From Bacillota bacterium (GTDB lineage: Bacteria; Bacillota; SHA-98; Ch115): 64,000 bases of DNA. Shown piece after piece: positions 1-64,000 of the stretch. The stretch is taken from contig JABLXA010000004.1 in assembly GCA_013178415.1 (NCBI GenBank), positions 1-64,000 on the forward strand, given 5' to 3'. Every line of letters starts with the position of its first letter. The stretch's first letter is position 1. The translations under genes were made by a program, and so were the position numbers. Below the pieces are notes generated by a model that saw nothing but the letters and a program-made list of their open reading frames with translations, did not search any database and was not told where the DNA came from.

Positions 1-36
1 CCGCTCTGCTTCCAAACGCTCCATATCTAAGGACAT
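1..36 (-). CDS. 5' end of a gene running off the left edge
   Basis: An ATG at 36-34 on the minus strand opens a frame reading MSLDMERLEAER to the window edge. An AG-rich ribosome site (complement of about 45-54) lies some 9 bases upstream. Only 12 residues are visible, so no function can be given. It would be divergent from hydE. Confidence 0.4.
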   Translation of the reverse strand, partial: MSLDMERLEAER

Positions 37-143
37 TTTACAGCAACCCCCTCTGTATGTATTTATACATTCAGATTACCATAAAAAAGAAGGCCGTCAA
101 TCCCTTTCATAAAAATGTCGTGCACCCTAATCTCATCTAGTGA

Positions 144-172
144 TTGATTTCCTGTTGTTTTGGAAATATAAT
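144..172 (+). promoter_or_regulatory. sigma-A promoter of the hydEGF operon
   Basis: TTGATT (144-149) and TATAAT (167-172) are separated by exactly 17 bases. The predicted start near 179 gives a 50-base leader to the GTG at 229. Confidence 0.65.
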
Positions 173-228
173 TGTCTTGGCTATCCCTGAGTTGAGGGGT
201 TACCTGAACACAAGGGGAGGCGAGGTTA

Positions 229-1407
229 GTGTATCTGTCAGATTGTGGCAGTAAACCCGTCTTCCACAGGGAGACGGGTTTATTGTATGCCGCGGGCCAG
301 ACCACTCCTGGTGCTGGCGAGGAGGATGTACTCGCACTTATCAACGCAGGTCCAGAACAGCAAAATATGTTATTCGCGCGGGCAGACAGAGTTCGCAGGG
401 AATTCATGGGAGATGAGGTCCATCTTCGTGGTATCATTGAATTCTCCAATTATTGCGCGCGAAACTGCCTCTATTGTGGCTTGAGGCGTGACAACCTCAA
501 GCTCAGGCGCTACCGTATGACCGTTGATGAGGTGGTGGCTTCGGCCGCGAAAGCCGCAAGCGCGGGCTACAAGACCATCGTGCTCCAGTCCGGCGATGAC
601 TTGTACTATCGAGCCAGCGACATTGCCAGAATCGTGGAGAAAATCAAGAGCCGGGCTGATGTGGCGGTTACCCTCTCCATCGGTGAAAGATCCAAAAAAG
701 AATATTCGGTCATGAGGGCTGCTGGGGCTGATAGGTTTCTTCTCAAACATGAGACTGCCGATCCGGTCCTTTACAGGGACCTCCACCCGGGCATGTCTCT
801 CGAAGACCGCCTGGAATGCTTGTCTTACCTTCGCGAACTCGGCTTTCAAGTCGGTTCAGGGAATATAGTGGGACTTCCCGGTCAAACCTTTGCAACTCTG
901 GCAAAGGATATCCTGCTGCTCAGGGAACTAGATGTGGAGATGGCCGGGATTGGGCCTTTCATCCCTCATCCGGATACTCCTCTTGGCTCATATCCTCCGG
1001 GCGATGTAATGCTGACGCTCAGGGTTCTGGCGATAGCCAGGCTCATGCTGCCCCTCGTTCACCTTCCCGCCACCACTGCTCTTGCGACGCTCCATCCTGA
1101 AGGAAGGCGTATGGGCCTCTGCTGCGGCGCAAATGTCATCATGCCGAATGTAACACCTCTCGAGTATCGCCGCTTGTATGAGATTTACCCCAAAAGCAAA
1201 TCCCTGCATGATCCAGAGGATGGAGGGATAGCCGAGATCCGTACCATGCTTGACTCAATGGGGAGATATGTGTCGGGAACGAAAGGAGATAGTCCGAAAT
1301 TCCGTGACCAGAAATGTCCAGGGACATGTGCGTCATTTTCTGCTACTGAGGATTATGAGCGCAGCGCCGGCATTTACAAGAGCAAGAAGGAGAGTGATCT
1401 AGAGTGA
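229..1407 (+). CDS. hydE: [FeFe]-hydrogenase maturase HydE (radical SAM)
   Basis: HydE is a radical SAM enzyme that helps build the H-cluster 2Fe subunit of [FeFe]-hydrogenase in the cytoplasm. The protein is 392 aa. The radical SAM cluster motif C-x3-C-x2-C is at Cys76, Cys80 and Cys83, inside the family block GIIEFSN followed by CGLRRDN, and GIGPFIPHPDTPL follows later. The GTG start at 229 has a strong ribosome site (AAGGGGAGG, 212-220). A perfect hairpin at 253-281 lies inside the first codons, and family members begin nearer residue 15-20, so a TTG start at 283 is an alternative. The gene overlaps hydG by 4 bases. No hydrogenase structural subunit lies in the window. Confidence 0.95.
   Translation: MYLSDCGSKPVFHRETGLLYAAGQTTPGAGEEDVLALINAGPEQQNMLFARADRVRREFMGDEVHLRGIIEFSNYCARNCLYCGLRRDNLKLRRYRMTVDEVVASAAKAASAGYKTIVLQSGDDLYYRASDIARIVEKIKSRADVAVTLSIGERSKKEYSVMRAAGADRFLLKHETADPVLYRDLHPGMSLEDRLECLSYLRELGFQVGSGNIVGLPGQTFATLAKDILLLRELDVEMAGIGPFIPHPDTPLGSYPPGDVMLTLRVLAIARLMLPLVHLPATTALATLHPEGRRMGLCCGANVIMPNVTPLEYRRLYEIYPKSKSLHDPEDGGIAEIRTMLDSMGRYVSGTKGDSPKFRDQKCPGTCASFSATEDYERSAGIYKSKKESDLE
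253..281 (+). promoter_or_regulatory. perfect hairpin at the 5' end of hydE (possible attenuator)
   Basis: AAACCCGTCT (253-262) and AGACGGGTTT (272-281) form a 10-bp perfect stem with a 9-base loop, ending in a short T run. This looks like an intrinsic terminator or attenuator about 75 bases after the predicted transcription start. If hydE starts at 229 the hairpin is translated; if it starts at TTG 283 the hairpin is in the leader. Confidence 0.4.
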
Positions 1408-2822
1408 AGGGAACCATAACCTGCGACTTCATTCCGCATGAAGAAATCTATAGTTTGATTGAGGATTCAGCTGAGCCAGACATCAGGGAGGTCCAAGATA
1501 TCGTTGAAAAGGCGCGGGAGGCAAAGGGTATTTCTCCATATGAAGTTGCGAGGCTCTTGTGTGTCGAGAATGACGAATCCCTTGAAATGCTATATAAGGC
1601 AGCCCATGAAATAAAGGAAAAGATCTACGGGAAGCGACTCGTGCTATTTGCTCCCCTGTATTTCTCCAATTTCTGCGTCAACAACTGCCTCTATTGCGGC
1701 TATAGACATGATAACGAATTCGGCCGGAGGAGACTTACAAAAGATGAGATAGTCGAGGAAGTGAAGGTGCTGGAATCCATGGGACATAAGCGGCTCGCCC
1801 TGGAATGTGGCGAAGATCCTGTAAATTGCCCGATGGATTATATAGAAGAGGTTATCCAGACCATCTACGAGACAAAAGTGGGCAATGGCAGTATACGGCG
1901 CGTGAACGTGAATATCGCGGCCACTACAGTTGAGAACTATAGGCGCCTTAAGGCCGCGAAGATCGGAACCTATGTACTGTTTCAGGAGACTTATCACCGG
2001 CCTACATATGAGTATATGCACCCCTCAGGGCCGAAATCAGATTATGATTGGCATCTCGGCGCTATGGACCGGGCGATGGAAGCAGGCATCGACGATGTGG
2101 GCATAGGCGCGCTATTCGGATTGTATGATTATCGATTCGAGGTGCTGGGCCTGGTCTACCATGCCATGCATCTGGACTCCAAGTTTGGAGTTGGACCCCA
2201 CACCATATCCGTTCCAAGGCTGAGACCCGCTCTCGGCGTGACGCTCGATCGGTTTCCTTACCTTGTCGCTGATAGGGATTTCAAGAAGATAGTGGCCATC
2301 TTGCGGCTTGCCGTTCCTTATACCGGAATGATTCTATCGACCCGGGAACACCCGGGATTCCGGGATGAAGTCTTCGCGGTCGGGATCTCGCAAATCAGCG
2401 CAGGTTCACGTACAGGGGTAGGAGCATACAAGAGTGAAATCCATGAAGAATGCAGATCCGACGAAGGAGATGGACAAGCGCAATTCTCGGTCGATGACCG
2501 CCGCAGCCCCGATGAAATTGTCGCCAGCCTGGCGCGCTCGGGGTACATTCCAAGCTACTGCACAGCGTGCTACAGAAGGGGCCGCACTGGCGACAGATTC
2601 ATGGAATTCGCCAAGACAGGAAGAATTCAAAATCTATGCCAGCCAAACGCTATCCTCACATTCAAAGAATATCTGCTGGATTATGCATCCTGTGAGACAA
2701 AGAGGGTAGGGGAGGCTGCCATAAAGGAACACCTTGAAATGATACCGTCGGCAAAAGTGCGGGAAGAGACGATCGCTAGGTTGCAGAGATTGGAGAATGG
2801 TGAACGGGATCTCTATTTCTAG
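1404..2822 (+). CDS. hydG: [FeFe]-hydrogenase maturase HydG (radical SAM tyrosine lyase)
   Basis: HydG cleaves tyrosine to supply the CO and CN ligands of the H-cluster. The protein is 472 aa. The radical SAM motif C-x3-C-x2-C is at Cys91, Cys95 and Cys98. The HydG-specific second cluster site near the C terminus reads CTAC followed by 22 residues and a third Cys, the CX2CX22C pattern. The GTG start at 1404 overlaps the hydE stop (GTGA), so the two are probably translationally coupled. Confidence 0.97.
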   Translation: MKGTITCDFIPHEEIYSLIEDSAEPDIREVQDIVEKAREAKGISPYEVARLLCVENDESLEMLYKAAHEIKEKIYGKRLVLFAPLYFSNFCVNNCLYCGYRHDNEFGRRRLTKDEIVEEVKVLESMGHKRLALECGEDPVNCPMDYIEEVIQTIYETKVGNGSIRRVNVNIAATTVENYRRLKAAKIGTYVLFQETYHRPTYEYMHPSGPKSDYDWHLGAMDRAMEAGIDDVGIGALFGLYDYRFEVLGLVYHAMHLDSKFGVGPHTISVPRLRPALGVTLDRFPYLVADRDFKKIVAILRLAVPYTGMILSTREHPGFRDEVFAVGISQISAGSRTGVGAYKSEIHEECRSDEGDGQAQFSVDDRRSPDEIVASLARSGYIPSYCTACYRRGRTGDRFMEFAKTGRIQNLCQPNAILTFKEYLLDYASCETKRVGEAAIKEHLEMIPSAKVREETIARLQRLENGERDLYF

Positions 2823-2898
2823 ATTATCCGATATTATTTGCGCCGGCTTGGGCGGGCGTCCGCGCCGGTCTGAGCCAGCGGAGCTGAAAGGATGAAGC

Positions 2899-4137
2899 GT
2901 GCCAATGCAGGCGACTCCCCGCAGCAATAGGCTGCACATTGCTATCCTGGGCCGGCGCAACGCTGGCAAGTCAAGTCTGATAAACGCCCTCACAAATCAG
3001 GAGATCGCTCTTGTTTCGGATGTTCCAGGCACTACCACGGACCCGGTTTATAAGGCCATGGAGATCCTGCCTGTGGGGCCTGTGGTGATCATTGACACCG
3101 CAGGAATAGATGATACTGGGGAGTTAGGTGAGCTCCGCGTGCAAAGGACCAGGCGAGTCTTGGAGAAAGCCGACATCGCCATTGTGGTGGTGGACGCCAC
3201 ACTAGGTCCTGGGAAATATGAGCGCTCCATGGTGGCTGAAATACAGCGGAGAGGATTACCTGTGGTAGGTGTGGCCAATAAAATGGATCTTGCTTGTTCC
3301 GCGCCCCTTACCCTATGGGAAGAGGAACTTGGCGTCCAGCTCACCCCGGTGAGCGCTAGGACCAGGCAAGGGATAGATGTACTCAAGGAACGCATCATAG
3401 GGGTGGCCCCAAAGGATTGGGAGGGGCCGGCCATAATAGGCGATCTCATCGTCCCTGGGGATACGGTGATCCTTGTGGTTCCTGTAGACCTCGAAGCTCC
3501 GAAAGGAAGGCTCATATTGCCACAGGTGCAAACGTTGAGAGATCTTCTCGATCATGATGCTCATGCGTTGGTTGTAAAAGAAGATGCAGTTGCAACGGCG
3601 ATCGGGCAGCTCAAAATCCGCCCGGCCCTGGTAGTCACAGACTCTCAGGCCTTTGAGACTGTATCGAGGCAGGTGCCACTGGATGTGAATCTCACCTCCT
3701 TCTCGATCCTCTTTGCGCGGTATAAGGGGGACCTATCGACACTTGTGGAAGGGGCGAGGCATGTGGCAAGTCTCAGGCCGGGCGCAAGGGTTCTCATAGC
3801 GGAAGCCTGCACCCACCATCCAATCGGAGATGATATCGGGAGGGTAAAGATCCCAAGATGGCTGGAAGCCAGGGTAGGCGGGAAACTTGATTTCACCTGG
3901 GCTGCAGGGATGGATTTCCCGGGGAATCTTTCGGATTTCGATCTCGTCGTGCACTGCGGCGGCTGCATGATCAACAGGAAGGAAATGCTGTATAGACTCG
4001 CCCAGGCAAGGGCGGCTGGAGTGCCAATAGTAAATTATGGCGTGCTCATAGCATATCTTCATGGCATCCTCGAAAGGGCTCTCATGCCATTCAACAAAGC
4101 TGGCATCCTGGTTCAGGCGGGCGCAGGGCGCGGGTAA
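2899..4137 (+). CDS. hydF: [FeFe]-hydrogenase maturation GTPase HydF
   Basis: HydF is the GTPase scaffold that receives the 2Fe precursor and delivers it to apo-hydrogenase. The protein is 412 aa. The P-loop GRRNAGKSS is at about residues 18-26, the switch DTAG at about 56, and NKMD follows. The C-terminal cluster domain shows the family cysteines ACTHHP and, further on, HCGGC. The GTG start at 2899 has an AAAGGA site just upstream; an in-frame ATG two codons later is an alternative. It lies 76 bases after hydG and completes the maturation operon E-G-F. Confidence 0.96.
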   Translation: MPMQATPRSNRLHIAILGRRNAGKSSLINALTNQEIALVSDVPGTTTDPVYKAMEILPVGPVVIIDTAGIDDTGELGELRVQRTRRVLEKADIAIVVVDATLGPGKYERSMVAEIQRRGLPVVGVANKMDLACSAPLTLWEEELGVQLTPVSARTRQGIDVLKERIIGVAPKDWEGPAIIGDLIVPGDTVILVVPVDLEAPKGRLILPQVQTLRDLLDHDAHALVVKEDAVATAIGQLKIRPALVVTDSQAFETVSRQVPLDVNLTSFSILFARYKGDLSTLVEGARHVASLRPGARVLIAEACTHHPIGDDIGRVKIPRWLEARVGGKLDFTWAAGMDFPGNLSDFDLVVHCGGCMINRKEMLYRLAQARAAGVPIVNYGVLIAYLHGILERALMPFNKAGILVQAGAGRG

Positions 4138-4427
4138 AGCGGCCTGCCCGCTCCGTTAGATCCCCAATCTTGCTCCATTAGATCCCCCATTTCGCCCGGG
4201 CTTTCCTTTCATAGATTGGGGCTAGCCTATGGTAAAAAAGTCACATCGCAAATGGCTCATGCTCTTTTTCCCTTCCACTCTTGCCACTATTGTGATATCC
4301 TTTAAATAGCCAACCTGTCCTATATTTGGCTTTCCGCCCTATCTCATGGAAGTGCTATACCGGGTTCCCCAAGGAAGGAAGAGTACCTATGCTTAGATTG
4401 CCATGGAGTCCTTTCGAGGTGATATAG
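4138..4427 (+). other. intergenic region with a possible promoter for the yhaO-like gene
   Basis: No gene was found in these 290 bases. A weak candidate promoter is TTGCCA (4281-4286), 16 bases, TAAATA (4303-4308). A GCGGG/CCCGC pair just after hydF could be a terminator stem, but no T run follows. Confidence 0.3.
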
Positions 4428-5555
4428 ATGATTCGCTGTCTCCACCTTGCCGATTTGCATCTTGGCTGGGTTCCGGATTTGCCGCCGGATAAGAGAGATA
4501 TCCGGCAGAAAGAACGAGACTCCTTACTAAAAAGAGCGATTGATTATGCCCTTGCCCCCGATAGCGGCATCAATATGGTGGTTATCGCGGGGGATCTTTT
4601 TGAATCTCATGCGCCGGATGCTTCTTTGGTGGAAGAGGTCCTTAGACAGCTGCGTCGCCTGATGCAGGCACGTATCCTTTTAGTCACTGTGCCAGGCAAT
4701 CATGATGAGATCACATATCATGATTCGGTATATAGGGTGCGGGGGGATTCGTGGCCCGGCGTCCTGGTGAGAAATCCCATGCCGGACAAGGTTTGCTCTG
4801 CAGATATAGATGGAACGCACATTGTCATCTATTCCCTTGCGTATACAGGCGGACTCACACGTACAGATAGACTTGCGGATTTGCCGCGGGCAGCAGATCC
4901 CGGCCTTCATATGGGGATATTTCATGGTTCTCTCGACTGGAATGCCGGTGACAGAAGCCTTCCCATGATGTCCAGCGCGCTTGCCAGAGCAGGTTATGAC
5001 TATGTCGCCCTTGGTCATATTCACAAGCATATCAAAGCGAATATAGGGAAAGGCATAGCCGTCTATCCTGGCGCCATCGAATATAAGGGGCTTTCTGATC
5101 CGGGGGTAGGACATCTCACCATCGCCCAATTCGACGGGGGATTTGTCACCATACAAACTCCAAAAATCGCAGTGCGGAAGCATATCGAGGAGACGATAGA
5201 CGTTTCTGCCATGCGGTCCCAAAATGAACTCATTGAAGCGCTTACCCATATGGGGGACCCTGAGGCCTTGGCCCGGATCATCCTCACAGGCGCGCCTCCT
5301 TTCTCCATTGATGTAGAAACCCTTACTGCAGCCATCGAAGACAAGTTCTTCTACCTTGAGGTCGATGATCAGACAGATTTTCTAACCCCTGCCCTCATCA
5401 AAGAATACTCGGAGGAGATCACCATTCGGGGTTATTTTGCCAGGAGACTCCTCGATAGGATCAACAAAGCCGCAGATGATCGTGAAAGAAGGCTTCTGCA
5501 ACTTGCCCTTCGTAAAGGCCTCGCAGCTTTCCAGGGAGGAGGGAGGGCAAGGTGA
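4428..5555 (+). CDS. Mre11/SbcD-like metallophosphoesterase (YhaO type)
   Basis: This is a calcineurin-like phosphoesterase of the DNA repair nuclease group, 375 aa. The metal-binding motifs appear in order: ADLHLGW near residue 8, AGDLFESH near 51, PGNHDE near 85, HGSLDW near 164 and GHIHKH near 195. The ATG at 4428 has a GAGGTG site 7 bases upstream. Its stop overlaps the start of the ATPase gene by 4 bases, as in SbcD/SbcC and YhaO/YhaN pairs. The partner's membrane segments favour the YhaO type over classical SbcD. It probably acts as a Mn-dependent nuclease on broken DNA ends; the substrate is inferred. Confidence 0.85.
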   Translation: MIRCLHLADLHLGWVPDLPPDKRDIRQKERDSLLKRAIDYALAPDSGINMVVIAGDLFESHAPDASLVEEVLRQLRRLMQARILLVTVPGNHDEITYHDSVYRVRGDSWPGVLVRNPMPDKVCSADIDGTHIVIYSLAYTGGLTRTDRLADLPRAADPGLHMGIFHGSLDWNAGDRSLPMMSSALARAGYDYVALGHIHKHIKANIGKGIAVYPGAIEYKGLSDPGVGHLTIAQFDGGFVTIQTPKIAVRKHIEETIDVSAMRSQNELIEALTHMGDPEALARIILTGAPPFSIDVETLTAAIEDKFFYLEVDDQTDFLTPALIKEYSEEITIRGYFARRLLDRINKAADDRERRLLQLALRKGLAAFQGGGRAR

Positions 5556-8122
5556 AGGACATTTGTTTCAATAGGCTCATCCTTCGCGGATTCGGCCCCT
5601 ATAGGGATGGGGTTGAAATCGAGCTATCTGATGGGATCAATACCTATGTCGCGAAAAATGAAACTGGAAAATCGTCGATCGTTATGGGGCTATTGGCGAC
5701 TATATTCGGTCTTCCAGGCAAAACAGATCCCGCCGAATTTGGCCAGGCCCGATTCAAGAACTGGGATAATCCCTCGAGATTTGAAGGAGAGTTATATTTT
5801 TCAGCGGATGGTGTCCAATATCGAATCGCGCGAGATTTCCAAACGCACAGGATCTCCCTGGCTAGATATGATAACGGGGGGTTTGCCAGCCTGGTAAGCG
5901 GAGAGCATAATCCTGGAGCCAAAAAGCCTAACTTGACATATGAGAAATGGCTGCATGAGCTATTTGGGCTGACCTCCCGGGAGTTGTTTGAGTCCACCTT
6001 TTGTATAACCCAACCTTTGCCTGTCGATAGGAGACTCGACAATTCCATTCAAAGTCTCCTTTCGGGGGCCGGGGCGGATTTTATGCGGGCCCTTGGAGTT
6101 CTTGTGGAAGAGTTAAAGAACATGACGAGGAATACGGGAGATAGAGGGATCACCCCTTCTAACCAGAGAAAAGATCGAGACCTCGAAAAACTTGATTCAG
6201 AGATAGCCATGCTGAAATCCCAAATAGAGGAGTGTCGGGCTAGAGTGGATTCGCTGGAGGCATTGAAAGAGAAACAAGCCAAAGTCACGAGTGAGCTGGA
6301 GAAGACACGTATCGCCTTAGCTGCTAAGCGCTCCATACTCGGTGCATGGTCAGATTGGAGAAGGTTGAGCGGCGAATACCGGCAGCTCCTGGGAGAGCAG
6401 GTCCGAATCAGCAATGCGGTGGATAGCGCCAAGGATCTAATTGAAAAGATAAAGAATGAGTGTAATGAAATACAAAGACTCTACCCGGAGCTTGACATCA
6501 CCCCTGATGATATGAGCTTCGGGGCAAACGATCTTGCTTCCCTCAAGGGAAAGCTCAACTCATGGTCTGCGAGACTATCGACCTTAGAGAGGGATCTAGA
6601 AAATAAAAAGGCCAATGCCGAGCGCCGACTGCGCGAGATCGACGAGCAGATAAGCATTTTCGAAAAGGGCCAGGCGGATTTCCACAAGCGTTACGCCGGG
6701 ATCTCCTCCCTCGCGCCGGGCGCGTCAGACACCATTTCCAAAAAACTGAAAGCTATTCGTGAGGAGCGGATGTTAAACGGCAGATTGCAAGAGTGCCAGC
6801 AGAAACTCAAAGTCTCCTTCGGTGCGCGACTTGGTGCCGGCCTAGCGCTAGCGGCCTTGACCGGCATACTTATATGGTTGGTATGGGGCCGTTTTGCGGG
6901 ATTTACAGGTAGATTGGCTTCGTTGGCTACCGGAATCATCTTTGGACTTCTCGGCTACTATATAGGCTCTTATCACGGATCTCTCTTCCTCCCTGAACAC
7001 AAGAAAATAAAGGCCGAGCTTGAGACGCTTGTCAAGCGGCTTTCTGATCTACGCCATGAGATGTCGACTCTTGATCAGGCGCTCGGAGACTTCGCTTCAA
7101 ATGATGAAGCTGGGCTAGGGGCCCTATATGAAAAGGCAAAACAGCGGGATGAGGATGCCGCTGCCCTAGGCGAAAGGAAGGCGTGCCTGCCTGGCAAAGA
7201 TGAGAGGATGAGGGCGCAGAAAGACTATGAATCCATCTTAGGAGAAATCGAACAGGCGAGGCAGAGGAGAGAGGAGAGTCGTAGGTACAGTGAACACATG
7301 CATGGAATGCTCGCTTCCCTTGAGACGCTGTTTCAGCAATATGCAGTGACTTCTCTCGAAAGTCTCGCGGAGAAAAGGATAGATATAGAGAATAGGGCAG
7401 GGGAGTCCCTATCGCGCCTGAAAGATTTGATGGAGCAGAACCCCGGTCTTCCGGGAGTGAATGAGATAGGGGATGTGGAGATCCTGGAGACTCGTTATAG
7501 ATCGCTCGTTAGGGATGTGCGGGATCTCGAGGGGAAGGTGGAATCCTTGATGGATGAAAGTCACGAATTAGAGGGGAAACTAGCTAGGCTGGATGGCCGG
7601 AATATGGGCGTTTTGAATATCGCCCAGGCGGAGCTAGAGCTGTCGTATCTTCAGAAGAAACGCGATGAGGCAGGTCTGGTTGCCGATGCACTGACAGAGG
7701 CATGTAAAGAACTGAAAGCTGCCATAACCGATTACCAGGAGACGCACCGTAGCCGGCTCGAGAAGGCTGCCACAAGATATTTCAAAGAGATAACAGGGGT
7801 CGATGGCCGCGCCGTTGTGATAGATGACGAATTCAAGATCCATGTAGAGGATGATGGGAGACCATGTGATATAGCGCAACTGAGCAAAGGGGCGCAAGAT
7901 CAGCTATATATAGCGCTCCGGCTTGCGATCGCCGATCTTCTTGCTTCAGACATCAAATTGCCCTTGATCTTCGATGATCCATTTGTGAGCTGCGATAGCG
8001 GGAGGCTGTCTAATCTTGCCAAGACTTTGGATAGGGTAGGGAAGGATCGCCAAATCCTTGCGCTCTCTCACAATGAAGACCTTTTGACATGGGGCGTTCC
8101 AGCGAAGGTCTCGAGAAAATAG
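5552..8122 (+). CDS. Rad50/SbcC-like ATPase with central membrane segments (YhaN type)
   Basis: This is an ABC-type ATPase of the SMC/Rad50 group, 856 aa. The Walker A motif KNETGKSS is near residue 35-42. Long charged coiled-coil stretches flank a hydrophobic block at about 425-476 that can form two membrane helices. Near the C terminus come the ABC signature LSKGAQDQLYIALR (about 777) and Walker B LPLIFDDPF (about 803). No CxxC zinc hook is present between the coiled coils; the membrane block occupies its place, as in YhaN of Bacillus and Staphylococcus. The GTG start overlaps the upstream phosphoesterase stop. The pair probably forms a membrane-tethered nuclease complex. Confidence 0.85.
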   Translation: MKDICFNRLILRGFGPYRDGVEIELSDGINTYVAKNETGKSSIVMGLLATIFGLPGKTDPAEFGQARFKNWDNPSRFEGELYFSADGVQYRIARDFQTHRISLARYDNGGFASLVSGEHNPGAKKPNLTYEKWLHELFGLTSRELFESTFCITQPLPVDRRLDNSIQSLLSGAGADFMRALGVLVEELKNMTRNTGDRGITPSNQRKDRDLEKLDSEIAMLKSQIEECRARVDSLEALKEKQAKVTSELEKTRIALAAKRSILGAWSDWRRLSGEYRQLLGEQVRISNAVDSAKDLIEKIKNECNEIQRLYPELDITPDDMSFGANDLASLKGKLNSWSARLSTLERDLENKKANAERRLREIDEQISIFEKGQADFHKRYAGISSLAPGASDTISKKLKAIREERMLNGRLQECQQKLKVSFGARLGAGLALAALTGILIWLVWGRFAGFTGRLASLATGIIFGLLGYYIGSYHGSLFLPEHKKIKAELETLVKRLSDLRHEMSTLDQALGDFASNDEAGLGALYEKAKQRDEDAAALGERKACLPGKDERMRAQKDYESILGEIEQARQRREESRRYSEHMHGMLASLETLFQQYAVTSLESLAEKRIDIENRAGESLSRLKDLMEQNPGLPGVNEIGDVEILETRYRSLVRDVRDLEGKVESLMDESHELEGKLARLDGRNMGVLNIAQAELELSYLQKKRDEAGLVADALTEACKELKAAITDYQETHRSRLEKAATRYFKEITGVDGRAVVIDDEFKIHVEDDGRPCDIAQLSKGAQDQLYIALRLAIADLLASDIKLPLIFDDPFVSCDSGRLSNLAKTLDRVGKDRQILALSHNEDLLTWGVPAKVSRK

Positions 8123-8180
8123 AAATAGGAGCGAGTAGGCAGAATAACCGCGGATTCGCGAGTTTCGCGTGGTACATAAC

Positions 8181-8257
8181 TGGTCGGGGCAGGCGGACTT
8201 GAACCGCCGACCTCTTGGTCCCGAACCAAGCGCGCTGCCAAACTGCGCTATGCCCCG
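8181..8257 (-). tRNA. tRNA-Pro (anticodon CGG)
   Basis: This is a complete 77-base cloverleaf on the minus strand. The acceptor stem is CGGGGCA/TGCCCCG, the anticodon arm CTTGG-TTCGGGA-CCAAG gives anticodon CGG, and the T arm is GGCGG-TTCAAGT-CCGCC. The CCA end is encoded. Confidence 0.97.
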
Positions 8258-8496
8258 ATCTACATCTTCTATCATTTTCTCGCCCATCAGAAATCTGGGA
8301 CTCGATCGAAAAGTGCGCTTTTCCGCGAAACCCCGGGTTTCCAAGGCGCATCATGGGATTTTGCATTTCAAGTATATCGCACACCTAGACGGAAGTCAAC
8401 CTTGCATATATAGAAGACTCACGAATATCCTTGCTATAGAGGGGAACTGAACTACGTTGAGAAATATCCGCCATTCTGTAGCAGGGGGGTATCGAA

Positions 8497-8892
8497 GTGG
8501 CTACTCGGAGAACCGGGGAGATTGACGTGCCGTTTTCCTTGTGGAGATATGCCGTATTGGGACTGATCTTTTCGTTGATCGTAATCCTGTTGTTGACGAT
8601 AGCTACAGCCATTGTGGGCGCCGCCATTGAACTGCCGGGTCATTCTGAGCGAAGTATCGCCTTGGGTTTACAGTATGCGGCAATATTGATAGGGGCGGCT
8701 CTGGCGGGGAAAAAGGCGAAGCAGAAGGGTATAGCCGTCGGGTGCCTGGTTGGGGCTTTTTTCTCTCTTATACAACTGGCCGCCGCATACAGTGGCGGCA
8801 CGGTCACCCTATTCTCAGCGGATTCGCTCTTAAGAATTGCTGGCTCTCTATTCTGCGGCGCGGTGGGTGGAATAATTGGTGTGAATTTTTAA
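8497..8892 (+). CDS. small membrane protein of the TIGR04086 type
   Basis: This 131 aa protein has about four predicted membrane helices separated by short loops, with a KKAKQKG cytoplasmic loop in the middle. Length and layout resemble the TIGR04086 (YrzE-like) membrane family of Firmicutes, whose function is unknown. The GTG start at 8497 is chosen because AGGGGGG lies 6-7 bases upstream. Confidence 0.6.
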   Translation: MATRRTGEIDVPFSLWRYAVLGLIFSLIVILLLTIATAIVGAAIELPGHSERSIALGLQYAAILIGAALAGKKAKQKGIAVGCLVGAFFSLIQLAAAYSGGTVTLFSADSLLRIAGSLFCGAVGGIIGVNF

Positions 8893-9053
8893 AAACTTCG
8901 GAAGCTGGGGCATAAATCCAATTTGCCTTTAGAATACTATTATTGAGAGGTTGATGTCGATCGGGCGGCATATTATGTGGGAACTTTTTCGCCACGGATT
9001 GCGTATTGTACATATGAGAGGACAAACATAAACATTTTCGGGGGAGAAAAGCT

Positions 9054-9235
9054 ATGTACCGCATTTTATCTCAACGGATTTACCGCACAGGGCTGGCGCG
9101 CCAATGGATATAATTGGTGCAACAGCCTTTATTCTTGTCATATTCTTGTCAGGGTCAAAGGAGGTTTTCGATTCAGGTCGAAGAATATATCATTCATTGA
9201 GCGGGTTTGATGCGACCCAGATGGCATCAGTATAA
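9054..9235 (+). CDS. two overlapping very small ORFs, the second a possible single-span membrane peptide
   Basis: An ATG at 9054, preceded by GGGGGAGA, opens a 19-codon frame that stops at 9111-9113. Inside its end, an ATG at 9104 opens a 43-aa frame stopping at 9233-9235. The second peptide starts with a hydrophobic stretch (IIGATAFILVIFL) followed by a charged tail. The overlap would allow translational coupling. No homologue is recognised. The rest of 8893-9260 shows no other gene. Confidence 0.3.
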
Positions 9236-9260
9236 CAATAAACGACTGGGGGGATCCGCC

Positions 9261-9626
9261 ATGGAGATCATGTTAAATGTGGAAGATGTCGTGAGGGGGC
9301 TAAAGCGCCTCAAGAGCCTGGCAAAGCAGGATTTGCTGATCAGCTCAAAGACCGCAAATCCTGCTTTTTATTATTGCCACGCTCTCTCCCGCAAACAGAA
9401 ATATGAGGATCTGATAATGTTGGTTTCCGAGCACGGAGTGACTGCTGCCTACGACATGGCCCTCAAAGAATATCTCGAATTGCCTGAGCCAACCATGGAT
9501 GATGCGCAGACGAGGGGCCAGCTCCATGCCCTTGAGATGTTCCTCCAGACAATGGGGCTCGATAAGCAGACTTTAATGGAACTAAAGGCTCAGGGGACCA
9601 GCGCCGAAGTACAACAATCGATGTAA
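9261..9626 (+). CDS. hypothetical protein, 121 aa
   Basis: I do not recognise this protein. It is soluble, mostly helical and leucine-rich, and starts MEIMLNVEDVVRGLKRLKSL. An upstream in-frame TTG at 9207 exists, but the ATG at 9261 has a GGGGGG ribosome site (9248-9253) at good distance. It is convergent with lexA. Confidence 0.55.
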   Translation: MEIMLNVEDVVRGLKRLKSLAKQDLLISSKTANPAFYYCHALSRKQKYEDLIMLVSEHGVTAAYDMALKEYLELPEPTMDDAQTRGQLHALEMFLQTMGLDKQTLMELKAQGTSAEVQQSM

Positions 9627-9769
9627 TAAAAAGGTAATAAAAAGCCATCATGTCCCTGCTGGCGGTGCCGCAGCGGCATGGGGGGCTGCCCAGGCAAATA
9701 CAGAGCGATGTGCGGGCATGTCCGACCAAGGTGCGCTCAGACCGGGATCTGCTTCGCTTAAACCAAAAT

Positions 9770-10426
9770 CTAGCGAATCTTGCGCAAAAGTCCGATCACC
9801 TTGCCCAATACTGTGACATCACGAGCTATAATGGGGGCAATATTGGGATTTTCGGGCTGCAACCTGACGAAATCATTCTCGATATAGATGCGTTTCACGG
9901 TAGCCTCATCGCCTAAGAGTGCCACAACAATATCACCATTCTGGGCGAAATTTTGTTGCCTCACTATAACATAATCGCCGTTTAATATTCCTGCGCCTAT
10001 CATGCTATCTCCCTGCACTCTGAGCGCAAATACGGGCCCATCTGCTGCAAATTCCTTTGGAATCGGCAAAACTTCATCGATATTTTCTACCGCAAGAAGC
10101 GGATACCCAGCAGCTATCTTGCCGACAACCGGCGCAGTCACTGCAACGTCAATGATGTCATCATCTCGCGCATTCAGGAGTCCGGGCGAATCAGGGCTTG
10201 CCTGGATTATCTCGATAGCTCTAGATTTTGTTGGATCACGTCTTATATATCCTTTCCGCTCTAGTCTTAAAAGATGGCCATGGACGGTTGATGCTGACCT
10301 TAGGCCACATGCCTGCGCAATCTCCCTGAGCGACGGAGGATAGCCATTCTGAGCTATCCGGGCCTGAATGAAACCCAAAATCTTGCTCTGCTTGGGGGAT
10401 ATATCCCTGGACGGTCGTCTGCCCAT
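9770..10426 (-). CDS. lexA: LexA, SOS repressor and self-cleaving protease
   Basis: LexA represses DNA-damage genes and cleaves itself when RecA filaments form. The protein is 218 aa from the ATG at 10426. The N-terminal winged helix carries GYPPSLREIAQACGLRSAST (residues 28-47). The cleavage site is Ala106-Gly107 (KIAAGYP). The catalytic Ser141 lies in QGDSM and Lys178 in ATVKR. The frame is open to 10483, but the family normally starts close to the helix-turn-helix, which favours 10426. No clear GAAC-N4-GTTC operator was seen upstream. Confidence 0.95.
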   Translation of the reverse strand: MGRRPSRDISPKQSKILGFIQARIAQNGYPPSLREIAQACGLRSASTVHGHLLRLERKGYIRRDPTKSRAIEIIQASPDSPGLLNARDDDIIDVAVTAPVVGKIAAGYPLLAVENIDEVLPIPKEFAADGPVFALRVQGDSMIGAGILNGDYVIVRQQNFAQNGDIVVALLGDEATVKRIYIENDFVRLQPENPNIAPIIARDVTVLGKVIGLLRKIR

Positions 10427-10462
10427 TTCGATAATGCACTCCCTACCATAATTCCTAATTGG

Positions 10463-10491
10463 ATTATAGCACAGGATTGCCAACCCACAAA
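10463..10491 (-). promoter_or_regulatory. probable lexA promoter
   Basis: On the minus strand, TATAAT (10468-10463) is preceded at 17 bases by TTTGTG (10491-10486). The predicted start is about 30 bases before the lexA ATG. Confidence 0.5.
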
Positions 10492-10590
10492 CAAATGTAT
10501 GCCATTTCCCTTAGAACTGCAATTGATATAACGTCGTATAATAGATCTTATGTAAACTAAAGATCATTTAGCGCCCTATGGTGGAAATCA

Positions 10591-10624
10591 AATAAAATGG
10601 ACCGGCTGATTTCTCAACCGGCCC
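10591..10624 (-). terminator. intrinsic terminator after the acyl-CoA synthetase gene
   Basis: GGGCCGGTT and AGCCGGTCC form a 9-bp stem with two wobble pairs and an 8-base loop, followed by ATTTTATT on the minus strand. It lies about 85 bases beyond the stop at 10710. Confidence 0.7.
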
Positions 10625-10709
10625 ATTATCGTTGATCCCATGGTCATGACGATCATGATAATAACAATTGGGTGCATCGCCATTGGCCATGATTTCCCCC
10701 TGGCGATGT

Positions 10710-12821
10710 TTATTCTTTCGTCAAGATGATCTTTACGTCAAGGGCTGAAAGTCCTTTCTCATACGCAAATACAGGGTTGATGTCAAGCTCAGCTATATCT
10801 GAAAAATCGATGGTAAGTTGGGCGATGCGCGCTATCGCATCGATTAACGCCGGGATATCAGCAGGAGCTTCGCCTCTGTAGCCCTTCAAAAGCTTGTATG
10901 CCTTTGTCTCCTGGAGCATATCCTCGATCTCCGATTTTGTGAGCTTGTACGCCATTCTAAAGGAAACGTCTTGCATCAAGTTTACATAAATCCCGCCAAG
11001 GCCGAACATGATCATCGGGCCAAACTGAGGGTCTCTGGACATTCCTATGATCAACTCACGCCCAGCCGGCATCATTTTCTGGACCTCGACTCCATATGCC
11101 ACTGCATCAGGCATTTTGTCGCGAAGATTGCGCAATATCCTGTCAAAGGTGTTCCTCACATCTTCTTCAGTCTTTATGTTTAGCGCGACTCCCCCCAGAT
11201 CTGTCTTATGTGTGATCTTGGGCGCGGCCAGCTTCATCACCACAGGGAATCCCATACTTTTAGCGGCAGCCACGGCTTCATCTCCATTTTTTGCCAAAAT
11301 AGATGGGGCAGCAGGAATGCCATATGCTTCAGCTACCTGTGCTGCCTCGCTTCCCAACAGAGTGTTGCGCCCATCCGCACGCACTGCTGCTATGATCTTT
11401 GTCACTTTGTCGCGGTTTGGCCGCGGAGTGAGAGTCAATTCCTCTGCCGTAAGCTTCTCGGCACGCTCTCTCCATGCAGCATAGCGTGAAAGCCCATCAA
11501 GCACATCAACTGCAGCCTCAGGGAAGCTATATGTTGGAATCCCGGCCTCCTCAAACTTCCTGCGGCCATTCTCCACGGCCTCGCCGCCTATAAACGATGT
11601 GACAAGAGGCTTCTTGGGGTTCTTCTTCCAGCATCTTATGATGGCATCTGCGGTAGGATCAGGCTCAGTGACCGCCTGGGGAGTAAGAAGCACGATGACA
11701 TTGTTCACGTTCGGGTCATCTAGCACCCGCTCAAGAGCATATTCATACCGGTCAGCCCTGGCATCGCCCAGTACATCAAATGGGTTATGGAAATTGGCTG
11801 CGGCAGGAAGTACTTTTTTGAGTTCCTCGACTGTAGACTCTGCAGGCTGTGCCATTTTGAGACTCGATGCTTCGATATTATCAGTGGTTATGATGCCCGC
11901 GCCACCTGCATTTGTGACCACTGCAACCGTATTGCCCTTCGGAAGGGGCTGAGTGGTGAGCGCAGTCGCCAGAGAGAATAGCTCTTCGAGCTTCTTGACC
12001 CTCAGAACGCCGCACTGCTTGAATGCCGCTTCATAGCTTCGGTCGTTGCCCGCCAGAGAACCAGTGTGTGATGACGCAGCCTTCGCGCCTGCAGCGCTGA
12101 CACCGGACTTGTATACAATGACCGGCTTCTTCATACACACCTTCTGGGCCACATCCATGAAATGCTGTCCCCTGTTGATGCTCTCTAGATAGCAAAGGAT
12201 GACCTTGGTATCCGGGTCATCTGCAAGGCCTTCAATGAAATCGGCCTCATCGAGGCCTGCCTTGTTGCCGAGGCTTATGAATTTGCTGAAGCCCAGGCCG
12301 CGGCCTACGCTCCAGTCAAGGATAGCTGCGCCAAGAGCGCCGCTCTGGGATATGAATGCGATTTGGCCAGGAAGAGCGAATTTGGGGGCAAAGCTAGCAT
12401 CCAATGGTGAATGGGTATCCATGATTCCGAGGCAATTGGGGCCGACGAGGTTGATGGAATACTGCTTGCAAATGTCGACGAGCTTCTTTTCTAACTCTGC
12501 GCCTTCCTTACCTACCTCTTTGAAACCCGCGGTAATCACGATCAGATTGTGAATTCCCTGCTTGCCGCATTCCTCTGCAACTGACAGGACTCCCCCGGCG
12601 GGGATCACGATAACTGCTAGCTCTGCCTTGACCTCGGATACACTTGGGTAACATTTCAGTCCCTCGATTTCGGTTTCCTTAGGATTTATTGGGTAGATTT
12701 GACCCTTGTATCCGCTTTTGAGGATGTTTCTGAGTATCGAATTTCCTACCTTTCCCGGGGACCTAGATGCGCCAATTACAGCGACGGAACGCGGACGGAA
12801 TAACGATGTAAGATCAGCCAT
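10710..12821 (-). CDS. acetate/acyl-CoA ligase, ADP-forming (fused alpha-beta)
   Basis: This NDP-forming acyl-CoA synthetase converts acyl-CoA, ADP and phosphate to acid, CoA and ATP, a substrate-level ATP step common in fermenters. The 703 aa protein has an N-terminal CoA-binding domain (SVAVIGAS near residue 12), two succinyl-CoA-ligase-like domains with the phosphorylated His252 in SSHTGSLAG, and a C-terminal ATP-grasp domain containing GFPVVMKL and KTDLGGV. Alpha and beta parts are fused, as usual in bacteria. GAGGTG precedes the ATG by about 10 bases. The acyl substrate cannot be told from sequence. Confidence 0.92.
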   Translation of the reverse strand: MADLTSLFRPRSVAVIGASRSPGKVGNSILRNILKSGYKGQIYPINPKETEIEGLKCYPSVSEVKAELAVIVIPAGGVLSVAEECGKQGIHNLIVITAGFKEVGKEGAELEKKLVDICKQYSINLVGPNCLGIMDTHSPLDASFAPKFALPGQIAFISQSGALGAAILDWSVGRGLGFSKFISLGNKAGLDEADFIEGLADDPDTKVILCYLESINRGQHFMDVAQKVCMKKPVIVYKSGVSAAGAKAASSHTGSLAGNDRSYEAAFKQCGVLRVKKLEELFSLATALTTQPLPKGNTVAVVTNAGGAGIITTDNIEASSLKMAQPAESTVEELKKVLPAAANFHNPFDVLGDARADRYEYALERVLDDPNVNNVIVLLTPQAVTEPDPTADAIIRCWKKNPKKPLVTSFIGGEAVENGRRKFEEAGIPTYSFPEAAVDVLDGLSRYAAWRERAEKLTAEELTLTPRPNRDKVTKIIAAVRADGRNTLLGSEAAQVAEAYGIPAAPSILAKNGDEAVAAAKSMGFPVVMKLAAPKITHKTDLGGVALNIKTEEDVRNTFDRILRNLRDKMPDAVAYGVEVQKMMPAGRELIIGMSRDPQFGPMIMFGLGGIYVNLMQDVSFRMAYKLTKSEIEDMLQETKAYKLLKGYRGEAPADIPALIDAIARIAQLTIDFSDIAELDINPVFAYEKGLSALDVKIILTKE

Positions 12822-13132
12822 ATTTTTAAATCACCTCTTCGGTTATCTCTTGGAACCAGAAGCAAATAAATATGTCAAGGCGATCCAAGCCTGTACACAA
12901 AGCAACAGGTCCTACCTGAGGACCAGTTGCCATGATATAGATGCATCTCTAACGCTTGGACAAACCCCTAGACCGAGATACACATTCGCCACGCTCGGCG
13001 AAAATCCTGCTGGATATCCATCAAACATTCGACAAATATCCGACGAAAAACTCCATCAAATGTTATGGACGAACTCGGCCAATCTTAGTTGTGTCGCCCC
13101 GGCCGGCTTTTTATGCCAGGTGTGCAAGCAAG
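12822..13132. other. intergenic region with one strong inverted repeat
   Basis: No gene is supported here. An inverted repeat at 12902-12930 pairs 11 bases with one mismatch (CAACAGGTCC against GGACCAGTTG, 7-base loop). It lies in the expected leader of the acyl-CoA synthetase gene, about 80 bases before its start, so it could be an RNA hairpin or an operator. A TTGACA on the minus strand has no good -10 partner. Confidence 0.35.
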
Positions 13133-13357
13133 TCAATGGCAGGTGCTGCAGTGCCCGCCGCCGCAAGTGGCACAGCCGCCGCCGGACCTTGCAGATGAGG
13201 AGCCTGAGGCCCCGCCGTTATACCCAAACACTGAGAACTGCTTCTTTGCATCGGATGAGCCGCAGCTAGGACATTTGGGCGCGGCCTCGCCCCTGCCCAA
13301 GACCAATTCTTCGAATTTATGACCACAGGATTTGCATATGAATTCAAAAACCGGCAT
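13133..13357 (-). CDS. FmdB-family zinc ribbon protein
   Basis: This 74 aa protein begins MPVFEFICKSCGHKFE, typical of FmdB-type regulatory zinc ribbons. Zinc ligand pairs are Cys8/Cys11 and Cys29/Cys32. The tail is glycine-, serine- and cysteine-rich (CATCGGGHCSTC). The start at 13357 has GGAGG 9 bases upstream. The role is usually uncharacterised. Confidence 0.85.
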   Translation of the reverse strand: MPVFEFICKSCGHKFEELVLGRGEAAPKCPSCGSSDAKKQFSVFGYNGGASGSSSARSGGGCATCGGGHCSTCH

Positions 13358-13409
13358 CAACATCACCCTCCCCTACTCCGCTGACATTATACACCAATAA
13401 GATCTAATT

Positions 13410-14813
13410 TCAAATTGCCTCCCTGCATACCATCACGCTATTCTTCCATTTACCGGTCTTGAAGCGCAATGTAATGAATAACCAGCGAAAGGTTTGATCA
13501 ATTCCAAATGCCAGCCATGCGCCAGCCAGTCCGAGCCCCACTCCATAGACAAGGCCATAGGCTGCAGTCAATCTAATGAGCCATACACTTACGGCGGTGC
13601 TATACAACGGAATCTTCGTATCTCCCGCCCCACGTAATCCACCCGCGATAATGAATTGCGATGATTGGATCGGCTGGAAAAACGCGATTATCTTGAGTAC
13701 TTGGCTCGTCAGCTTTATAACTTCATCATCTGTGGTGTAAAGGGTTGCCAGAGGCTCGCTGCCGAAGAAAAAGACCAGCCCCATAAAACTCGAGAAATAT
13801 AGCCCCAGCCTTCTCGCTTCACAGGCTGATGCCTCAGCCCTGTCAGGACGGCCGGCGCCCAGGTTTTGTCCAACAAGCGTCACGCAGGCGATCGCGAATG
13901 CCTGCCCGGGTGTAAAAGACATCCCATGGATATTGGCGGCGATCTGGTGCGCGGCAAAGGTGACTGTTCCGAGGCCGGTTATTATTCTGGCGAATAGGAT
14001 AAGACCTGTCTGCAGGAAAAACTGCTCGGCGGCGCTGGGAAAGCCAATATAGAGCATGGGTCCCAGGACCTTACGCGATAATCTGAAAGGCGGTTTCAAC
14101 GGAACACGGAGTATTGCTCTGCGGTCATGAAGGGCGAGAATAAACAAACATGCCCCAAAGACCCTGGCCAGTATAGTAGATACGCCCGAACCTATGACAC
14201 CCATGGGCGGAATTCCAAGCCTTCCATAGATGAATATTGAGTTCAAGATCACCACCATGACATTGGTGGCAATGTTGACTATCATTGGGATTCTGGTGTC
14301 TCCGGCTCCCCTGAATATGGAGGATGCGCAAGTCGCAAGGGTGCCAAAGAGAAGACTTATACTGATAAGCCTGAAATATCTTATTCCAGTCTCGACCACG
14401 TCGGGGCCGGCTCCCATCATTATCATGGCATAGCCTGCAAGAAGATACCCCAGTAAGGAAACCAGGATGCCCAGGATAGCAGTTACGATCATCGACTGGC
14501 GAGCTACCTCTTTGGCCGCTTTGAAGTCCCCCGCCCCTATATATCGCGCAACCAGGGCAGTGGTGCCCACATTGAGAGCCACGAAGACCGATAGGGCCAT
14601 GAAGATGGGTTGATTTGTGACGCCGACGGCAGCCACGGCCACAGGTCCGAGGCGGCCCACCATCATCATATTGATGACCTGTACAGCCTGCAGGAGTATC
14701 ATTTCAATCATTGCAGGCCACATGAGTCTCAGGATCTCACTCCGTACGTCCGAACCTCTCGGTTCTACGCCGTTAGCCTTCCAAAATCGACGAAAGGCTG
14801 AAGCCACATCCAT
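13410..14813 (-). CDS. MATE-family efflux transporter
   Basis: This 467 aa protein has about 12 membrane helices in two similar halves. The first half carries MIEMILLQAVQVINMMMVGRLG and the second FPSAAEQFFLQTG, both typical of MATE (NorM/DinF-like) transporters, which use Na or H gradients. Its ATG overlaps the stop of the upstream polysaccharide gene (TAATG), so the two are translationally coupled. The link to a polysaccharide gene leaves open an export role other than drug efflux. Confidence 0.9.
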   Translation of the reverse strand: MDVASAFRRFWKANGVEPRGSDVRSEILRLMWPAMIEMILLQAVQVINMMMVGRLGPVAVAAVGVTNQPIFMALSVFVALNVGTTALVARYIGAGDFKAAKEVARQSMIVTAILGILVSLLGYLLAGYAMIMMGAGPDVVETGIRYFRLISISLLFGTLATCASSIFRGAGDTRIPMIVNIATNVMVVILNSIFIYGRLGIPPMGVIGSGVSTILARVFGACLFILALHDRRAILRVPLKPPFRLSRKVLGPMLYIGFPSAAEQFFLQTGLILFARIITGLGTVTFAAHQIAANIHGMSFTPGQAFAIACVTLVGQNLGAGRPDRAEASACEARRLGLYFSSFMGLVFFFGSEPLATLYTTDDEVIKLTSQVLKIIAFFQPIQSSQFIIAGGLRGAGDTKIPLYSTAVSVWLIRLTAAYGLVYGVGLGLAGAWLAFGIDQTFRWLFITLRFKTGKWKNSVMVCREAI

Positions 14814-16714
14814 TATACCTTTTGCCCCGTTTCCTCTTCGTTCTTATCTATGGCTGTCAATTGTCTTATCAACTTAACTAATGAATTCCCTGCATCTTCG
14901 CGAGATGCCGCAATTTGGCGGCAGGTTTCCAGAAATTCCTCGAGTCCTCTATCAAGAAGCGCAGAATTGCCCCTAGCAATGAAAATACGTTCGTGCCTCG
15001 TAGCCGTCGTTCCTTCCTCGGCCGTGAGTGTTTCCTCGTAAAGCTTCTCCCCAGGGCGGATGCCGGTAAATTCAATCTTGATATCCCGCCCGGGCTCGAG
15101 ACCCGAGAGCCTGATGAGATCTTTGGCCATATCCAGGATCCGCACGGGACGCCCCATATCGAGGACGAAAATCTCCCCGCCCTCCCCCATGGCAGCCGCC
15201 TGTATGACTAGCTGGACAGCTTCTGGGATGGTCATGAAATATCTCAACATATCAGGATGCGTCACGGTAACGGGGCCACCCTGGGCTATCTGTTTCTTGA
15301 AAAGTGGTACCACGCTTCCCCGGCTTCCCAGCACATTGCCAAATCTCACGGCCACAAATTTGGTCTTGCTCGTTTTATTGAGCGTCTGGATCACGATCTC
15401 AGCGGCACGTTTCGTACATCCCATGACACTCACTGGATTTACGGCCTTGTCAGTGGAAATCAGGACGAAGCGCTTGGCACCGTGTCTATCCGCGGCCGTG
15501 GCCACATTCCATGTCCCAAAGATATTATTGGTAATGGCTTCATCAGGATTTGCCTCCATCAATGGCACATGCTTATGCGCGGCCGCATGAAATACCACGT
15601 CAGGTTTGAATCTTTCGAAGATCTGATCGATTTTCCCCCCATCTCTTATGTCTGCGATGATCGGAATTATCTCAAACCTCGGATGGGCAGCCCGAAGTTC
15701 CATTTCTATTTCATATATACTATTCTCGCCATGACCGAGAAGAATCAAGCTCGCCGGACCGAATCTCGCTATCTGTCTGGAAAGCTCTGATCCGATGGAG
15801 CCGCCTGCGCCAGTCACCAGGACCCGTTCACCACGTAGGTAACCTGCGATGCTGTTTAGATCTACTTTTATCTCTTCTCTGCGCAGCAAATCTTCGATCT
15901 GTACATCGCGTATTAGATTTACGCTTACTTTTCCGTCGATTAGATCATACATCCCAGGCAAGGTCTTGAGATTGACCCGCAGGCCATGGCAAATGTCGAC
16001 TATCTCCTTGACCACGCTCCCTGGAGCGGAAGGCATGGCGATTATGACTTCTTCTATTGACTGATTTTTTATGATCTTGGGCAAGTCATGACGGGAACCA
16101 AGAACAGGTAAGCCTGCCATTCTGTAACCATGCTTGGCCGGATCGTCATCGACAAACCCAACGACATCATACGGTAATTCTCTATGTGAACGTAGCTCCT
16201 TCGCAACGATGTTCCCGGCCTGCCCCGCCCCCACTATTAGAACGCGGACTCTTTCGCGTTTTCGGGCCTCCGAAGGTAGATGCTCGACTCCATCCACAGC
16301 GGCATAGCCATTACTAGTCACCCATTCTTGATGGAAGCGCACCAGGAACCTGATTCCGCCTGCCAGGATTATGTTGAGGATCCACATCAAAAGAGTTATG
16401 CTTCGCGGGAATCCGGCTTTATGTACCACATGCAAAAGGATCCAGTCTCCAAGAGATGCGACTGTTGCAGCCTCGACGATGACCCAAAGCTCACGCACAC
16501 TGGCATATTGCCACAAGCGATTATAAAATCCAAAAAGAGAATAGCTAATGAGGCGGATCGGGATCAGAAAAGGAAGATTCCTCTCGAGTATAAGAAGATA
16601 TTGCGCAGGAATAACAAAATCAAACCTGATGAGAAAGGCAAATATGCCTGCAACGATTATAGAGATAAAATCAAGGAACACAAGGATAGCTGTTCTAAGC
16701 CATCGGCTCATCAT
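14813..16714 (-). CDS. membrane NDP-sugar 4,6-dehydratase / polysaccharide biosynthesis protein (CapD/WbpM type)
   Basis: This 633 aa protein has four N-terminal membrane helices (about residues 1-110), a first Rossmann-like domain (VLIVGAGQAGN near 160) and a catalytic SDR domain starting GERVLVTGAGGSIGSELSRQI near 293. The active site reads STDKAVNPVSVMGCTK, with Met where most SDRs have Tyr, as in the WbpM/PglF group of UDP-GlcNAc 4,6-dehydratases. It makes a modified sugar for surface polysaccharide or glycan. It is the first gene of a pair with the MATE transporter. Confidence 0.92.
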   Translation of the reverse strand: MMSRWLRTAILVFLDFISIIVAGIFAFLIRFDFVIPAQYLLILERNLPFLIPIRLISYSLFGFYNRLWQYASVRELWVIVEAATVASLGDWILLHVVHKAGFPRSITLLMWILNIILAGGIRFLVRFHQEWVTSNGYAAVDGVEHLPSEARKRERVRVLIVGAGQAGNIVAKELRSHRELPYDVVGFVDDDPAKHGYRMAGLPVLGSRHDLPKIIKNQSIEEVIIAMPSAPGSVVKEIVDICHGLRVNLKTLPGMYDLIDGKVSVNLIRDVQIEDLLRREEIKVDLNSIAGYLRGERVLVTGAGGSIGSELSRQIARFGPASLILLGHGENSIYEIEMELRAAHPRFEIIPIIADIRDGGKIDQIFERFKPDVVFHAAAHKHVPLMEANPDEAITNNIFGTWNVATAADRHGAKRFVLISTDKAVNPVSVMGCTKRAAEIVIQTLNKTSKTKFVAVRFGNVLGSRGSVVPLFKKQIAQGGPVTVTHPDMLRYFMTIPEAVQLVIQAAAMGEGGEIFVLDMGRPVRILDMAKDLIRLSGLEPGRDIKIEFTGIRPGEKLYEETLTAEEGTTATRHERIFIARGNSALLDRGLEEFLETCRQIAASREDAGNSLVKLIRQLTAIDKNEEETGQKV

Positions 16715-16898
16715 TACCTACCAGTCCAACTACATTATTCTAGATCCTAGAAGCCAATATATATCGCCCGGAAGCATGGGGCGGTCTGAACCCACACAGC
16801 ACTGGGGCCGCCATTCCACCCCTTGAGCGCATTACTTCTTTATTCCACGCGAATACACGAAAGCCTTCTAGAACCACAAATTTTCATTAGCGCAGGTA

Positions 16899-18092
16899 TT
16901 AGAGCTTAAGCTCTAGTCCCAGAGTCCACTCCATCCTCATATCCGTTGCCCCGGGGACATTATCCTTATTCCTCACCGGCCCAATTGCGATTCCGCTCTT
17001 GATCCGGCTCTCAGGACCAAAGGCCCTATCAACCTCGGCCCGAGCCAAAGAGGTTTGTTCCACCACCCCATAGAGAAACGAATACTTCCGGGCTTTCTGC
17101 CACCCGATATCTTGCCATTTATCTCCGATGCGTCCCTCTCCGCGGCGGCGCAATTCAACCCCGGCTCTAGTCTCGATCTTTTCAGACTGCTTTCTCAACA
17201 TGATAATGAGCCTGTCCGCATCGGGCCCGAGCTGAAAACCTAGCGGCTCACCCTGGTTAAGATAACTTCTCGCCGGATTTCGGAAGGTATATGTATAGTT
17301 ATTGGCTCGGGCGTATTCAGCATCTAAACGCAAGTCTTTATTTAGCTCTGTTGTCCCTCCCACTAGGAAACCTATTTGATAGACGCCGCCATTTTTGGGG
17401 TTCTGGGGCATATCATCAACGAAGAACTCGCCATAGACGGTCGTTCCCGGGCGCAAGACAATTGTCGCATCAAGACCAAGATTTTCATTGCTTGATTCAT
17501 TTATTTCTGGCACGCCAGAGTGAATAGCTATATGCTGGGTCAGGTAAAATGGCCACAGGGGAATCCAATTGGTCACCATGCTCGCGAACCTGCCGTCAGC
17601 TATGGCGACTTCGCTTATTCCGAAACGCAGCCATGGTCTGGGATATAGATCGAGACGCTGTCCTAAAAGGTATGTATCAGGATAGGGACCGAGCTTGCCC
17701 GTGAGCTTGCTATATTCAACCCGGCCAAATTTGGTCTGGGCGGTTGAGTTTAGCAGAATGAATGGATAGGATTGTGCGCGGTCATCGAGGATGAGCGTAT
17801 CATATCTGCCAGCGCCCCATCTTACACTTTCGTATCCGAGGGCAATTCCGAGCCTGCCTGAAACTGCCTGAAACTGAACCTCGGCCCCAGCATGGGGAGA
17901 GCCTATCCCCGCCCCCTCCCCTGCCATGAGGCGAATCTCGATCACACCCGGAATCATCCCGGTGGGAAGATCCTCAGATACGGCCATGCCGCCCTCGGCA
18001 AGACAAAAATCCACGTCCGCGAAAACAGTGAAACCGGCCGTCATGGCCGTTAAGGCAATCGCCACTGTCAGGAGGAATTTGATGTTGCGCAT
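16899..18092 (-). CDS. Wzi-like outer-membrane beta-barrel (capsule assembly family)
   Basis: This 397 aa protein has a signal peptide (MRNIKFLLTVAIALTAMTAG, then FTVFA) and many alternating amphipathic strands rich in Tyr, Arg and Gly, with no hydrophobic helices after the signal. The pattern GYESVRWGAGRYDTLIL and later SNENLGLDATIVL resemble the Wzi capsule-assembly barrels. It ends in a strand (WTLGLELKL), as barrels do. GGGGGAG precedes the ATG. It stands beside the polysaccharide dehydratase. A barrel implies an outer membrane, which is notable in a spore former. The exact family needs a profile search. Confidence 0.65.
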   Translation of the reverse strand: MRNIKFLLTVAIALTAMTAGFTVFADVDFCLAEGGMAVSEDLPTGMIPGVIEIRLMAGEGAGIGSPHAGAEVQFQAVSGRLGIALGYESVRWGAGRYDTLILDDRAQSYPFILLNSTAQTKFGRVEYSKLTGKLGPYPDTYLLGQRLDLYPRPWLRFGISEVAIADGRFASMVTNWIPLWPFYLTQHIAIHSGVPEINESSNENLGLDATIVLRPGTTVYGEFFVDDMPQNPKNGGVYQIGFLVGGTTELNKDLRLDAEYARANNYTYTFRNPARSYLNQGEPLGFQLGPDADRLIIMLRKQSEKIETRAGVELRRRGEGRIGDKWQDIGWQKARKYSFLYGVVEQTSLARAEVDRAFGPESRIKSGIAIGPVRNKDNVPGATDMRMEWTLGLELKL

Positions 18093-18183
18093 CCAGATCT
18101 CCCCCGGTAATCAGAATTGGCCACGCAGTATATTTTGACATGACGCTGGATATTCCTTTATGTGGCTGAGTCTCACGGTTGAA

Positions 18184-18207
18184 ACCTGCGGGCTTCCCCG
18201 CGCAGGT
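18184..18207 (-). terminator. possible terminator after the Mg-ATPase gene
   Basis: ACCTGC and GCAGGT pair around an inner GGG/CCC stem, with a short TTT on the minus-strand exit side. It lies about 80 bases after the P-ATPase stop. Confidence 0.4.
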
Positions 18208-18288
18208 CTTGATCTTAGCCGCGCGAGTCTTAATATCGAAGGAATCTGGTTCCTAGCCGTGCTGGCTTGGATGCGGGCGCAAATCCTT

Positions 18289-20856
18289 TCACCATCCAAA
18301 TCGCCTGTAAAACCATCGCTTTACACTTTCCACCGTCAAAAGGTACGCCCCCACCATTCCGCCCAAAACCATGAGTAATGGAAATGGCAGCGGTCTGAAA
18401 TAGAAGAAGGCGCCGACCGGAGTATATGGAATTATCGTTCCTAATCCGACAGCCATGAGCGTAGTAATCCAAAGCATGGCGCTGGCGCGGCTCTTGAAAA
18501 GGCTATACCGCGAACGAATTATGTGTATGACCAGCGTCTGAGTAGCCAAGGATTCAACAAACCACCCAGTCTGGAAAAGAGAAGGGCCCGCATGGAATAC
18601 ATGAAGCATAACCAGATAAGTCACGATGTCGTAAAGAGAGCTGATCGGCCCGAATATGACCATGAAATTCCTTACAAAATCAATATTCCAACGCCTAGGC
18701 TGCCTTATATAATCGCTGTCTACCCTGTCAGTCGGGATACTCACCTGAGAAAAATCATAGAGAAGGTTATTTAGAAGTATTTGTACAGGCAGCATGGGCA
18801 AAAATGGGACCAGCAGAGACGCTATCGGGACACTGAACATATTCCCGAAATTTGAGCTTGTGGCCATCATGATATATTTCATAGTATTCGCGAATGTTCT
18901 GCGGCCTTCTATAATCCCCATCTCAAGAATGTGCAGCCCCTCCTCCAGAAGGACGATGTCCGCGGCCTCTTTGGCTACATCCACAGCATTGTTGACAGAG
19001 ATGCCTACATCCGCGGTTCTGAGCGCGGGAGCGTCATTGACGCCATCCCCCATATAACCAACAACATGTCCCGCTTTTTTTAGCACAGAGATGATCCGGT
19101 TCTTCTGCTCTGGGCTCAATCGCGCGCAAATAGTCGCGCCCTCAACTCTTGAGACAAGGTTTTCATCGTCCATGGCATCTATATCCTGTCCCATGACAAT
19201 CCCATGCACATCAAGTCCGACGCGCTCACATATGCGTCTGGTGACGAGCTCGTTGTCGCCCGTCAGAATCTTCACATTTACGCCGAGGTTTTTCAGTTCC
19301 TCAACTGCCCTCGCCGCACTCTCCTTCGGCGGGTCCGTGAAAGTGATGTAACCGACGAAGATCAATTCACTTTCATCAGTCGCGGAATAAACGGCCCGAT
19401 CATTTCCAATAGGACGGTAGGCCACCGCAAGAGCTCGGTACCCATCGCCGCTCAGCTGAACGAAACGAGCGAGAGCAAGCCTTTTAAGCTCGGGACTGAG
19501 TTCCAAAGTTTGTCCATTGAGTTCTATGAATTTGCATGCCTCAATTACACCCTCCGGCGCCCCTTTGGTTATCAGAAGCCGTTCCTTGTCGTTCTCCACT
19601 ACCACAGACATGCGCTTGCGGATGAAATCGAAAGGGATCTCATCCACCTTGATATACCCATCAGAACCGCCTCCTTTGTATGCTATTATTGCGGCATCCA
19701 TTGGGCTACGCAGGCTAGCCTGAAATGCGCTGTTAAGCCACGCCAATTTGAAGGTTCGCTCACAATTCTGCCCATTGATATCAATATGACTATGCAAGAC
19801 CAACTTACTCTCGGTTAACGTGCCGGTCTTATCGGTGCACAATACGTCCATACTTCCAAGGTTCTGTATGGATTGCAGGCGTTTAACGATCACCTTTCGT
19901 TTCGCCATCGCCGCCGCGCCGGTAGAAAGAGTGATGGTCATTATCATTGGCAAAAGTCCAGGAGTGATTCCGACTGATACGGCCACCGCAAAAAGCAAGG
20001 CTTGAAGGACCCCCCGGTGAAGTCCGACATTCAGCAAGAAAATCAATACGACGAGGGCAGCGATCACTTTGATAAGGAACGAGGTAAACTTCTTGATACC
20101 TCGCTGAAACTCGGTCTCTGGCCGCTCTATAGACAGGCTCCTCGCTATGCGGCCGAACTCAGTTTGCCCATTCGTCCCCACGACTATAGCAGTTGCTGTC
20201 CCGCTCACCACATTTGTGCCAGAAAAGACGGCATGATTCATATCGGGCACAGCCAGGTACGCACCAGGGTTATCGCACGGCATCTTCTCGACCGGAAACG
20301 GCTCCCCCGTGAGTATAGCCTGATCAACAAAGAAATCCCTTGCATAAAGTACCCTCGCGTCAGCTGGGACTATATCCCCTGCGCCAAGTCGTATTACGTC
20401 CCCTGGGACAAGCTCCCGCATCGGCATTTCGGAGATGATGCCATCCCGTACTACCGTAGCTGTAATTGCCACCTGTTTTGCGAGCTTTTTGGCGAACTCC
20501 TCCGACCGATATTCCTGGAAGAACTGAAGCGTGACACTAAGTATGACCAGGATTCCAATTATCACGGCGCCATGGAGTTCTCCGAATAAGGTCGAGATCG
20601 CCCCTGCCGCGATCAACACGGCCACAAGGGGCTGGGCGAAGAGCCTCAAATAGGCAAGCCAGGCCGGCACTCCGCGTGAACGCGGGAACTCATTGAAGCC
20701 ATACCTCTCCAAACGTACCGACGCATCTTCACTTGTTAGGCCGTCAGGAGTGGCCTCCAAACGCGACAGCAATTCCCCTATGGGCAGGTTGAGCATGTAG
20801 TTCTGGGCTGGCTGGTTCAGTTGATGGCTTAATCCATTCTTAGCGGCAAAGTACAT
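18289..20856 (-). CDS. mgtA: magnesium-type P-type ATPase (MgtA/MgtB group)
   Basis: This P3B-type cation ATPase, 855 aa, would import Mg. The N-terminal region has RLERYGFNEFPRSRGVPAW typical of the group. The actuator loop reads LTGEPFPVEK, with Pro after TGE. The phosphorylation site is CTDKTGTLTESK, the hinge is MGDGVNDAPALRTADVGISV, and six C-terminal helices follow. The gene is preceded by a sigma-A promoter and a leader of about 160 bases whose last hairpin covers the ribosome site, so control by RNA structure is likely. The ion is inferred from the family. Confidence 0.88.
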   Translation of the reverse strand: MYFAAKNGLSHQLNQPAQNYMLNLPIGELLSRLEATPDGLTSEDASVRLERYGFNEFPRSRGVPAWLAYLRLFAQPLVAVLIAAGAISTLFGELHGAVIIGILVILSVTLQFFQEYRSEEFAKKLAKQVAITATVVRDGIISEMPMRELVPGDVIRLGAGDIVPADARVLYARDFFVDQAILTGEPFPVEKMPCDNPGAYLAVPDMNHAVFSGTNVVSGTATAIVVGTNGQTEFGRIARSLSIERPETEFQRGIKKFTSFLIKVIAALVVLIFLLNVGLHRGVLQALLFAVAVSVGITPGLLPMIMTITLSTGAAAMAKRKVIVKRLQSIQNLGSMDVLCTDKTGTLTESKLVLHSHIDINGQNCERTFKLAWLNSAFQASLRSPMDAAIIAYKGGGSDGYIKVDEIPFDFIRKRMSVVVENDKERLLITKGAPEGVIEACKFIELNGQTLELSPELKRLALARFVQLSGDGYRALAVAYRPIGNDRAVYSATDESELIFVGYITFTDPPKESAARAVEELKNLGVNVKILTGDNELVTRRICERVGLDVHGIVMGQDIDAMDDENLVSRVEGATICARLSPEQKNRIISVLKKAGHVVGYMGDGVNDAPALRTADVGISVNNAVDVAKEAADIVLLEEGLHILEMGIIEGRRTFANTMKYIMMATSSNFGNMFSVPIASLLVPFLPMLPVQILLNNLLYDFSQVSIPTDRVDSDYIRQPRRWNIDFVRNFMVIFGPISSLYDIVTYLVMLHVFHAGPSLFQTGWFVESLATQTLVIHIIRSRYSLFKSRASAMLWITTLMAVGLGTIIPYTPVGAFFYFRPLPFPLLMVLGGMVGAYLLTVESVKRWFYRRFGW

Positions 20857-21015
20857 GGGAAGCGCCCCCCTTCCGGTCAGGGAGGCGCGTTAAAGGCAAG
20901 ACAACGCTAATCGCGTCTCGGCGATAACGCTCCCCCCTGTCTTGGAATGAATTGTTTCATGATGTTACGCTTACTACTTCCGTTTCCGTCTTCTGACATT
21001 GACGGTTCACCTCAC
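20857..21015 (-). promoter_or_regulatory. structured 5' leader RNA of the Mg-ATPase gene, candidate riboswitch
   Basis: The leader runs from the predicted start near 21015 to the ATG. Three structural parts are visible on the minus strand: a CCGTC/GACGG hairpin near the 5' end; an arm closed by CAAGACA (20944-20938) and TGTCTTG (20903-20897) with a long inner hairpin around CGAGAC; and a final 9-bp hairpin (20888-20862, one G-U pair) whose 3' arm contains the GGGGGG ribosome site 8 bases before the ATG. I do not see the conserved blocks of the M-box or of the yybP-ykoY element. The class is unassigned. Confidence 0.6.
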
Positions 21016-21021
21016 GGCTCT

Positions 21022-21050
21022 AGAATATTCCCATCGCACGGCATTGTCAA
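21022..21050 (-). promoter_or_regulatory. sigma-A promoter of the Mg-ATPase gene
   Basis: TTGACA (21050-21045) and TATTCT (21027-21022) are 17 bases apart on the minus strand. Confidence 0.75.
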
Positions 21051-21086
21051 GCAAAAGCACTATCTAATGGTTTATAGGATAAAGAA

Positions 21087-21113
21087 GGAACCCGGCACCG
21101 GGCCCCGGTTTCC
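21087..21113 (-). terminator. hairpin just after the LCP gene
   Basis: GGAAACCGG and CCGGGTTCC pair with one mismatch immediately after the stop, followed by TTCTTTA on the minus strand. It would separate the LCP gene from the Mg-ATPase promoter. Confidence 0.5.
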
Positions 21114-21114
21114 T

Positions 21115-22158
21115 CTAATTACCTGAATCACCGGCTGGAGGGCTGTCAGGAACGGAGCGCGACATATCAGCAGCCGGCATTCCACTATCTGAGGGATGTG
21201 CATATGACAGAGAGCGGACGAGTTCACTAATACCCGCCTGGTCGGGCTGCCAATATAGTGGTGAGAAATTCCCAGGCAGCGTGACCGTCTCTACACTACC
21301 ATTTTCCATATGGGTAAGGAACCACCCAACAACACTTACCTGCCTCAGGGACATATCAGTCCTGATGCACTCCATCGCGGTTTTGAGCAAAGACCTGGCC
21401 TTTATCAAATTCTTGGGTACAGCTATCGATGTGACCACGGCTTTGAGCAGCTCTTGCTGCCTCTTGACACGAGAAATATCCCCCATGGCATCATGTCGGA
21501 ATCTAACAAATTGCAAAGCCTGAACACCATTGAGGTGGCGAACGCCGGCCTTGATGTTTATATTCAGGCCTCCGGCTCTATCGCGATATTTCATATCCCG
21601 GTCCACATTGATGGTGACTCCACCAACAAGATCAATCAATTTGACAAAACCCTGGAAATCCGTCTCCACATACCCGTCTACAGGAAGCCCAATTAGTCCC
21701 TCGACAGTTTTCATGATCAACTCGGGGCCCCCTATCGCATGAGCGGCGTTGATTTTATTCGTGCCATAACCGGGGATATCGACTTTGGTATCCCTAGGGA
21801 TTGAGATAAGGGATGCCCTTTTCGAGGCGGAATTCATGCTCAAGAGCATAATAGTATCCGCCCTCTGAGCTCCGGGCACAGGATGTCCATCACGGTCATA
21901 GGTTCGATCGATTCCCAGTAAGAGGATATTAACAGGTCTACGTTTCGTATCGAATGCTTCTTCAAGACTGAATGTCTCCTTGAGATCCACTGCCTTCTTT
22001 ATTGCCGTCTGTGATACCCTTTTAAAAGAGATGCCGCCCGCAACAACAATCAAAGAAACTACCATCACTAGCACCAACGCCAGTCTTCCGCGACGGCTCC
22101 CATTCCTGGGAAGGTACTGCCTTTGTGATGGCTCTAAATCTGTTGGCCCAAAACTCAA
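21115..22158 (-). CDS. LytR-CpsA-Psr (LCP) family cell wall polymer ligase
   Basis: LCP proteins move lipid-linked glycopolymers onto peptidoglycan outside the membrane. This 347 aa protein has one N-terminal membrane helix (LALVLVMVVSLIVVAGG, about residues 26-42). The LCP domain shows NILLLGID, RADTIMLLS, the phosphate-binding SIPRDTKVDIPGYG, then KINAAHAIGG and FVRFRHDAMGDISRVKRQQE. It fits the nearby polysaccharide genes. The tail is rich in Pro and Ser. Confidence 0.92.
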   Translation of the reverse strand: MSFGPTDLEPSQRQYLPRNGSRRGRLALVLVMVVSLIVVAGGISFKRVSQTAIKKAVDLKETFSLEEAFDTKRRPVNILLLGIDRTYDRDGHPVPGAQRADTIMLLSMNSASKRASLISIPRDTKVDIPGYGTNKINAAHAIGGPELIMKTVEGLIGLPVDGYVETDFQGFVKLIDLVGGVTINVDRDMKYRDRAGGLNINIKAGVRHLNGVQALQFVRFRHDAMGDISRVKRQQELLKAVVTSIAVPKNLIKARSLLKTAMECIRTDMSLRQVSVVGWFLTHMENGSVETVTLPGNFSPLYWQPDQAGISELVRSLSYAHPSDSGMPAADMSRSVPDSPPAGDSGN

Positions 22159-22513
22159 TTACCCCACTCCCCCCGGATATATGCAATGTGTGGGTTTAAG
22201 GGAATGGCTCCCGGTCCCGAATGACGATCAGAGAAATCACCATCATAGGAACGCTGTTCGCTGTTATAAATATACCACATAGAAAATGAATCTCAAAGGC
22301 GTAAATGACGCAGGCGGAGGTTCATTCGCGAGGGCCCATAATGTATTTCAAAGAGATGGCGCGCAGATTTCGAAAATCGCGCATCCGCATCCAGGAAGGA
22401 CAAGATGAAGTATAATATAGTGGAAATATCGGGCATAAGGTGTGTCGCAGCGGGGCCTTTGATTATTCTCCCGTGCGATAGATTGTGCTCGAAGATCTAT
22501 GGGAGGGAGAGAC
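22159..22513. other. divergent intergenic region between the LCP and dehydrogenase genes
   Basis: No gene is supported. It must carry both promoters. A TATAAT at 22411-22416 faces the dehydrogenase but lacks a recognisable -35. Confidence 0.3.
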
Positions 22514-23524
22514 ATGCTAGCAGCGGTCATAAACAAGCCGAACGATCTCGAGATGAAGGAAGTCCCAACCCCAGCGCCTAAGTCGAATGAGGTGCTTGTG
22601 AGGGTCAAAGCGTGCGGGGTATGTGGCACAGACGTGCATATCTTCAAGGGGGAATTCATTTCGCCATATCCCATCATCCCAGGGCATGAACTAGCGGGTG
22701 TCGTAGAACAGATCGGATCTGAAGTAACAACGGTAAAACCGGGCGACGCCGTAGCTGTGGATCCGTCGCTTTTCTGTGAGAGCTGCTATTTCTGCGTCCA
22801 GAACAAGCAAAACCATTGCGAAAATTGGAATGGGCTGGGTAATACGGTGGCAGGCGCTTTCGCTGAATTCGTCGTTGTCCCTGAGGCCAATGTGTTCAAG
22901 ACCACTCTCAAGGATTTGAGGCACGCCGCCTTTGTTGAGCCTCTTGCCTGCGTGATCTACGGACATGAGCGCGCCCGAATGTCCATAGGAGATTCTGTGC
23001 TAATATTTGGCGCCGGGCCCATAGGATTGCTGCACCTGCAGGTTGCCCTCAGGGCGGGGGCCTCTGTAGTAGATATTGTAGACTTGAAACCTGGCAGGTT
23101 AGAAATTGCGAAATCCTTAGGCGCAAGAAGGACTATCCTTGGCGATGACCCCAACCTGAAGGGAGCATTGCATGATATAGAACCCCGGGGCTATGATCTC
23201 GTTATCGACGCTACTGGTGCGCCCAAGGTAGTTGAAAACGCCGTCCAGTATGTCAAGAATAGCGGCAAGCTGCTGATCTTCGGGGTATGTCCTCCGGATG
23301 CGAAGATAAGCATAAGTCCGTTTGAGATCTATAAACGGGACATTGAGATAATTGGCTCCTTCGCCATAAGAAAGACATATCTTGCCGCATTACGGATGAT
23401 GGAAAGTGGATACATCAAAGTTGACCCCCTCATCGGAGGCACATTCCCGCTGTCCGAGTTTCCAAAAGCACTTGACATCGTGGCGAATGGCAAGGCCGAT
23501 ATGAAGCTCGTTATAATCCCGTAG
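22514..23524 (+). CDS. zinc-dependent medium-chain alcohol/polyol dehydrogenase
   Basis: This 336 aa MDR-family dehydrogenase has the catalytic zinc site ACGVCGTD and PGHELAG, four structural-zinc cysteines in SLFCESCYFCVQNKQNHCENW, and a Rossmann motif VLIFGAGPIG. It resembles the threonine/sorbitol dehydrogenase branch; substrate is unknown. The ATG at 22514 is chosen over 22499 because GGAGGGAGA sits directly upstream. Confidence 0.88.
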   Translation: MLAAVINKPNDLEMKEVPTPAPKSNEVLVRVKACGVCGTDVHIFKGEFISPYPIIPGHELAGVVEQIGSEVTTVKPGDAVAVDPSLFCESCYFCVQNKQNHCENWNGLGNTVAGAFAEFVVVPEANVFKTTLKDLRHAAFVEPLACVIYGHERARMSIGDSVLIFGAGPIGLLHLQVALRAGASVVDIVDLKPGRLEIAKSLGARRTILGDDPNLKGALHDIEPRGYDLVIDATGAPKVVENAVQYVKNSGKLLIFGVCPPDAKISISPFEIYKRDIEIIGSFAIRKTYLAALRMMESGYIKVDPLIGGTFPLSEFPKALDIVANGKADMKLVIIP

Positions 23525-23534
23525 GATGATGAGA

Positions 23535-23570
23535 CGGGGAGGGCGTTCTCTCGAGAGGGCGCCTTCCCCA
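23535..23570 (+). terminator. hairpin after the dehydrogenase gene
   Basis: GGGGAGGGCG and GCGCCTTCCCC pair imperfectly around a CTCTCGAGAG core 10 bases after the stop. No T run follows, so termination is only likely. The rest of 23571-23808 shows nothing definite. Confidence 0.4.
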
Positions 23571-23808
23571 TCCATTGCATATCGCATTCAGCCCGGGGGA
23601 TGGTCTTAAGAGCCCGGTAGCGAGCCTGGGGTATATGCTATATGATCTTGAAAGAAACGTTTCAGACCGTGTGATCATGAATATGCCGCCCGCAAAGGAA
23701 AGAAAATAGACTAGGCGACAAAATAGACCAGACGACCTCTATTCCCACCGCTGGAATATACCCGCGGACGGCGAGTGAGGATTATCTCAGGAGGGATATT
23801 CAAAACCC

Positions 23809-24309
23809 ATGAGACGACGATACCTTATGCTATATATAGCTGCGATACTACTCACGTTCTGCATTCTCTATCCGAATGCCAGGAGTATCTGGGCCGCCCT
23901 TCAAGGTCGTAATGGCGCACATGCTAGCCAGGGCCTCATGGCAGCCCCTGAATATGACTATAACATAAATCTGATGGCGAGGGTAATACAGGGGGAAGCT
24001 GCGACTGAGCCTTATCTAGGCAAGGTCGCCATTGGCGCAGTGATAATGAATAGACTGGATAGCCCTCTATTTCCTAAGACCATACCAGGGGTGATCTTTG
24101 AACCTGATGCCTTCGAGTCAGTATCCAATGGGCTCATATGGAGAGTAGCGCCAACCCGTGATTCCTACATGGCAAGCCAGGATGCCTTGAGCGGCTGGGA
24201 TCCTACTGGTGGGGCTCTCTATTACTTCAACCCTTCAAAGCCTGTAAATTGGTGGATCTGGACAAGGCCTCCCATCACTCAGATCGGAAACCATCTGTTT
24301 TTGAGATAG
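23809..24309 (+). CDS. SleB/CwlJ-type cell wall hydrolase
   Basis: This 166 aa protein has an N-terminal membrane or signal segment (YIAAILLTFCILY), then a hydrolase_2 domain with LMARVIQGEAATEPYLGKVAIG, AVIMNRL and the C-terminal YYFNPSKPVNWW. This family includes the spore cortex-lytic enzymes used in germination, though SleB itself has an extra peptidoglycan-binding domain that is absent here. GGAGGG lies upstream of the ATG. Confidence 0.88.
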   Translation: MRRRYLMLYIAAILLTFCILYPNARSIWAALQGRNGAHASQGLMAAPEYDYNINLMARVIQGEAATEPYLGKVAIGAVIMNRLDSPLFPKTIPGVIFEPDAFESVSNGLIWRVAPTRDSYMASQDALSGWDPTGGALYYFNPSKPVNWWIWTRPPITQIGNHLFLR

Positions 24310-24425
24310 GATAGGCACCGAGTCGTCCTCGCCCGATTCCCCCAATCCTCCCTCAGGTCTTGCCCTACCTATTGCCTGGCCAGATCAGACCTGGGGCGGA
24401 AGGCCCGGCTCCCCACTATTCCAGG

Positions 24426-26297
24426 CTATTCGAGGAAATGATTCGTTATTGGGAATCTCCTGTCACGCCCAAATGCCCGCGGGGTGATTTTCACCCCGGG
24501 AGGCGCCTGGCGACGTTTGTATTCACTTCTGGCAACCAGATTTACGACCTTGCGCACCGCGTCTTGCGGATATCCCATATCTATCAGAGATGGGACATCG
24601 ATGTCCTCCTCGACATAAGCCTGAATTATTGGATCAAGCAGTCCATAAGGCGGGAGTGAATCAGTATCTTTCTGATTTGGCCGCAACTCCGCTGTCGGCG
24701 GTCGAGATATTATATTCCCTGGGATTACTGGATCCGGTTTCATCGAATTTCTATAATTTGCGAGGCTATAGACCAGCGTCTTTGGCACATCTTTCAGAAG
24801 CGCGAAACCTCCTGCCATATCTCCATAGAGGGTTGCATAGCCGACACTCATCTCGCTCTTATTCCCTGTAGTGACGACGAGCCATCCGAATTTGTTGGAA
24901 AGAGCCATGAGCAAGTTGCCGCGAATCCTGGCCTGTAGGTTTTCCTCTGTCACACCGAAGGGAAGATCTCTAAAGATTTTCTTAAGGGACTCCAGATATG
25001 AGTTGAAAATAGGCTCAATCGGAATTACCTTGAATTCTATCCCGAGATTTGCTGCTAATTCGCTGGCATCCTTTATACTTCTATCCTCCGTGAATCGCGA
25101 TGGCATGGAGACGCCCACCACATTCTCATTGCCAAGGGCATCTGCCGCAATTGTAGCTGTAAGAGCTGAGTCTATCCCGCCGCTAAGTCCGACCACCACT
25201 TTTTCGAAACCGTTTTTCCTCACGTAATCCCTTAGCCCCAGCGAGAGGGCAAGATAAGCCTCATGAACCACATCAGACGTAAGGTTTACAGCTGAGCTTT
25301 CTGCGAAGCATGAAATGGCTTCGCGGTCCGGGGCACGGTGTTGGTCTGAAATGCCGGAGCGGTTCGGAATACGATGATGGTCAGGTAAATCTGAGCGGGC
25401 GAGACCAGGGCCATTTGGAAGATCGGGCTTCACCCCATCATCGGCTGTCTGACTCTCAAGGATCACTATATCCAAACCGCCATCATCTCGAAGTCCATTG
25501 CCATTCTTCCTGGCCTTGCGACGCCTGGGATCATGGAGTCTCCTGGAAAACACCTTCTGCGTGAAGACATCCGCCATTATCAGATCTTCCTCAAATGGTT
25601 TACCTCTGGCAATGATTTCCCCGCGCTCATCAATTATCAGGCTGTTACCGTCAAAGACGAGTTCATCCTGTCCACCTACCATGTTGACAAAGGCCACTAT
25701 GGCCGCATGATCTTGGGCGCGGGTTCTCAGCATTCTCTCCCTTTGCGCGCTTTTCCCGATATGGTAGGGTGAGGCAGAGATATTTATTATGATCTCAGCC
25801 CCACCTAATACAGTCTCATCTGCTATGGGTCCCCCTGGATACCATATATCTTCGCATATGGAAATTCCAAGCGAAGCCTTTTCAGTCTTGACCACCATGG
25901 GTTTGGTCCCAGCGCAGAAATAGCGTTCTTCATCGAACACCCCATAGTTGGGAAGATATGATTTATGGTAGACGCCACATACCCTACCCCTATGAATTAT
26001 GCAAGCCGAATTGAAGATGTCATCCTGCTTGTCTACAAAACCCATGATCACAATAGCATCGTGTTCTGTAGTCGAAGCCGCGATCTCATAGACACACCGT
26101 TGGTTCCCCTCGATGAACTTAGGCTTGAGGAGCAGATCCTCCGGCGGATAGCCAGTCACAGCCAGCTCAGGGAAGATTATCACATCTGCCTTCCACTTTC
26201 GTGCTTCTCCCATGACTTCTAGAATCCTTGACTTATTGAAAGAAATGTCTCCTACCACTGGGTTTATCTGAGCTGCGGCCAGACGGAGGCAGGCCAT
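24426..26297 (-). CDS. nadE: glutamine-dependent NAD+ synthetase
   Basis: This enzyme makes NAD from deamido-NAD using glutamine ammonia. The 623 aa protein joins an N-terminal nitrilase-type glutaminase (Glu in FPELAVTGYPPEDLL, Lys in YHKSYLPNYGVFDE, Cys in GISICEDIW) to a C-terminal synthetase with the PP-loop GLSGGIDSALT. Between them lies an unusual hydrophilic linker of about 70 residues rich in Asp, Pro, Arg and His with loosely repeating words. The frame extends to 26342, but the ATG at 26297 has GGGGGAG just upstream and matches the family N terminus. Confidence 0.95.
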   Translation of the reverse strand: MACLRLAAAQINPVVGDISFNKSRILEVMGEARKWKADVIIFPELAVTGYPPEDLLLKPKFIEGNQRCVYEIAASTTEHDAIVIMGFVDKQDDIFNSACIIHRGRVCGVYHKSYLPNYGVFDEERYFCAGTKPMVVKTEKASLGISICEDIWYPGGPIADETVLGGAEIIINISASPYHIGKSAQRERMLRTRAQDHAAIVAFVNMVGGQDELVFDGNSLIIDERGEIIARGKPFEEDLIMADVFTQKVFSRRLHDPRRRKARKNGNGLRDDGGLDIVILESQTADDGVKPDLPNGPGLARSDLPDHHRIPNRSGISDQHRAPDREAISCFAESSAVNLTSDVVHEAYLALSLGLRDYVRKNGFEKVVVGLSGGIDSALTATIAADALGNENVVGVSMPSRFTEDRSIKDASELAANLGIEFKVIPIEPIFNSYLESLKKIFRDLPFGVTEENLQARIRGNLLMALSNKFGWLVVTTGNKSEMSVGYATLYGDMAGGFALLKDVPKTLVYSLANYRNSMKPDPVIPGNIISRPPTAELRPNQKDTDSLPPYGLLDPIIQAYVEEDIDVPSLIDMGYPQDAVRKVVNLVARSEYKRRQAPPGVKITPRAFGRDRRFPITNHFLE

Positions 26298-26412
26298 GTA
26301 ATCTCCCCCGATCATTACCCATGTTAAACTCATGATTTTCATTCAACTCTAACACATAATGGTAAGCGCGGAGTCGCCGGTTGTCAAATCTTGTGTAAGA
26401 TTTCCTGACATT

Positions 26413-28101
26413 TCAACTTCGTGCTCCTTCGACCAGCGCCACCCCCCGGCTGGTTCCGATACGAGTGGCCCCAGCCTTGATGAATCTCCTGGCCTCCTCA
26501 AAGGTTCTTATACCCCCGGACGCCTTTATTCCTATCCTGTCTCCGCCGACACGCTTCATCAATTCTATATCCTCAATAGTGGCGCCGCCAGGGCCAAAAC
26601 CTGTTGACGTCTTCACAAAACTCGCCCCTCCCCTGAGGGCCATTTCAACTACAGCCGCCTTTTCCTCATCAGTGAGATAGCATGTCTCAAGGATGACCTT
26701 AGTTATGTGGCCATCGCACGCCTCCACAATTCGTTTGATTTCATTTTCCACATAGTCAAAATCCCCGGATTTGAGCCTTCCGATATTTATGACAAAGTCT
26801 ATTTCCGACGCTCCCTTTGCTATGGCTTCTTTGGCCTCGAAGATCTTTGCCTCTGTGGAGGCCTGTCCGAGCGGGAACCCGATGGCGGCAGTAACCCCAA
26901 CCCCAGTTCCGGCCAGTTTTCTGGCGCAGAACTCTACCACCGATGAATTCACTGCCACCGTGGCGAAATGATAATGTCTGGCCTCTTCACATAACTTTTC
27001 AAAATCCTTAAGTGTTGCCTGGGGATTAAGGAGGGTATGGTCTATCATGCTAGCAAGAGCCTCTGGCGGGATCTCCAGGTATTCCGGCGAACTCTGCTTC
27101 CCATGCGACTGAGCTTTCATATGGGACTGTGCCTTCATGAAGGCGATGGCTTCTTCACGGGTAGGGAGCCCCGGTATTGCCCCTATTTTTGAAACCGTAA
27201 GGGCGCCGACAGCATTGGCAAGGGTGAGGATTTCCTCAAGTCTGCCAGAAATGATCTCATCAAGAGTCTCCCCAGCTTCTACGAAACGCGCAACCTCGCT
27301 CAAGATGGCGGCCACGAAACCATCTCCGGCCCCCGTGGTATCCCGAACCTCTACCTTAAACGCGGGAAGCTGTCCCTCCCTCCGTCCGTCATTGAAATAA
27401 CAGCCCTTTTCGCCGCGCGAGACTACTATCACCCTGGGTCCAAGATCGAGGAGCAACCTTGCGCCATCCCTGAGATCTCGAGTTCCTGTTATGAATTCCC
27501 ATTCTTCTTCGCTCACCTTTGCGATATCGGCAAATTTGAAGCCCTCTAGGATCTCCTTGCGCGCACGCTCCATAGAATCCCAGAGCATAGGCCGTAGATT
27601 AGGGTCATATGAAACAATGAGGCTATTGGAATGGGCAAGCTCGATGGCTCTAAGCGTAGCTTTCTTGCTTTCTTCAGCTATCAGGCTTATGGAGCCGAAA
27701 TGAAATATGCGCGCTCTGCGAAAATATGCTTCGTCTATGTCTTTTTCGGATAGTAACATGTCAGCGCCTGGGTTGCGGTAAAACATGCAGTCGCGATTAC
27801 CATCGCTTCGTCTTGCCACGAAGGAGAGCGTGGTCCTCGCATACGGGTCGTAGCTGATACGAGAGATATCAACTCCATGATTTCTCAAAACGCCAGCGAG
27901 AAACCTCCCAAAGGGATCATCACCTACCCTTCCAATGAAACCCGCAGGAGTGCCCAGTTTCTGAAGCCCCACAGCAACATTAGCGGGAGCGCCACCCGGC
28001 GCCTTGGCAAAACTCAATGTCTCTTCAAGAGAGACGTCTTTTTCCATGGCAACGAAGTCGATCAAGAGTTCGCCGAGGCAGATCGCTTTTACCGAAGACA
28101 T
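26413..28101 (-). CDS. fusion of a PfkB-family sugar kinase and deoxyribose-phosphate aldolase (DeoC)
   Basis: One uninterrupted frame of 562 aa carries two enzymes. Residues 1-320 are a ribokinase/fructokinase-type PfkB kinase, with APGGAPANVAVGLQKLG (34-50) and the catalytic DTTGAGD (254-260). Residues 346-560 are a class I DeoC aldolase, with the Schiff-base Lys497 in FVKTSTGF, Lys526 in IKASGGIR and Asp435. The linker holds a tandem MKAQSH-MKAQSH. DeoC splits deoxyribose 5-phosphate into acetaldehyde and glyceraldehyde 3-phosphate, so the kinase could supply that substrate from free deoxyribose; this is inference, since the kinase half looks fructokinase-like. The ribosome site is weak. 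Confidence 0.9.
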   Translation of the reverse strand: MSSVKAICLGELLIDFVAMEKDVSLEETLSFAKAPGGAPANVAVGLQKLGTPAGFIGRVGDDPFGRFLAGVLRNHGVDISRISYDPYARTTLSFVARRSDGNRDCMFYRNPGADMLLSEKDIDEAYFRRARIFHFGSISLIAEESKKATLRAIELAHSNSLIVSYDPNLRPMLWDSMERARKEILEGFKFADIAKVSEEEWEFITGTRDLRDGARLLLDLGPRVIVVSRGEKGCYFNDGRREGQLPAFKVEVRDTTGAGDGFVAAILSEVARFVEAGETLDEIISGRLEEILTLANAVGALTVSKIGAIPGLPTREEAIAFMKAQSHMKAQSHGKQSSPEYLEIPPEALASMIDHTLLNPQATLKDFEKLCEEARHYHFATVAVNSSVVEFCARKLAGTGVGVTAAIGFPLGQASTEAKIFEAKEAIAKGASEIDFVINIGRLKSGDFDYVENEIKRIVEACDGHITKVILETCYLTDEEKAAVVEMALRGGASFVKTSTGFGPGGATIEDIELMKRVGGDRIGIKASGGIRTFEEARRFIKAGATRIGTSRGVALVEGARS

Positions 28102-28108
28102 ACATGCC

Positions 28109-28208
28109 TGCCATCCGAGGAATACATGACTTGCGGATGGCAGATTACCCCCCTTCCGATGGAATGACCGAAAATGCCTACGTTATGCCTCCGGCTCGAT
28201 TCGGAGGC
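28109..28208 (-). promoter_or_regulatory. two inverted repeats upstream of the kinase-aldolase gene
   Basis: TGCCATCCG (28109-28117) pairs perfectly with CGGATGGCA (28134-28142), ending 8 bases before the start codon. GCCTCCG (28187-28193) pairs with CGGAGGC (28202-28208). They could be leader hairpins or operators. The remaining 28209-28403 shows no gene. Confidence 0.4.
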
Positions 28209-28403
28209 AGTTTACCATCCTATAGAAACCCTCGCAGCCGAAAGGAAATCCGCCAGCTTCCCCATAGCCAAATGTGAAAGATGCGCCCCAGTGGGAGCAT
28301 CCGATGAGGTGGCCGGACGGATGCGGATTATATTGGTGGTCCCAGGAGATTCGCGCAAAATAATCCCCTCTTCCAAGAATCCCTCGGCACTTAGGTAAGG
28401 GGT

Positions 28404-29033
28404 TTAGCGCTCCAGCAAATCAAGCCAAGCTCTAGCTATGAGCGCGTGACCGGCCGGTGAAGGATGAACTCCATCCGGCGACCAGAAACTGGGGTCCCGC
28501 CGCGTGCAAGCCTGCGCGAAAAGCCCGTCAAGCGGGAGGAGGAGAGTTTCGAATTCTCTAGCCAATTTCCTTACGACATGAATCTTAGGGTCCAGGTCTT
28601 CTCTCCACCTCGCCTGTTCTGCAAATACAGGCAAAACAAAAGGCTCCATCAAGATCACCTTTGCATCCAGTCTCTCCTTCACTTGCGTGAGGATATCCCG
28701 ATAGCTAGCCTCAAAATCCTCCACTGATGTCGGGTCATCATTGTCATATCGGCGCCAGCAATCATTAATGCCAATGAGGATGGACACCCATGTGGGCTTC
28801 AGGCTAATACAATCTCTCTTCCATCTTGCTTGTAGATCCCTGACCCTATCTCCACTTACGCCGCGATTGATGAAGCGGACCCTCTTATCAGGATACTTCG
28901 CTGAGAACCATGCCGCCGTCAGCATCGGGTAACCCAAACCCAGGTCATCATCATTGAGCCGGCTGCGACCGGCATCAGTAATGCTATCTCCCTGGAAGAG
29001 CACCACAGCATCCGTTTCTATCAAAGTTGACAT
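28404..29033 (-). CDS. SGNH/GDSL-type hydrolase
   Basis: This 209 aa esterase-type protein has block I VLFQGDSITDAGRSR with the catalytic Ser, block III GINDCW and the C-terminal DGVHPSPAGH with the catalytic Asp-His. There is no signal peptide, so it acts in the cytoplasm, possibly deacetylating sugars. It is upstream of the kinase-aldolase gene on the same strand, separated by about 300 bases, so joint transcription is uncertain. Confidence 0.88.
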   Translation of the reverse strand: MSTLIETDAVVLFQGDSITDAGRSRLNDDDLGLGYPMLTAAWFSAKYPDKRVRFINRGVSGDRVRDLQARWKRDCISLKPTWVSILIGINDCWRRYDNDDPTSVEDFEASYRDILTQVKERLDAKVILMEPFVLPVFAEQARWREDLDPKIHVVRKLAREFETLLLPLDGLFAQACTRRDPSFWSPDGVHPSPAGHALIARAWLDLLER

Positions 29034-29419
29034 ATGATTTTGAACCTCCCCTGACCAAAGTTATAGGATTCCAGGTTTTGATTCGTGCAAACTTTATGCC
29101 TGTCCCAGGTACGCGGCATAGAAGTAGAAGTCTATAGGTAGCATGGACGCCCGCCCGTTGCCAGAAAGGTCATCCGGTCAGGTTTAGAGCCTGCCCGGCG
29201 TGATATACTATATTGGCTTCAAACACCCAACCCATCACCATTTTATCATGATCCTGTTCCAATGGCACAATAAAATGATAATGCCGCCGTACACAGCGAT
29301 ATAGGGTCTATCCTATGTTGACAGAATTTATCACTCTCTATAGAGAAAGGCGTGTGACTATATTTGATCGCCGCCTCGCAACTATGCGATCAATGTGATC
29401 AGCGCCTGCCTCGCAGACA
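29034..29419. other. intergenic region without a clear gene
   Basis: No frame here looks coding. A TTGACA (29318-29323) is followed closely by the palindrome TCTCTATAGAGA, but the spacing to any -10 is 15 bases, so promoter activity is doubtful. Confidence 0.25.
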
Positions 29420-29590
29420 TTATCGCTTGATCAGCAGAATCCCTGCGATGATCAAGATGCTGCCCAATACTTTTAGCGGAGTAAGACCTTCTTTGAGCAC
29501 CATCCACCCGAGCAGGACCGCAACAATGGGATACGCGGCGGTGACGGGAACAACGCGTGATGCCACTGCCGAATCTACTGCCAGCGATAT
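29420..29590 (-). pseudogene. C-terminal remnant of an EamA/DMT-family transporter
   Basis: On the minus strand, a frame ending at 29420 reads VVPVTAAYPIVAVLLGWM, then KEGLTPLKVLGS and IIAGILLIKR, which is the last pair of helices of an EamA-type permease. An in-frame stop at 29593-29591 precedes it and there is no start codon, so the first three quarters of the gene are missing. Confidence 0.6.
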
Positions 29591-29805
29591 TTATCATTAT
29601 GAGGATGCTGGCAACCCCCATCGTCCGTATCGTGGGTGTGAAAAATAGTCGCGATCTTAGGAGGATTTAGAAAGACCCCGCTGAATGTAGAAGATGAAGC
29701 AAGGCGATCCCGTAATGGCATGGCGATCAATGTCTGGTCATGTTCATGAGGTCTGCGTTTTGCTGGTCTTATGTTGACTCTAAATAACGCGGGGGTGTTG
29801 ATGAA

Positions 29806-30846
29806 ATGAGCCAAGAGTTGCGAGTGGGCGTCCTGGGTGCAGGGATGATAGCTAACGCGCACATGAAGGGATATGAGATCATTCCTGCGGTAAAGGTAGT
29901 AGCCGTCTCGGATGTCTTGACTGAAAGGGCACAGGATTTTGCTAGACGCTACAACATACCCAGGGTCTATGGCGATTATCGAGAACTACTGGAGGCCACT
30001 GATATCGACGCGGTGAGCGTGTGTCTGCCAGTCTTCATGCATGCGCCAGCCACCATTGATGCCCTGGAGGCAGGAAAGCATGTCCTATGCGAGAAACCGA
30101 TGGCTTTAAATGCCCAGGAAGCGCAGGAGATGGTGGACACCGCGGAGAAGACTGGAAAAAAGCTGATGGTATACTGGCGCAGACGATTCAGTCCTGAAGT
30201 CCGTCGAGCAAAGGAAATTATTGATTCCGGAGAATTGGGCAACATTTATTACTGCAAGACCATACGCTACCGCTTTAGGGGCAGGCCAGGTTTCGATGCG
30301 ACCATGCAGAATTTCGGCAGGTGGTTCATGGACAAGGATAAGGCAGGCGGCGGGGCGCTCATGGATATAGGCGGCTACGACCTAGATGTGACACTGGGGC
30401 TAATAGGTTTCCCTGCTATTGGGGCTGTCTCATGCTCAACTTATCAAGAGATCGATAAGGAAAAAGCCGCTGCCAAGGGCGTATCCGTAGAGGAACTCGC
30501 CCTGGGGTTCATCCGGACCGTAACAGGCGTGACTGTATGGCTCGAGACGGCCTTTGCCATAAACGGACCTCAGCAGAATGAGACATTCTTCTTCGGCTCC
30601 GAAGGTGGGCTCAGCCTCTCTCCTCTGAAAATATATAAGCCAGTGTGGTATTGCGGCAAGGAACCTATAGCAATCGAACCTGATATCCCGGCGCAGTATC
30701 CTACAGCTCAGGAATGCTTCGTCGATTCCGTAATGAATGATAAACCAATCCCCATAAGCTCGGGAAAAGAGGCTCTTTACATAGCAAAGCTTCAAGATGC
30801 TCTCTACGAATCAGCCAGATCGGGAAGGGAGATCAAGCTCCAATAG
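29806..30846 (+). CDS. Gfo/Idh/MocA-family NAD(P)-dependent dehydrogenase
   Basis: This 346 aa oxidoreductase has an N-terminal Rossmann motif GVLGAGMIANAHMKGY, the family signature CEKPMALNAQEA with the catalytic Lys, and a C-terminal domain with GGGALMDIGGYDLD. It probably oxidises a sugar or inositol derivative; the substrate is unknown. GGGGGTG precedes the ATG. The last 36 bases overlap the convergent glycosyltransferase gene. A second, diverged family member lies at 35061. Confidence 0.9.
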   Translation: MSQELRVGVLGAGMIANAHMKGYEIIPAVKVVAVSDVLTERAQDFARRYNIPRVYGDYRELLEATDIDAVSVCLPVFMHAPATIDALEAGKHVLCEKPMALNAQEAQEMVDTAEKTGKKLMVYWRRRFSPEVRRAKEIIDSGELGNIYYCKTIRYRFRGRPGFDATMQNFGRWFMDKDKAGGGALMDIGGYDLDVTLGLIGFPAIGAVSCSTYQEIDKEKAAAKGVSVEELALGFIRTVTGVTVWLETAFAINGPQQNETFFFGSEGGLSLSPLKIYKPVWYCGKEPIAIEPDIPAQYPTAQECFVDSVMNDKPIPISSGKEALYIAKLQDALYESARSGREIKLQ

Positions 30847-31980
30847 CTTCTTATATATCTCCGCGGTCGCGATGGCCATTTTTCGGGCAGAGAATAGCTC
30901 ATGGGCTCGTTTTTGAGCTCTCTGCCCGTATATGACCCTTTTCTTCCGTGATTCGATCAATTCCACCAGAGCATTCTTAAGATCTGAGACACTCCTGGGC
31001 CTGCATAAAAGGCCTGTCCGGCCGTGCTGTACTACTTCCGGGATACCTCCGACCTTCGTGGATATCACTGGCTTACCTTGCCACATGGCCTCTATTATGG
31101 CCATGGACAGGGTCTCATTGAAGGAAGGCAATACGAAGATATCCCAGTTCCTGACCTCCTCCATGGGATGAAGGAGACCCCCGGTGAACCTTACCTTTTC
31201 ACGTATTCCAAGTCTAGATGCGAGTTTCTCAAGCCCGGCTCGCTCCTCACCTTCTCCCACGATAACTAGCTCGAGCCCCGGGTAGACCGAGGAAAGCTCG
31301 GAAAATCCTTTCAGCAGGATGTTTAGGCCCTTTCCCCTGTGAAGTCTTGCTACACATCCAAGGGTCATGTGATCTGAAGCAGGTTCAACCCCGCGGTCTC
31401 CCTGACTTCCAAAATGTAAATTAGCTCTATCCGGGGTGGGGGTCGCATCTGCCGCCGGAATTCCATTATATATCCTGACCGTCAGGCTCCCTGCCCTTCC
31501 CCCTAGAAATCTATCCAGTCTCGTCTTCTCAAAATCAGAGACACAGATTACCTTGTCTGCGAGCCTAGCAAATAGCGAGGTGCTTATAAAATCAAGGACA
31601 GAGGTATAGACGTGTGGGGTAAAGATCAGCGGGGTGGATCTACCGGCTAGTCTTATGAATAGCACCATCTCCCGGGCCGCATGAACATGCACAAGATCTG
31701 GATCCGTGATATCGAGCAGCCCCTTGACCTGCCTGGCCACAGCCGCGATGCTGGAGGGCGCGATCGACAATGCCGCAGGATAGTCAATAATGTGAAATCC
31801 ACAGGCCTCAAATCTACTGCGCGCAGGGCCATGTGGGGCTGCAATAACAAATTCGAATTCATCTTTGAGTTCCGTCACCAGATTTAAGAGATGGCTCTCC
31901 GTCCCTCCGAGGTTCATGAAAGGACACATCTCTAGAACCTTTGCCTGCATCGCTTCCAGATCTACCCCAGTACAGCACAT
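30811..31980 (-). CDS. glycosyltransferase family 4 (GT-B fold)
   Basis: This 389 aa protein shows the GT4 pattern: an N-terminal GGTESHLLNLV, DLVHVHAAREMV, FTPHVYTS, then GCVARLHRGKGLNILLKGF and the donor-binding FVLPSFNETLSMAIIEAMWQGKPVISTKVGGIPEVV. It transfers a sugar from a nucleotide donor, probably for surface glycans. The start could be ATG 31980 or ATG 31950; neither has a strong ribosome site. Confidence 0.9.
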   Translation of the reverse strand: MCCTGVDLEAMQAKVLEMCPFMNLGGTESHLLNLVTELKDEFEFVIAAPHGPARSRFEACGFHIIDYPAALSIAPSSIAAVARQVKGLLDITDPDLVHVHAAREMVLFIRLAGRSTPLIFTPHVYTSVLDFISTSLFARLADKVICVSDFEKTRLDRFLGGRAGSLTVRIYNGIPAADATPTPDRANLHFGSQGDRGVEPASDHMTLGCVARLHRGKGLNILLKGFSELSSVYPGLELVIVGEGEERAGLEKLASRLGIREKVRFTGGLLHPMEEVRNWDIFVLPSFNETLSMAIIEAMWQGKPVISTKVGGIPEVVQHGRTGLLCRPRSVSDLKNALVELIESRKKRVIYGQRAQKRAHELFSARKMAIATAEIYKKLLELDLPSRSG

Positions 31981-32092
31981 AAAAATCTTCCGAATAGCGC
32001 CGTCAGATATTACATCATCGGACTATTTGATTATAATTGGATTTGGAGGCCATGTCCACAATTTATCTACCTCGGAGGGAGCATCACATCAT

Positions 32093-32368
32093 ATGGGCAA
32101 TAGAGCAGTAGTCAGTATCGTCGGCAAGGACAGGATTGGAATCATAGCCCGTGTCGCAGCCATTCTTGCCGAGAATGAGGTTAATATTTTGGATATCTCC
32201 CAGACCATCATGCAGGAATTCTTCACCATGATCATGCTGGTGGATTTTGGGGGAGACCGGGGGAGGTTCTCCAGGGTTCAAGATGAGCTCATCGCCGCAG
32301 GTCAAGAGTTGGGACTCAAGATCACGATGCAGCAGGAGGATGTCTTCAATTTCATGCACCGTATTTGA
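32093..32368 (+). CDS. ACT domain protein (UPF0237 family)
   Basis: This 91 aa protein is a single ACT domain with [20 protein letters not shown] and [16 protein letters not shown], matching the UPF0237 family. ACT domains bind amino acids or other small ligands. A GGAGGG site is about 12 bases upstream. It is followed after 26 bases by the PFL gene, the usual neighbour of this family. Confidence 0.85.
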
Positions 32369-32394
32369 GCGGAACCACAAAGGGGGGGCAAAAC

Positions 32395-33765
32395 ATGGGG
32401 TTTACAAACCTTTCCACGGGAGAGATCCTAGAGACCATACGCATGGTCCAGATGGAGAATCTGGATATAAGGACAATAACCATGGGGATCGACCTGCATG
32501 ATTGCATAGACAACGACCTGAAAAAGCTGAAAGGCAAGATATGTGATAAGATACGCCGCTACGCGCGGGATCTTGTCAAAGTAAGCCGTGAGATAGACCG
32601 GGAATATGGGGTGCCCATAGTAAACACAAGGATCTCTGTGACACCAATAGCGGATATTGCCGGGCATCTAGGGGTAGATGGCCTTATAGATATCGCTCAT
32701 GCTCTTGACCAGGTGGCAAAGGAGCTCGGCGTGGATTTCCTGGGGGGATTCTCGGCACTGGTCCAGAAAGGGGCCACTCATGGGGAACTGGCTCTCATTC
32801 GGTCTATTCCGTCAGCGCTTTCTGAAACTGAGCGGGTTTGCTCTTCCGTCAATGTCGGATCCACCCGCGCCGGGATAAACATGGACGCTGTGAGAGAGAT
32901 GGGAAACATCATAAAAGAGGCGGCAGAACGCACTTCTCATCGGGATGGCATCGCATGCGCCAAGCTAGTGGTCTTTTGCAATGCGCCGGAGGACAATCCC
33001 TTCATGGCCGGAGCATTCCATGGAGCAGGAGAACCGGAGTGTGTAATAAATGTGGGGGTAAGCGGTCCAGGCGTGATCCTGACCGCGATCAAAAATCATC
33101 AGGATGCCGATCTCGGATCTCTAGCGGAAATAATCAAACGTACAGCGTTCAAGGTGACCAGAATGGGAGAACTCGTAGGCCGTATAGCAGCCCAGCGGCT
33201 CGGTGTGCCATTCGGAATAGTGGACCTATCCCTGGCACCAACTCCAGCCGTAGGGGATAGCGTTGCAGAGATCATCGAGACAATGGGGATAGAAAAATGC
33301 GGCGCCCCAGGCTCAACTGCCGCGCTAGCCCTCATGAATGACGCGGTGAAAAAAGGTGGTGCCATGGCATCATCCTATGTTGGCGGATTGAGCGGAGCTT
33401 TCATCCCATTAAGTGAAGATAGCGGTATGATGGCAGCCGCGGCAGCAGGGGCATTGAGCCTCGCAAAATTAGAGGCTATGACCAGTGTTTGTTCCGTCGG
33501 GCTCGATATGATCGCCATTCCAGGTGATACCCCTCCTGAGACCATATCAGCCCTGATCGCTGATGAGGCGGCCATTGGAATGATAAACAATAAAACTACA
33601 GCCGTTAGGGTCATTCCTGTGCCGGGCAAAGCCGCAGGCGAATGGGCGGAATTTGGCGGTCTCCTGGGACGTGCGCCCATCATCGAGGTAAGCCGTTTTT
33701 CTTCAACGGTATTCAGCCGCCGCGGCGGCAGGATTCCCGCTCCTCTGGGTGCGCTTACCAATTGA
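32395..33765 (+). CDS. PFL-family protein (UPF0210/DUF711)
   Basis: This 456 aa protein belongs to the UPF0210 family, related in fold to glycyl radical enzymes but of unknown function. Recognisable blocks are [58 protein letters not shown] and [28 protein letters not shown] lies 6 bases before the ATG at 32395. The adjacent ACT protein suggests ligand control. Confidence 0.9.
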
Positions 33766-33825
33766 TGACCTCCGCGCCCCGCTTGACGGGAGTTCGCGTC
33801 CCGCGACGATCTAATTGGCATGAAT

Positions 33826-33858
33826 CCGCGCCCCATGCGAGGTCCATCCGGGGCGCGG
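33826..33858. terminator. hairpin between convergent PFL and cotJC genes
   Basis: CCGCGCCCC (33826-33834) pairs perfectly with GGGGCGCGG (33850-33858). There is no T run, so it is only a likely bidirectional terminator. Confidence 0.4.
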
Positions 33859-33865
33859 CAAACGA

Positions 33866-34438
33866 TCAGAATACATGCCTATGATCCATATACTCATGCA
33901 ATAGATTCAAGGTTTCCCCAAACCTCTGGAAGTGCACTACCTCCCTTTCCCGCAGGAACCTCAGAACATCACTTACCTCAGGGTCATCTGACAGTTGGAT
34001 CAGGAATTCATATGTCGCCCTGGCCTTCTGCTCTGCCGCCATATCTTCATGAATATCGGCTATGGGGTCACCCTTAGACTGAATATAGCTTGCGATCCAC
34101 GGAGCTCCAGAAGCGTTCACAAAATAGAGCGCCTTATCATGATCTGCATAATATGGATCTAATCCGGCCCTGATGATCTGGTCGACGGAGGCATCCTTTA
34201 ACAGATTATACACCAAAGCAGCAACTATTTCCATATGAGCCAGTTCCTCAGTCCCGATGTCAGTTAAGATGCCCTTCGCCTGCGATATCGGCATAGTATA
34301 TCGTTGAGTAAGGTAACGCAACGAGGCTGCAAGTTCGCCATCAGGTCCGCCGTACTGGGTGATTATATCCTTTGCAAGGCGCGGGTTTGGACCCGACACC
34401 CTGACAGGGTATTCTAGACTCTTTTGATAAACCCACAT
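33866..34438 (-). CDS. cotJC: spore coat protein CotJC (manganese catalase family)
   Basis: CotJC is a spore coat component related to di-manganese catalases. The protein is 190 aa from ATG 34438. It starts WVYQKSLEYPV and shows the metal-binding helices with EELAHMEIV and EKARATYEF-like MAAEQKARATYEF, then REREVVHFQRFGE. GGGAGG lies about 11 bases before the start. It follows cotJB by 5 bases, but cotJA is displaced to 37547. Confidence 0.93.
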   Translation of the reverse strand: MWVYQKSLEYPVRVSGPNPRLAKDIITQYGGPDGELAASLRYLTQRYTMPISQAKGILTDIGTEELAHMEIVAALVYNLLKDASVDQIIRAGLDPYYADHDKALYFVNASGAPWIASYIQSKGDPIADIHEDMAAEQKARATYEFLIQLSDDPEVSDVLRFLREREVVHFQRFGETLNLLHEYMDHRHVF

Positions 34439-34443
34439 CTCAA

Positions 34444-34713
34444 TCAAACCTCCCTCGGAGAAAAGGTCATCTCCCATGGCCAAGGCTCTTCGATCCATCG
34501 CCATGTCTGTGGGCTGGGAGAGAACCCGTAATTTAGAAGTGGACCGTATCGAGCTTCATAGGCCATCTTAGCTCCCATAAGTTCCTGGACCGTCGCATTA
34601 TAGTCACTAAGAGCTCGCTGATCCTCGGGATGTGTATCAAGATAAAGGTTGAGTTCAATGGCTGTAAATTCAAGCTCCATGATCCTCAGGAGCGCTTGCC
34701 GTCTTGGGTCCAT
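34444..34713 (-). CDS. cotJB: spore coat protein CotJB
   Basis: This 89 aa protein is a spore coat component. The family block is visible: FTAIELNLYLDTHPED, ALSDYNATVQEL, YEARYGPLLNYG and a C-terminal tryptophan-rich WRWIEEPWPWE. GAGGAGG lies 9 bases upstream of the ATG. It is immediately upstream of cotJC. Confidence 0.92.
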   Translation of the reverse strand: MDPRRQALLRIMELEFTAIELNLYLDTHPEDQRALSDYNATVQELMGAKMAYEARYGPLLNYGFSPSPQTWRWIEEPWPWEMTFSPREV

Positions 34714-34835
34714 AATTCAACCCTCCTCAAAAGAGACGATAGGCCGAAACCATGAGCCTCAAGCTGCAAGGCAAATAGATAACGGCTGTCTTCAGTATAT
34801 TCACCAGCGCGATACATGGACACTGCCACGTCCAA
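34686..34835 (-). CDS. small unassigned ORF overlapping cotJB
   Basis: A frame from TTG 34835 (or GTG 34829) to the stop at 34688-34686 gives about 49 aa containing MYRAGEYTEDSRYLFALQLE. It looks more protein-like than random and occupies the place where cotJA normally lies, but it has no CotJA motif. It has no clear ribosome site and overlaps the cotJB start by 28 bases. It may be a remnant. Confidence 0.25.
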   Translation of the reverse strand: MDVAVSMYRAGEYTEDSRYLFALQLEAHGFGLSSLLRRVELWTQDGKRS

Positions 34836-35060
34836 TCGCTCATTCTAGATGCCTCGATCGAAATGGTCCCGGGCCGAGTTGTTCAGGCTCGAACCATGCA
34901 TATCTTTGTGCTTTTCGTGCTGGAATCCTGTAAAAGATATTCCGAATTCTTGAAGGATCTTTTCAAGTTAGGTCGAATTACAATGTGGTTGTAATCCCAT
35001 CTACTTCGGTGGAGAGGAGGAAAGGCCCTTACCCTATAATGCGGAGGGCTGAAAAGATTT

Positions 35061-36113
35061 ATGAAAAAACTCAGAGTAGGGATCATAGGAACCGGTGGAA
35101 TTGCTCGCGCTCATATGGGGGGGTATTCGAAATTAGATACAGTCGAAATGGTCGCTTTCTGCGATGCCATCCCGGAGAGGGCGCAGCAGGCTGCAGAGAC
35201 ATTTGGAGCGTCCGGCGCAAAAGTATTCACTGATTATAGAGAGATGCTCGAGATGAAGGATCTTGACGCTGTCAGCGTCTGCACCCCCAACAACACCCAT
35301 GCCGTCACGACAATAGCTGCACTAAAGGCCGGGAAGCATGTGTTCTGCGAAAAGCCCATGGCTGTAACCTCTGCAGAGGCTGATGAGATGGTCAGGACTG
35401 CAAGGAAGAATGGCCTGAAGCTCTCTGTTGGATACCAGTCGAGGTTTGGAGATGACGCGAAATTCCTGAAAAGCATGAGTGAGGCAGGCGAACTCGGTCG
35501 AATCTACTATGCCGAAGCCCTATCGGTGAGGAGAAGAGGGGTGCCGACCTGGGGAGTTTTCCTTTCTAAGGAGAAGCAAGGAGGAGGTCCTCTAATTGAT
35601 ATTGGAACCCACAGCCTTGATCTCACCCTCTGGCTCATGAATGATTATTCCAAACCAGTGGCCGTACTTGGGTCTACATATCAGGAGCTCGGCCCACTTG
35701 GCGGCTACAATGCATGGGGACCTTGGGATCCCAAGGCCTTTGAGGTTGAAGATTCTGCCTTTGCCCTCATCAAGTTGGAAAGCGGCGCTACCGTAATTTT
35801 GAAATCATCCTGGGCGCTCAATATAGAAAAAGACTTGTTTGGCTCAATCCTATGCGGCACACAGGCTGGGGCCAGCCTGGTAAACGGTGAGCTCAAGATA
35901 AGCGGCCAGAGCCATAACAGACTGTGGGACCTCGTCCCAACATCGACATCCAGCAAGGACAGCAATTATGACAGGGAGATCGCTCACTGGGTAGATTGCC
36001 TGCTGAATGATAAAGAACCCATAGTCCAGCCTGAACAGGCCGCCCAGGTAACCCGTATACTAGAGGCGATATACAAATCCTCAGAATCCGGAAAGGCTGT
36101 AAGTCTTGCCTAA
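35061..36113 (+). CDS. Gfo/Idh/MocA-family dehydrogenase (second copy)
   Basis: This 350 aa protein has the Rossmann motif GIIGTGGIARAHMGGY, the signature CEKPMAVTSAEAD and a C-terminal GGGPLIDIGTHSLDLTLWLM. It resembles the gene at 29806 in architecture but differs widely in the C-terminal half. The substrate is unknown. It sits on the plus strand inside the otherwise minus-strand cotJ locus. Confidence 0.9.
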   Translation: MKKLRVGIIGTGGIARAHMGGYSKLDTVEMVAFCDAIPERAQQAAETFGASGAKVFTDYREMLEMKDLDAVSVCTPNNTHAVTTIAALKAGKHVFCEKPMAVTSAEADEMVRTARKNGLKLSVGYQSRFGDDAKFLKSMSEAGELGRIYYAEALSVRRRGVPTWGVFLSKEKQGGGPLIDIGTHSLDLTLWLMNDYSKPVAVLGSTYQELGPLGGYNAWGPWDPKAFEVEDSAFALIKLESGATVILKSSWALNIEKDLFGSILCGTQAGASLVNGELKISGQSHNRLWDLVPTSTSSKDSNYDREIAHWVDCLLNDKEPIVQPEQAAQVTRILEAIYKSSESGKAVSLA

Positions 36114-36157
36114 TCCATTAGCCAGCAGATATTCTGTTTCGATCAATCAGTCCCGTC

Positions 36158-36190
36158 AACGCTGGTCCTGCTTCGCGTAGGACCAGCGTT
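36158..36190 (+). terminator. strong hairpin after the dehydrogenase gene
   Basis: AACGCTGGTCCT and AGGACCAGCGTT form a perfect 12-bp stem with a 9-base loop, 45 bases after the stop. No T run follows, so it could also be a processing or pausing signal before the MFS gene. Confidence 0.5.
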
Positions 36191-36248
36191 GCGCATAAAT
36201 CCGGTCAGGGCCGCACATATCACATATATCTCCAAGATCTGAGATGAA

Positions 36249-37523
36249 ATGAGGTTGCATCCGATGAAGGTTATTTCGCCCAATGACATGTCACCGCAGC
36301 TGCAACCCCAGGCGCAGCCGGACTATACTCCATCACCCCGCACGCTTGTTACCTTTGGTGCTGCTACTACGGTCTTCTGGATGTCTTTATATTTTTATGT
36401 CCCAATCCTCTCCCCCTATTCCGAACATCTAGGGGCTACATTGGGCATGGTTGGGCTCATCGTCGGCTCCTATGGGTTCACACAGCTTATGTTGCGGATA
36501 CCGACAGGTATATGGTCTGATAGACTCGGTTCGCGAAGACCTTTCATATTAGCAGGCTTTATCTTTTCATTTTTGAGCGCCCTTGGCCTTGGGCTCGCAA
36601 ATGATCCATGGGTCTTGCTGATATTTCGGACTATTGCCGGAGCTGCTGCAACCACATGGGTTGCGTTTACCGTAATGTTTTCTGGCCACTTCACTCCTGA
36701 AAAGGCCATCTTTGCCATGGGGATCATGAACTTTTGTTCATCCCTCGGCCAGATGGCAGCGACGTTCTTTGGAGGGCTGGCAGCCGAAATCTATGGATGG
36801 AGGGCCCCCTTTCACCTCTCTGCCATCACTGCTCTTGTTGGGCTCTGTCTAATGCTCTCCATAAAGGAAAGGGCCTTTAAACTGAGGTCTGGCAGTATCC
36901 AGATGCATGAGCTTCTCACCATGGGCAGAACTCCCATGCTCCTCATTGTATCGAGCCTTGGGGCCATTATCCAATATGCGACCTTCGTGACGGTATATGG
37001 TTTTACTCCCGTCTATGCAGCAAGAATGGGAGCGTCTAAGACTGATCTCGGGATTCTGGGCTTTGCCACTATCCTCCCAACGACTATCGCCAATCTCGCG
37101 ACAGGAGTCTACCTTATCAGGTACTTCAGGAAGCGCACGATCATATCCATCGGGTTTACATTAACAGGTATTTCCGCGCTCATGGTGCCACTCATGAGGG
37201 ACATTTGGTCGCTCAGCCTTTCGCAGGCTGTAGGGGGATGGGCGCGTGGTATGGTGTTTACGGTGCTAATGGGGCTGGCCGTTGAATCCATACCTGTCCA
37301 AAAGAGAGCTACGGCTATGGGCTTTTTCCAAGCCATATATTCGCTGGGCATGTTCATGGGACCGGCAATCTCTGGGGTAATAGGGGATGTCCTGGGGCTC
37401 GAAATGATTTTTATCACAACGGGCATCTTGAGCCTGGCAACCGGCGCTATCGTGTACAAAGCCCAGCTAAAGCGCCGGGCAGGCGCGGAACCCTCCATCT
37501 ACGGCCCTCCTGCCCGGCTTTGA
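36249..37523 (+). CDS. MFS transporter
   Basis: This 424 aa protein has about 12 membrane helices. The MFS loop 2-3 signature reads RIPTGIWSDRLGSRRPFILAG, and the central cytoplasmic loop follows IKERAFKLRSGS. The substrate is unknown. It follows the Gfo/Idh/MocA gene on the same strand, so uptake of that enzyme's substrate is plausible. Confidence 0.9.
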   Translation: MRLHPMKVISPNDMSPQLQPQAQPDYTPSPRTLVTFGAATTVFWMSLYFYVPILSPYSEHLGATLGMVGLIVGSYGFTQLMLRIPTGIWSDRLGSRRPFILAGFIFSFLSALGLGLANDPWVLLIFRTIAGAAATTWVAFTVMFSGHFTPEKAIFAMGIMNFCSSLGQMAATFFGGLAAEIYGWRAPFHLSAITALVGLCLMLSIKERAFKLRSGSIQMHELLTMGRTPMLLIVSSLGAIIQYATFVTVYGFTPVYAARMGASKTDLGILGFATILPTTIANLATGVYLIRYFRKRTIISIGFTLTGISALMVPLMRDIWSLSLSQAVGGWARGMVFTVLMGLAVESIPVQKRATAMGFFQAIYSLGMFMGPAISGVIGDVLGLEMIFITTGILSLATGAIVYKAQLKRRAGAEPSIYGPPARL

Positions 37524-37546
37524 TTTTATGCTGGCACATATATTTC

Positions 37547-37777
37547 TCAGTATGGGCTTACAAGTTCTGGAAAGATTGTACCCCTTCTCAATCCTTCAGC
37601 GGGGTTGAACCGTTCCGTATAAACCTGGGGAGGCACATATGCCCTAGCGAGTTCTCCAAAATAATATAGAGGCTCCGGTTGATCCGCAGATTTGTTCTCC
37701 GGACCAGGCGGATGCCCACTTGCTCCGGGCCCGGGCCCCCTCATGTCACCCTTGGGCTCAAAAGAATCCGAAACCAT
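37547..37777 (-). CDS. cotJA: spore coat associated protein CotJA
   Basis: CotJA is a small coat protein. The 76 aa protein has a Pro- and Gly-rich first half and the diagnostic C-terminal block LARAYVPPQVYTERFNPAEG followed by GTIFPELVSPY. The ATG at 37777 has GGGGGA 6 bases upstream; the longer frame to 37885 is unlikely. cotJA normally sits directly before cotJB, but here it is about 2.8 kb away on the same strand. Confidence 0.88.
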   Translation of the reverse strand: MVSDSFEPKGDMRGPGPGASGHPPGPENKSADQPEPLYYFGELARAYVPPQVYTERFNPAEGLRRGTIFPELVSPY

Positions 37778-37894
37778 GAGATTTCCCCCTTGTCCAATGA
37801 TGTAAGCTATGCATTCTTTCCGGGATCTCCCGGCGCTACCATCATTATATTCGGGGATCGTTTCGGATGTCCGGCCTTTACGCATCCCTCACTC

Positions 37895-38173
37895 TTAATG
37901 GATTCGAAAGCTGACGAATTCTCCTACGTATTGTTCCCAGGTGACATTGACCTCCTCAACCTCTGATAGCGATGGCCCCGACCTGAGATCGATGATGAAA
38001 TCTTGTATCAGATCCTTTGGACCCTCAGCGACAGCCTCTACTGAGCCATCAGGGAGGTTCTTGACATATCCTCGAAGGCCGCGGGAGAGCGCCTTCCGCT
38101 GCGCGAAAGCTCTAAACCCTACTCCTTGTACATATCCTCGTACCCTGATGCGAGCCCTTGAAAGAGCAGCCAT
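37895..38173 (-). CDS. acyP: acylphosphatase
   Basis: This 92 aa enzyme hydrolyses carboxyl-phosphate bonds. The active-site Arg lies in RGYVQGVGFRAFAQ and the catalytic Asn in GYVKNLPDGSVEAVAEG. Size and motifs are standard for the family. It is upstream of cotJA on the same strand. Confidence 0.95.
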   Translation of the reverse strand: MAALSRARIRVRGYVQGVGFRAFAQRKALSRGLRGYVKNLPDGSVEAVAEGPKDLIQDFIIDLRSGPSLSEVEEVNVTWEQYVGEFVSFRIH

Positions 38174-38483
38174 GACGGAATGTCCCTCCGGAAAAAAACT
38201 TCCTTAAAAACCAATAAGAAATTCGAATCTGAACCAGCCATAAGGTGTTTGGTCGGCGCTAAAAAGGGCATACTATGAATGCCGACGGATGACAGTCGAA
38301 ACAGAGGGGATGACGGTTCGCCCGTCTTCTTAAGGAGAACACCATTTCATTCAAGATTGCTTCTCCAACCTCCCGGCTGGTCCGCCGGCCCTTTATTGTC
38401 CTCAGTCATGATAAAATGAAGGTCCCTTCATCGGCGTTGGCACCCTTTCGCGACGGCACCCACTTGTGGACGGAAAAAAGAAA
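38174..38483. other. intergenic region, nothing recognised
   Basis: No coding frame, tRNA or clear promoter was recognised between the acylphosphatase start and the tRNA gene. It must contain the acylphosphatase promoter. Confidence 0.3.
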
Positions 38484-38561
38484 TGGTCGGAGCGACTGGA
38501 CTTGAACCAGCGACCTCTTGCACCCCAAGCAAGCGCTCTAGCCAACCTGAGCTACGCCCCG
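38484..38561 (-). tRNA. tRNA-Pro (anticodon GGG)
   Basis: This is a complete 78-base cloverleaf on the minus strand. The acceptor stem is CGGGGCG/CGCTCCG with one G-U pair. The anticodon arm CTTGC-TTGGGGT-GCAAG gives anticodon GGG, and the T arm is GCTGG-TTCAAGT-CCAGT. CCA is encoded. Confidence 0.96.
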
Positions 38562-38731
38562 ACAAACAAGCATAGGTAGACGCACTACCCATTGATTTTG
38601 AATAGACCCCCAATGCCAGACACAGCCGGCATCTTTGAGCCCGGATAAACCCCATGCAAAAATGATTATAGCAGAGACCAGGGTCTGTTGCAAGCCCGAT
38701 CGTGAAACCCGGGAACCCGGGGACCCACTCG

Positions 38732-39049
38732 CTACATCCTCCGCTCAATATACCGGGGCCGGTTGATACGTCTCGCTAGCCTCACTGCATCGTAAAGATT
38801 GTAGATCAAGAAGATCCCTGCAGCCGTTATGAGTCGATAGTCCGGGGTAACTAAATCCTGCTTGTGCATGATCAAATAGGCTACTCCCTGCGGGATTCCT
38901 GAGAAACCGACAATAGCCCCCTGGATTATCAGGAAGAACAGCCCCCTCCAGAGATGACCCAGATAGATCTGACCTAACCCTGGCCAGATCAAAGAAAAAA
39001 ACCATGCAAGTCCTACGCTTTTGCGTTTGCGATAAATAGGCCTTCGCAC
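38732..39049 (-). CDS. small membrane protein, TM2-like
   Basis: This 105 aa protein has a basic N terminus (RRPIYRKRKS) and two or three membrane helices. The block FSLIWPGLGQIYLGHLWRGLFF resembles TM2-domain and related small membrane proteins of unknown function. No firm family can be given. Confidence 0.65.
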   Translation of the reverse strand: MRRPIYRKRKSVGLAWFFSLIWPGLGQIYLGHLWRGLFFLIIQGAIVGFSGIPQGVAYLIMHKQDLVTPDYRLITAAGIFLIYNLYDAVRLARRINRPRYIERRM

Positions 39050-39150
39050 TATATTTCCACTCCCACTGATTAGTGAAGCCCGTCACATTATCTATTCCCC
39101 ATTTATGCTGTATTTCCTCCCAATAGAAAAATGTCCCTGAAACAGGAAGA

Positions 39151-39168
39151 GCGTAGCAAAAGCTACGC
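39151..39168 (-). terminator. hairpin terminator after the HU gene
   Basis: GCGTAGC and GCTACGC form a perfect 7-bp stem with a 4-base loop, followed by TCTTCC on the minus strand, about 80 bases after the HU stop. Confidence 0.5.
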
Positions 39169-39249
39169 GCCCCTTTTGTCGAAACTCACCCGTTGATGGC
39201 CTTCATCAACCCTAAATTCACAGATCAAAACGTACCATTTGTCTCATCC

Positions 39250-39522
39250 TCAAGAAACTGCGTCCTTGAGGGCTTTCCCGGCCCGGAACACGGGCACCTT
39301 ACGGGCCTCGATCTTGATCTCCTGTCCCGTTCTGGGATCTCTGCCTGTCCTTGCGGCCCTCTTACGTACCTCGAATGAACCAAACCCAACAAGAGATACC
39401 TTGTCGCCGTTTTTCAGACTTTCGGCCACAGAATCCAGCACGGCGTCAAGAGCCGCTGCAGAATCCTTTTTGGTCATTCCGGTTTTGGCGGCGATCTTGT
39501 CGACAAGTTCGGCCTTAGTCAT
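39250..39522 (-). CDS. hup: HU-family DNA-binding protein
   Basis: This 90 aa histone-like protein bends and compacts DNA. It starts [20 protein letters not shown] and carries the family signature [21 protein letters not shown] with the DNA-binding arm. The ATG at 39522 has GGAGG 8 bases upstream; the frame extends three codons further but without support. Confidence 0.96.
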
Positions 39523-39665
39523 CGCCCTCACCTCCCTATCCAGTAGCTTGTCCAGAAGGCGGGGCGATTATTATGCAAAGACGCATGAAATGTGGTCTTG
39601 CGGCGACGCAGCGGATGATACCCCCAAATGAGGGTTCATCCTCAATCTTTTGCGCCGCCGTAAGC

Positions 39666-41144
39666 TTATAGGATGATGCAAATAAGCCCTCCACTGCCTT
39701 CATTGATGATCTTGCTCAATGTCTCCTGAAGCTTTTGCTGGGCATTTTCAGGCATCCGCACGAGTTTGCTTTCAAGGCCATCCTGCACAATTTCATATAG
39801 AGACTTGCCAAGGAAATCAGTCTGCCAGATACGGCCCGGGTCTGATTCAAATTCCTCGGAGAAACGTCTTACCATTTCCTCACCCTGTTTCTCCGTGCCC
39901 ACCATTGTTGTTACTTCTGTGCGAATATCTGCTCTGATCATATGAATCGAAGGCGCGACAGCCTTCAATTTCACACCGAATCTATTGCCTTGACGAATAA
40001 GCTCAGGCTCCTCGAATGTTATCTCGTCGAGAAGAGGCATTACTATGCCATATCCGGCATTTCGCACATCATCCAACGCCTGAGCTACCTTATCGTATTC
40101 CCTCTTGGCAGTGGCGAGATCCCTGATGATCCTCAGGAGATCGTGATCTCCATCGATGGACAGCCCACTGGCTTCATTCAACACGGCAAAGAAGAGAGAC
40201 CTGGGAGCCACGAGATTTAGCTCCGCCTTCCCGTGCCCTAGATCAAGCCCAATCAGTTCCACTCGTTCTATGAACTCTTTGCTCTTGAGCTCTTCACTGA
40301 CACCCGAGACATCCCTGACTCTCCTAACCTTTCTGACCGCCTCGGTAACACTCTGTTCAAATTGCTGGCGCACCTGATGATCCTCTGAAAGCTCTCTCAG
40401 CCAGATAGGCAAGGTCACCCGCATCTCTCTGACAGGGAATTCATAGAGAACCTCCTGCAGCACCCCGGCAACGTCCTTGGTCTCCAATTCTGCGCAATTG
40501 AGGGGCATTACACGGACCCCATATTCACCTTCCAGTTCAGCCGCAAGAGACCGGGTTTCCCTGGCATCAGGATGGGTCGAGTTCAATATCACAACAAATG
40601 GCTTCCCCAGATCCCTTAGCTCCTGGACGACTCTTCGTTCGGCGGATACATAGGCTTCCCTTGGCAGTTCCACGATGCTACCGTCAGTGGTGACCACCAA
40701 ACCTATTGTGGAGTGTTCGGAGATGACCTTGCGTGTGCCTACCTCAGCGGCCTCCTCAAATGGGATTTCATGATCAAACCATGGTGTCGCGACCATGCGC
40801 AGGCCATCCTTTTCCCTATAGCCAAGGGCCCCCTCTACAGTATATCCGACACAATCTACGATCCTCACATTGAGGTGGACTCCTTCTGCCACATCTATCC
40901 CTACAGCCTCGCTGGGTATGAATTTCGGTTCGGTTGTCATGATGGTCTTCCCGGCGCCGCCTTGAGGTAGTTCATCGATTGATCTTTGCCTGTCATAGGC
41001 ATCTTTGATGTTGGGTAGCACGAAGAGTTCCATGAACCGCCTGATAAAAGTAGACTTACCTGTCCTCACGGGACCTACGACACCGATGTATACGTCTCCG
41101 CCGGTCCGCTCCTGTATGTCCCTTAAAACGTCAAACTTTTCCAC
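39666..41144 (-). CDS. spoIVA: stage IV sporulation protein A (SpoIVA)
   Basis: SpoIVA is the ATPase that polymerises on the forespore surface as the base of the spore coat. From GTG 41144 it is 492 aa, the usual length. The N terminus reads KFDVLRDIQERTGGDVYIGV, with the Walker A GPVRTGKST, followed by the family blocks FVLPNIKDAYDRQRSIDELP and DCVGYTVEGALGY. GGAGGGGAG precedes this GTG by about 8 bases; upstream in-frame starts are less likely. A candidate sigma-E promoter is at 41223-41250. Confidence 0.97.
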   Translation of the reverse strand: MEKFDVLRDIQERTGGDVYIGVVGPVRTGKSTFIRRFMELFVLPNIKDAYDRQRSIDELPQGGAGKTIMTTEPKFIPSEAVGIDVAEGVHLNVRIVDCVGYTVEGALGYREKDGLRMVATPWFDHEIPFEEAAEVGTRKVISEHSTIGLVVTTDGSIVELPREAYVSAERRVVQELRDLGKPFVVILNSTHPDARETRSLAAELEGEYGVRVMPLNCAELETKDVAGVLQEVLYEFPVREMRVTLPIWLRELSEDHQVRQQFEQSVTEAVRKVRRVRDVSGVSEELKSKEFIERVELIGLDLGHGKAELNLVAPRSLFFAVLNEASGLSIDGDHDLLRIIRDLATAKREYDKVAQALDDVRNAGYGIVMPLLDEITFEEPELIRQGNRFGVKLKAVAPSIHMIRADIRTEVTTMVGTEKQGEEMVRRFSEEFESDPGRIWQTDFLGKSLYEIVQDGLESKLVRMPENAQQKLQETLSKIINEGSGGLICIIL

Positions 41145-41222
41145 CTTCTCACTCCCCTCCACCAACCATAACCGGAGTGGAATTACTACCCGGCATGCCG
41201 GGCTTATCCGGCCTTCACATAA

Positions 41223-41250
41223 TATATATGAGGGGAGTCGAGGAATATAA
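41223..41250 (-). promoter_or_regulatory. candidate sigma-E promoter of spoIVA
   Basis: On the minus strand TTATATT (41250-41244) and CATATATA (41230-41223) are 13 bases apart, close to the sigma-E pattern, and spoIVA is sigma-E controlled in Bacillus. The perfect palindrome CCCGGCATGCCGGG (41189-41202) lies between it and the gene. Confidence 0.35.
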
Positions 41251-41251
41251 C

Positions 41252-41815
41252 TCAGCGTCTGTTAATAAGGCTAAAAGCTTCCGCCCGCGCGGCCGCGTCT
41301 TTCCTGAAGAACCCTCTTACCGCCGAAGTAACTGTGAGACTTCCGGGCTTTTGGATTCCTCTCATGGTCATGCAGAGATGCTCGGCTTCAATGACTACCA
41401 AAACGCCATGGGGTTTGAGAGCATCCATTATCATATCAGCTATTTCCGCAGTGAGCCTCTCCTGCATCTGCGGGCGTCGCGCAAGGATTTCCACCACACG
41501 TGCCAGTTTGCTGAGACCAACGATACGCCCGCCCTTGGGCAGATAGGCCACATGAGCCTTGCCTAAAAATGGCAACAAATGGTGCTCACACATAGAATAG
41601 AACGGAATATCCTTGACCAGCACCAGTTCCTCATGTTCCTCGGTAAATATAGGCTGGAGCTCATCACGTGGATCCTTTCCAATCCCGCAGAAGAGCTCCC
41701 CCATCATATGCGCCACCCGTTCAGGCGTATCCTTTATTCCTTCACGAGACAGATCCTCTCCAATGGCCTGTAAGACGATCCTGACTGCTTCTTTCACCTT
41801 TTCCTGATCTATCAC
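41252..41815 (-). CDS. folE: GTP cyclohydrolase I
   Basis: FolE converts GTP to dihydroneopterin triphosphate, the first step of folate synthesis. The 187 aa protein shows [14 protein letters not shown], the zinc site [19 protein letters not shown] with Cys and His ligands, and [16 protein letters not shown] with the third ligand. The GTG at 41815 has GGAGG about 10 bases upstream and gives the family length; the frame stays open to 41845. The 5' end overlaps the tail of a degraded exonuclease gene. Confidence 0.95.
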
Positions 41816-42338
41816 GATAATTGCCCTCCGATAACTGCCGAACATGTTGGGATAAAAGATATAATGTCAGAAGGTCCCTGGCGTTATGTTCAAGTATGGA
41901 TGTGATGATTTCACTATCACCCGTGCTAATGAACCGATAGTAAAGATCCGGAATCATCCATCCAGGAACGTCATCCTCCCTGGGAAGATTGAGGATATAG
42001 GCCCCGATCGTCGATAGCTTACAGTCCGGAAGCATACGTCGATAATACCGCCTGGCACATGGCAGGAGATCAATCTGGTTGAAGCTTTGGCGAGACTGGG
42101 ACTGGATACCGAGGACCTCGGCCCTCTTGAATATAAATGGAACATCGAAGGCTCTGCCATTGTAAGTGATGATCGCACAGCAACATATACCCTTGCGATG
42201 CCAAAGACCTTGCATGTCCCTAGGCTCCATAGGATGGGGCATATTGACGCGAGAGAGCGCAAAATGGCCCCTCGGCAGAGAGTTCCGCCCGAATATTGGA
42301 CATCCATAGACATTCAGGCCATCCGTGGCTTTCGCCAC
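41742..42338 (-). pseudogene. degraded YprB-like DEDDh exonuclease
   Basis: The frame contains the second half of an RNase H-like exonuclease domain: ITYNGRAFDVPFIFKRAEVL (Exo II), DLLPCARRYYRRMLPDCKLS, REDDVPGWMIPDLYYRF and [13 protein letters not shown] (Exo III). Upstream the Exo I acidic motif, expected as DxETTGL, reads AKATDGL, so both metal-binding acids are lost, and no good start is present. The 3' end runs 74 bases into folE. It is best read as an inactivated gene; a shortened functional protein cannot be excluded. Confidence 0.55.
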
Positions 42339-42458
42339 CCCATCTGTCGGACACCTTGAAGCTTCTGCCCTCCCCTACCCTGATTCGAAACGATCTGCCG
42401 ACATTTTCATCCTTCGGTGGCGCCGGTTGGACCCGCATAGCCGGCTGCCACTCTGAAA

Positions 42459-43895
42459 TCATCCTGAGACTTTGACTCGATACAGAATCTCAACTTCCTT
42501 ATCCTTTGGCACCTTGACCCTGAACTCCGCAGTGGAAGCATCTATCTTCTTGTATGGAACCGGGCTTGAGAGTGACCAGTCCCCGGTAAAATGTTGCCAA
42601 ACAACAACTTCCACATCGGCGTTCTTGTGATTCCGTAGTTTTATAGAACACGCCTCCTCATAGGAACGCGCGCCCGTTCGACGATAGTCAGTAACCGTCA
42701 GATTTCCTACTACATCAAAGGCCTTTCCTACGACAAGCTCCACCCGTTCATCCTTGGGGGTTTGTTTTATCGAATTTTCACCCAACCATTCAAGGGATCG
42801 GGATTCTCCCCTCCGATAGATCCGGATCTTGCCCGCGGGAAGAGGTCCGCCGCTGGCATTGACGAATTCCAATATGATATTGGCGTTCAGAGTGCGCTTG
42901 AGACCCACAAAAGGTTCTACTCCACCATAGGATGGCCCCTCAAAGACAAAGAGTTTCTTGACAGGCAAGCTTCTGGTGGGAATCAGCTGCACATACTTCG
43001 TCATCGACGGCGATAAGGTAATACGCCCTGGGATGTCAAAAGCATAGTATTCGAAGAATTGTGACTCTGCCGGCAGCTCATATCCCGCCCCGCCGGTTGG
43101 CCCGGATATACTCATTGCAGCATTCGATTGCCCGGCATCCCTGCCATATGACATATTCAGGTCCCCTGCCACCAGCTTTATCGCGGCGTTCCTGTATTCA
43201 AGGCCAGTCTGATTTGTCAGTCTCGCCCAACCCGAAATATCGAGCCTTGACTCGCTCTTATCTAGAACCCCGGTGTAGTAAGCATCCCAGAAAAGCTTTG
43301 AAGCGATATAACTGACTTCCCCTTTCAGACTACCATTCGTGTTTGAATTGATTCCCAGGACCAGGCGTCTACCCTTACATGACTTGAGCGACTCCGCAGG
43401 AATGACGATCGTCCCGGGAGGATTCAGGATGATGCGGTCGCCTCTCTGAACTATGATACCATCATTGCCGGCTGACACTAGGGTGCAAGTATATGTACCG
43501 CTTTCATCTATGATCTCAATCTCTCTGCCAATGTACTCCCTGAGTAGTCCCGCCTTGGTGATATCTTCACGCCACAACTCATAATCAGTGACAACAGGAG
43601 CAAGACCCGATGAATCAAAAACCAATTGTATAGTCGAGGTATCAATGGTCTCGGGAATATCGGTCAGGTACACAGAATTTCTTCCATTCAGAAGCCGGAA
43701 CTCCCTGGTCTCTCGCGCTAGGCCGAATCCATTTTGATATATGGTGAGTCGCAGATCAGATCCAGCGGAAACAGAGGGCCAACCTGGTGGGGACGATGTA
43801 TCCTGCGCTGCTATTGCCATTCCTGTGCTCATGGATAGAGATGCGGCCCACAAACCGATCACTATCATCAAGAGTAGACCACGCACTCGCCTCAT
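42459..43895 (-). CDS. secreted DUF4139-domain protein
   Basis: This 478 aa protein has a signal peptide (RRVRGLLLMIVIGLWAASL). The mature part begins with the family block RLTIYQNGFGLARETREF followed by GRNSVYLTDIPETID, then a DUF4139 beta-rich domain that includes VSYIASKLFWDAYYTG. Its function is unknown. The ATG at 43895 has GGGGGAGG just upstream; the longer frame to 44000 overlaps speH and is unlikely. Confidence 0.82.
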   Translation of the reverse strand: MRRVRGLLLMIVIGLWAASLSMSTGMAIAAQDTSSPPGWPSVSAGSDLRLTIYQNGFGLARETREFRLLNGRNSVYLTDIPETIDTSTIQLVFDSSGLAPVVTDYELWREDITKAGLLREYIGREIEIIDESGTYTCTLVSAGNDGIIVQRGDRIILNPPGTIVIPAESLKSCKGRRLVLGINSNTNGSLKGEVSYIASKLFWDAYYTGVLDKSESRLDISGWARLTNQTGLEYRNAAIKLVAGDLNMSYGRDAGQSNAAMSISGPTGGAGYELPAESQFFEYYAFDIPGRITLSPSMTKYVQLIPTRSLPVKKLFVFEGPSYGGVEPFVGLKRTLNANIILEFVNASGGPLPAGKIRIYRRGESRSLEWLGENSIKQTPKDERVELVVGKAFDVVGNLTVTDYRRTGARSYEEACSIKLRNHKNADVEVVVWQHFTGDWSLSSPVPYKKIDASTAEFRVKVPKDKEVEILYRVKVSG

Positions 43896-43971
43896 ATGGT
43901 CCTCCCCCTCCTTCATGGAAGAGCATGAGGGCCGGTCGTCCTCACACGAGGTATCGACCGACCCTCTTTTT

Positions 43972-44355
43972 CTACCCCGGGGAAATGCTTCCCAGTTCAT
44001 GACGGTTAAGGATCCCCCTCTTGACCTCAGACGCCACCATATCCTTTGCCCTGAGCCTTTCGAAGATATACTGACATGCGACGACGGGGTCTACATGCTC
44101 CCCACAGGTGAATACGTCCACTGCAGCATATGAATACTCCGGCCAGGTATGGATAGTAAGGTGGGACTCAGAAATCACAACAACGCCGCTGACTCCCTGC
44201 GGGCTGAATTTATGAAACGCCACCTCGCGGACTTCAGCACCCGACCGCAAAGCAGCGTTGGTCATGACTTCCTCGATGGTCTTCACGTCATTCAGTACCT
44301 CAGGGTCACACCCGTACACCTCGCACAAGATATGACGACCCAAAGTATTCTCCAT
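43972..44355 (-). CDS. speH: S-adenosylmethionine decarboxylase proenzyme
   Basis: This pyruvoyl enzyme decarboxylates SAM to supply aminopropyl groups for spermidine. The 127 aa proenzyme cleaves itself at Glu-Ser in [20 protein letters not shown]; the new Ser becomes the pyruvoyl group. His and Cys active-site residues follow ([12 protein letters not shown]). It is the SpeH type of Firmicutes. No spermidine synthase is adjacent. Confidence 0.96.
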
Positions 44356-44453
44356 CCAAAGTCCCGCCTCCCTTCAAGGTACAGACCGCCGCGCCGAATA
44401 CAGGGGCATCGGTCAATACCGATTCTAGCAGATCCCCCCCAAAAGTCAATATT

Positions 44454-45770
44454 CTAGTCGACCAAACCTTGCCTCCACATGCGATCTATGGCCCTCAAAA
44501 CGCCAAGAGCGACCTGTTCCCAGGCAAATCCACCCTGTAGGTATCCCGCATAGGGTTCACGAAGCGGGGCGTCCACTGTAAGCTCGGAGGACGCTCCCTG
44601 CACAAAGGTGCCGCCGCCCATCAAAACCTCATGGTCATACCCCGGCATGGGGGCGGGTTCTGGCAAGACTTGCGCATTCACCGGGGATGATTCTTGGATT
44701 CCCCTACAAAAACTCACAAGCCTCTCCCGATTTCCAAATAATATCCCGAGGACTATATCCCCCTTATGGTCATTCGGTCCGGGGATTGTATCAAACCCAA
44801 GGAGACGAAATAGGCCAGAGGCGAATATGGCGCCTTTGAGAGCCTGGCAAACCATGAATGGGGCCAGGAAAAAACCTTGCAGGAATAGGCGACTCAGGCC
44901 CAGAGTCGGGCCGATCTCATCTCCCTGACCCGGCGCGGTGAATTTCATTGCAACACGTTCCATACATTCATCTTTGCCGGCGATATAACCTCCGCAAGGC
45001 GCGATACCTCCACCTGGGTTCTTTATGAGGGAACCGCATATAAGATCAGCCCCCTTTGCGGTAGGTTCATCTCTTTCAACAAATTCTCCGTAACAATTAT
45101 CAACTAAGACCTTTGCCCTACTGTTAGCCTGCCTTACGGTCCCCACGATACGTCCTATTTCATCCACTGATAAGGCCGGACGCCAGGAATACCCTTTAGA
45201 TCGCTGCACAAATACGACTTTGGTACACGAATTGATATTTTCCCCTATGGCATCCAAATCCGGCGAGCCATCCGGCAAGAGATCTACCTGCTTTACATTG
45301 ATCCCCATTTCCATGAGAGAACCGGCATCTCCAGGGCTGCGGCCGATCACCTTTTGAAGAGTATCATATGGGGCGCCGGTTGACAGGAGCAGTTCATCGC
45401 CCGGCAATAGAAGAGCGGCCAGGCCTAATGCTACAGCCTGAGTCCCTGAGGAGATCTGACTCCTTACCATGGCCCTCTCGGCTCCAAAGGCATCAGCAAA
45501 GACCCTTTCCAGCGCCTCGCGCCCCAAATCCCCATAGCCATATCCTGTGGTACCGGCGAAATGATGGTCCCCTACCCCGACCTTCTGATATGCCTTCATC
45601 ACTTTGAGGAAATTATGCCGGCAGGTAAGCTCAACTTCATCCCAGGCATGTCCGGTGTCTCCTACCGCCTTTTTAGCAAGTGCTATGAGCGATTCATCGA
45701 TGCCGTATACCTGTCCGGCTTCATCAAAGAACCCATCGACGCTATTCAAAATGAATTCCTGCCTTCGCAA
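44454..45770 (-). CDS. methionine gamma-lyase-like PLP enzyme (YnbB, aluminum-resistance family)
   Basis: This 438 aa PLP enzyme belongs to the YnbB family (COG4100). Visible blocks are [51 protein letters not shown] with the probable PLP Lys nearby, and [14 protein letters not shown]. The substrate is unproven in most members. Its start lies 29 bases inside the end of dapL, so it is part of the spoVK-headed operon. Confidence 0.88.
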
Positions 45771-46911
45771 AACGATCCATGGCTTCCTCGATGCGGTGCT
45801 CAGGAGTCGTGATAGATATCCGGAAGTATCCTTCCCCGCAGGATCCGTACCCGATCCCCGGTGTTAGGAAGACTGCTGTCTTCTCTAGGACATAATTGCT
45901 GAATTCGATAGATTTGAAGCCTTTTGGAACAGGTGCCCAGATATAGAAGGTTCCCTTTGGGGGCTCGAGGTTCCATCCGAGATTATTAAGACCCGATATC
46001 ACCAAGTCGCGTCTCCTCTGATAGATCTCGCATGTCCGCCTGGTCGATTCATCAGACCCTTCAAGGGCGGTGACGCCGGCATACTGAATGGCCTGGAAGA
46101 CTCCGGAGTCAATATTTGTCTTGACCCTACCCAACGCCTCGATGATTCTTCGAGAGCCGCAAGCCCACCCAAGACGCCAACCGGTCATATTGTAGGTCTT
46201 AGATAGTGAATGAAACTCTATGCCTACGTCTTTTGCGCCTGGGGCCTGAAGAAAACTGGGCGCCCTGTAGCCATCAAAAGTTATCTCGCTGTAGGCGGCA
46301 TCATGGCAGACGATGATGTCATAAGCTTTGGCGAATTCCACAACTTTTGCGAAGAAATCAAGGTCCGCCACAGCGGCGGTAGGATTATTTGGATAATTTA
46401 TGAACATCAACTTCGCCTTCCGGCAGATTTCCTCGGGGATGGCATCAAGATCCGGCGTAAACCCCTCTTCCGGGCGGAGTGGCACCATATAGCTTGTACC
46501 TCCGGCAAGCAAAGTACCAATAGAATAAACTGGATACCCAGGGTCAGGCACCAAGTTTATGTCGCCAGGATTCACATAACACCATGAGATATGGGCAATA
46601 CCTTCCTTTGATCCTATTAAAGACACGACCTCCGTCTCGGGATCCAAGATGACCCCAAAACGTTTCTCATACCAATCCGCTACGGCTTTCCTGAAATCCG
46701 GCAGGCCTTCATAAGAAGGGTACCGATGGTTCTTGGGATCTCTGGCCTCGTGTTCCAACCTCTCGATGATATGGGAAGGGGTAGGCAGGTCCGGATCCCC
46801 GATGCCAAAACTGATGACATCCTTACCCTGCTGCTTTGCGCGAGCTATAGCCTTATCAACTTCGGCAAACAAGTATGGTGGAAGATTACGGATTCTATCA
46901 GCCTCTTGCAC
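45742..46911 (-). CDS. dapL: LL-diaminopimelate aminotransferase
   Basis: DapL converts tetrahydrodipicolinate directly to LL-diaminopimelate with glutamate. The 389 aa protein has [44 protein letters not shown] and the PLP Lys in [19 protein letters not shown]. It overlaps dapF by one base and supplies its substrate. The two steps lead to meso-DAP for lysine and peptidoglycan. Confidence 0.95.
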
Positions 46912-48080
46912 TATTCAGACCTCCCAGTTCGATCTCGATTTGTTATCTCGGATATATCCATAAAGCCGCGAAAGACTTTCTGAGCCGGGCCAGTCATATA
47001 GATATGATTATCTTGCTGATCCCAGCGGATTTGTAATACGCCTCCGGGAAGCTCAACCGATACTTCCCTATCCAGGATGTCCCTCATCACGCCGGAGGCG
47101 ACTATGGCGCATGCGCCCGTGCCACATGCAAGCGTCGGGCCGGCTCCTCTCTCCCAGACTACTGCCTTAACATCATCCCTGCGGCGCACCTGAACAAATT
47201 CTACATTGATCTTATCAGGAAACATTGGATCATTTTCGATCAACGGGCCCATGGTATGGAGATCTATAGCCTCAAGGTCATCGATGAATATGACGCAGTG
47301 AGGGTTGCCCATAGAAACGCAGGTAATGTTCACTTTTTGATTCCCAAACGCCTTTGGCTGATTTATGACAGTATCAGTGGAAGAGATCACCGGGATCCGG
47401 CTGGCTTTAAAAACAGGCTCACCCATGTTGACGGTGACTCCTACGACTTCTCCATCCCTGATATTCACGCGGGGACTTACTATCCCAGAAAGCGTTTCAA
47501 GCAGGAATTGGGGCTCATGGATTAGTCCTGTTTCGTATGCATACCTGGCGATGCACCTGGTGGCATTCCCGCACATCCTAGCCTCGCTGCCATCTGGATT
47601 GAAAATTCTCATCTTTAGATCCGCTATCTCGGATGGCAGTATCAAAACCATGCCATCGGCCCCCACGCCAAAATGGCGATCGCAGACCTCAATGGCGAGA
47701 CGCGAAAGCTCCTCATCCTCAAGATGTCCCCCGCTGGGCATAGCTCGGTTATCTACCCAATCCAGCACCACAAAATCGTTGCCGAGTCCGTGCATCTTCA
47801 CAAATTCTAGAGAACTTGACCAGCTTTGCAAATGGCTTTCCCTTCTTTCGATAACTAGATCTTCGATATCGTATGAATCTGGAAACGCCCAGCCATCGTC
47901 CTCATTCACTCTGGTCCCGCAAATAGAGCATCTTCCTTTTTCGAGAGATCTCCTGCGAAACTCGATAGGAGCAAAGACGACTCCCTGGCAATATCCCTCT
48001 ATGATGCCCGATCTACGCCCAAGTATGAATCCCACCAGCATGGCTATGAAAATGCATAGGATCCAGGCCTCCGGGGTCAT
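46911..48080 (-). CDS. dapF: diaminopimelate epimerase with membrane and zinc-ribbon N-terminal extension
   Basis: The C-terminal 299 residues (from about 91) are a complete DapF, which epimerises LL- to meso-diaminopimelate: [12 protein letters not shown], the catalytic Cys170 in RMCGNATRC and Cys319 in LACGTGACA. The first 90 residues are extra: one membrane helix ([16 protein letters not shown]), then CSICG (Cys51/Cys54) like half a zinc ribbon. The frame is continuous and no ribosome site precedes the DapF part. The gene overlaps the upstream UbiA-like gene by 4 bases. If the fusion is real, the epimerase is tethered to the membrane. Confidence 0.9.
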
Positions 48081-48637
48081 AGATCAATCGCTCCCCGAGA
48101 ACGAGCCCTACGGCAGAGAAGGGAAACCAAGAGCATGACGATTGGCGCCCCGATTACGACCAGACATGTGATCTTCCTATCCGCTATCCACCCGGCCAGG
48201 AGGAGGCAGATTGAAAGCAAGAACGCCTCTCCTTTGCCCAGCAACCTCACAAGGTTCCTTGATCCAACATCTCTTTCTTTAGAGTAGTCTACTAAATCGT
48301 CGACAAGCTGTAAAGCTATCATGAGAAAAACGGAGGCGAATGTGAGCCTGAAGCCAAAGAATAAAAGGGAAAATAGGATGGTCAAGGCCACCTCGAGATA
48401 GGCCGTGAGCCCGGACGGATATCTCGCTCCATTTTCGCTGATCATGCCCGTGGCATAGATGCCCAACATCAAAGGACATGCGATTCGGGCATCGAACGCG
48501 CAGGCTAGCGCAAAAGATAGGATAGAATAAGGGAAAGTGGCATCTCCCATGAGGGTGAATAGCGACGGCCTCTGCCCGGACATATCGATTTCCCGGTCCA
48601 GAAAGTCGTCCATCAACTTGGCGGCAAACCCGGTCAA
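48077..48637 (-). CDS. UbiA-like membrane protein
   Basis: This protein of about 186 aa has six or so membrane helices and two Asp-rich motifs, KLMDDFLDREID and LQLVDDLVDYSKERD, at positions like those of UbiA-type prenyltransferases. It is shorter than typical UbiA (about 290 aa), and no enzyme can be named. The listed TTG start lacks a ribosome site; the frame is open upstream almost to the GTPase stop, where YYGFAAVILTGFAA would extend the first helix. Confidence 0.5.
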   Translation of the reverse strand: MTGFAAKLMDDFLDREIDMSGQRPSLFTLMGDATFPYSILSFALACAFDARIACPLMLGIYATGMISENGARYPSGLTAYLEVALTILFSLLFFGFRLTFASVFLMIALQLVDDLVDYSKERDVGSRNLVRLLGKGEAFLLSICLLLAGWIADRKITCLVVIGAPIVMLLVSLLCRRARSRGAIDL

Positions 48638-48665
48638 GATAACGGCTGCAAAGCCATAATAAGGT

Positions 48666-49277
48666 TCAAATCTGGCTTGTGACGTATCGTTTCACCTCCG
48701 TAAGCCCTTGTCGTTTTAAGGCTGAAACTGGAAAAACCTTTCCCCCGGGAGGAGCATAATGGATGATCTTTTCCAGCCCCTTTTCGGCTTCAGGCAGGTC
48801 CATCTTATTGGCAATGATACAATAACTGCATCTGAAGCGCGCAAAGTCGCAGATTTCCCTGTCGACCCCACCTGTCGCAAGGGGATTTTCACCTCTGCCT
48901 ATATCCGCTGCATCTAATATATGGAGGATCATGTGGGCAGAACGTAGGGCAGCCAAGGTCTGGGCCATGCTTTTCCTCAGATCAGAATCATGGTGAATGC
49001 CATCAGAAAGGCCCGTAGTGTCAATGAATTCTATCTCCTTCCGTCCTTTCCCGGCGGGCAAATCTAGTATAACTGATTGGAGACATCTGGTCAGATGGTG
49101 TCTGACCCCGACAAGTCTATTCACTGCATCCTCGATCCTGAGCGTTGACGACATCTTCTTGCCGTCCGGCGTCTCGAATATAATTGAGATCTCCTTGACT
49201 CTCAAAGATTCTGCCAGGGCAATCAGGAAGAGGGTCTTGCCAACATTCGCCTTGCCCACAATGATGCACCGCTTCAC
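48666..49277 (-). CDS. Era/Obg-like small GTPase of unknown role
   Basis: This 203 aa P-loop GTPase has G1 GKANVGKT near residue 8, G3 DTTGLSD, G4 NKMDLPEAE and a G5-like SALKR. It is a stand-alone GTPase domain. Its start is 3 bases after the spoVK stop, so the two are surely co-transcribed. A role with SpoVK is suggested by context only. Confidence 0.8.
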   Translation of the reverse strand: MKRCIIVGKANVGKTLFLIALAESLRVKEISIIFETPDGKKMSSTLRIEDAVNRLVGVRHHLTRCLQSVILDLPAGKGRKEIEFIDTTGLSDGIHHDSDLRKSMAQTLAALRSAHMILHILDAADIGRGENPLATGGVDREICDFARFRCSYCIIANKMDLPEAEKGLEKIIHYAPPGGKVFPVSALKRQGLTEVKRYVTSQI

Positions 49278-49280
49278 AGG

Positions 49281-50270
49281 CTATTGCCCCTCACTTATGT
49301 CCTCCCGCTTGATTACCATTAGATCCTCCCTGGTGGGGTTCGTCTTGTTCATGAGGCGAAGGGCCTGCCTTCGGATGCCCCTCTCGATGATGTTACGCAC
49401 AAGCCTGGCATTTCCGGAGTTTTCCCCATCATTTGCTATCTTGGAGATCAAGATGGAACGGAGCTCGAACAGAGCGGAAGAATCCATTTTATATTCCCGC
49501 TTCCTCAGCATCATCTGGGCGATCTTGATCAATTCCTCGATAGTGTAATCCGGAAACTCCATATGAATGGGAAACCTTGATCTGAGGCCGGGATTTGTTT
49601 GAATGAACGAGATCATTTCATTCCTGTAACCTGCGAGGATCAAGACAAACCTGTCCTTGTAATCCTCCATCGATTTTACGAGGGCATCAATCGATTCCTT
49701 CCCGAAATCCTTTTCGCCGCCCCTGGCCAGGGAATAGGCCTCGTCAATAAACAATATGCCTCCCATGGCCTTTTTAATCTGTTCCCTGGTCTTTTGCGCG
49801 GTATGCCCGATATATTCTCCGACTAGATCTGCTCTTTCCACTTCAACTAGATGCCCTTTTTCGAGGACGCCCATTTCTTTGAAGATTTTGCCAAGTATAC
49901 GTGCACAGGTAGTCTTCCCTGTTCCCGGGTTGCCACTGAAGATCATATGCAAAACCAGGGGTTCAGATGCCAACATGTTTTGGGCCCTTATCCGCTGGAC
50001 CTTCACATACGCGATGATTTCCCTGACTAGGGCTTTGACCTTTTCCAATCCTACGAGGCTATCAAGCTCAGACATGGCCTCCCGCAATCTACGAGCCCTC
50101 TCCTGATCTGGCTGGAGGCTGCTGGAATGGGGTTTCATGTTCCCTTGCGGGTGATCTTCATAATCGAGTGGTAGGTCTCTTAGAACCCCTAGGGCCTGGG
50201 GAGGGCTCAGCCTCCCCTCCTCCACCCCTAAGAGCACAGAATTGATATCTTGAGGATAAAAGGCCAGCAT
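49281..50270 (-). CDS. spoVK: stage V sporulation protein K, AAA ATPase
   Basis: SpoVK is a CbxX/CfqX-type AAA ATPase needed for late spore maturation in Bacillus. The 329 aa protein has SELDSLVGLEKVKALVREI, Walker A FSGNPGTGKTT, Walker B GGILFIDEAYSLARGGEKDFG and the sensor and arginine-finger region GLRSRFPIHMEFPDYT. It is the first gene of a tight operon leading to dapF and dapL. Confidence 0.93.
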   Translation of the reverse strand: MLAFYPQDINSVLLGVEEGRLSPPQALGVLRDLPLDYEDHPQGNMKPHSSSLQPDQERARRLREAMSELDSLVGLEKVKALVREIIAYVKVQRIRAQNMLASEPLVLHMIFSGNPGTGKTTCARILGKIFKEMGVLEKGHLVEVERADLVGEYIGHTAQKTREQIKKAMGGILFIDEAYSLARGGEKDFGKESIDALVKSMEDYKDRFVLILAGYRNEMISFIQTNPGLRSRFPIHMEFPDYTIEELIKIAQMMLRKREYKMDSSALFELRSILISKIANDGENSGNARLVRNIIERGIRRQALRLMNKTNPTREDLMVIKREDISEGQ

Positions 50271-50314
50271 ACAGGCGCGCCCCCCAAATCATTGATGGAG
50301 ATCTGGGACCTTAT

Positions 50315-50322
50315 ATTATATG
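50315..50322 (-). promoter_or_regulatory. candidate sigma-E -10 box before spoVK
   Basis: CATATAAT on the minus strand matches the sigma-E -10 pattern in seven of eight positions, about 45 bases before the spoVK start. The -35 match is weak. Confidence 0.3.
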
Positions 50323-50377
50323 CGGGGACCATGGCAATTGGTGATGCCATACCTGCATGGAGATATTCATGCAATGC

Positions 50378-50408
50378 CAAAAACAAGGGCGCTCACGCGA
50401 GCGCCCTT
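50378..50408 (-). terminator. intrinsic terminator of the rrf2-cooS operon
   Basis: AAGGGCGCTC and GAGCGCCCTT form a perfect 10-bp stem with a 4-base loop, followed by GTTTTTGG on the minus strand, shortly after the cooS stop. Confidence 0.85.
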
Positions 50409-50435
50409 GCCTGACCAGTAGATTTTTTATTCGCC

Positions 50436-52304
50436 TTATATGCCTAATGCTTTTCTTTTGCCATCTATGTGTCTTTCGATGCCATCTACCGCTGCGGCTG
50501 GATCTGTCTCTACAGCAAGTCTTCCTCCAGTGAGCTTTTCAACATCGTGCGTGAGGAGATTCACTACATCAGGCGCGCCGGTTACAGGGGGCACCGGGGA
50601 AACATGAGTATAGAGCCCCAGGGCCACAGCTGAGAAGGCATCTATTACAGCCTTCTGCTCCATATACTCTGGCGCAGTCACTGCCACAGGTAGCTGAGCT
50701 GTGTCAACTCCGAGCGCATTGGCGACGGCTCCCACCAGGAGCGCGAGCCTTCCCGTATCGGTGCATGTCCCGAAGCTGAGGACAGGGGGCACCCCAAGTG
50801 CCTTGCATACGGCCCTCAGGGAATCGCCTGCGATCTCCTGGGCATCCAGGGAATTCAAACCCGCCACCTGGCATGCCGCATTGCCACATCCCGCTGAAAG
50901 GACCAGCATGTTGCGCTTGATGAGCTCGCGGGCGACAGCTGTTGTCATGGTATCCTGGCCGCCATTTCTAAGAGACGTGCAGCTGACAAGCGCCACGACG
51001 CCCTTTACGGCGCCGCTCTTAATGGCGTCCAGCAATGGATCCAGTCTTCCACCCAATGCGCCCAAGACTGCCTCTATTGAAAAGCCCGTCATGATCTTTG
51101 TTTTCTTGAGATTCCTGGCGCTTAGATTTGATTTGCGTCTCTTGAAATTCTCTATAGCTATATCGATGATCTCCATGGCCTGCTCATGAACGCGCTCTGG
51201 ATCATAGATGATCTTTCTATCCACCCCCGGCACGCCCACAAGCCTGGATACGGAAACGAGGCTTACTCGATACTTTTCAGCTATTGGAGCGAGGGAAGGC
51301 AAGGAGCAATTCATATCCATGGCAAATACATCCACTGCCCCGGTAGCAAGGACAAACTCCTGATTCAGCCAATTTCCCGTAAGCCCTACGAATACATCAT
51401 CGCAAGGAACCCTCTGCATTATTTCCTGGCCAGTCTCGATAGAACCGACAATCCTCAGCCCCTTCGCGCCGGCTTCGCGGGCCCTCCTCTGTGTCTCTTC
51501 AGACCGCGCCGCCTCGATCAAGGCCATTCCTACGAAAGGTTCATGACCATTGGGGAGAATGTTGATATATTCTGGATCCAGGATGCCTAGATCCACATAA
51601 GCTTCGTGCGGAGCTGGCGTGCCAAAGAGGGCGTCTTGCGCGATCTCCAGTGGAACGAGGGCGCCATAGCAGCTCGCCACTCCGAGCCTGAGTGCTGTCT
51701 TGGCTAATGAAACATAATCGCCATCTATGTTTGTCATGGCGCGGGCGGTAGAATCCACAAGTTCACTTACCGGCCCTCCTGGGAAGATACCCAGGTCACG
51801 CCACAGCCTCTTTCTTGATTCAGGAGCAAGGGCATTTACAATGGTTGATTCTTCCAGACTATCTTTATTAAGCTCAGCGACCATGGCGTCTGCTACCTTT
51901 TCCCCAAAGGCATCACATCCGGCCGGAATCCCAAATACATTTGCAAGTAAGTCCAATTTGCTTCTATCCTTTATTTGGAATGGAGTTTTCCCTTTAGCGG
52001 TCGCCTTCAAGGTTTTGGCCACTTCCTTGGCATGAAAGATGTATGCTGCGATGCCCATATTTGCCCTGTGCACCATGTTGCGCATCACCATGCCATTTGC
52101 ATCTATGCCGCAGGCTCCCTTATCCGCTTTTCTGAGGATTCTGCAAGGCCCCATCGAACATAGCTGGCAGGTTATTCCTTGCTCACAGAAAGTACACCTG
52201 GCTCCCTGGGCTTCAAACCTCTCGACTACGCTGACAACCCCGTCCTCCTTCATTTTGTCGTGCATTGTCCGGATTGATTCGTGCTGGCTTACTTTCTCCG
52301 CCAT
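50436..52304 (-). CDS. cooS: anaerobic carbon monoxide dehydrogenase, catalytic subunit
   Basis: CooS oxidises CO to CO2 at a Ni-Fe-S C-cluster. The 622 aa protein has the N-terminal cluster cysteines CTFCEQGITCQLCSMGPCRI, GVASCYGALV, DMNCSLPS, LVSCTSLRNGGQDTMTTA, SAGCGNAACQ and FGTCTDTGR, all typical ligand regions. The ATG at 52304 has GGAGGGG just upstream; the longer frame to 52367 is not supported. No CooC, CooF, Acs or CO-linked hydrogenase gene is adjacent. The upstream Rrf2 regulator probably controls it. Confidence 0.96.
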   Translation of the reverse strand: MAEKVSQHESIRTMHDKMKEDGVVSVVERFEAQGARCTFCEQGITCQLCSMGPCRILRKADKGACGIDANGMVMRNMVHRANMGIAAYIFHAKEVAKTLKATAKGKTPFQIKDRSKLDLLANVFGIPAGCDAFGEKVADAMVAELNKDSLEESTIVNALAPESRKRLWRDLGIFPGGPVSELVDSTARAMTNIDGDYVSLAKTALRLGVASCYGALVPLEIAQDALFGTPAPHEAYVDLGILDPEYINILPNGHEPFVGMALIEAARSEETQRRAREAGAKGLRIVGSIETGQEIMQRVPCDDVFVGLTGNWLNQEFVLATGAVDVFAMDMNCSLPSLAPIAEKYRVSLVSVSRLVGVPGVDRKIIYDPERVHEQAMEIIDIAIENFKRRKSNLSARNLKKTKIMTGFSIEAVLGALGGRLDPLLDAIKSGAVKGVVALVSCTSLRNGGQDTMTTAVARELIKRNMLVLSAGCGNAACQVAGLNSLDAQEIAGDSLRAVCKALGVPPVLSFGTCTDTGRLALLVGAVANALGVDTAQLPVAVTAPEYMEQKAVIDAFSAVALGLYTHVSPVPPVTGAPDVVNLLTHDVEKLTGGRLAVETDPAAAVDGIERHIDGKRKALGI

Positions 52305-52412
52305 TTCGTCCCCTCCCATTCTATTTCCGTCTATACTGAAGATTGTCGTGGTCCTGAACACAAGCATTGGTGACCAGCCTCAGAATCAGATCTGATTATC
52401 CGCCCCCTTATG

Positions 52413-52832
52413 CTATTCGGAGTTGTGCTGTTGTTTGGCCAGATCTTGAAGACTGATGCCCTCAAGGAAATTGACAAAAGCCATCTGTATACCCGTCCAG
52501 CTTTCCCTCAGTTTGCATTTATCAAAATGCTCACATGCATCCCTCCCGAGAAGGCAGCGGTTGATTGCGATTCGTCCCTGAATTGCCTCTACGATCTCGC
52601 GTACCGTTATCTCGCGTGGGTCGCGAGCCAGGGAAAATCCACCTCGAGGTCCCCTGCTTGAAACGAGCAGACCCGCACCAGTAAGCTTTTGGAAGATCTT
52701 GCGAAGGAAATCCTCAGGGATTTGCTCAACTGCGGCGATCTCCGAGATTGAGAACACTCCGCGGTTAGATCGCGCGGCCATGTATGCCAGTGCGCGAAGC
52801 GCATAATCCGTATTCCTTTTTATGAATTCCAA
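52413..52832 (-). CDS. Rrf2-family transcriptional regulator with cysteine cluster motif
   Basis: This 139 aa regulator has the Rrf2 winged helix (YALRALAYMAARS, FSISEIAAVEQIPEDFLRKIFQ, GPRGGFSLARDP). Its C-terminal cysteines in RCLLGRDACEHFDKCKL are spaced like the [2Fe-2S] ligands of IscR-type members, so it may sense Fe-S status, redox or CO. It lies 108 bases upstream of cooS on the same strand, and its promoter carries a palindrome, so autoregulation is likely. Confidence 0.92.
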   Translation of the reverse strand: MEFIKRNTDYALRALAYMAARSNRGVFSISEIAAVEQIPEDFLRKIFQKLTGAGLLVSSRGPRGGFSLARDPREITVREIVEAIQGRIAINRCLLGRDACEHFDKCKLRESWTGIQMAFVNFLEGISLQDLAKQQHNSE

Positions 52833-52957
52833 TACTGTACCACCCGATTCACCTTTTGCCAGATTCCGCTAACCGTTATAGAATGCTACTGCATTCCAAC
52901 GCCCAATATTTCTGCTACTGGAACTGATTTTGATGTATGCTGCATCATATTCTATAC

Positions 52958-52992
52958 AGGACTATTTTAGTCCTATATATTTCACATGTCAA
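52958..52992 (-). promoter_or_regulatory. rrf2-cooS promoter with an Rrf2-like operator over the -10 box
   Basis: On the minus strand TTGACA (52992-52987), 17 bases, TAAAAT (52969-52964). The -10 lies inside the perfect palindrome AGGACTA-TTT-TAGTCCT (52958-52974), which resembles Rrf2-family operators with GACT/AGTC half-sites. Confidence 0.7.
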
Positions 52993-53070
52993 CATGTAAT
53001 CCGGCAATGTGCGATGCCCCGCACACTTGCCTGGCTGCCTAAAGAATTGGCAAAGAGCCCTATGCCGAAT

Positions 53071-54360
53071 CTACAGTACCTTTATCAGCCAGAACACCGT
53101 CTTTCTATCCCATCCAAGATCCCATGGAACCTTATATCTATCCGCGGTGTGGGTGTTCACGAGGACGTAGCCTGCAGGATTGCGGCCAACAACGACCGCG
53201 AAGTGTTGGATATCACCCTTTTCCTCATATGCGATCAGATCGCCTTTCCTCAGCTCATTTATGGCGCCTCGTGGGAACTGCCTTGTCGAGCCTGTAACCG
53301 AATAATAGTCCCCCCGAGCGATGCATTTTGCGATGCCACTGGAGAATAGATGCTCAGCGAATGCTTCAGTCTGAGTCCATGCCTTTGACCCGCCAGCAGC
53401 CTCACCGGCAGAGTAATTATAGTTCCAGGTATCATTCATCGGAAGCTTGCCCGCCTCCCGATCTCCGAGGACCTGGGAGATGAAGTTTGTGCAATCACCA
53501 CCCAGGTCAGTATAATCTTTGTAGCGCAGGTTATACCCAAAGCTTCCATCCCTGCTCAATTTGACTCCACAATATCTGTTTGCATATGCCACGGCTGCAT
53601 CGCGGTCATAGCCTAGGCCCTTTTGCCGGTGACTTACGGCAGGCTGCAATGTTAGAAGGGAGACATCCGGCCGGGCCGCAGCTGGTGCCACTTCGGGAAC
53701 CAGAGTGTCTTCACCGAGGGGATCAGTATAGTCGTCCTTGCGGATGCGCCAGCCCTTGTCATCACACACAAGCACCATCTTGTGTCTGGTCCTGATGCCA
53801 AAGACCAAAGGGGAAACCTGATCGTGCCCTGATGTTCTCCCGGCCCTTGTTATGGAGCCACTGGGAGTCGCACTGGTGCTGGGATTGGTGTGAATATATG
53901 ATATATTCATGCTACTCCATACATTTACAAATGCCAGGTTTCCCCTGGTCTCCGCATATTGAATCTCTAGAAATACTTTGCGCCCTGTGAGGCGAACTCC
54001 CCTCTTTTTCGCCCATGCTTTGACATATCTGACCCGGCGCTTTTCGTGTTTGAGGGCAGATGAAGCATCTGTACTATAGATAGAGTTCAGCAAGCCGATG
54101 TCTCCCTTGACGACGGCCTCAGCCCGCCTTTCAAAAAGGCTTTGTAGTGCTTGGGACAGCTCGTCTGTGGTCCTATTCACATCAGATTTCCCCGGAAGAG
54201 GGCCTTCCTTCTGCCGGTCATCTGGTGACGGAGGCTTGCCGCCACCATGATCCATATATGTAGCCACGCCGGCAACCAAAAGGAAAGCCCCTAGAATGAC
54301 AAGAAGGCGGGCGCGAACTGAAAAGCCTTTCCACCATCTGCTATATGCCATAAACGCCAC
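53071..54360 (-). CDS. membrane-anchored amidase_6 (NlpC-like) protein
   Basis: This 429 aa protein has an N-terminal membrane helix (ARLLVILGAFLLVAGVATYM), a middle domain of about 150 residues with NTF2-like character, and a C-terminal amidase_6 domain: AVAYANRYCGVKLSRDG, the probable catalytic Cys in LGGDCTNFISQVLG, and His in GDIQHFAVVVG. Such proteins are often cell-wall or spore related in Firmicutes. The substrate is unknown. Confidence 0.85.
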   Translation of the reverse strand: MAFMAYSRWWKGFSVRARLLVILGAFLLVAGVATYMDHGGGKPPSPDDRQKEGPLPGKSDVNRTTDELSQALQSLFERRAEAVVKGDIGLLNSIYSTDASSALKHEKRRVRYVKAWAKKRGVRLTGRKVFLEIQYAETRGNLAFVNVWSSMNISYIHTNPSTSATPSGSITRAGRTSGHDQVSPLVFGIRTRHKMVLVCDDKGWRIRKDDYTDPLGEDTLVPEVAPAAARPDVSLLTLQPAVSHRQKGLGYDRDAAVAYANRYCGVKLSRDGSFGYNLRYKDYTDLGGDCTNFISQVLGDREAGKLPMNDTWNYNYSAGEAAGGSKAWTQTEAFAEHLFSSGIAKCIARGDYYSVTGSTRQFPRGAINELRKGDLIAYEEKGDIQHFAVVVGRNPAGYVLVNTHTADRYKVPWDLGWDRKTVFWLIKVL

Positions 54361-54440
54361 CTGTGAATCGACCTATATAACCTATTTGAATTTGAATGCT
54401 CCATGATAGCTTGTCTCAAGGCAAAGATGAAAATTCATCA

Positions 54441-54947
54441 TCAGTCTATACTGCCGAATGGTCCCAAGGACGTAGCTCTGCGTATGCCGAGCGCCTTTTC
54501 GAGGTCGATGGCGTGATTCTGTTCTACTAGGACGATATTGCGGATCTTCTGAGCAGAGTCATAAAGGCCCACACTTTCAAGCTGTCTGATCCGGGTCAAG
54601 TAGCGTGCAATAGCCCCATACTCGGCTTCGAGGTCCTGACGAAGCATTTCCTCATTGTCAAGAGATGTAAGTCGTTCAGCCACATCAACAGTAGGGATGC
54701 CGCCGAGATACTGAATGAGATCCGCGAGAATGACAGCGTGTTGATGCTCATCCTGAGCATGCTCGAATTCCTCTTGTATGACCGCGACATATTCTGGGCC
54801 CGTAAGCATGCTGCCGTGTTGGATATACTGGATCATGGCCGCGTATTCCCACATCAGATCCACGTTGAGACCACTCAGTATCTCATCCCTCTGACGTTGC
54901 GATATACCTCTCACATAGGCCGCCTCCGGCATCTTGTCTGTAGGCAA
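54441..54947 (-). CDS. ferritin-like (bacterioferritin-type) protein
   Basis: This protein of about 168 aa forms a four-helix bundle with di-iron ligand patterns: WEYAAMIQY, EEFEHAQDEHQHA, EAEYGAIARYL and VEQNHAIDL. It may store iron or detoxify peroxide. The best start is TTG 54947, with GGGGGTG just upstream; the frame is open to 55049 but that part looks non-coding. Confidence 0.8.
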   Translation of the reverse strand: MPTDKMPEAAYVRGISQRQRDEILSGLNVDLMWEYAAMIQYIQHGSMLTGPEYVAVIQEEFEHAQDEHQHAVILADLIQYLGGIPTVDVAERLTSLDNEEMLRQDLEAEYGAIARYLTRIRQLESVGLYDSAQKIRNIVLVEQNHAIDLEKALGIRRATSLGPFGSID

Positions 54948-55125
54948 GAAAATCACCCCCATGATTTCTAATGAACCACAATCTAGTATATTGGGCTCCA
55001 AGCCAGAAAGTGACTCTATTTGTTTCATCCACTTGATGCTCCGCCACACAGATCATGGATCAGGCTATGGGTTTCATTTGGAGCCTACATCGCAGATTAA
55101 CTCTCGCCTGACAGTCATACGCCAT

Positions 55126-55296
55126 GCGCCTGCTCCTCAGAATATCCGGGATGCTTTGGGTGAAGTAAAGGCCACCCTGGACAACCTAGACTTCGAGGGC
55201 CGTAAACGCTTTGTTCGCATGCTGGTGGATCAAATCGAAGTAATACCTGGAGAGATAACTATTCATGCTCGGGTCCCTATCAGATTTTTAGACTGA
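55126..55296 (+). pseudogene. C-terminal remnant of a large serine recombinase
   Basis: The frame reads APAPQNIRDALGEVKATLDN, then FEGRKRFVRMLVDQIEV and ITIHARVPI, matching the end of serine recombinases after the coiled coil. The catalytic and recombinase domains are absent upstream. It marks a lost mobile element beside the toxin-antitoxin pair. Confidence 0.55.
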
Positions 55297-55363
55297 TCTA
55301 ACATTCCCTTATAGACATTACCTGATCAATGTGCTACATTGTGGTACAATAGGAGGTTATCAA

Positions 55364-55654
55364 ATGCGGATCGAAAAGCTTAACTGGAGGCTCGATCGCA
55401 TTGCACACATAGCCCGTCATGGCATCGACACCGATGAAGTGGAAGAGGTCGTATTCGATGATGAAGGACATATTATTCGACGCGGGCCAAGGTCTGAAAA
55501 GGACCCGGAGCATTATATTTACTATTTCTATGGTAAGACCAGCGATGGGCGGTATATATACATAGTGCTTCTAGACGAAGGACAGGGAGTCGCGCTCCCG
55601 ATAACCGCCCGGGACATGACCGACCGCGAACGACGATATTATGAAAGGGGGTAG
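55364..55654 (+). CDS. BrnT-like toxin
   Basis: This 96 aa protein resembles BrnT-type ribonuclease toxins (RelE fold): LNWRLDRIAHIARHGIDTDE, EEVVFDD, then GRYIYIVLL and the C-terminal ITARDMTDRERRYYERG that matches the family ending. The ATG at 55364 has AGGAGG 7 bases upstream. The antitoxin gene follows after 4 bases, the usual toxin-first order. Confidence 0.75.
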   Translation: MRIEKLNWRLDRIAHIARHGIDTDEVEEVVFDDEGHIIRRGPRSEKDPEHYIYYFYGKTSDGRYIYIVLLDEGQGVALPITARDMTDRERRYYERG

Positions 55655-55658
55655 CTTT

Positions 55659-55940
55659 ATGGCCGGGAAGTATCCTCCCGATACCGATAATATCGATGAA
55701 CTTGCAAAATTCTTTGACGAGACCGACAGCATGGACTTGATGGGTCTGGAGGAGGTAAATGTCGAAACTAAGAGGGCTCCGGAAAAGGAACTGGTGCACC
55801 TCTCTCTACGACTGCCACGTGAAGATCTGGAAACATTCAGACGTGTCGCCGAGAAGGCCGGTATCGGCCAGACTACTCTGATCCGAATGGTCTTGCACCG
55901 CTACCTTGAGAGGCTCCGTTCTCGAGGCTTGCACCCTTAA
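55659..55940 (+). CDS. BrnA/CopG-like antitoxin
   Basis: This 93 aa protein has an acidic N-terminal part and a C-terminal ribbon-helix-helix: LVHLSLRLPREDLETFRRVA then IGQTTLIRMVLHRYLERL. It would bind and neutralise the upstream toxin and repress their promoter. The ATG at 55659 has AAGGGGG 7 bases upstream, inside the toxin stop region. Confidence 0.78.
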   Translation: MAGKYPPDTDNIDELAKFFDETDSMDLMGLEEVNVETKRAPEKELVHLSLRLPREDLETFRRVAEKAGIGQTTLIRMVLHRYLERLRSRGLHP

Positions 55941-56358
55941 TCCTTATCTAACAGAGTAGTACTGAGACTGTTGAACTTCCCTAGCAGCTGCCAGTTTGGC
56001 CGAGCACGACGACGGTTTTGCGCGATTCAACCGGGCTGCGTTGACAAAATGTGGGAAACATCAACAGCCTCAGTATTAAGTGATAGTACGAGGAGAACAT
56101 TGACTCCCCTCTGCATAGCGTAGCATAGGCCGCATGTCGAGAAGGGTCGCCGCAACCATTTTGTTCAAGAGGCCTGAAGATCTTCGAACCTTCACCTAGC
56201 ACGGGTATCCACATAGGGAGTCTGCTTTGAAAAAACTTTCAAAAGGTTTGAAGGGTTGGCCATGTATATGCGTCTAACATGAGATGGGGGGAACTGGCAC
56301 AGGATCATGTTATTTCATTTTGGCAGGTGACCGCATTGTGTGGCGAAACAGATCGATG
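55941..56358. other. intergenic region upstream of the tolC pair
   Basis: No coding frame is supported. TTGACA and TTGACT boxes occur near 56042 and 56101, but neither has a convincing -10. The tolC promoter is probably here. Confidence 0.25.
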
Positions 56359-57888
56359 CGAATATTTTTCGTCGTGGCCTCGCTATGCCTCATATTCTCC
56401 ACGAGTATGGGCCGTGTCCTTGCAGACCAAGGTTCAAATCAATTACCTGCATCTGCTGGTGGCCAGGCTGAAGGACGAAACTCGAATCCATCATCCGCTT
56501 CGAGTCCCAGCCAGGCTGAGGGAGGGGTCTTGGACTCATCGTCCGACCTGATTAGGGGACACGGCCAAGGAAAACTCTCCTTACATGACGCGATTGAGAT
56601 CGCTCTCGAGGCAAATCCCGAGATAGCTGATGCTGAAGATGCCGTGATCATGGCACGCTCCAATCTTTCACTCGCGTCCAGGGATAGTCTTTTCAACCCC
56701 ACAGTCAAGATAGAAACTAACGCGAACGCAGGTTGGGACAGGAGCATGAAAAGAACCTATGATGCGGCGACATTGAGTCTGAGTGTGCAGGATTCTCTTC
56801 CTACCGGGAGAAAGTTGATGGGCCCGCCTATCCAGGAAGCTCTCGCAGAACTGAAAGTAAAGGGCGCGGAAAGGAACCTTGCGCTCGTCCGGGAGAAGGT
56901 GATATATAAGACTACATCGGCATATTTTACGGTCCTCAAGGCACAAAAATCTCTAGAGCTCGCCCAAAAGTCCCTCGAGATTTCCCAGACCCTTTTTCGC
57001 GATGCAAAGCTAAAGTTACAGCTGGGGATCGCGTCGACGTCCGATGTTCTCAAATCACAGCAGGATATGGATGAAGCAAAGCAGAATCTCTCAAAGGCTG
57101 CCGCCGCCCTGGAGCTGGCCTACCTGGAATTCAATCAAGTGACTGGATGTCCATTGGGTTCCGGTATTATCGCCCTGGTGGACCAGCAGGACTATGCTCC
57201 CGCGGAATACGATCTTCAGCAGTTGCTTGATCATGCCTTGAAGCACCGCGTGGAACTATATGATGCAAGGGATAAGCTTACGGAGGCAAACCTGGAGCTC
57301 AAAAAGCTGATCCAGGCGAAAGGTCCCATAATGACTATCACAGGAGGTTACGCTGAGAGAGACTGGTCATTCGGTCTCTCCGCGGGGGACCCTGAATGGA
57401 ATCTCAGCTGGCAGTTGACTGGACAATGTGGTGAAGAGAAGGCAATAAAGGGATCGCAGGTCTCGGTCGATGCAAACCAGCGAAAGCCGGCTGGCTGGTA
57501 CGCGGGGGTCAATATATCCTGGACCCCACTGGATGGTGGAACAGGCGCCGAAAGAGAGAAGCAGGCCAGACTGACGATTTCCCAGCTTGAACGGCAGGTC
57601 CGCGTTATCGAATCTCAAATAGAGGTCTCTGTGCGGCAAGCATTCAATGAACTCCAAGCGGCGCGGCATTCCATATCGAACGCCGAGAATTCCATGAGGT
57701 CCGCGGAGGAAAACCTGAGGATACTAAAGGCGCGACTTGAAAGGGGTTCCGCTACAGAGCGGGATATAACACAAGGGGAGTTTGCTCTACATAAGGCGAA
57801 AGTCGACCGCGAATTCGCCATATATGATTCCATATTGGCGGAAATGAGGCTGCATCAGGCAATAGGCAAACAATTAAGCTTTAGATGA
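56359..57888 (+). CDS. TolC-family outer-membrane efflux protein (first of two)
   Basis: This 509 aa protein has a signal peptide (RIFFVVASLCLIFSTSMG, then RVLA), a low-complexity Ser/Gln linker, and two TolC repeats: LSLHDAIEIALEANPEIADA and later LDHALKHRVELYDARDKLTEANLELKK, with long coiled helices between strands. TolC trimers form an outer-membrane channel and periplasmic tunnel. The start at 56359 is chosen for the signal peptide; the ribosome site is poor. No inner-membrane pump or adaptor is adjacent. Confidence 0.88.
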   Translation, partial: RIFFVVASLCLIFSTSMGRVLADQGSNQLPASAGGQAEGRNSNPSSASSPSQAEGGVLDSSSDLIRGHGQGKLSLHDAIEIALEANPEIADAEDAVIMARSNLSLASRDSLFNPTVKIETNANAGWDRSMKRTYDAATLSLSVQDSLPTGRKLMGPPIQEALAELKVKGAERNLALVREKVIYKTTSAYFTVLKAQKSLELAQKSLEISQTLFRDAKLKLQLGIASTSDVLKSQQDMDEAKQNLSKAAAALELAYLEFNQVTGCPLGSGIIALVDQQDYAPAEYDLQQLLDHALKHRVELYDARDKLTEANLELKKLIQAKGPIMTITGGYAERDWSFGLSAGDPEWNLSWQLTGQCGEEKAIKGSQVSVDANQRKPAGWYAGVNISWTPLDGGTGAEREKQARLTISQLERQVRVIESQIEVSVRQAFNELQAARHSISNAENSMRSAEENLRILKARLERGSATERDITQGEFALHKAKVDREFAIYDSILAEMRLHQAIGKQLSFR

Positions 57889-57903
57889 TCAGGAGGGATT
57901 GGA

Positions 57904-59013
57904 ATGGTGTCGGGGTTTCGTTTTAAGTCGTATTGCTGCATTCTTATGGTTCTAGTAAGCGCGATTTTATTCTCAGGCCAACTTTTGGCCCAGGAACAGA
58001 AGGATACCTTGACTCTGGAGGAAGCTATAAAGCTATCCCTTGAGCAAGGTAGTGCATCCCGGCTGGCCCTCTTCGAACTCCAGGAAGCGGAGGTCTCATA
58101 CAAACAGTCAATGGCTGATCTGATCCTCAGGCCCTCTGTCACCACTGAATTATCGGTCAAAGCGGCATGGGTCACTGCGCAAAGGGATTATGAGATCGCC
58201 AGGGCAGATATAGCGACACAGGTTGAGCAAGCTTATTATGATGTACTCAAGGCTGAAAGGGGACTGGTTCTGGCGCGGGAGAATCTGACACAGGCCGAAG
58301 ACCAGCTCAAGGTGGCGGAGAGCAAATTCAAGTTAGGTATGGTCGCCCAAATCGATGTCATCACTGCGGATGCGGAGTTTGCAAGCGCAGAGGCGGAGAT
58401 GAGCAGGGCCGAATCGAATCTAGCGTTAAACAGGATGAGACTCAACCGCCTGATTGGAATAGCTCTGGATTCTACCAGGAAGTTAACCAGTCAATTCAAA
58501 TACGCGCCTATTTCATTTAATTGTGAAAAGGCGATCCAGTATGCCTTGTCGAACCGGCCGGAGATCAAGAGAGCTGAAGACACTGTCGCCCTTAAGAAGA
58601 AGGAAGTTGAAGTCTACACGAATGATTTTACTCCCCCTCTTGTGCTTGAGAAGGCCAAAGCTGGCCTCAGCTACGCCGAGGCTGGGCTGGAGGACGTTAA
58701 GACTGGCATAGCGCTGGAAGTGCGGCAAAACCTCGAAAGCTTCGAAGATGCCAAAAGACAGGTGCCTCTGCAGGAGAAGTCTCTCCTGCGCGCAAAGGAG
58801 AGTCTGCGTATAGCAAAGGCCCGATACGAAGCCGGCGTCATAACGGCAATCGAACTAAGAGATGCGCAACGGGCGGTATATCAAGCCGAGACAGCTTATC
58901 TTCAAGCCATGTTCGATTATAATGTGGCCTTAACTAAGTTTTACAAATCACTGGGGATATCACTGGAGAGAAGAGCCCAGGCCTTTGAGCAGTTGGTCCA
59001 AAAGGGTCATTGA
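57904..59013 (+). CDS. TolC-family protein (second of two, short)
   Basis: This 369 aa protein has a signal peptide (CILMVLVSAILFSGQLLAQ) and TolC-type repeats (LTLEEAIKLSLEQGSAS and AIQYALSNRPEIKRAEDTVA) with long helices. It is shorter than usual TolC (about 430-480 aa); strand segments near residues 65-75 and 235-245 look reduced, so it may not form a full barrel. AGGAGGG lies upstream, 15 bases after the first tolC gene, so the two are co-transcribed. Confidence 0.85.
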   Translation: MVSGFRFKSYCCILMVLVSAILFSGQLLAQEQKDTLTLEEAIKLSLEQGSASRLALFELQEAEVSYKQSMADLILRPSVTTELSVKAAWVTAQRDYEIARADIATQVEQAYYDVLKAERGLVLARENLTQAEDQLKVAESKFKLGMVAQIDVITADAEFASAEAEMSRAESNLALNRMRLNRLIGIALDSTRKLTSQFKYAPISFNCEKAIQYALSNRPEIKRAEDTVALKKKEVEVYTNDFTPPLVLEKAKAGLSYAEAGLEDVKTGIALEVRQNLESFEDAKRQVPLQEKSLLRAKESLRIAKARYEAGVITAIELRDAQRAVYQAETAYLQAMFDYNVALTKFYKSLGISLERRAQAFEQLVQKGH

Positions 59014-59085
59014 ATGCCGCATTTTAGCCTGTTTTCGCCTGTTATGCAGTTAGGCCGATATAGACTAGATGTGGAGGGATAACTC

Positions 59086-60867
59086 ATGAATATCATCTTG
59101 CGCGATGAATACCCTCGTCCGGACTTCGTTCGTGATGAATGGATTAGCCTCAACGGAGAATGGGATTTTGCATTTGACGATGAGAATCAAGGCCTTGCCC
59201 AGAATTGGCCTCTTGGCGCCAACCCTTTTGATCGAAAGATCATAGTACCTTTCCCTTTTCAGTCCAAACTGAGTGGCATAGGGGATCCTTCCTCACATCC
59301 AGTGATCTGGTATAAGAGGGAATTCACCATTCCCTCTGAATGGGCTGGGAAAAGGATCCTCCTCAATTTTGGGGCAGTGGACTTCTCATCTACAATCTGG
59401 ATAAATGGCCGGTATGCTGGTTCTAATAGTGGAGGATATGTGCCATTCGCCCTTGATATCACGGAGTTGACCAGGGAAGGCGCAAATGTCATTACGATAA
59501 GAGTCGTAGATGATGAGGCTACCGACCAACCCAGGGGAAAGCAAAGCGCCAGAAATCATCCGTGGGGATGCTGGTATACGAGGGTGAGTGGGATCTGGCA
59601 ATCCGTCTGGCTTGAGCCTGTATCCGAGGTCCATCTTAAAAAGGTCAGACTCACGCCTGAAATTGATAGCCAAGTTCTTAGACTTGAGTATGAGCTGAGT
59701 AAATATGAAGGTAATGTGGCCCTTCTCTTTGAAGCCTCTTTCAACGGGAGTAGCATAGCAAAAGTAGAGGTCCCTTTTGCAGAACGATTCAACCATTTCA
59801 CGGATATGGTTCCGAGGCGGGATGGCACAACATCTATTCCCATCAATGATCCGAAATTGTGGAGCCCGGAGGAACCAAATCTCTACGACCTCACCATCAG
59901 GGTAACCCAGGATGGCACCATAGTAGATGAAGTGAAGACATATTTCGGGATGCGCGAGATCAAGGCGGAAAATGGCCGTATCTACCTCAATGGGCGGCCA
60001 TATTACCTCAGGATGATCCTTGACCAGGGGTTCTGGCCTGATGGCATCTATACTCCATCAAGTGCGGAAGATTTCAAGAAAGATATAGAGATGACAAAGG
60101 CCTTCGGCTTCAATGGAGCGCGAAAGCACCAGAAGATTGAAGACCCCTACTACTATTATTACTGTGACAAACTCGGGCTTTTGGTGTGGAGTGAAATGCC
60201 TGCAGCCTATTATTATACCGAAGAGAGCGCCAGAAACGTCGCCGAAGAATGGCGAAGGGCCATAATCCGGGATTACAATCACCCATGCATCATGGCATGG
60301 GTGCCTGTCAACGAGAGCTGGGGAGTAGATCAACTCAAGTTGAATCAGAAGGTCGATCCCCGTCTAGCCAATCATCTGGATATGCTGTATCATCTGACGA
60401 AATCCCTGGACCCTACGCGCCTTGTAATCAGCAATGACGGATGGCAGCATGCGACAACTGACCTTGTCACGATCCATGAATACACGCAGGATCATGACGA
60501 TCTTTCCCGCCGGTTTCAAAAATTCAAGGAAGATCCATATTCTGCGCCATTTTCCCATAAAGTTCCCATCTTGTTGCCAGGCCGGCCCTATAATGGCCAG
60601 CCCATGATGATCACTGAATTTGGCGGGGTAAAAGTCTCAGAACAGGGAACGACCGGGTGGGGCTATGGGGAAGACGCCGCCACTTACTCGGAGATGATTG
60701 AGCGAATTCGAGGACTCGTTGAGGCTATCCTGGGTGAGGAGGGAATCGCTGGTTATTGCTATACTCAGCTGACCGATGTAGAGCAGGAAGTAAATGGCCT
60801 GATGACATACGATCGCAGGCCCAAATGCGACCCCGATGACCTCAAAAAAGTGTTCCGGGGTCGTTAG
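59086..60867 (+). CDS. glycoside hydrolase family 2 (beta-galactosidase/glucuronidase type)
   Basis: This 593 aa enzyme has the GH2 order: a sugar-binding jelly roll (SLNGEWDFAFDDENQG, WYKREFTIPSEWAGKRILL), an immunoglobulin-like domain, and a TIM barrel with the acid/base Glu in VPVNESWG (near residue 410) and the nucleophile in MMITEFGG (near 511). There is no signal peptide, so it acts on imported oligosaccharide. Exact sugar unknown. GGAGGG precedes the ATG. Confidence 0.93.
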   Translation: MNIILRDEYPRPDFVRDEWISLNGEWDFAFDDENQGLAQNWPLGANPFDRKIIVPFPFQSKLSGIGDPSSHPVIWYKREFTIPSEWAGKRILLNFGAVDFSSTIWINGRYAGSNSGGYVPFALDITELTREGANVITIRVVDDEATDQPRGKQSARNHPWGCWYTRVSGIWQSVWLEPVSEVHLKKVRLTPEIDSQVLRLEYELSKYEGNVALLFEASFNGSSIAKVEVPFAERFNHFTDMVPRRDGTTSIPINDPKLWSPEEPNLYDLTIRVTQDGTIVDEVKTYFGMREIKAENGRIYLNGRPYYLRMILDQGFWPDGIYTPSSAEDFKKDIEMTKAFGFNGARKHQKIEDPYYYYYCDKLGLLVWSEMPAAYYYTEESARNVAEEWRRAIIRDYNHPCIMAWVPVNESWGVDQLKLNQKVDPRLANHLDMLYHLTKSLDPTRLVISNDGWQHATTDLVTIHEYTQDHDDLSRRFQKFKEDPYSAPFSHKVPILLPGRPYNGQPMMITEFGGVKVSEQGTTGWGYGEDAATYSEMIERIRGLVEAILGEEGIAGYCYTQLTDVEQEVNGLMTYDRRPKCDPDDLKKVFRGR

Positions 60868-60951
60868 GCGGCATTTACCCCGGACTTAAATGCGGCGGGC
60901 GGTAACGGTATCCCTCAAGCAGGCATTGGTCCGGGGTATAGCTTATATAGC

Positions 60952-61144
60952 TCATCTGTTAGTCTTATATTCTGAGTCGGGTAAAGGATAGGCGCCAAAC
61001 TCGTGTAGAGTCTGGATCATCGCGGCCACATTCTCCGGCTTACAGTAGCGAGTTACACTATTTGAAGACGACATTAGATACCCATACCCCGGCCCCAGCT
61101 GAGAGATGCGGCCCTTTACTTCAGTCCGGACCTCTTCCAGAGGA
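60952..61144 (-). pseudogene. C-terminal remnant of a URO-D-family gene cut by the IS element
   Basis: The last 62 or so codons read LEEVRTEVKGRISQLGPGYG, then YLMSSSNSV and KPENVAAMIQTLHEFGAYP, the end of uroporphyrinogen decarboxylase-fold proteins, many of which are corrinoid methyltransferases. The frame is broken exactly at the left end of the IS. The rest of the gene is not found beyond the right end. Confidence 0.6.
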
Positions 61145-62558
61145 TGTCCCGAATTTTGTAGAAATTGAACTGGCGACTCCCGGCCCTCTGTGGTAAAACA
61201 GAGGTAGACAACAAAAGGAGGGAGCCGCCAATGAAATTGTATCATACAAACCCCCAGAATGGGGAGATAAAAAGAGTTCGCCGTGGGGAAATTCGCAAAC
61301 TGCCATTTCTCCCGGAGAACATTGAGATACCATTACGACGAATTGCCCAGTATGTCGCCAAGGGGCTAAATGAATTCACAATGCAAGTAGGGATTGCGGT
61401 CGTGGCAGCCCTAATGGAGGCAGAGGTCACGAATTTGGTGGGGCCAAGAGGTAAGCATCTCCCAAGTGATGAGCGGGCGTATTACCGCCACAGCTACGAG
61501 TCGGGCTGGGTGGCGATGATGGGACAAAAGGTGCACATTGAGCGGCCTCGGGTGCGTTCTAAGAGCCCCAAGGGGGAAGTGCAGCTGGACACCTATGCCT
61601 GGGCTCAAGAAGAGGGCAGCATATCGGAGGCAATGCTAGCTCGGATTCTAAATGGGGTCTCTATGCGGGGATATGCCGAAACCTTGGATGGAGAGTCCCT
61701 GGAAGGGTATGGGACTTCAAAGAGCCGTGTTAGCGTCCGTTTCATCCGTCAGATGCAGATAGCGCTTCAAGAGCGGCTCAGCCAGCCCTTAGACGGCCTG
61801 GACATCGTTGTTTTGGTGGTGGACGGCATCAGGGCTGGAGATCACATGATTTTAGTAGCCATTGGGATAGACATGGACGGTCACAAGCATGTCCTGGGTC
61901 TGCAAGAGGGCGCTACCGAGAATGAGGCGGCTGGTAAGGCCTTGCTGCAGGATCTAGTCTCCCGAGGTCTACGGTGTGACCAAGGGCTTTTGGTAGTCAT
62001 CGATGGGTCGAAGGCCCTTAGGGCTGCTGTGAGGGCTGTATTTGGCAAAGCCGTAGTGCAGCGCTGCCAGGTGCACAAGAAGCGTAATGTACTCGATCAC
62101 CTGCCTGAATCCGCCAAGGACTGGGTAGGTCGCAAGATCCAGAATGCATACATGGAACCAAACTATGCCATTGCCAAGCAGTCTCTGGAAGCTCTGGCTG
62201 ACTAGTTGGAGGTGGAGTACCCTGGCGCTGCGAGCAGTCTCAGGGAGGGCTTGGAGGAGACGCTGGCGTCCACTAACCTGATTGAGTCGGCATTCTCCGT
62301 GGCTGCGTCTAAGGCACACAACGTCAAGCGCTGGCAAAATGGCCAGCAGGCGTTGCAGTGGGTTGGGGCGGGGCTACTGGAGGCAGAGCGGAAATTCCAT
62401 CGCATCCGTGGGTATAAGCTTCTGGGCATGCTTCAGGCTGCGATTCGCAAGGAGGTGGGAATGTCAGGGGAGATAGAGGTGCCAGTGGAGCCTGACGTCG
62501 CTAGGACGTGAAATAACGCGTCCGGGAGCGTCAGCGAAATTCTACGAAGAGTGGGACA
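61145..62558 (+). mobile_element. IS256-family insertion sequence
   Basis: The ends are imperfect inverted repeats: 61145-61166 and the complement of 62537-62558 match at 16 of 22 positions, beginning TGTCCC and sharing GTAGAA, with a further shared CTCCCGG inside each end. The element is about 1.4 kb with one transposase. No target-site duplication is seen. The flanks are fragments of two different genes, so the element probably sits at a deletion junction. Confidence 0.75.
61231..62511 (+). pseudogene. IS256-family (mutator) transposase with an in-frame amber codon
   Basis: The DDE transposase frame of 427 codons starts at ATG 61231 with GGAGGGA upstream. The first Asp is in VVDGIRAGD, the second in VVIDGSKALRAAV, and RCQVHKKRNVLDHLP follows. 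A TAG at 62203-62205 interrupts the frame between ALAD and LEVEYPGAASSL, where Gln (CAG) would fit. The catalytic Glu in NLIESAFS lies after the stop, so the truncated product would be inactive unless the codon is read through. Confidence 0.8.
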
Positions 62559-62807
62559 AGCTCGGAGAGTCTTCCACAATTTGAACTTGTCCTTGTGAAA
62601 GAAAATATAGTTCAACCCCCGGGCGGACTTGACCTGCACATCATAATGGGTGTTCTCGCCTTTTCGGATAACAAAATCAATCCCATGGTCATCCACCTCG
62701 GCGGAATAGACATCAAAACCAAATAGAGTGAATTCCATCTTGGCATAATACTCGGCATATCGCCCCAATTGCAGATGATTCAATCGATCCCAGTCGTATT
62801 TATTCAT
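62559..62807 (-). pseudogene. N-terminal remnant of a PD-(D/E)XK nuclease-like gene cut by the IS
   Basis: From ATG 62807 the frame reads LQLGRYAEYYAKMEFTLFGF, then GIDFVIRKG and YDVQVKSARG, a pattern like PD-(D/E)XK nuclease-type domains with Asp and Q-x-K. At 62559 the frame enters the IS, so the C terminus is lost. The family call is tentative. Confidence 0.45.
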
Positions 62808-62928
62808 CTCGGACCCTACATGCAACCTCTCCATATCATTGGAATCAGATCATACCAGTAGCATCTTGTCGCAGCCAATATCTTTTGGTACCCCCATAAT
62901 TAAGTCGGTGTCTTCAGCTTTTCATCTA

Positions 62929-63207
62929 TCATAGCCTAATCTGGTATGCATCTGCCCAGCGCGCAAGGTCTTCTTCACTTCGTGGCTCGAACTGAATGCT
63001 ATTATCGCCAGGATAGGGCTCCATATGAAGTGACCTTCCCCAGATGATATCTTCTGGGACCTTATCGGGAAAAGCCTTGCACTTGAGCTTACCTTTTTCT
63101 AGATGCTTACAGACTATGCAAATTGGAGCGCCACCTATTGTCATTAGGTTTCTCCCCTTTATGCCGGTGAGTTCAGCCTTTTTTGAGGCCATCGGGTCAA
63201 TGTCCAT
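62929..63207 (-). CDS. small cysteine-containing hypothetical protein
   Basis: This protein of about 92 aa has the pattern CIVCKHLEKGKLKCKAFPDKVPEDIIWG followed by HMEPYPGDNSIQFEP, seen in a widespread group of uncharacterised bacterial proteins. Three Cys and a His could bind zinc. The start is uncertain (ATG 63207 or 63192); it overlaps the upstream gene by up to 49 bases and may be translationally coupled. Confidence 0.6.
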   Translation of the reverse strand: MDIDPMASKKAELTGIKGRNLMTIGGAPICIVCKHLEKGKLKCKAFPDKVPEDIIWGRSLHMEPYPGDNSIQFEPRSEEDLARWADAYQIRL

Positions 63208-63455
63208 GAAAGATTGCAACAATCGTCTGCATGGGTTCCCTGCCCATCTATGCAAGGCATCTCCACCTGCCCGGACTCTCGGCCCATAAGACCTCTCACA
63301 AGGAAACGATATGCATCCAGGGCGATAAGGTGCGCTTCTTCAGCTGACACTTCCCGGCGGCTCCGAATCTCCGCCGTGAGGTGGCTAATAAGTGATTTCG
63401 CCTGCACTGAGGCTGCCTGACTATGGATGCGCTGGTAGAATACGGGGCGACCCAT
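63159..63455 (-). CDS. hypothetical protein, 98 aa
   Basis: I do not recognise this protein. The first 65 residues are helical and basic (VQAKSLISHLTAEIRSRREV, EEAHLIALDAYRFLVRGL). The ATG at 63455 has a strong GGAGGTG site. The C-terminal 15-20 residues overlap the next gene and may be non-native. Confidence 0.5.
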   Translation of the reverse strand: MGRPVFYQRIHSQAASVQAKSLISHLTAEIRSRREVSAEEAHLIALDAYRFLVRGLMGRESGQVEMPCIDGQGTHADDCCNLSWTLTRWPQKRLNSPA

Positions 63456-63557
63456 AGCTATCACCTCCGCATCCATTTGCCGTACATTACCGCATCCGTA
63501 TGTCTATTCCTTCTCATCACCCCATTTTCTACGTGTGCTACACCTACAGCGTTACTG

Positions 63558-63992
63558 CTACCAGCCAAATCTCACACCGAGCGAATTGAACGTCTTTCCT
63601 ATAGTCTTCCTGTGGCTGTCATATTCCATGGTTATCCAACGATAGCCAGTTACAGCCATAACAGCCCAATTCCTGGTCACACTATGGGCCAAACCCAGCC
63701 CAATTCTGTGTGATTTTGCGTATGTTACTTGTTCTGCTCCATCGGATGCAGCTCTGGCAGAAATAAACCCGATGCTACCCCATAAGAACACATCAAATGG
63801 ATGCTCTTTCTTGAGATAATATCTACTGCCTAGAGTAAAGGCAGTGGCAGATAGACCCGAGGAATTACCCTCATTCTGCCGATACTGGGCCTCGTAATTA
63901 AGACCAAGAACTACCCATTCTGACCTCTCCTTTTGACGAGCAGCTCTAGCCGTATCGTTGACCCTAACACAAACCTGGCAGATGCATCGGAC
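63558..63992 (-). pseudogene. C-terminal part of an outer-membrane beta-barrel, apparently frameshifted
   Basis: The frame reads alternating strands (SEWVVLGLNYEAQYRQ, ATAFTLGSRYYLKK, NWAVMAVTGYRWITMEYD) and ends LGVRFGW, with the terminal aromatic residue of outer-membrane barrels. No start codon occurs before the in-frame stop at 63995-63993. Another minus-strand frame over 63941-64000 reads SDASARFVLGSTIRLEL, which looks like the preceding strand, so a frameshift near 63945-63960 (or a sequencing error) splits the gene. The 5' end is beyond the window. Confidence 0.5.
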
Positions 63993-64000
63993 TTACTGCC

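Follow-up and report, generated by a model that had tools for sequence, protein, structure and literature searches.

In Escherichia coli and Salmonella, expression of the Mg2+ transporter gene mgtA depends on translation of the leader peptide mgtL, whose efficient elongation at high Mg2+ represses mgtA and whose early abandonment by the ribosome at low Mg2+ derepresses it (PMC11282234, PMC11552253). The output is Rho-dependent termination, and the sensing peptide carries an EPDP motif (PMC11282234, PMC11552253). Upstream of mgtB in Salmonella, the published logic of the upstream open reading frame (uORF) mgtQ is the one that we propose below: a short uORF with its own Shine-Dalgarno (SD) sequence and early acidic codons precedes the gene of a Mg2+ P-type ATPase, the ribosome-binding site of the ATPase gene is buried in a stem-loop, and mutually exclusive stem-loops control its translation (PMC8092293). 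mgtQ has 8 codons, is intergenic and works with four segments (1:2 and 3:4 versus 2:3) (PMC8092293). In trp-type attenuators, the position of the ribosome on a short ORF likewise chooses between exclusive helices. Mg2+ transporter genes are also controlled by the M-box (ykoK leader, RF00380), and a conserved uORF with a genus-specific peptide has been described downstream of a mycobacterial M-box (PMC12810186). In the open-access literature, we found no account of uORFs before mgtA in Bacillota.

The window analysed here is a stretch of 64,000 nt from a Bacillota bacterium, and the leader of its mgtA gene is probably a leader-peptide (uORF) attenuator that would act on translation initiation, most likely the Bacillota counterpart of the enterobacterial mgtL and mgtQ leaders. 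Its likeness to mgtQ lies in the arrangement, and we claim no sequence relation; the window differs in having a 5' leader, a 30-codon uORF, three segments and a naked RNA that adopts the putative ON form. With mgtL it shares the target gene, an acidic-start uORF, alternative structures and, on our reading, an OFF state that follows completed translation, whereas its target would be translation initiation, and the uORF has no early proline and carries D/E-G-S-S as its motif, with AGU-AG codons. Compared with trp-type attenuators, the leader has no terminator, the output would be access to the SD, and there is no run of codons for a single amino acid except the AGU pair. No M-box was found in the window or in any of 17 genomes of its class, while control genomes were positive. 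The features are as follows, all on the minus strand.

21022..21050, sigma-A type promoter TTGACA-17-TATTCT from a consensus scan (-35 box TTGACA at 21050-21045, -10 box TATTCT at 21027-21022)
21007..21013, SD of the uORF, GAGGTGA, seen in the sequence
20986..21005, weak hairpin CCGUC/GACGG around the uORF start codon (-5.3 kcal/mol, z -2.4)
20907..20999, uORF for the leader peptide MSEDGNGSSKRNIMKQFIPRQGGALSPRRD (30 codons, AUG at 20999, stop ending at 20907), with conserved counterparts in six other mgtA leaders
20973..20978, uORF codons 8-9, AGU AGU, the conserved AGUAG motif
20925..20939, segment A, CAGGGGGGAGCGUUA, the anti-sequestor, within the uORF near its 3' end, pairing with B
20878..20892, segment B, UAACGCGCCUCCCUG, common to the exclusive helices A:B and B:C
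20862..20871, segment C, AGGGGGGCGC, 3' arm of the sequestor hairpin, which is kept in seven leaders
20870-20865, SD of mgtA, GGGGGG, inside segment C
18289..20856, mgtA, Mg2+-translocating P-type ATPase of 855 aa (TIGR01524)

The first-pass annotation of this DNA had described a near-ideal sigma-A promoter, a structured leader of about 160 bases whose last hairpin buries the GGGGGG ribosome site, and a gene for a Mg-type P-ATPase, and all of this was borne out. The promoter matches the consensus at 10 of 12 positions, and two such sites occur in the 601 bases scanned on both strands, as compared with 0.3 +/- 0.5 in shuffled sequences. From below the -10 box to the AUG at 20856 the leader measures about 165 nt, and it folds better than its shuffles (-62.8 versus -53.1 +/- 3.8 kcal/mol, z -2.55). 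The sequestor hairpin GCGCCUCCCU/AGGGGGGCGC has a 10-bp stem (20888-20879 with 20871-20862), reaches -21.7 kcal/mol (z -3.5) and encloses GGGGGG, and the gene product scores 939 bits against TIGR01524 (cut-off 611). The reported absence of M-box and yybP-ykoY blocks also stood up, as no Rfam 15 family matched at its gathering score and no M-box scored above 44 bits; three sub-threshold matches at E<=10 were at chance level. Between the mgtA promoter and an LCP-family (LytR) gene stands a terminator-like hairpin, GGGGCCCGGTGCCGGGTTCC-TTCTTT (21106-21087, minus strand), directly after the latter. In the nearest relative (genome G001), a tmRNA gene lies near mgtA (L002:582-934, RF00023, 177 bits).

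What the earlier annotation had missed is the 30-codon, SD-led uORF, together with the pairing A:B as the most stable fold of the naked leader. The anatomy of the uORF can be read directly in the sequence. GAGGTGA is a perfect 7-nt match to the complement of the anti-SD, and only 8 nt separate it from the -10 box. The promoter geometry puts the expected start of transcription near 21015, practically on top of this SD, and very probably at the SD itself or 1-2 nt before it. The uORF spans the first ~100 nt of the transcript. An aptamer ahead of the uORF was considered and rejected, because with the -10 box so near the SD there is no room for one.

These observations bear on the reading of the first-pass annotation that the leader is a translational riboswitch, in which the leader RNA would itself bind Mg2+ or another ion and flip the SD hairpin. 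The SD-burying hairpin does have an alternative fold, and the leaders share a 5' block, GAGGUGA-CCG..CGG-AAGUAG, in which AGUAG is constrained at the nucleotide level; the pattern of this block matches once per genome in 3 of 17 genomes of the class (overlapping matches merged to one), each time before mgtA, and the reversed pattern, used as a control, gives no match. However, the block is accounted for by an SD, a start codon and a few codons, there is no conserved unpaired core outside these elements, the transcript very probably begins at the uORF SD, and no Rfam family matches. Moreover, the N-terminal peptide motif persists before other mgtA genes that do not have the CCG/CGG hairpin, which itself shows little covariation. 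We thus regard a ligand-binding riboswitch as quite unlikely, though a small aptamer may overlap the uORF start. What remains of the annotation's overall proposal is an unclassified regulatory leader that would act on the mgtA ribosome site; its riboswitch reading is not supported.

The pairing of the three segments suggests how a uORF could control mgtA. A:B and B:C are mutually exclusive, as the SD hairpin uses B for its 5' arm. The window's A:B helix consists of 8 bp, a 1x1 mismatch and 6 bp (-34 kcal/mol including the loop, z -5.3), with a pairing energy of -21.2 versus -14.2 +/- 2.9 in shuffles (p 0.016). The most stable fold of the naked leader contains A:B and not the SD hairpin, while RNA from 12 nt past the uORF stop onward, our stand-in for a ribosome at the uORF end, folds the SD hairpin B:C. 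It follows that full translation of the uORF would favor a buried mgtA SD, and that absent or early-aborted translation would favor an exposed one. Full-length naked RNA of the leader from the nearest relative (L002) also folds A:B, and the other five of the seven leaders compared below fold B:C. In those five, A:B would need co-transcriptional folding, given that B:C wins in the full-length RNAs. RNA ending just after B adopts the A:B fold in six of the seven leaders, and thus A:B can form first during transcription. Counted from the uORF stop, segment A occupies -31 to -18 in the window. In six leaders it falls inside the final 40 nt of the uORF, and in L123 it comes immediately after the stop.

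The same arrangement was found in seven leaders, some of them closely related: L001 (the window), L002, L003, L121, L122, L123 and L138. Identity of MgtA to the window is 84% in G001 (L002), 73% in G004 (L003), 66% in G092 (L121), 65% in G160 (L122), and 64% in both G344 (L123) and G051 (L138). The leader sequence of L123 is identical in L040, from Firmicutes bacterium ADurb.Bin153. G051 has two mgtA genes in tandem (L004 / L041, G051:C29:87799-93112), and L138 is the leader of the second, with the complete uORF arrangement; in the leader of the first, the uORF SD and AGUAG are gone and a GC-rich hairpin near the start codon remains. A perfect SD of 7-8 nt (with GAGGTGA in every case), the position and open frame of a uORF of 11-31 codons, and the SD-burying hairpin are kept in all seven, and similar promoters precede the other uORFs, with 6-9 nt from the -10 box to GAGGTGA in six of the seven. 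What we find is therefore a positionally conserved, SD-led short ORF and two exclusive helices, one formed with the uORF and one that would control the target gene.

The counterparts of the window's peptide begin MLEDGSSRSK..., MVDDGSSSN..., MDTDGPSSRR..., MSTDGAGSRP..., VSNGQSSHTS... and VSIGRSRRIIW. Pfam and NCBIfam scans of six uORF peptides gave no match. The central uORF sequence varies freely, and the central codons have no coding signature. Coding constraint across the entire uORF was rejected: between the window and L002, substitutions by hand count are about 5/7/8 at codon positions 1/2/3, and since they are about even, only the N-terminus and segment A look constrained.

Because a MAFFT alignment of the hairpin misplaced two 3' arms, pairing was tested by permuting segments across species. 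For A x B, 4 of 5040 permutations did as well as the native combination or better, and for B x C, 67 of 5040 did. The helices are kept upstream of orthologues, the outcome on which the first-pass annotation had made its proposal depend. Compared leader by leader with dinucleotide shuffles, the A:B pairing energy has p<0.05 in six of seven leaders (window 0.016 as above, L002 <0.002, L121 <0.002, L122 0.022, L123 0.024, L138 0.046) and is weak in L003 (p 0.18). The covariation can be followed at a single base. U20879 in segment B has A20871 as its partner in B:C and A20938 in A:B; the equivalent base in L122 is a C, facing a G in each of the two helices, and in L121 it is also a C, with G in C and with segment A shifted by a bulged U. 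Base 20879 is thus a three-way covariation across A, B and C as far as the compared sequences tell, and since it changes together with its partner in either helix, selection appears to act on one and the same B through A:B as well as through B:C.

It could be argued that the hairpin merely sets a low basal rate of mgtA translation, or binds a protein, and that the uORF is incidental, since B:C alone is very stable in every leader. Against this, A and B co-vary, seven leaders preserve the uORF with its perfect SD, its open frame and its location, and the uORF motif is far commoner before mgtA than elsewhere. We hold this explanation to be very improbable.

We therefore return to the leader-peptide attenuator, for which the following course can be suggested. 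Transcription would start at the SD of the 30-codon uORF. A ribosome completing the uORF would cover A, or the loop needed by A:B; with A:B blocked, B would pair with C and bury the mgtA SD (OFF). Should the ribosome come off or be halted early in the uORF, A would stay free and pair with B, leaving the mgtA SD exposed (ON). The signal would probably be low cytosolic Mg2+, causing ribosomes to quit the uORF before its end, as happens with mgtL and mgtQ. The sequences themselves give the uORF, the pairing of A, B and C with its covariation, and, within what was searched, the confinement of the arrangement to mgtA. From the geometry, the target gene and the published analogues we infer that ribosomes translate the uORF, that the switch works in this direction and that it answers to Mg2+.

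Which feature of the peptide would be read by the ribosome is less obvious. Among 106 mgtA leaders scanned, at least two acidic residues occur in positions 2-7 of 9 of 35 SD-led uORFs, and the figure for SD-led short ORFs flanking these loci is 11 of 274 (Fisher p 7.6e-5, from lineages that are not independent). In five of the seven leaders there are early acidic residues (ED, ED, DD, DTD and TD). The VSNGQSS and VSIGRSR uORFs have none and the window has just ED, so that classical intrinsic ribosome destabilization does not clearly apply; ED alone had little effect in E. coli reporters (PMC11282234).

The AGU-AG(N) pair and the G/S residues of the early codons are kept more strictly than the acidic residues. 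More distant Bacillota mgtA leaders also have uORFs starting M..(D/E)..G..S(S/R), with the serine pair coded AGU-AG(N), and in several of them the uORF lies downstream of an M-box. The pair is AGU then AGU/AGC, or AGU then arginine AGA/AGG, and every leader that has the pair uses AGU for its first serine. AGU followed by AGN within the first ~10 codons occurs in 26 rows from 116 leaders (61 kb) versus 8 in 1752 kb of control sequence, counts to be read with care, as the motif was defined after some cases had been seen, many of the 26 rows are near-identical relatives (the MDGGGSS.. group makes up 11, L040 and L123 are one leader, L121 is counted twice and a row of L135 seems spurious) and the control includes a true case at one or more loci. 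Roughly ten distinct lineages stand behind the rows. Two of the uORFs, L008 (VEDGSSHM..) and L148 (MEGGSRC..), were first seen outside the starting set. Other serines in these uORFs are often UCN, and AGY makes up 30-54% of the serines of mgtA, which argues for a constraint on AGUAG at the nucleotide level beside that on the peptide. In 13 leaders, pairing of AGUAG with downstream sequence gave no p below 0.05. The AGU-AG pair places one to three UAG/UAA stops in the +2 frame of all AGUAG-bearing uORFs, and L006 retains UAA UAG in that frame despite different codons (AAU AGU).

Since the most constant feature of the uORF is AGU-AG(N) and not acidity, and the first serine is AGU in all paired leaders while other serines of the uORFs are often UCN, it would be tempting to infer a real uORF switch that answers to another signal, such as Ser-tRNA (AGY), another translation stress, or nascent-chain arrest with a small effector. 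Yet, within the sequences searched, mgtA is the target, a gene more in keeping with Mg2+ than with serine, and the known uORFs of mgtA, mgtB and corA respond to Mg2+ (PMC8092293, PMC11552253). A signal other than Mg2+ is, in our judgment, unlikely.

Other mgtA leaders place a similar uORF in a different setting. An M-box (RF00380, 147-160 bits) precedes the uORF in L006, L125-L127 and L129. Pairing between the uORF SD/start and a segment farther along the leader has p <= 0.01 in L006, L125 and L129 and is significant also in L135 and L148; in the window's clade, p is 0.25-0.84. In the MDGGGSS group, the segment that pairs with the SD/start is also the loop and part of the stem GGCCACGU..ACGUGGCC, which is followed by UUUU (z -6.0) and is unlisted in a terminator scan with loops up to 8. 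We read the M-box leaders as candidates for transcription attenuation steered by the same kind of uORF, apparently a second attenuator in series with the riboswitch. Complementarity of 12-17 bp between the uORF SD/start and a segment downstream, after the M-box, is seen in L006, L125, L126 and L129, and the peptides of L129, L125 and L006 share IC...L-like residues.

uORFs also precede mgtA in other phyla. Four leaders of betaproteobacterial type (L092, L099, L105 and L108) have a conserved UUG-started uORF, LDCSS..., ~143-148 nt before mgtA. Their mgtA SD (GAGG) is enclosed in the hairpin CUCAAUUCCGG/CCGGAAUUGAG, and this is apparently another uORF-controlled leader. Three Bacteroidetes MAGs (L102, L114 and L115) have a conserved uORF M(P/Q)DSDEPGA..., ~256-267 nt before mgtA, whose acidic-proline start is similar to that of mgtL. 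A Spirochaetia MAG (L097) has an acidic and proline-rich uORF, MNDSDGSHSYCICTEPEDPFPRP..., about 200 nt before mgtA.

The recurrence of the N-terminal peptide and codon motif before mgtA on a different RNA platform in other Bacillota points to uORF translation as the sensor. We tentatively raise the possibility, to which we give less than even weight, that widespread Bacillota mgtA leader peptides sense Mg2+ through M..(D/E)..G..S(S/R) with AGU-AG(N), by ribosome pausing or drop-off along a route other than the acidic/proline one. Two RNA platforms would then be served, SD sequestration in the window and an apparent terminator/antiterminator downstream of an M-box elsewhere.

If true, uORF-based Mg2+ sensing would reach beyond Proteobacteria into a group of Bacillota where the search for an M-box was negative. 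This suggests that the first uORF codons might form a modular sensor that can be joined to translational or transcriptional platforms, and the shared AGU-AG(N) pair would offer a concrete handle on how ribosomes may read Mg2+ with neither proline nor an acidic stretch.
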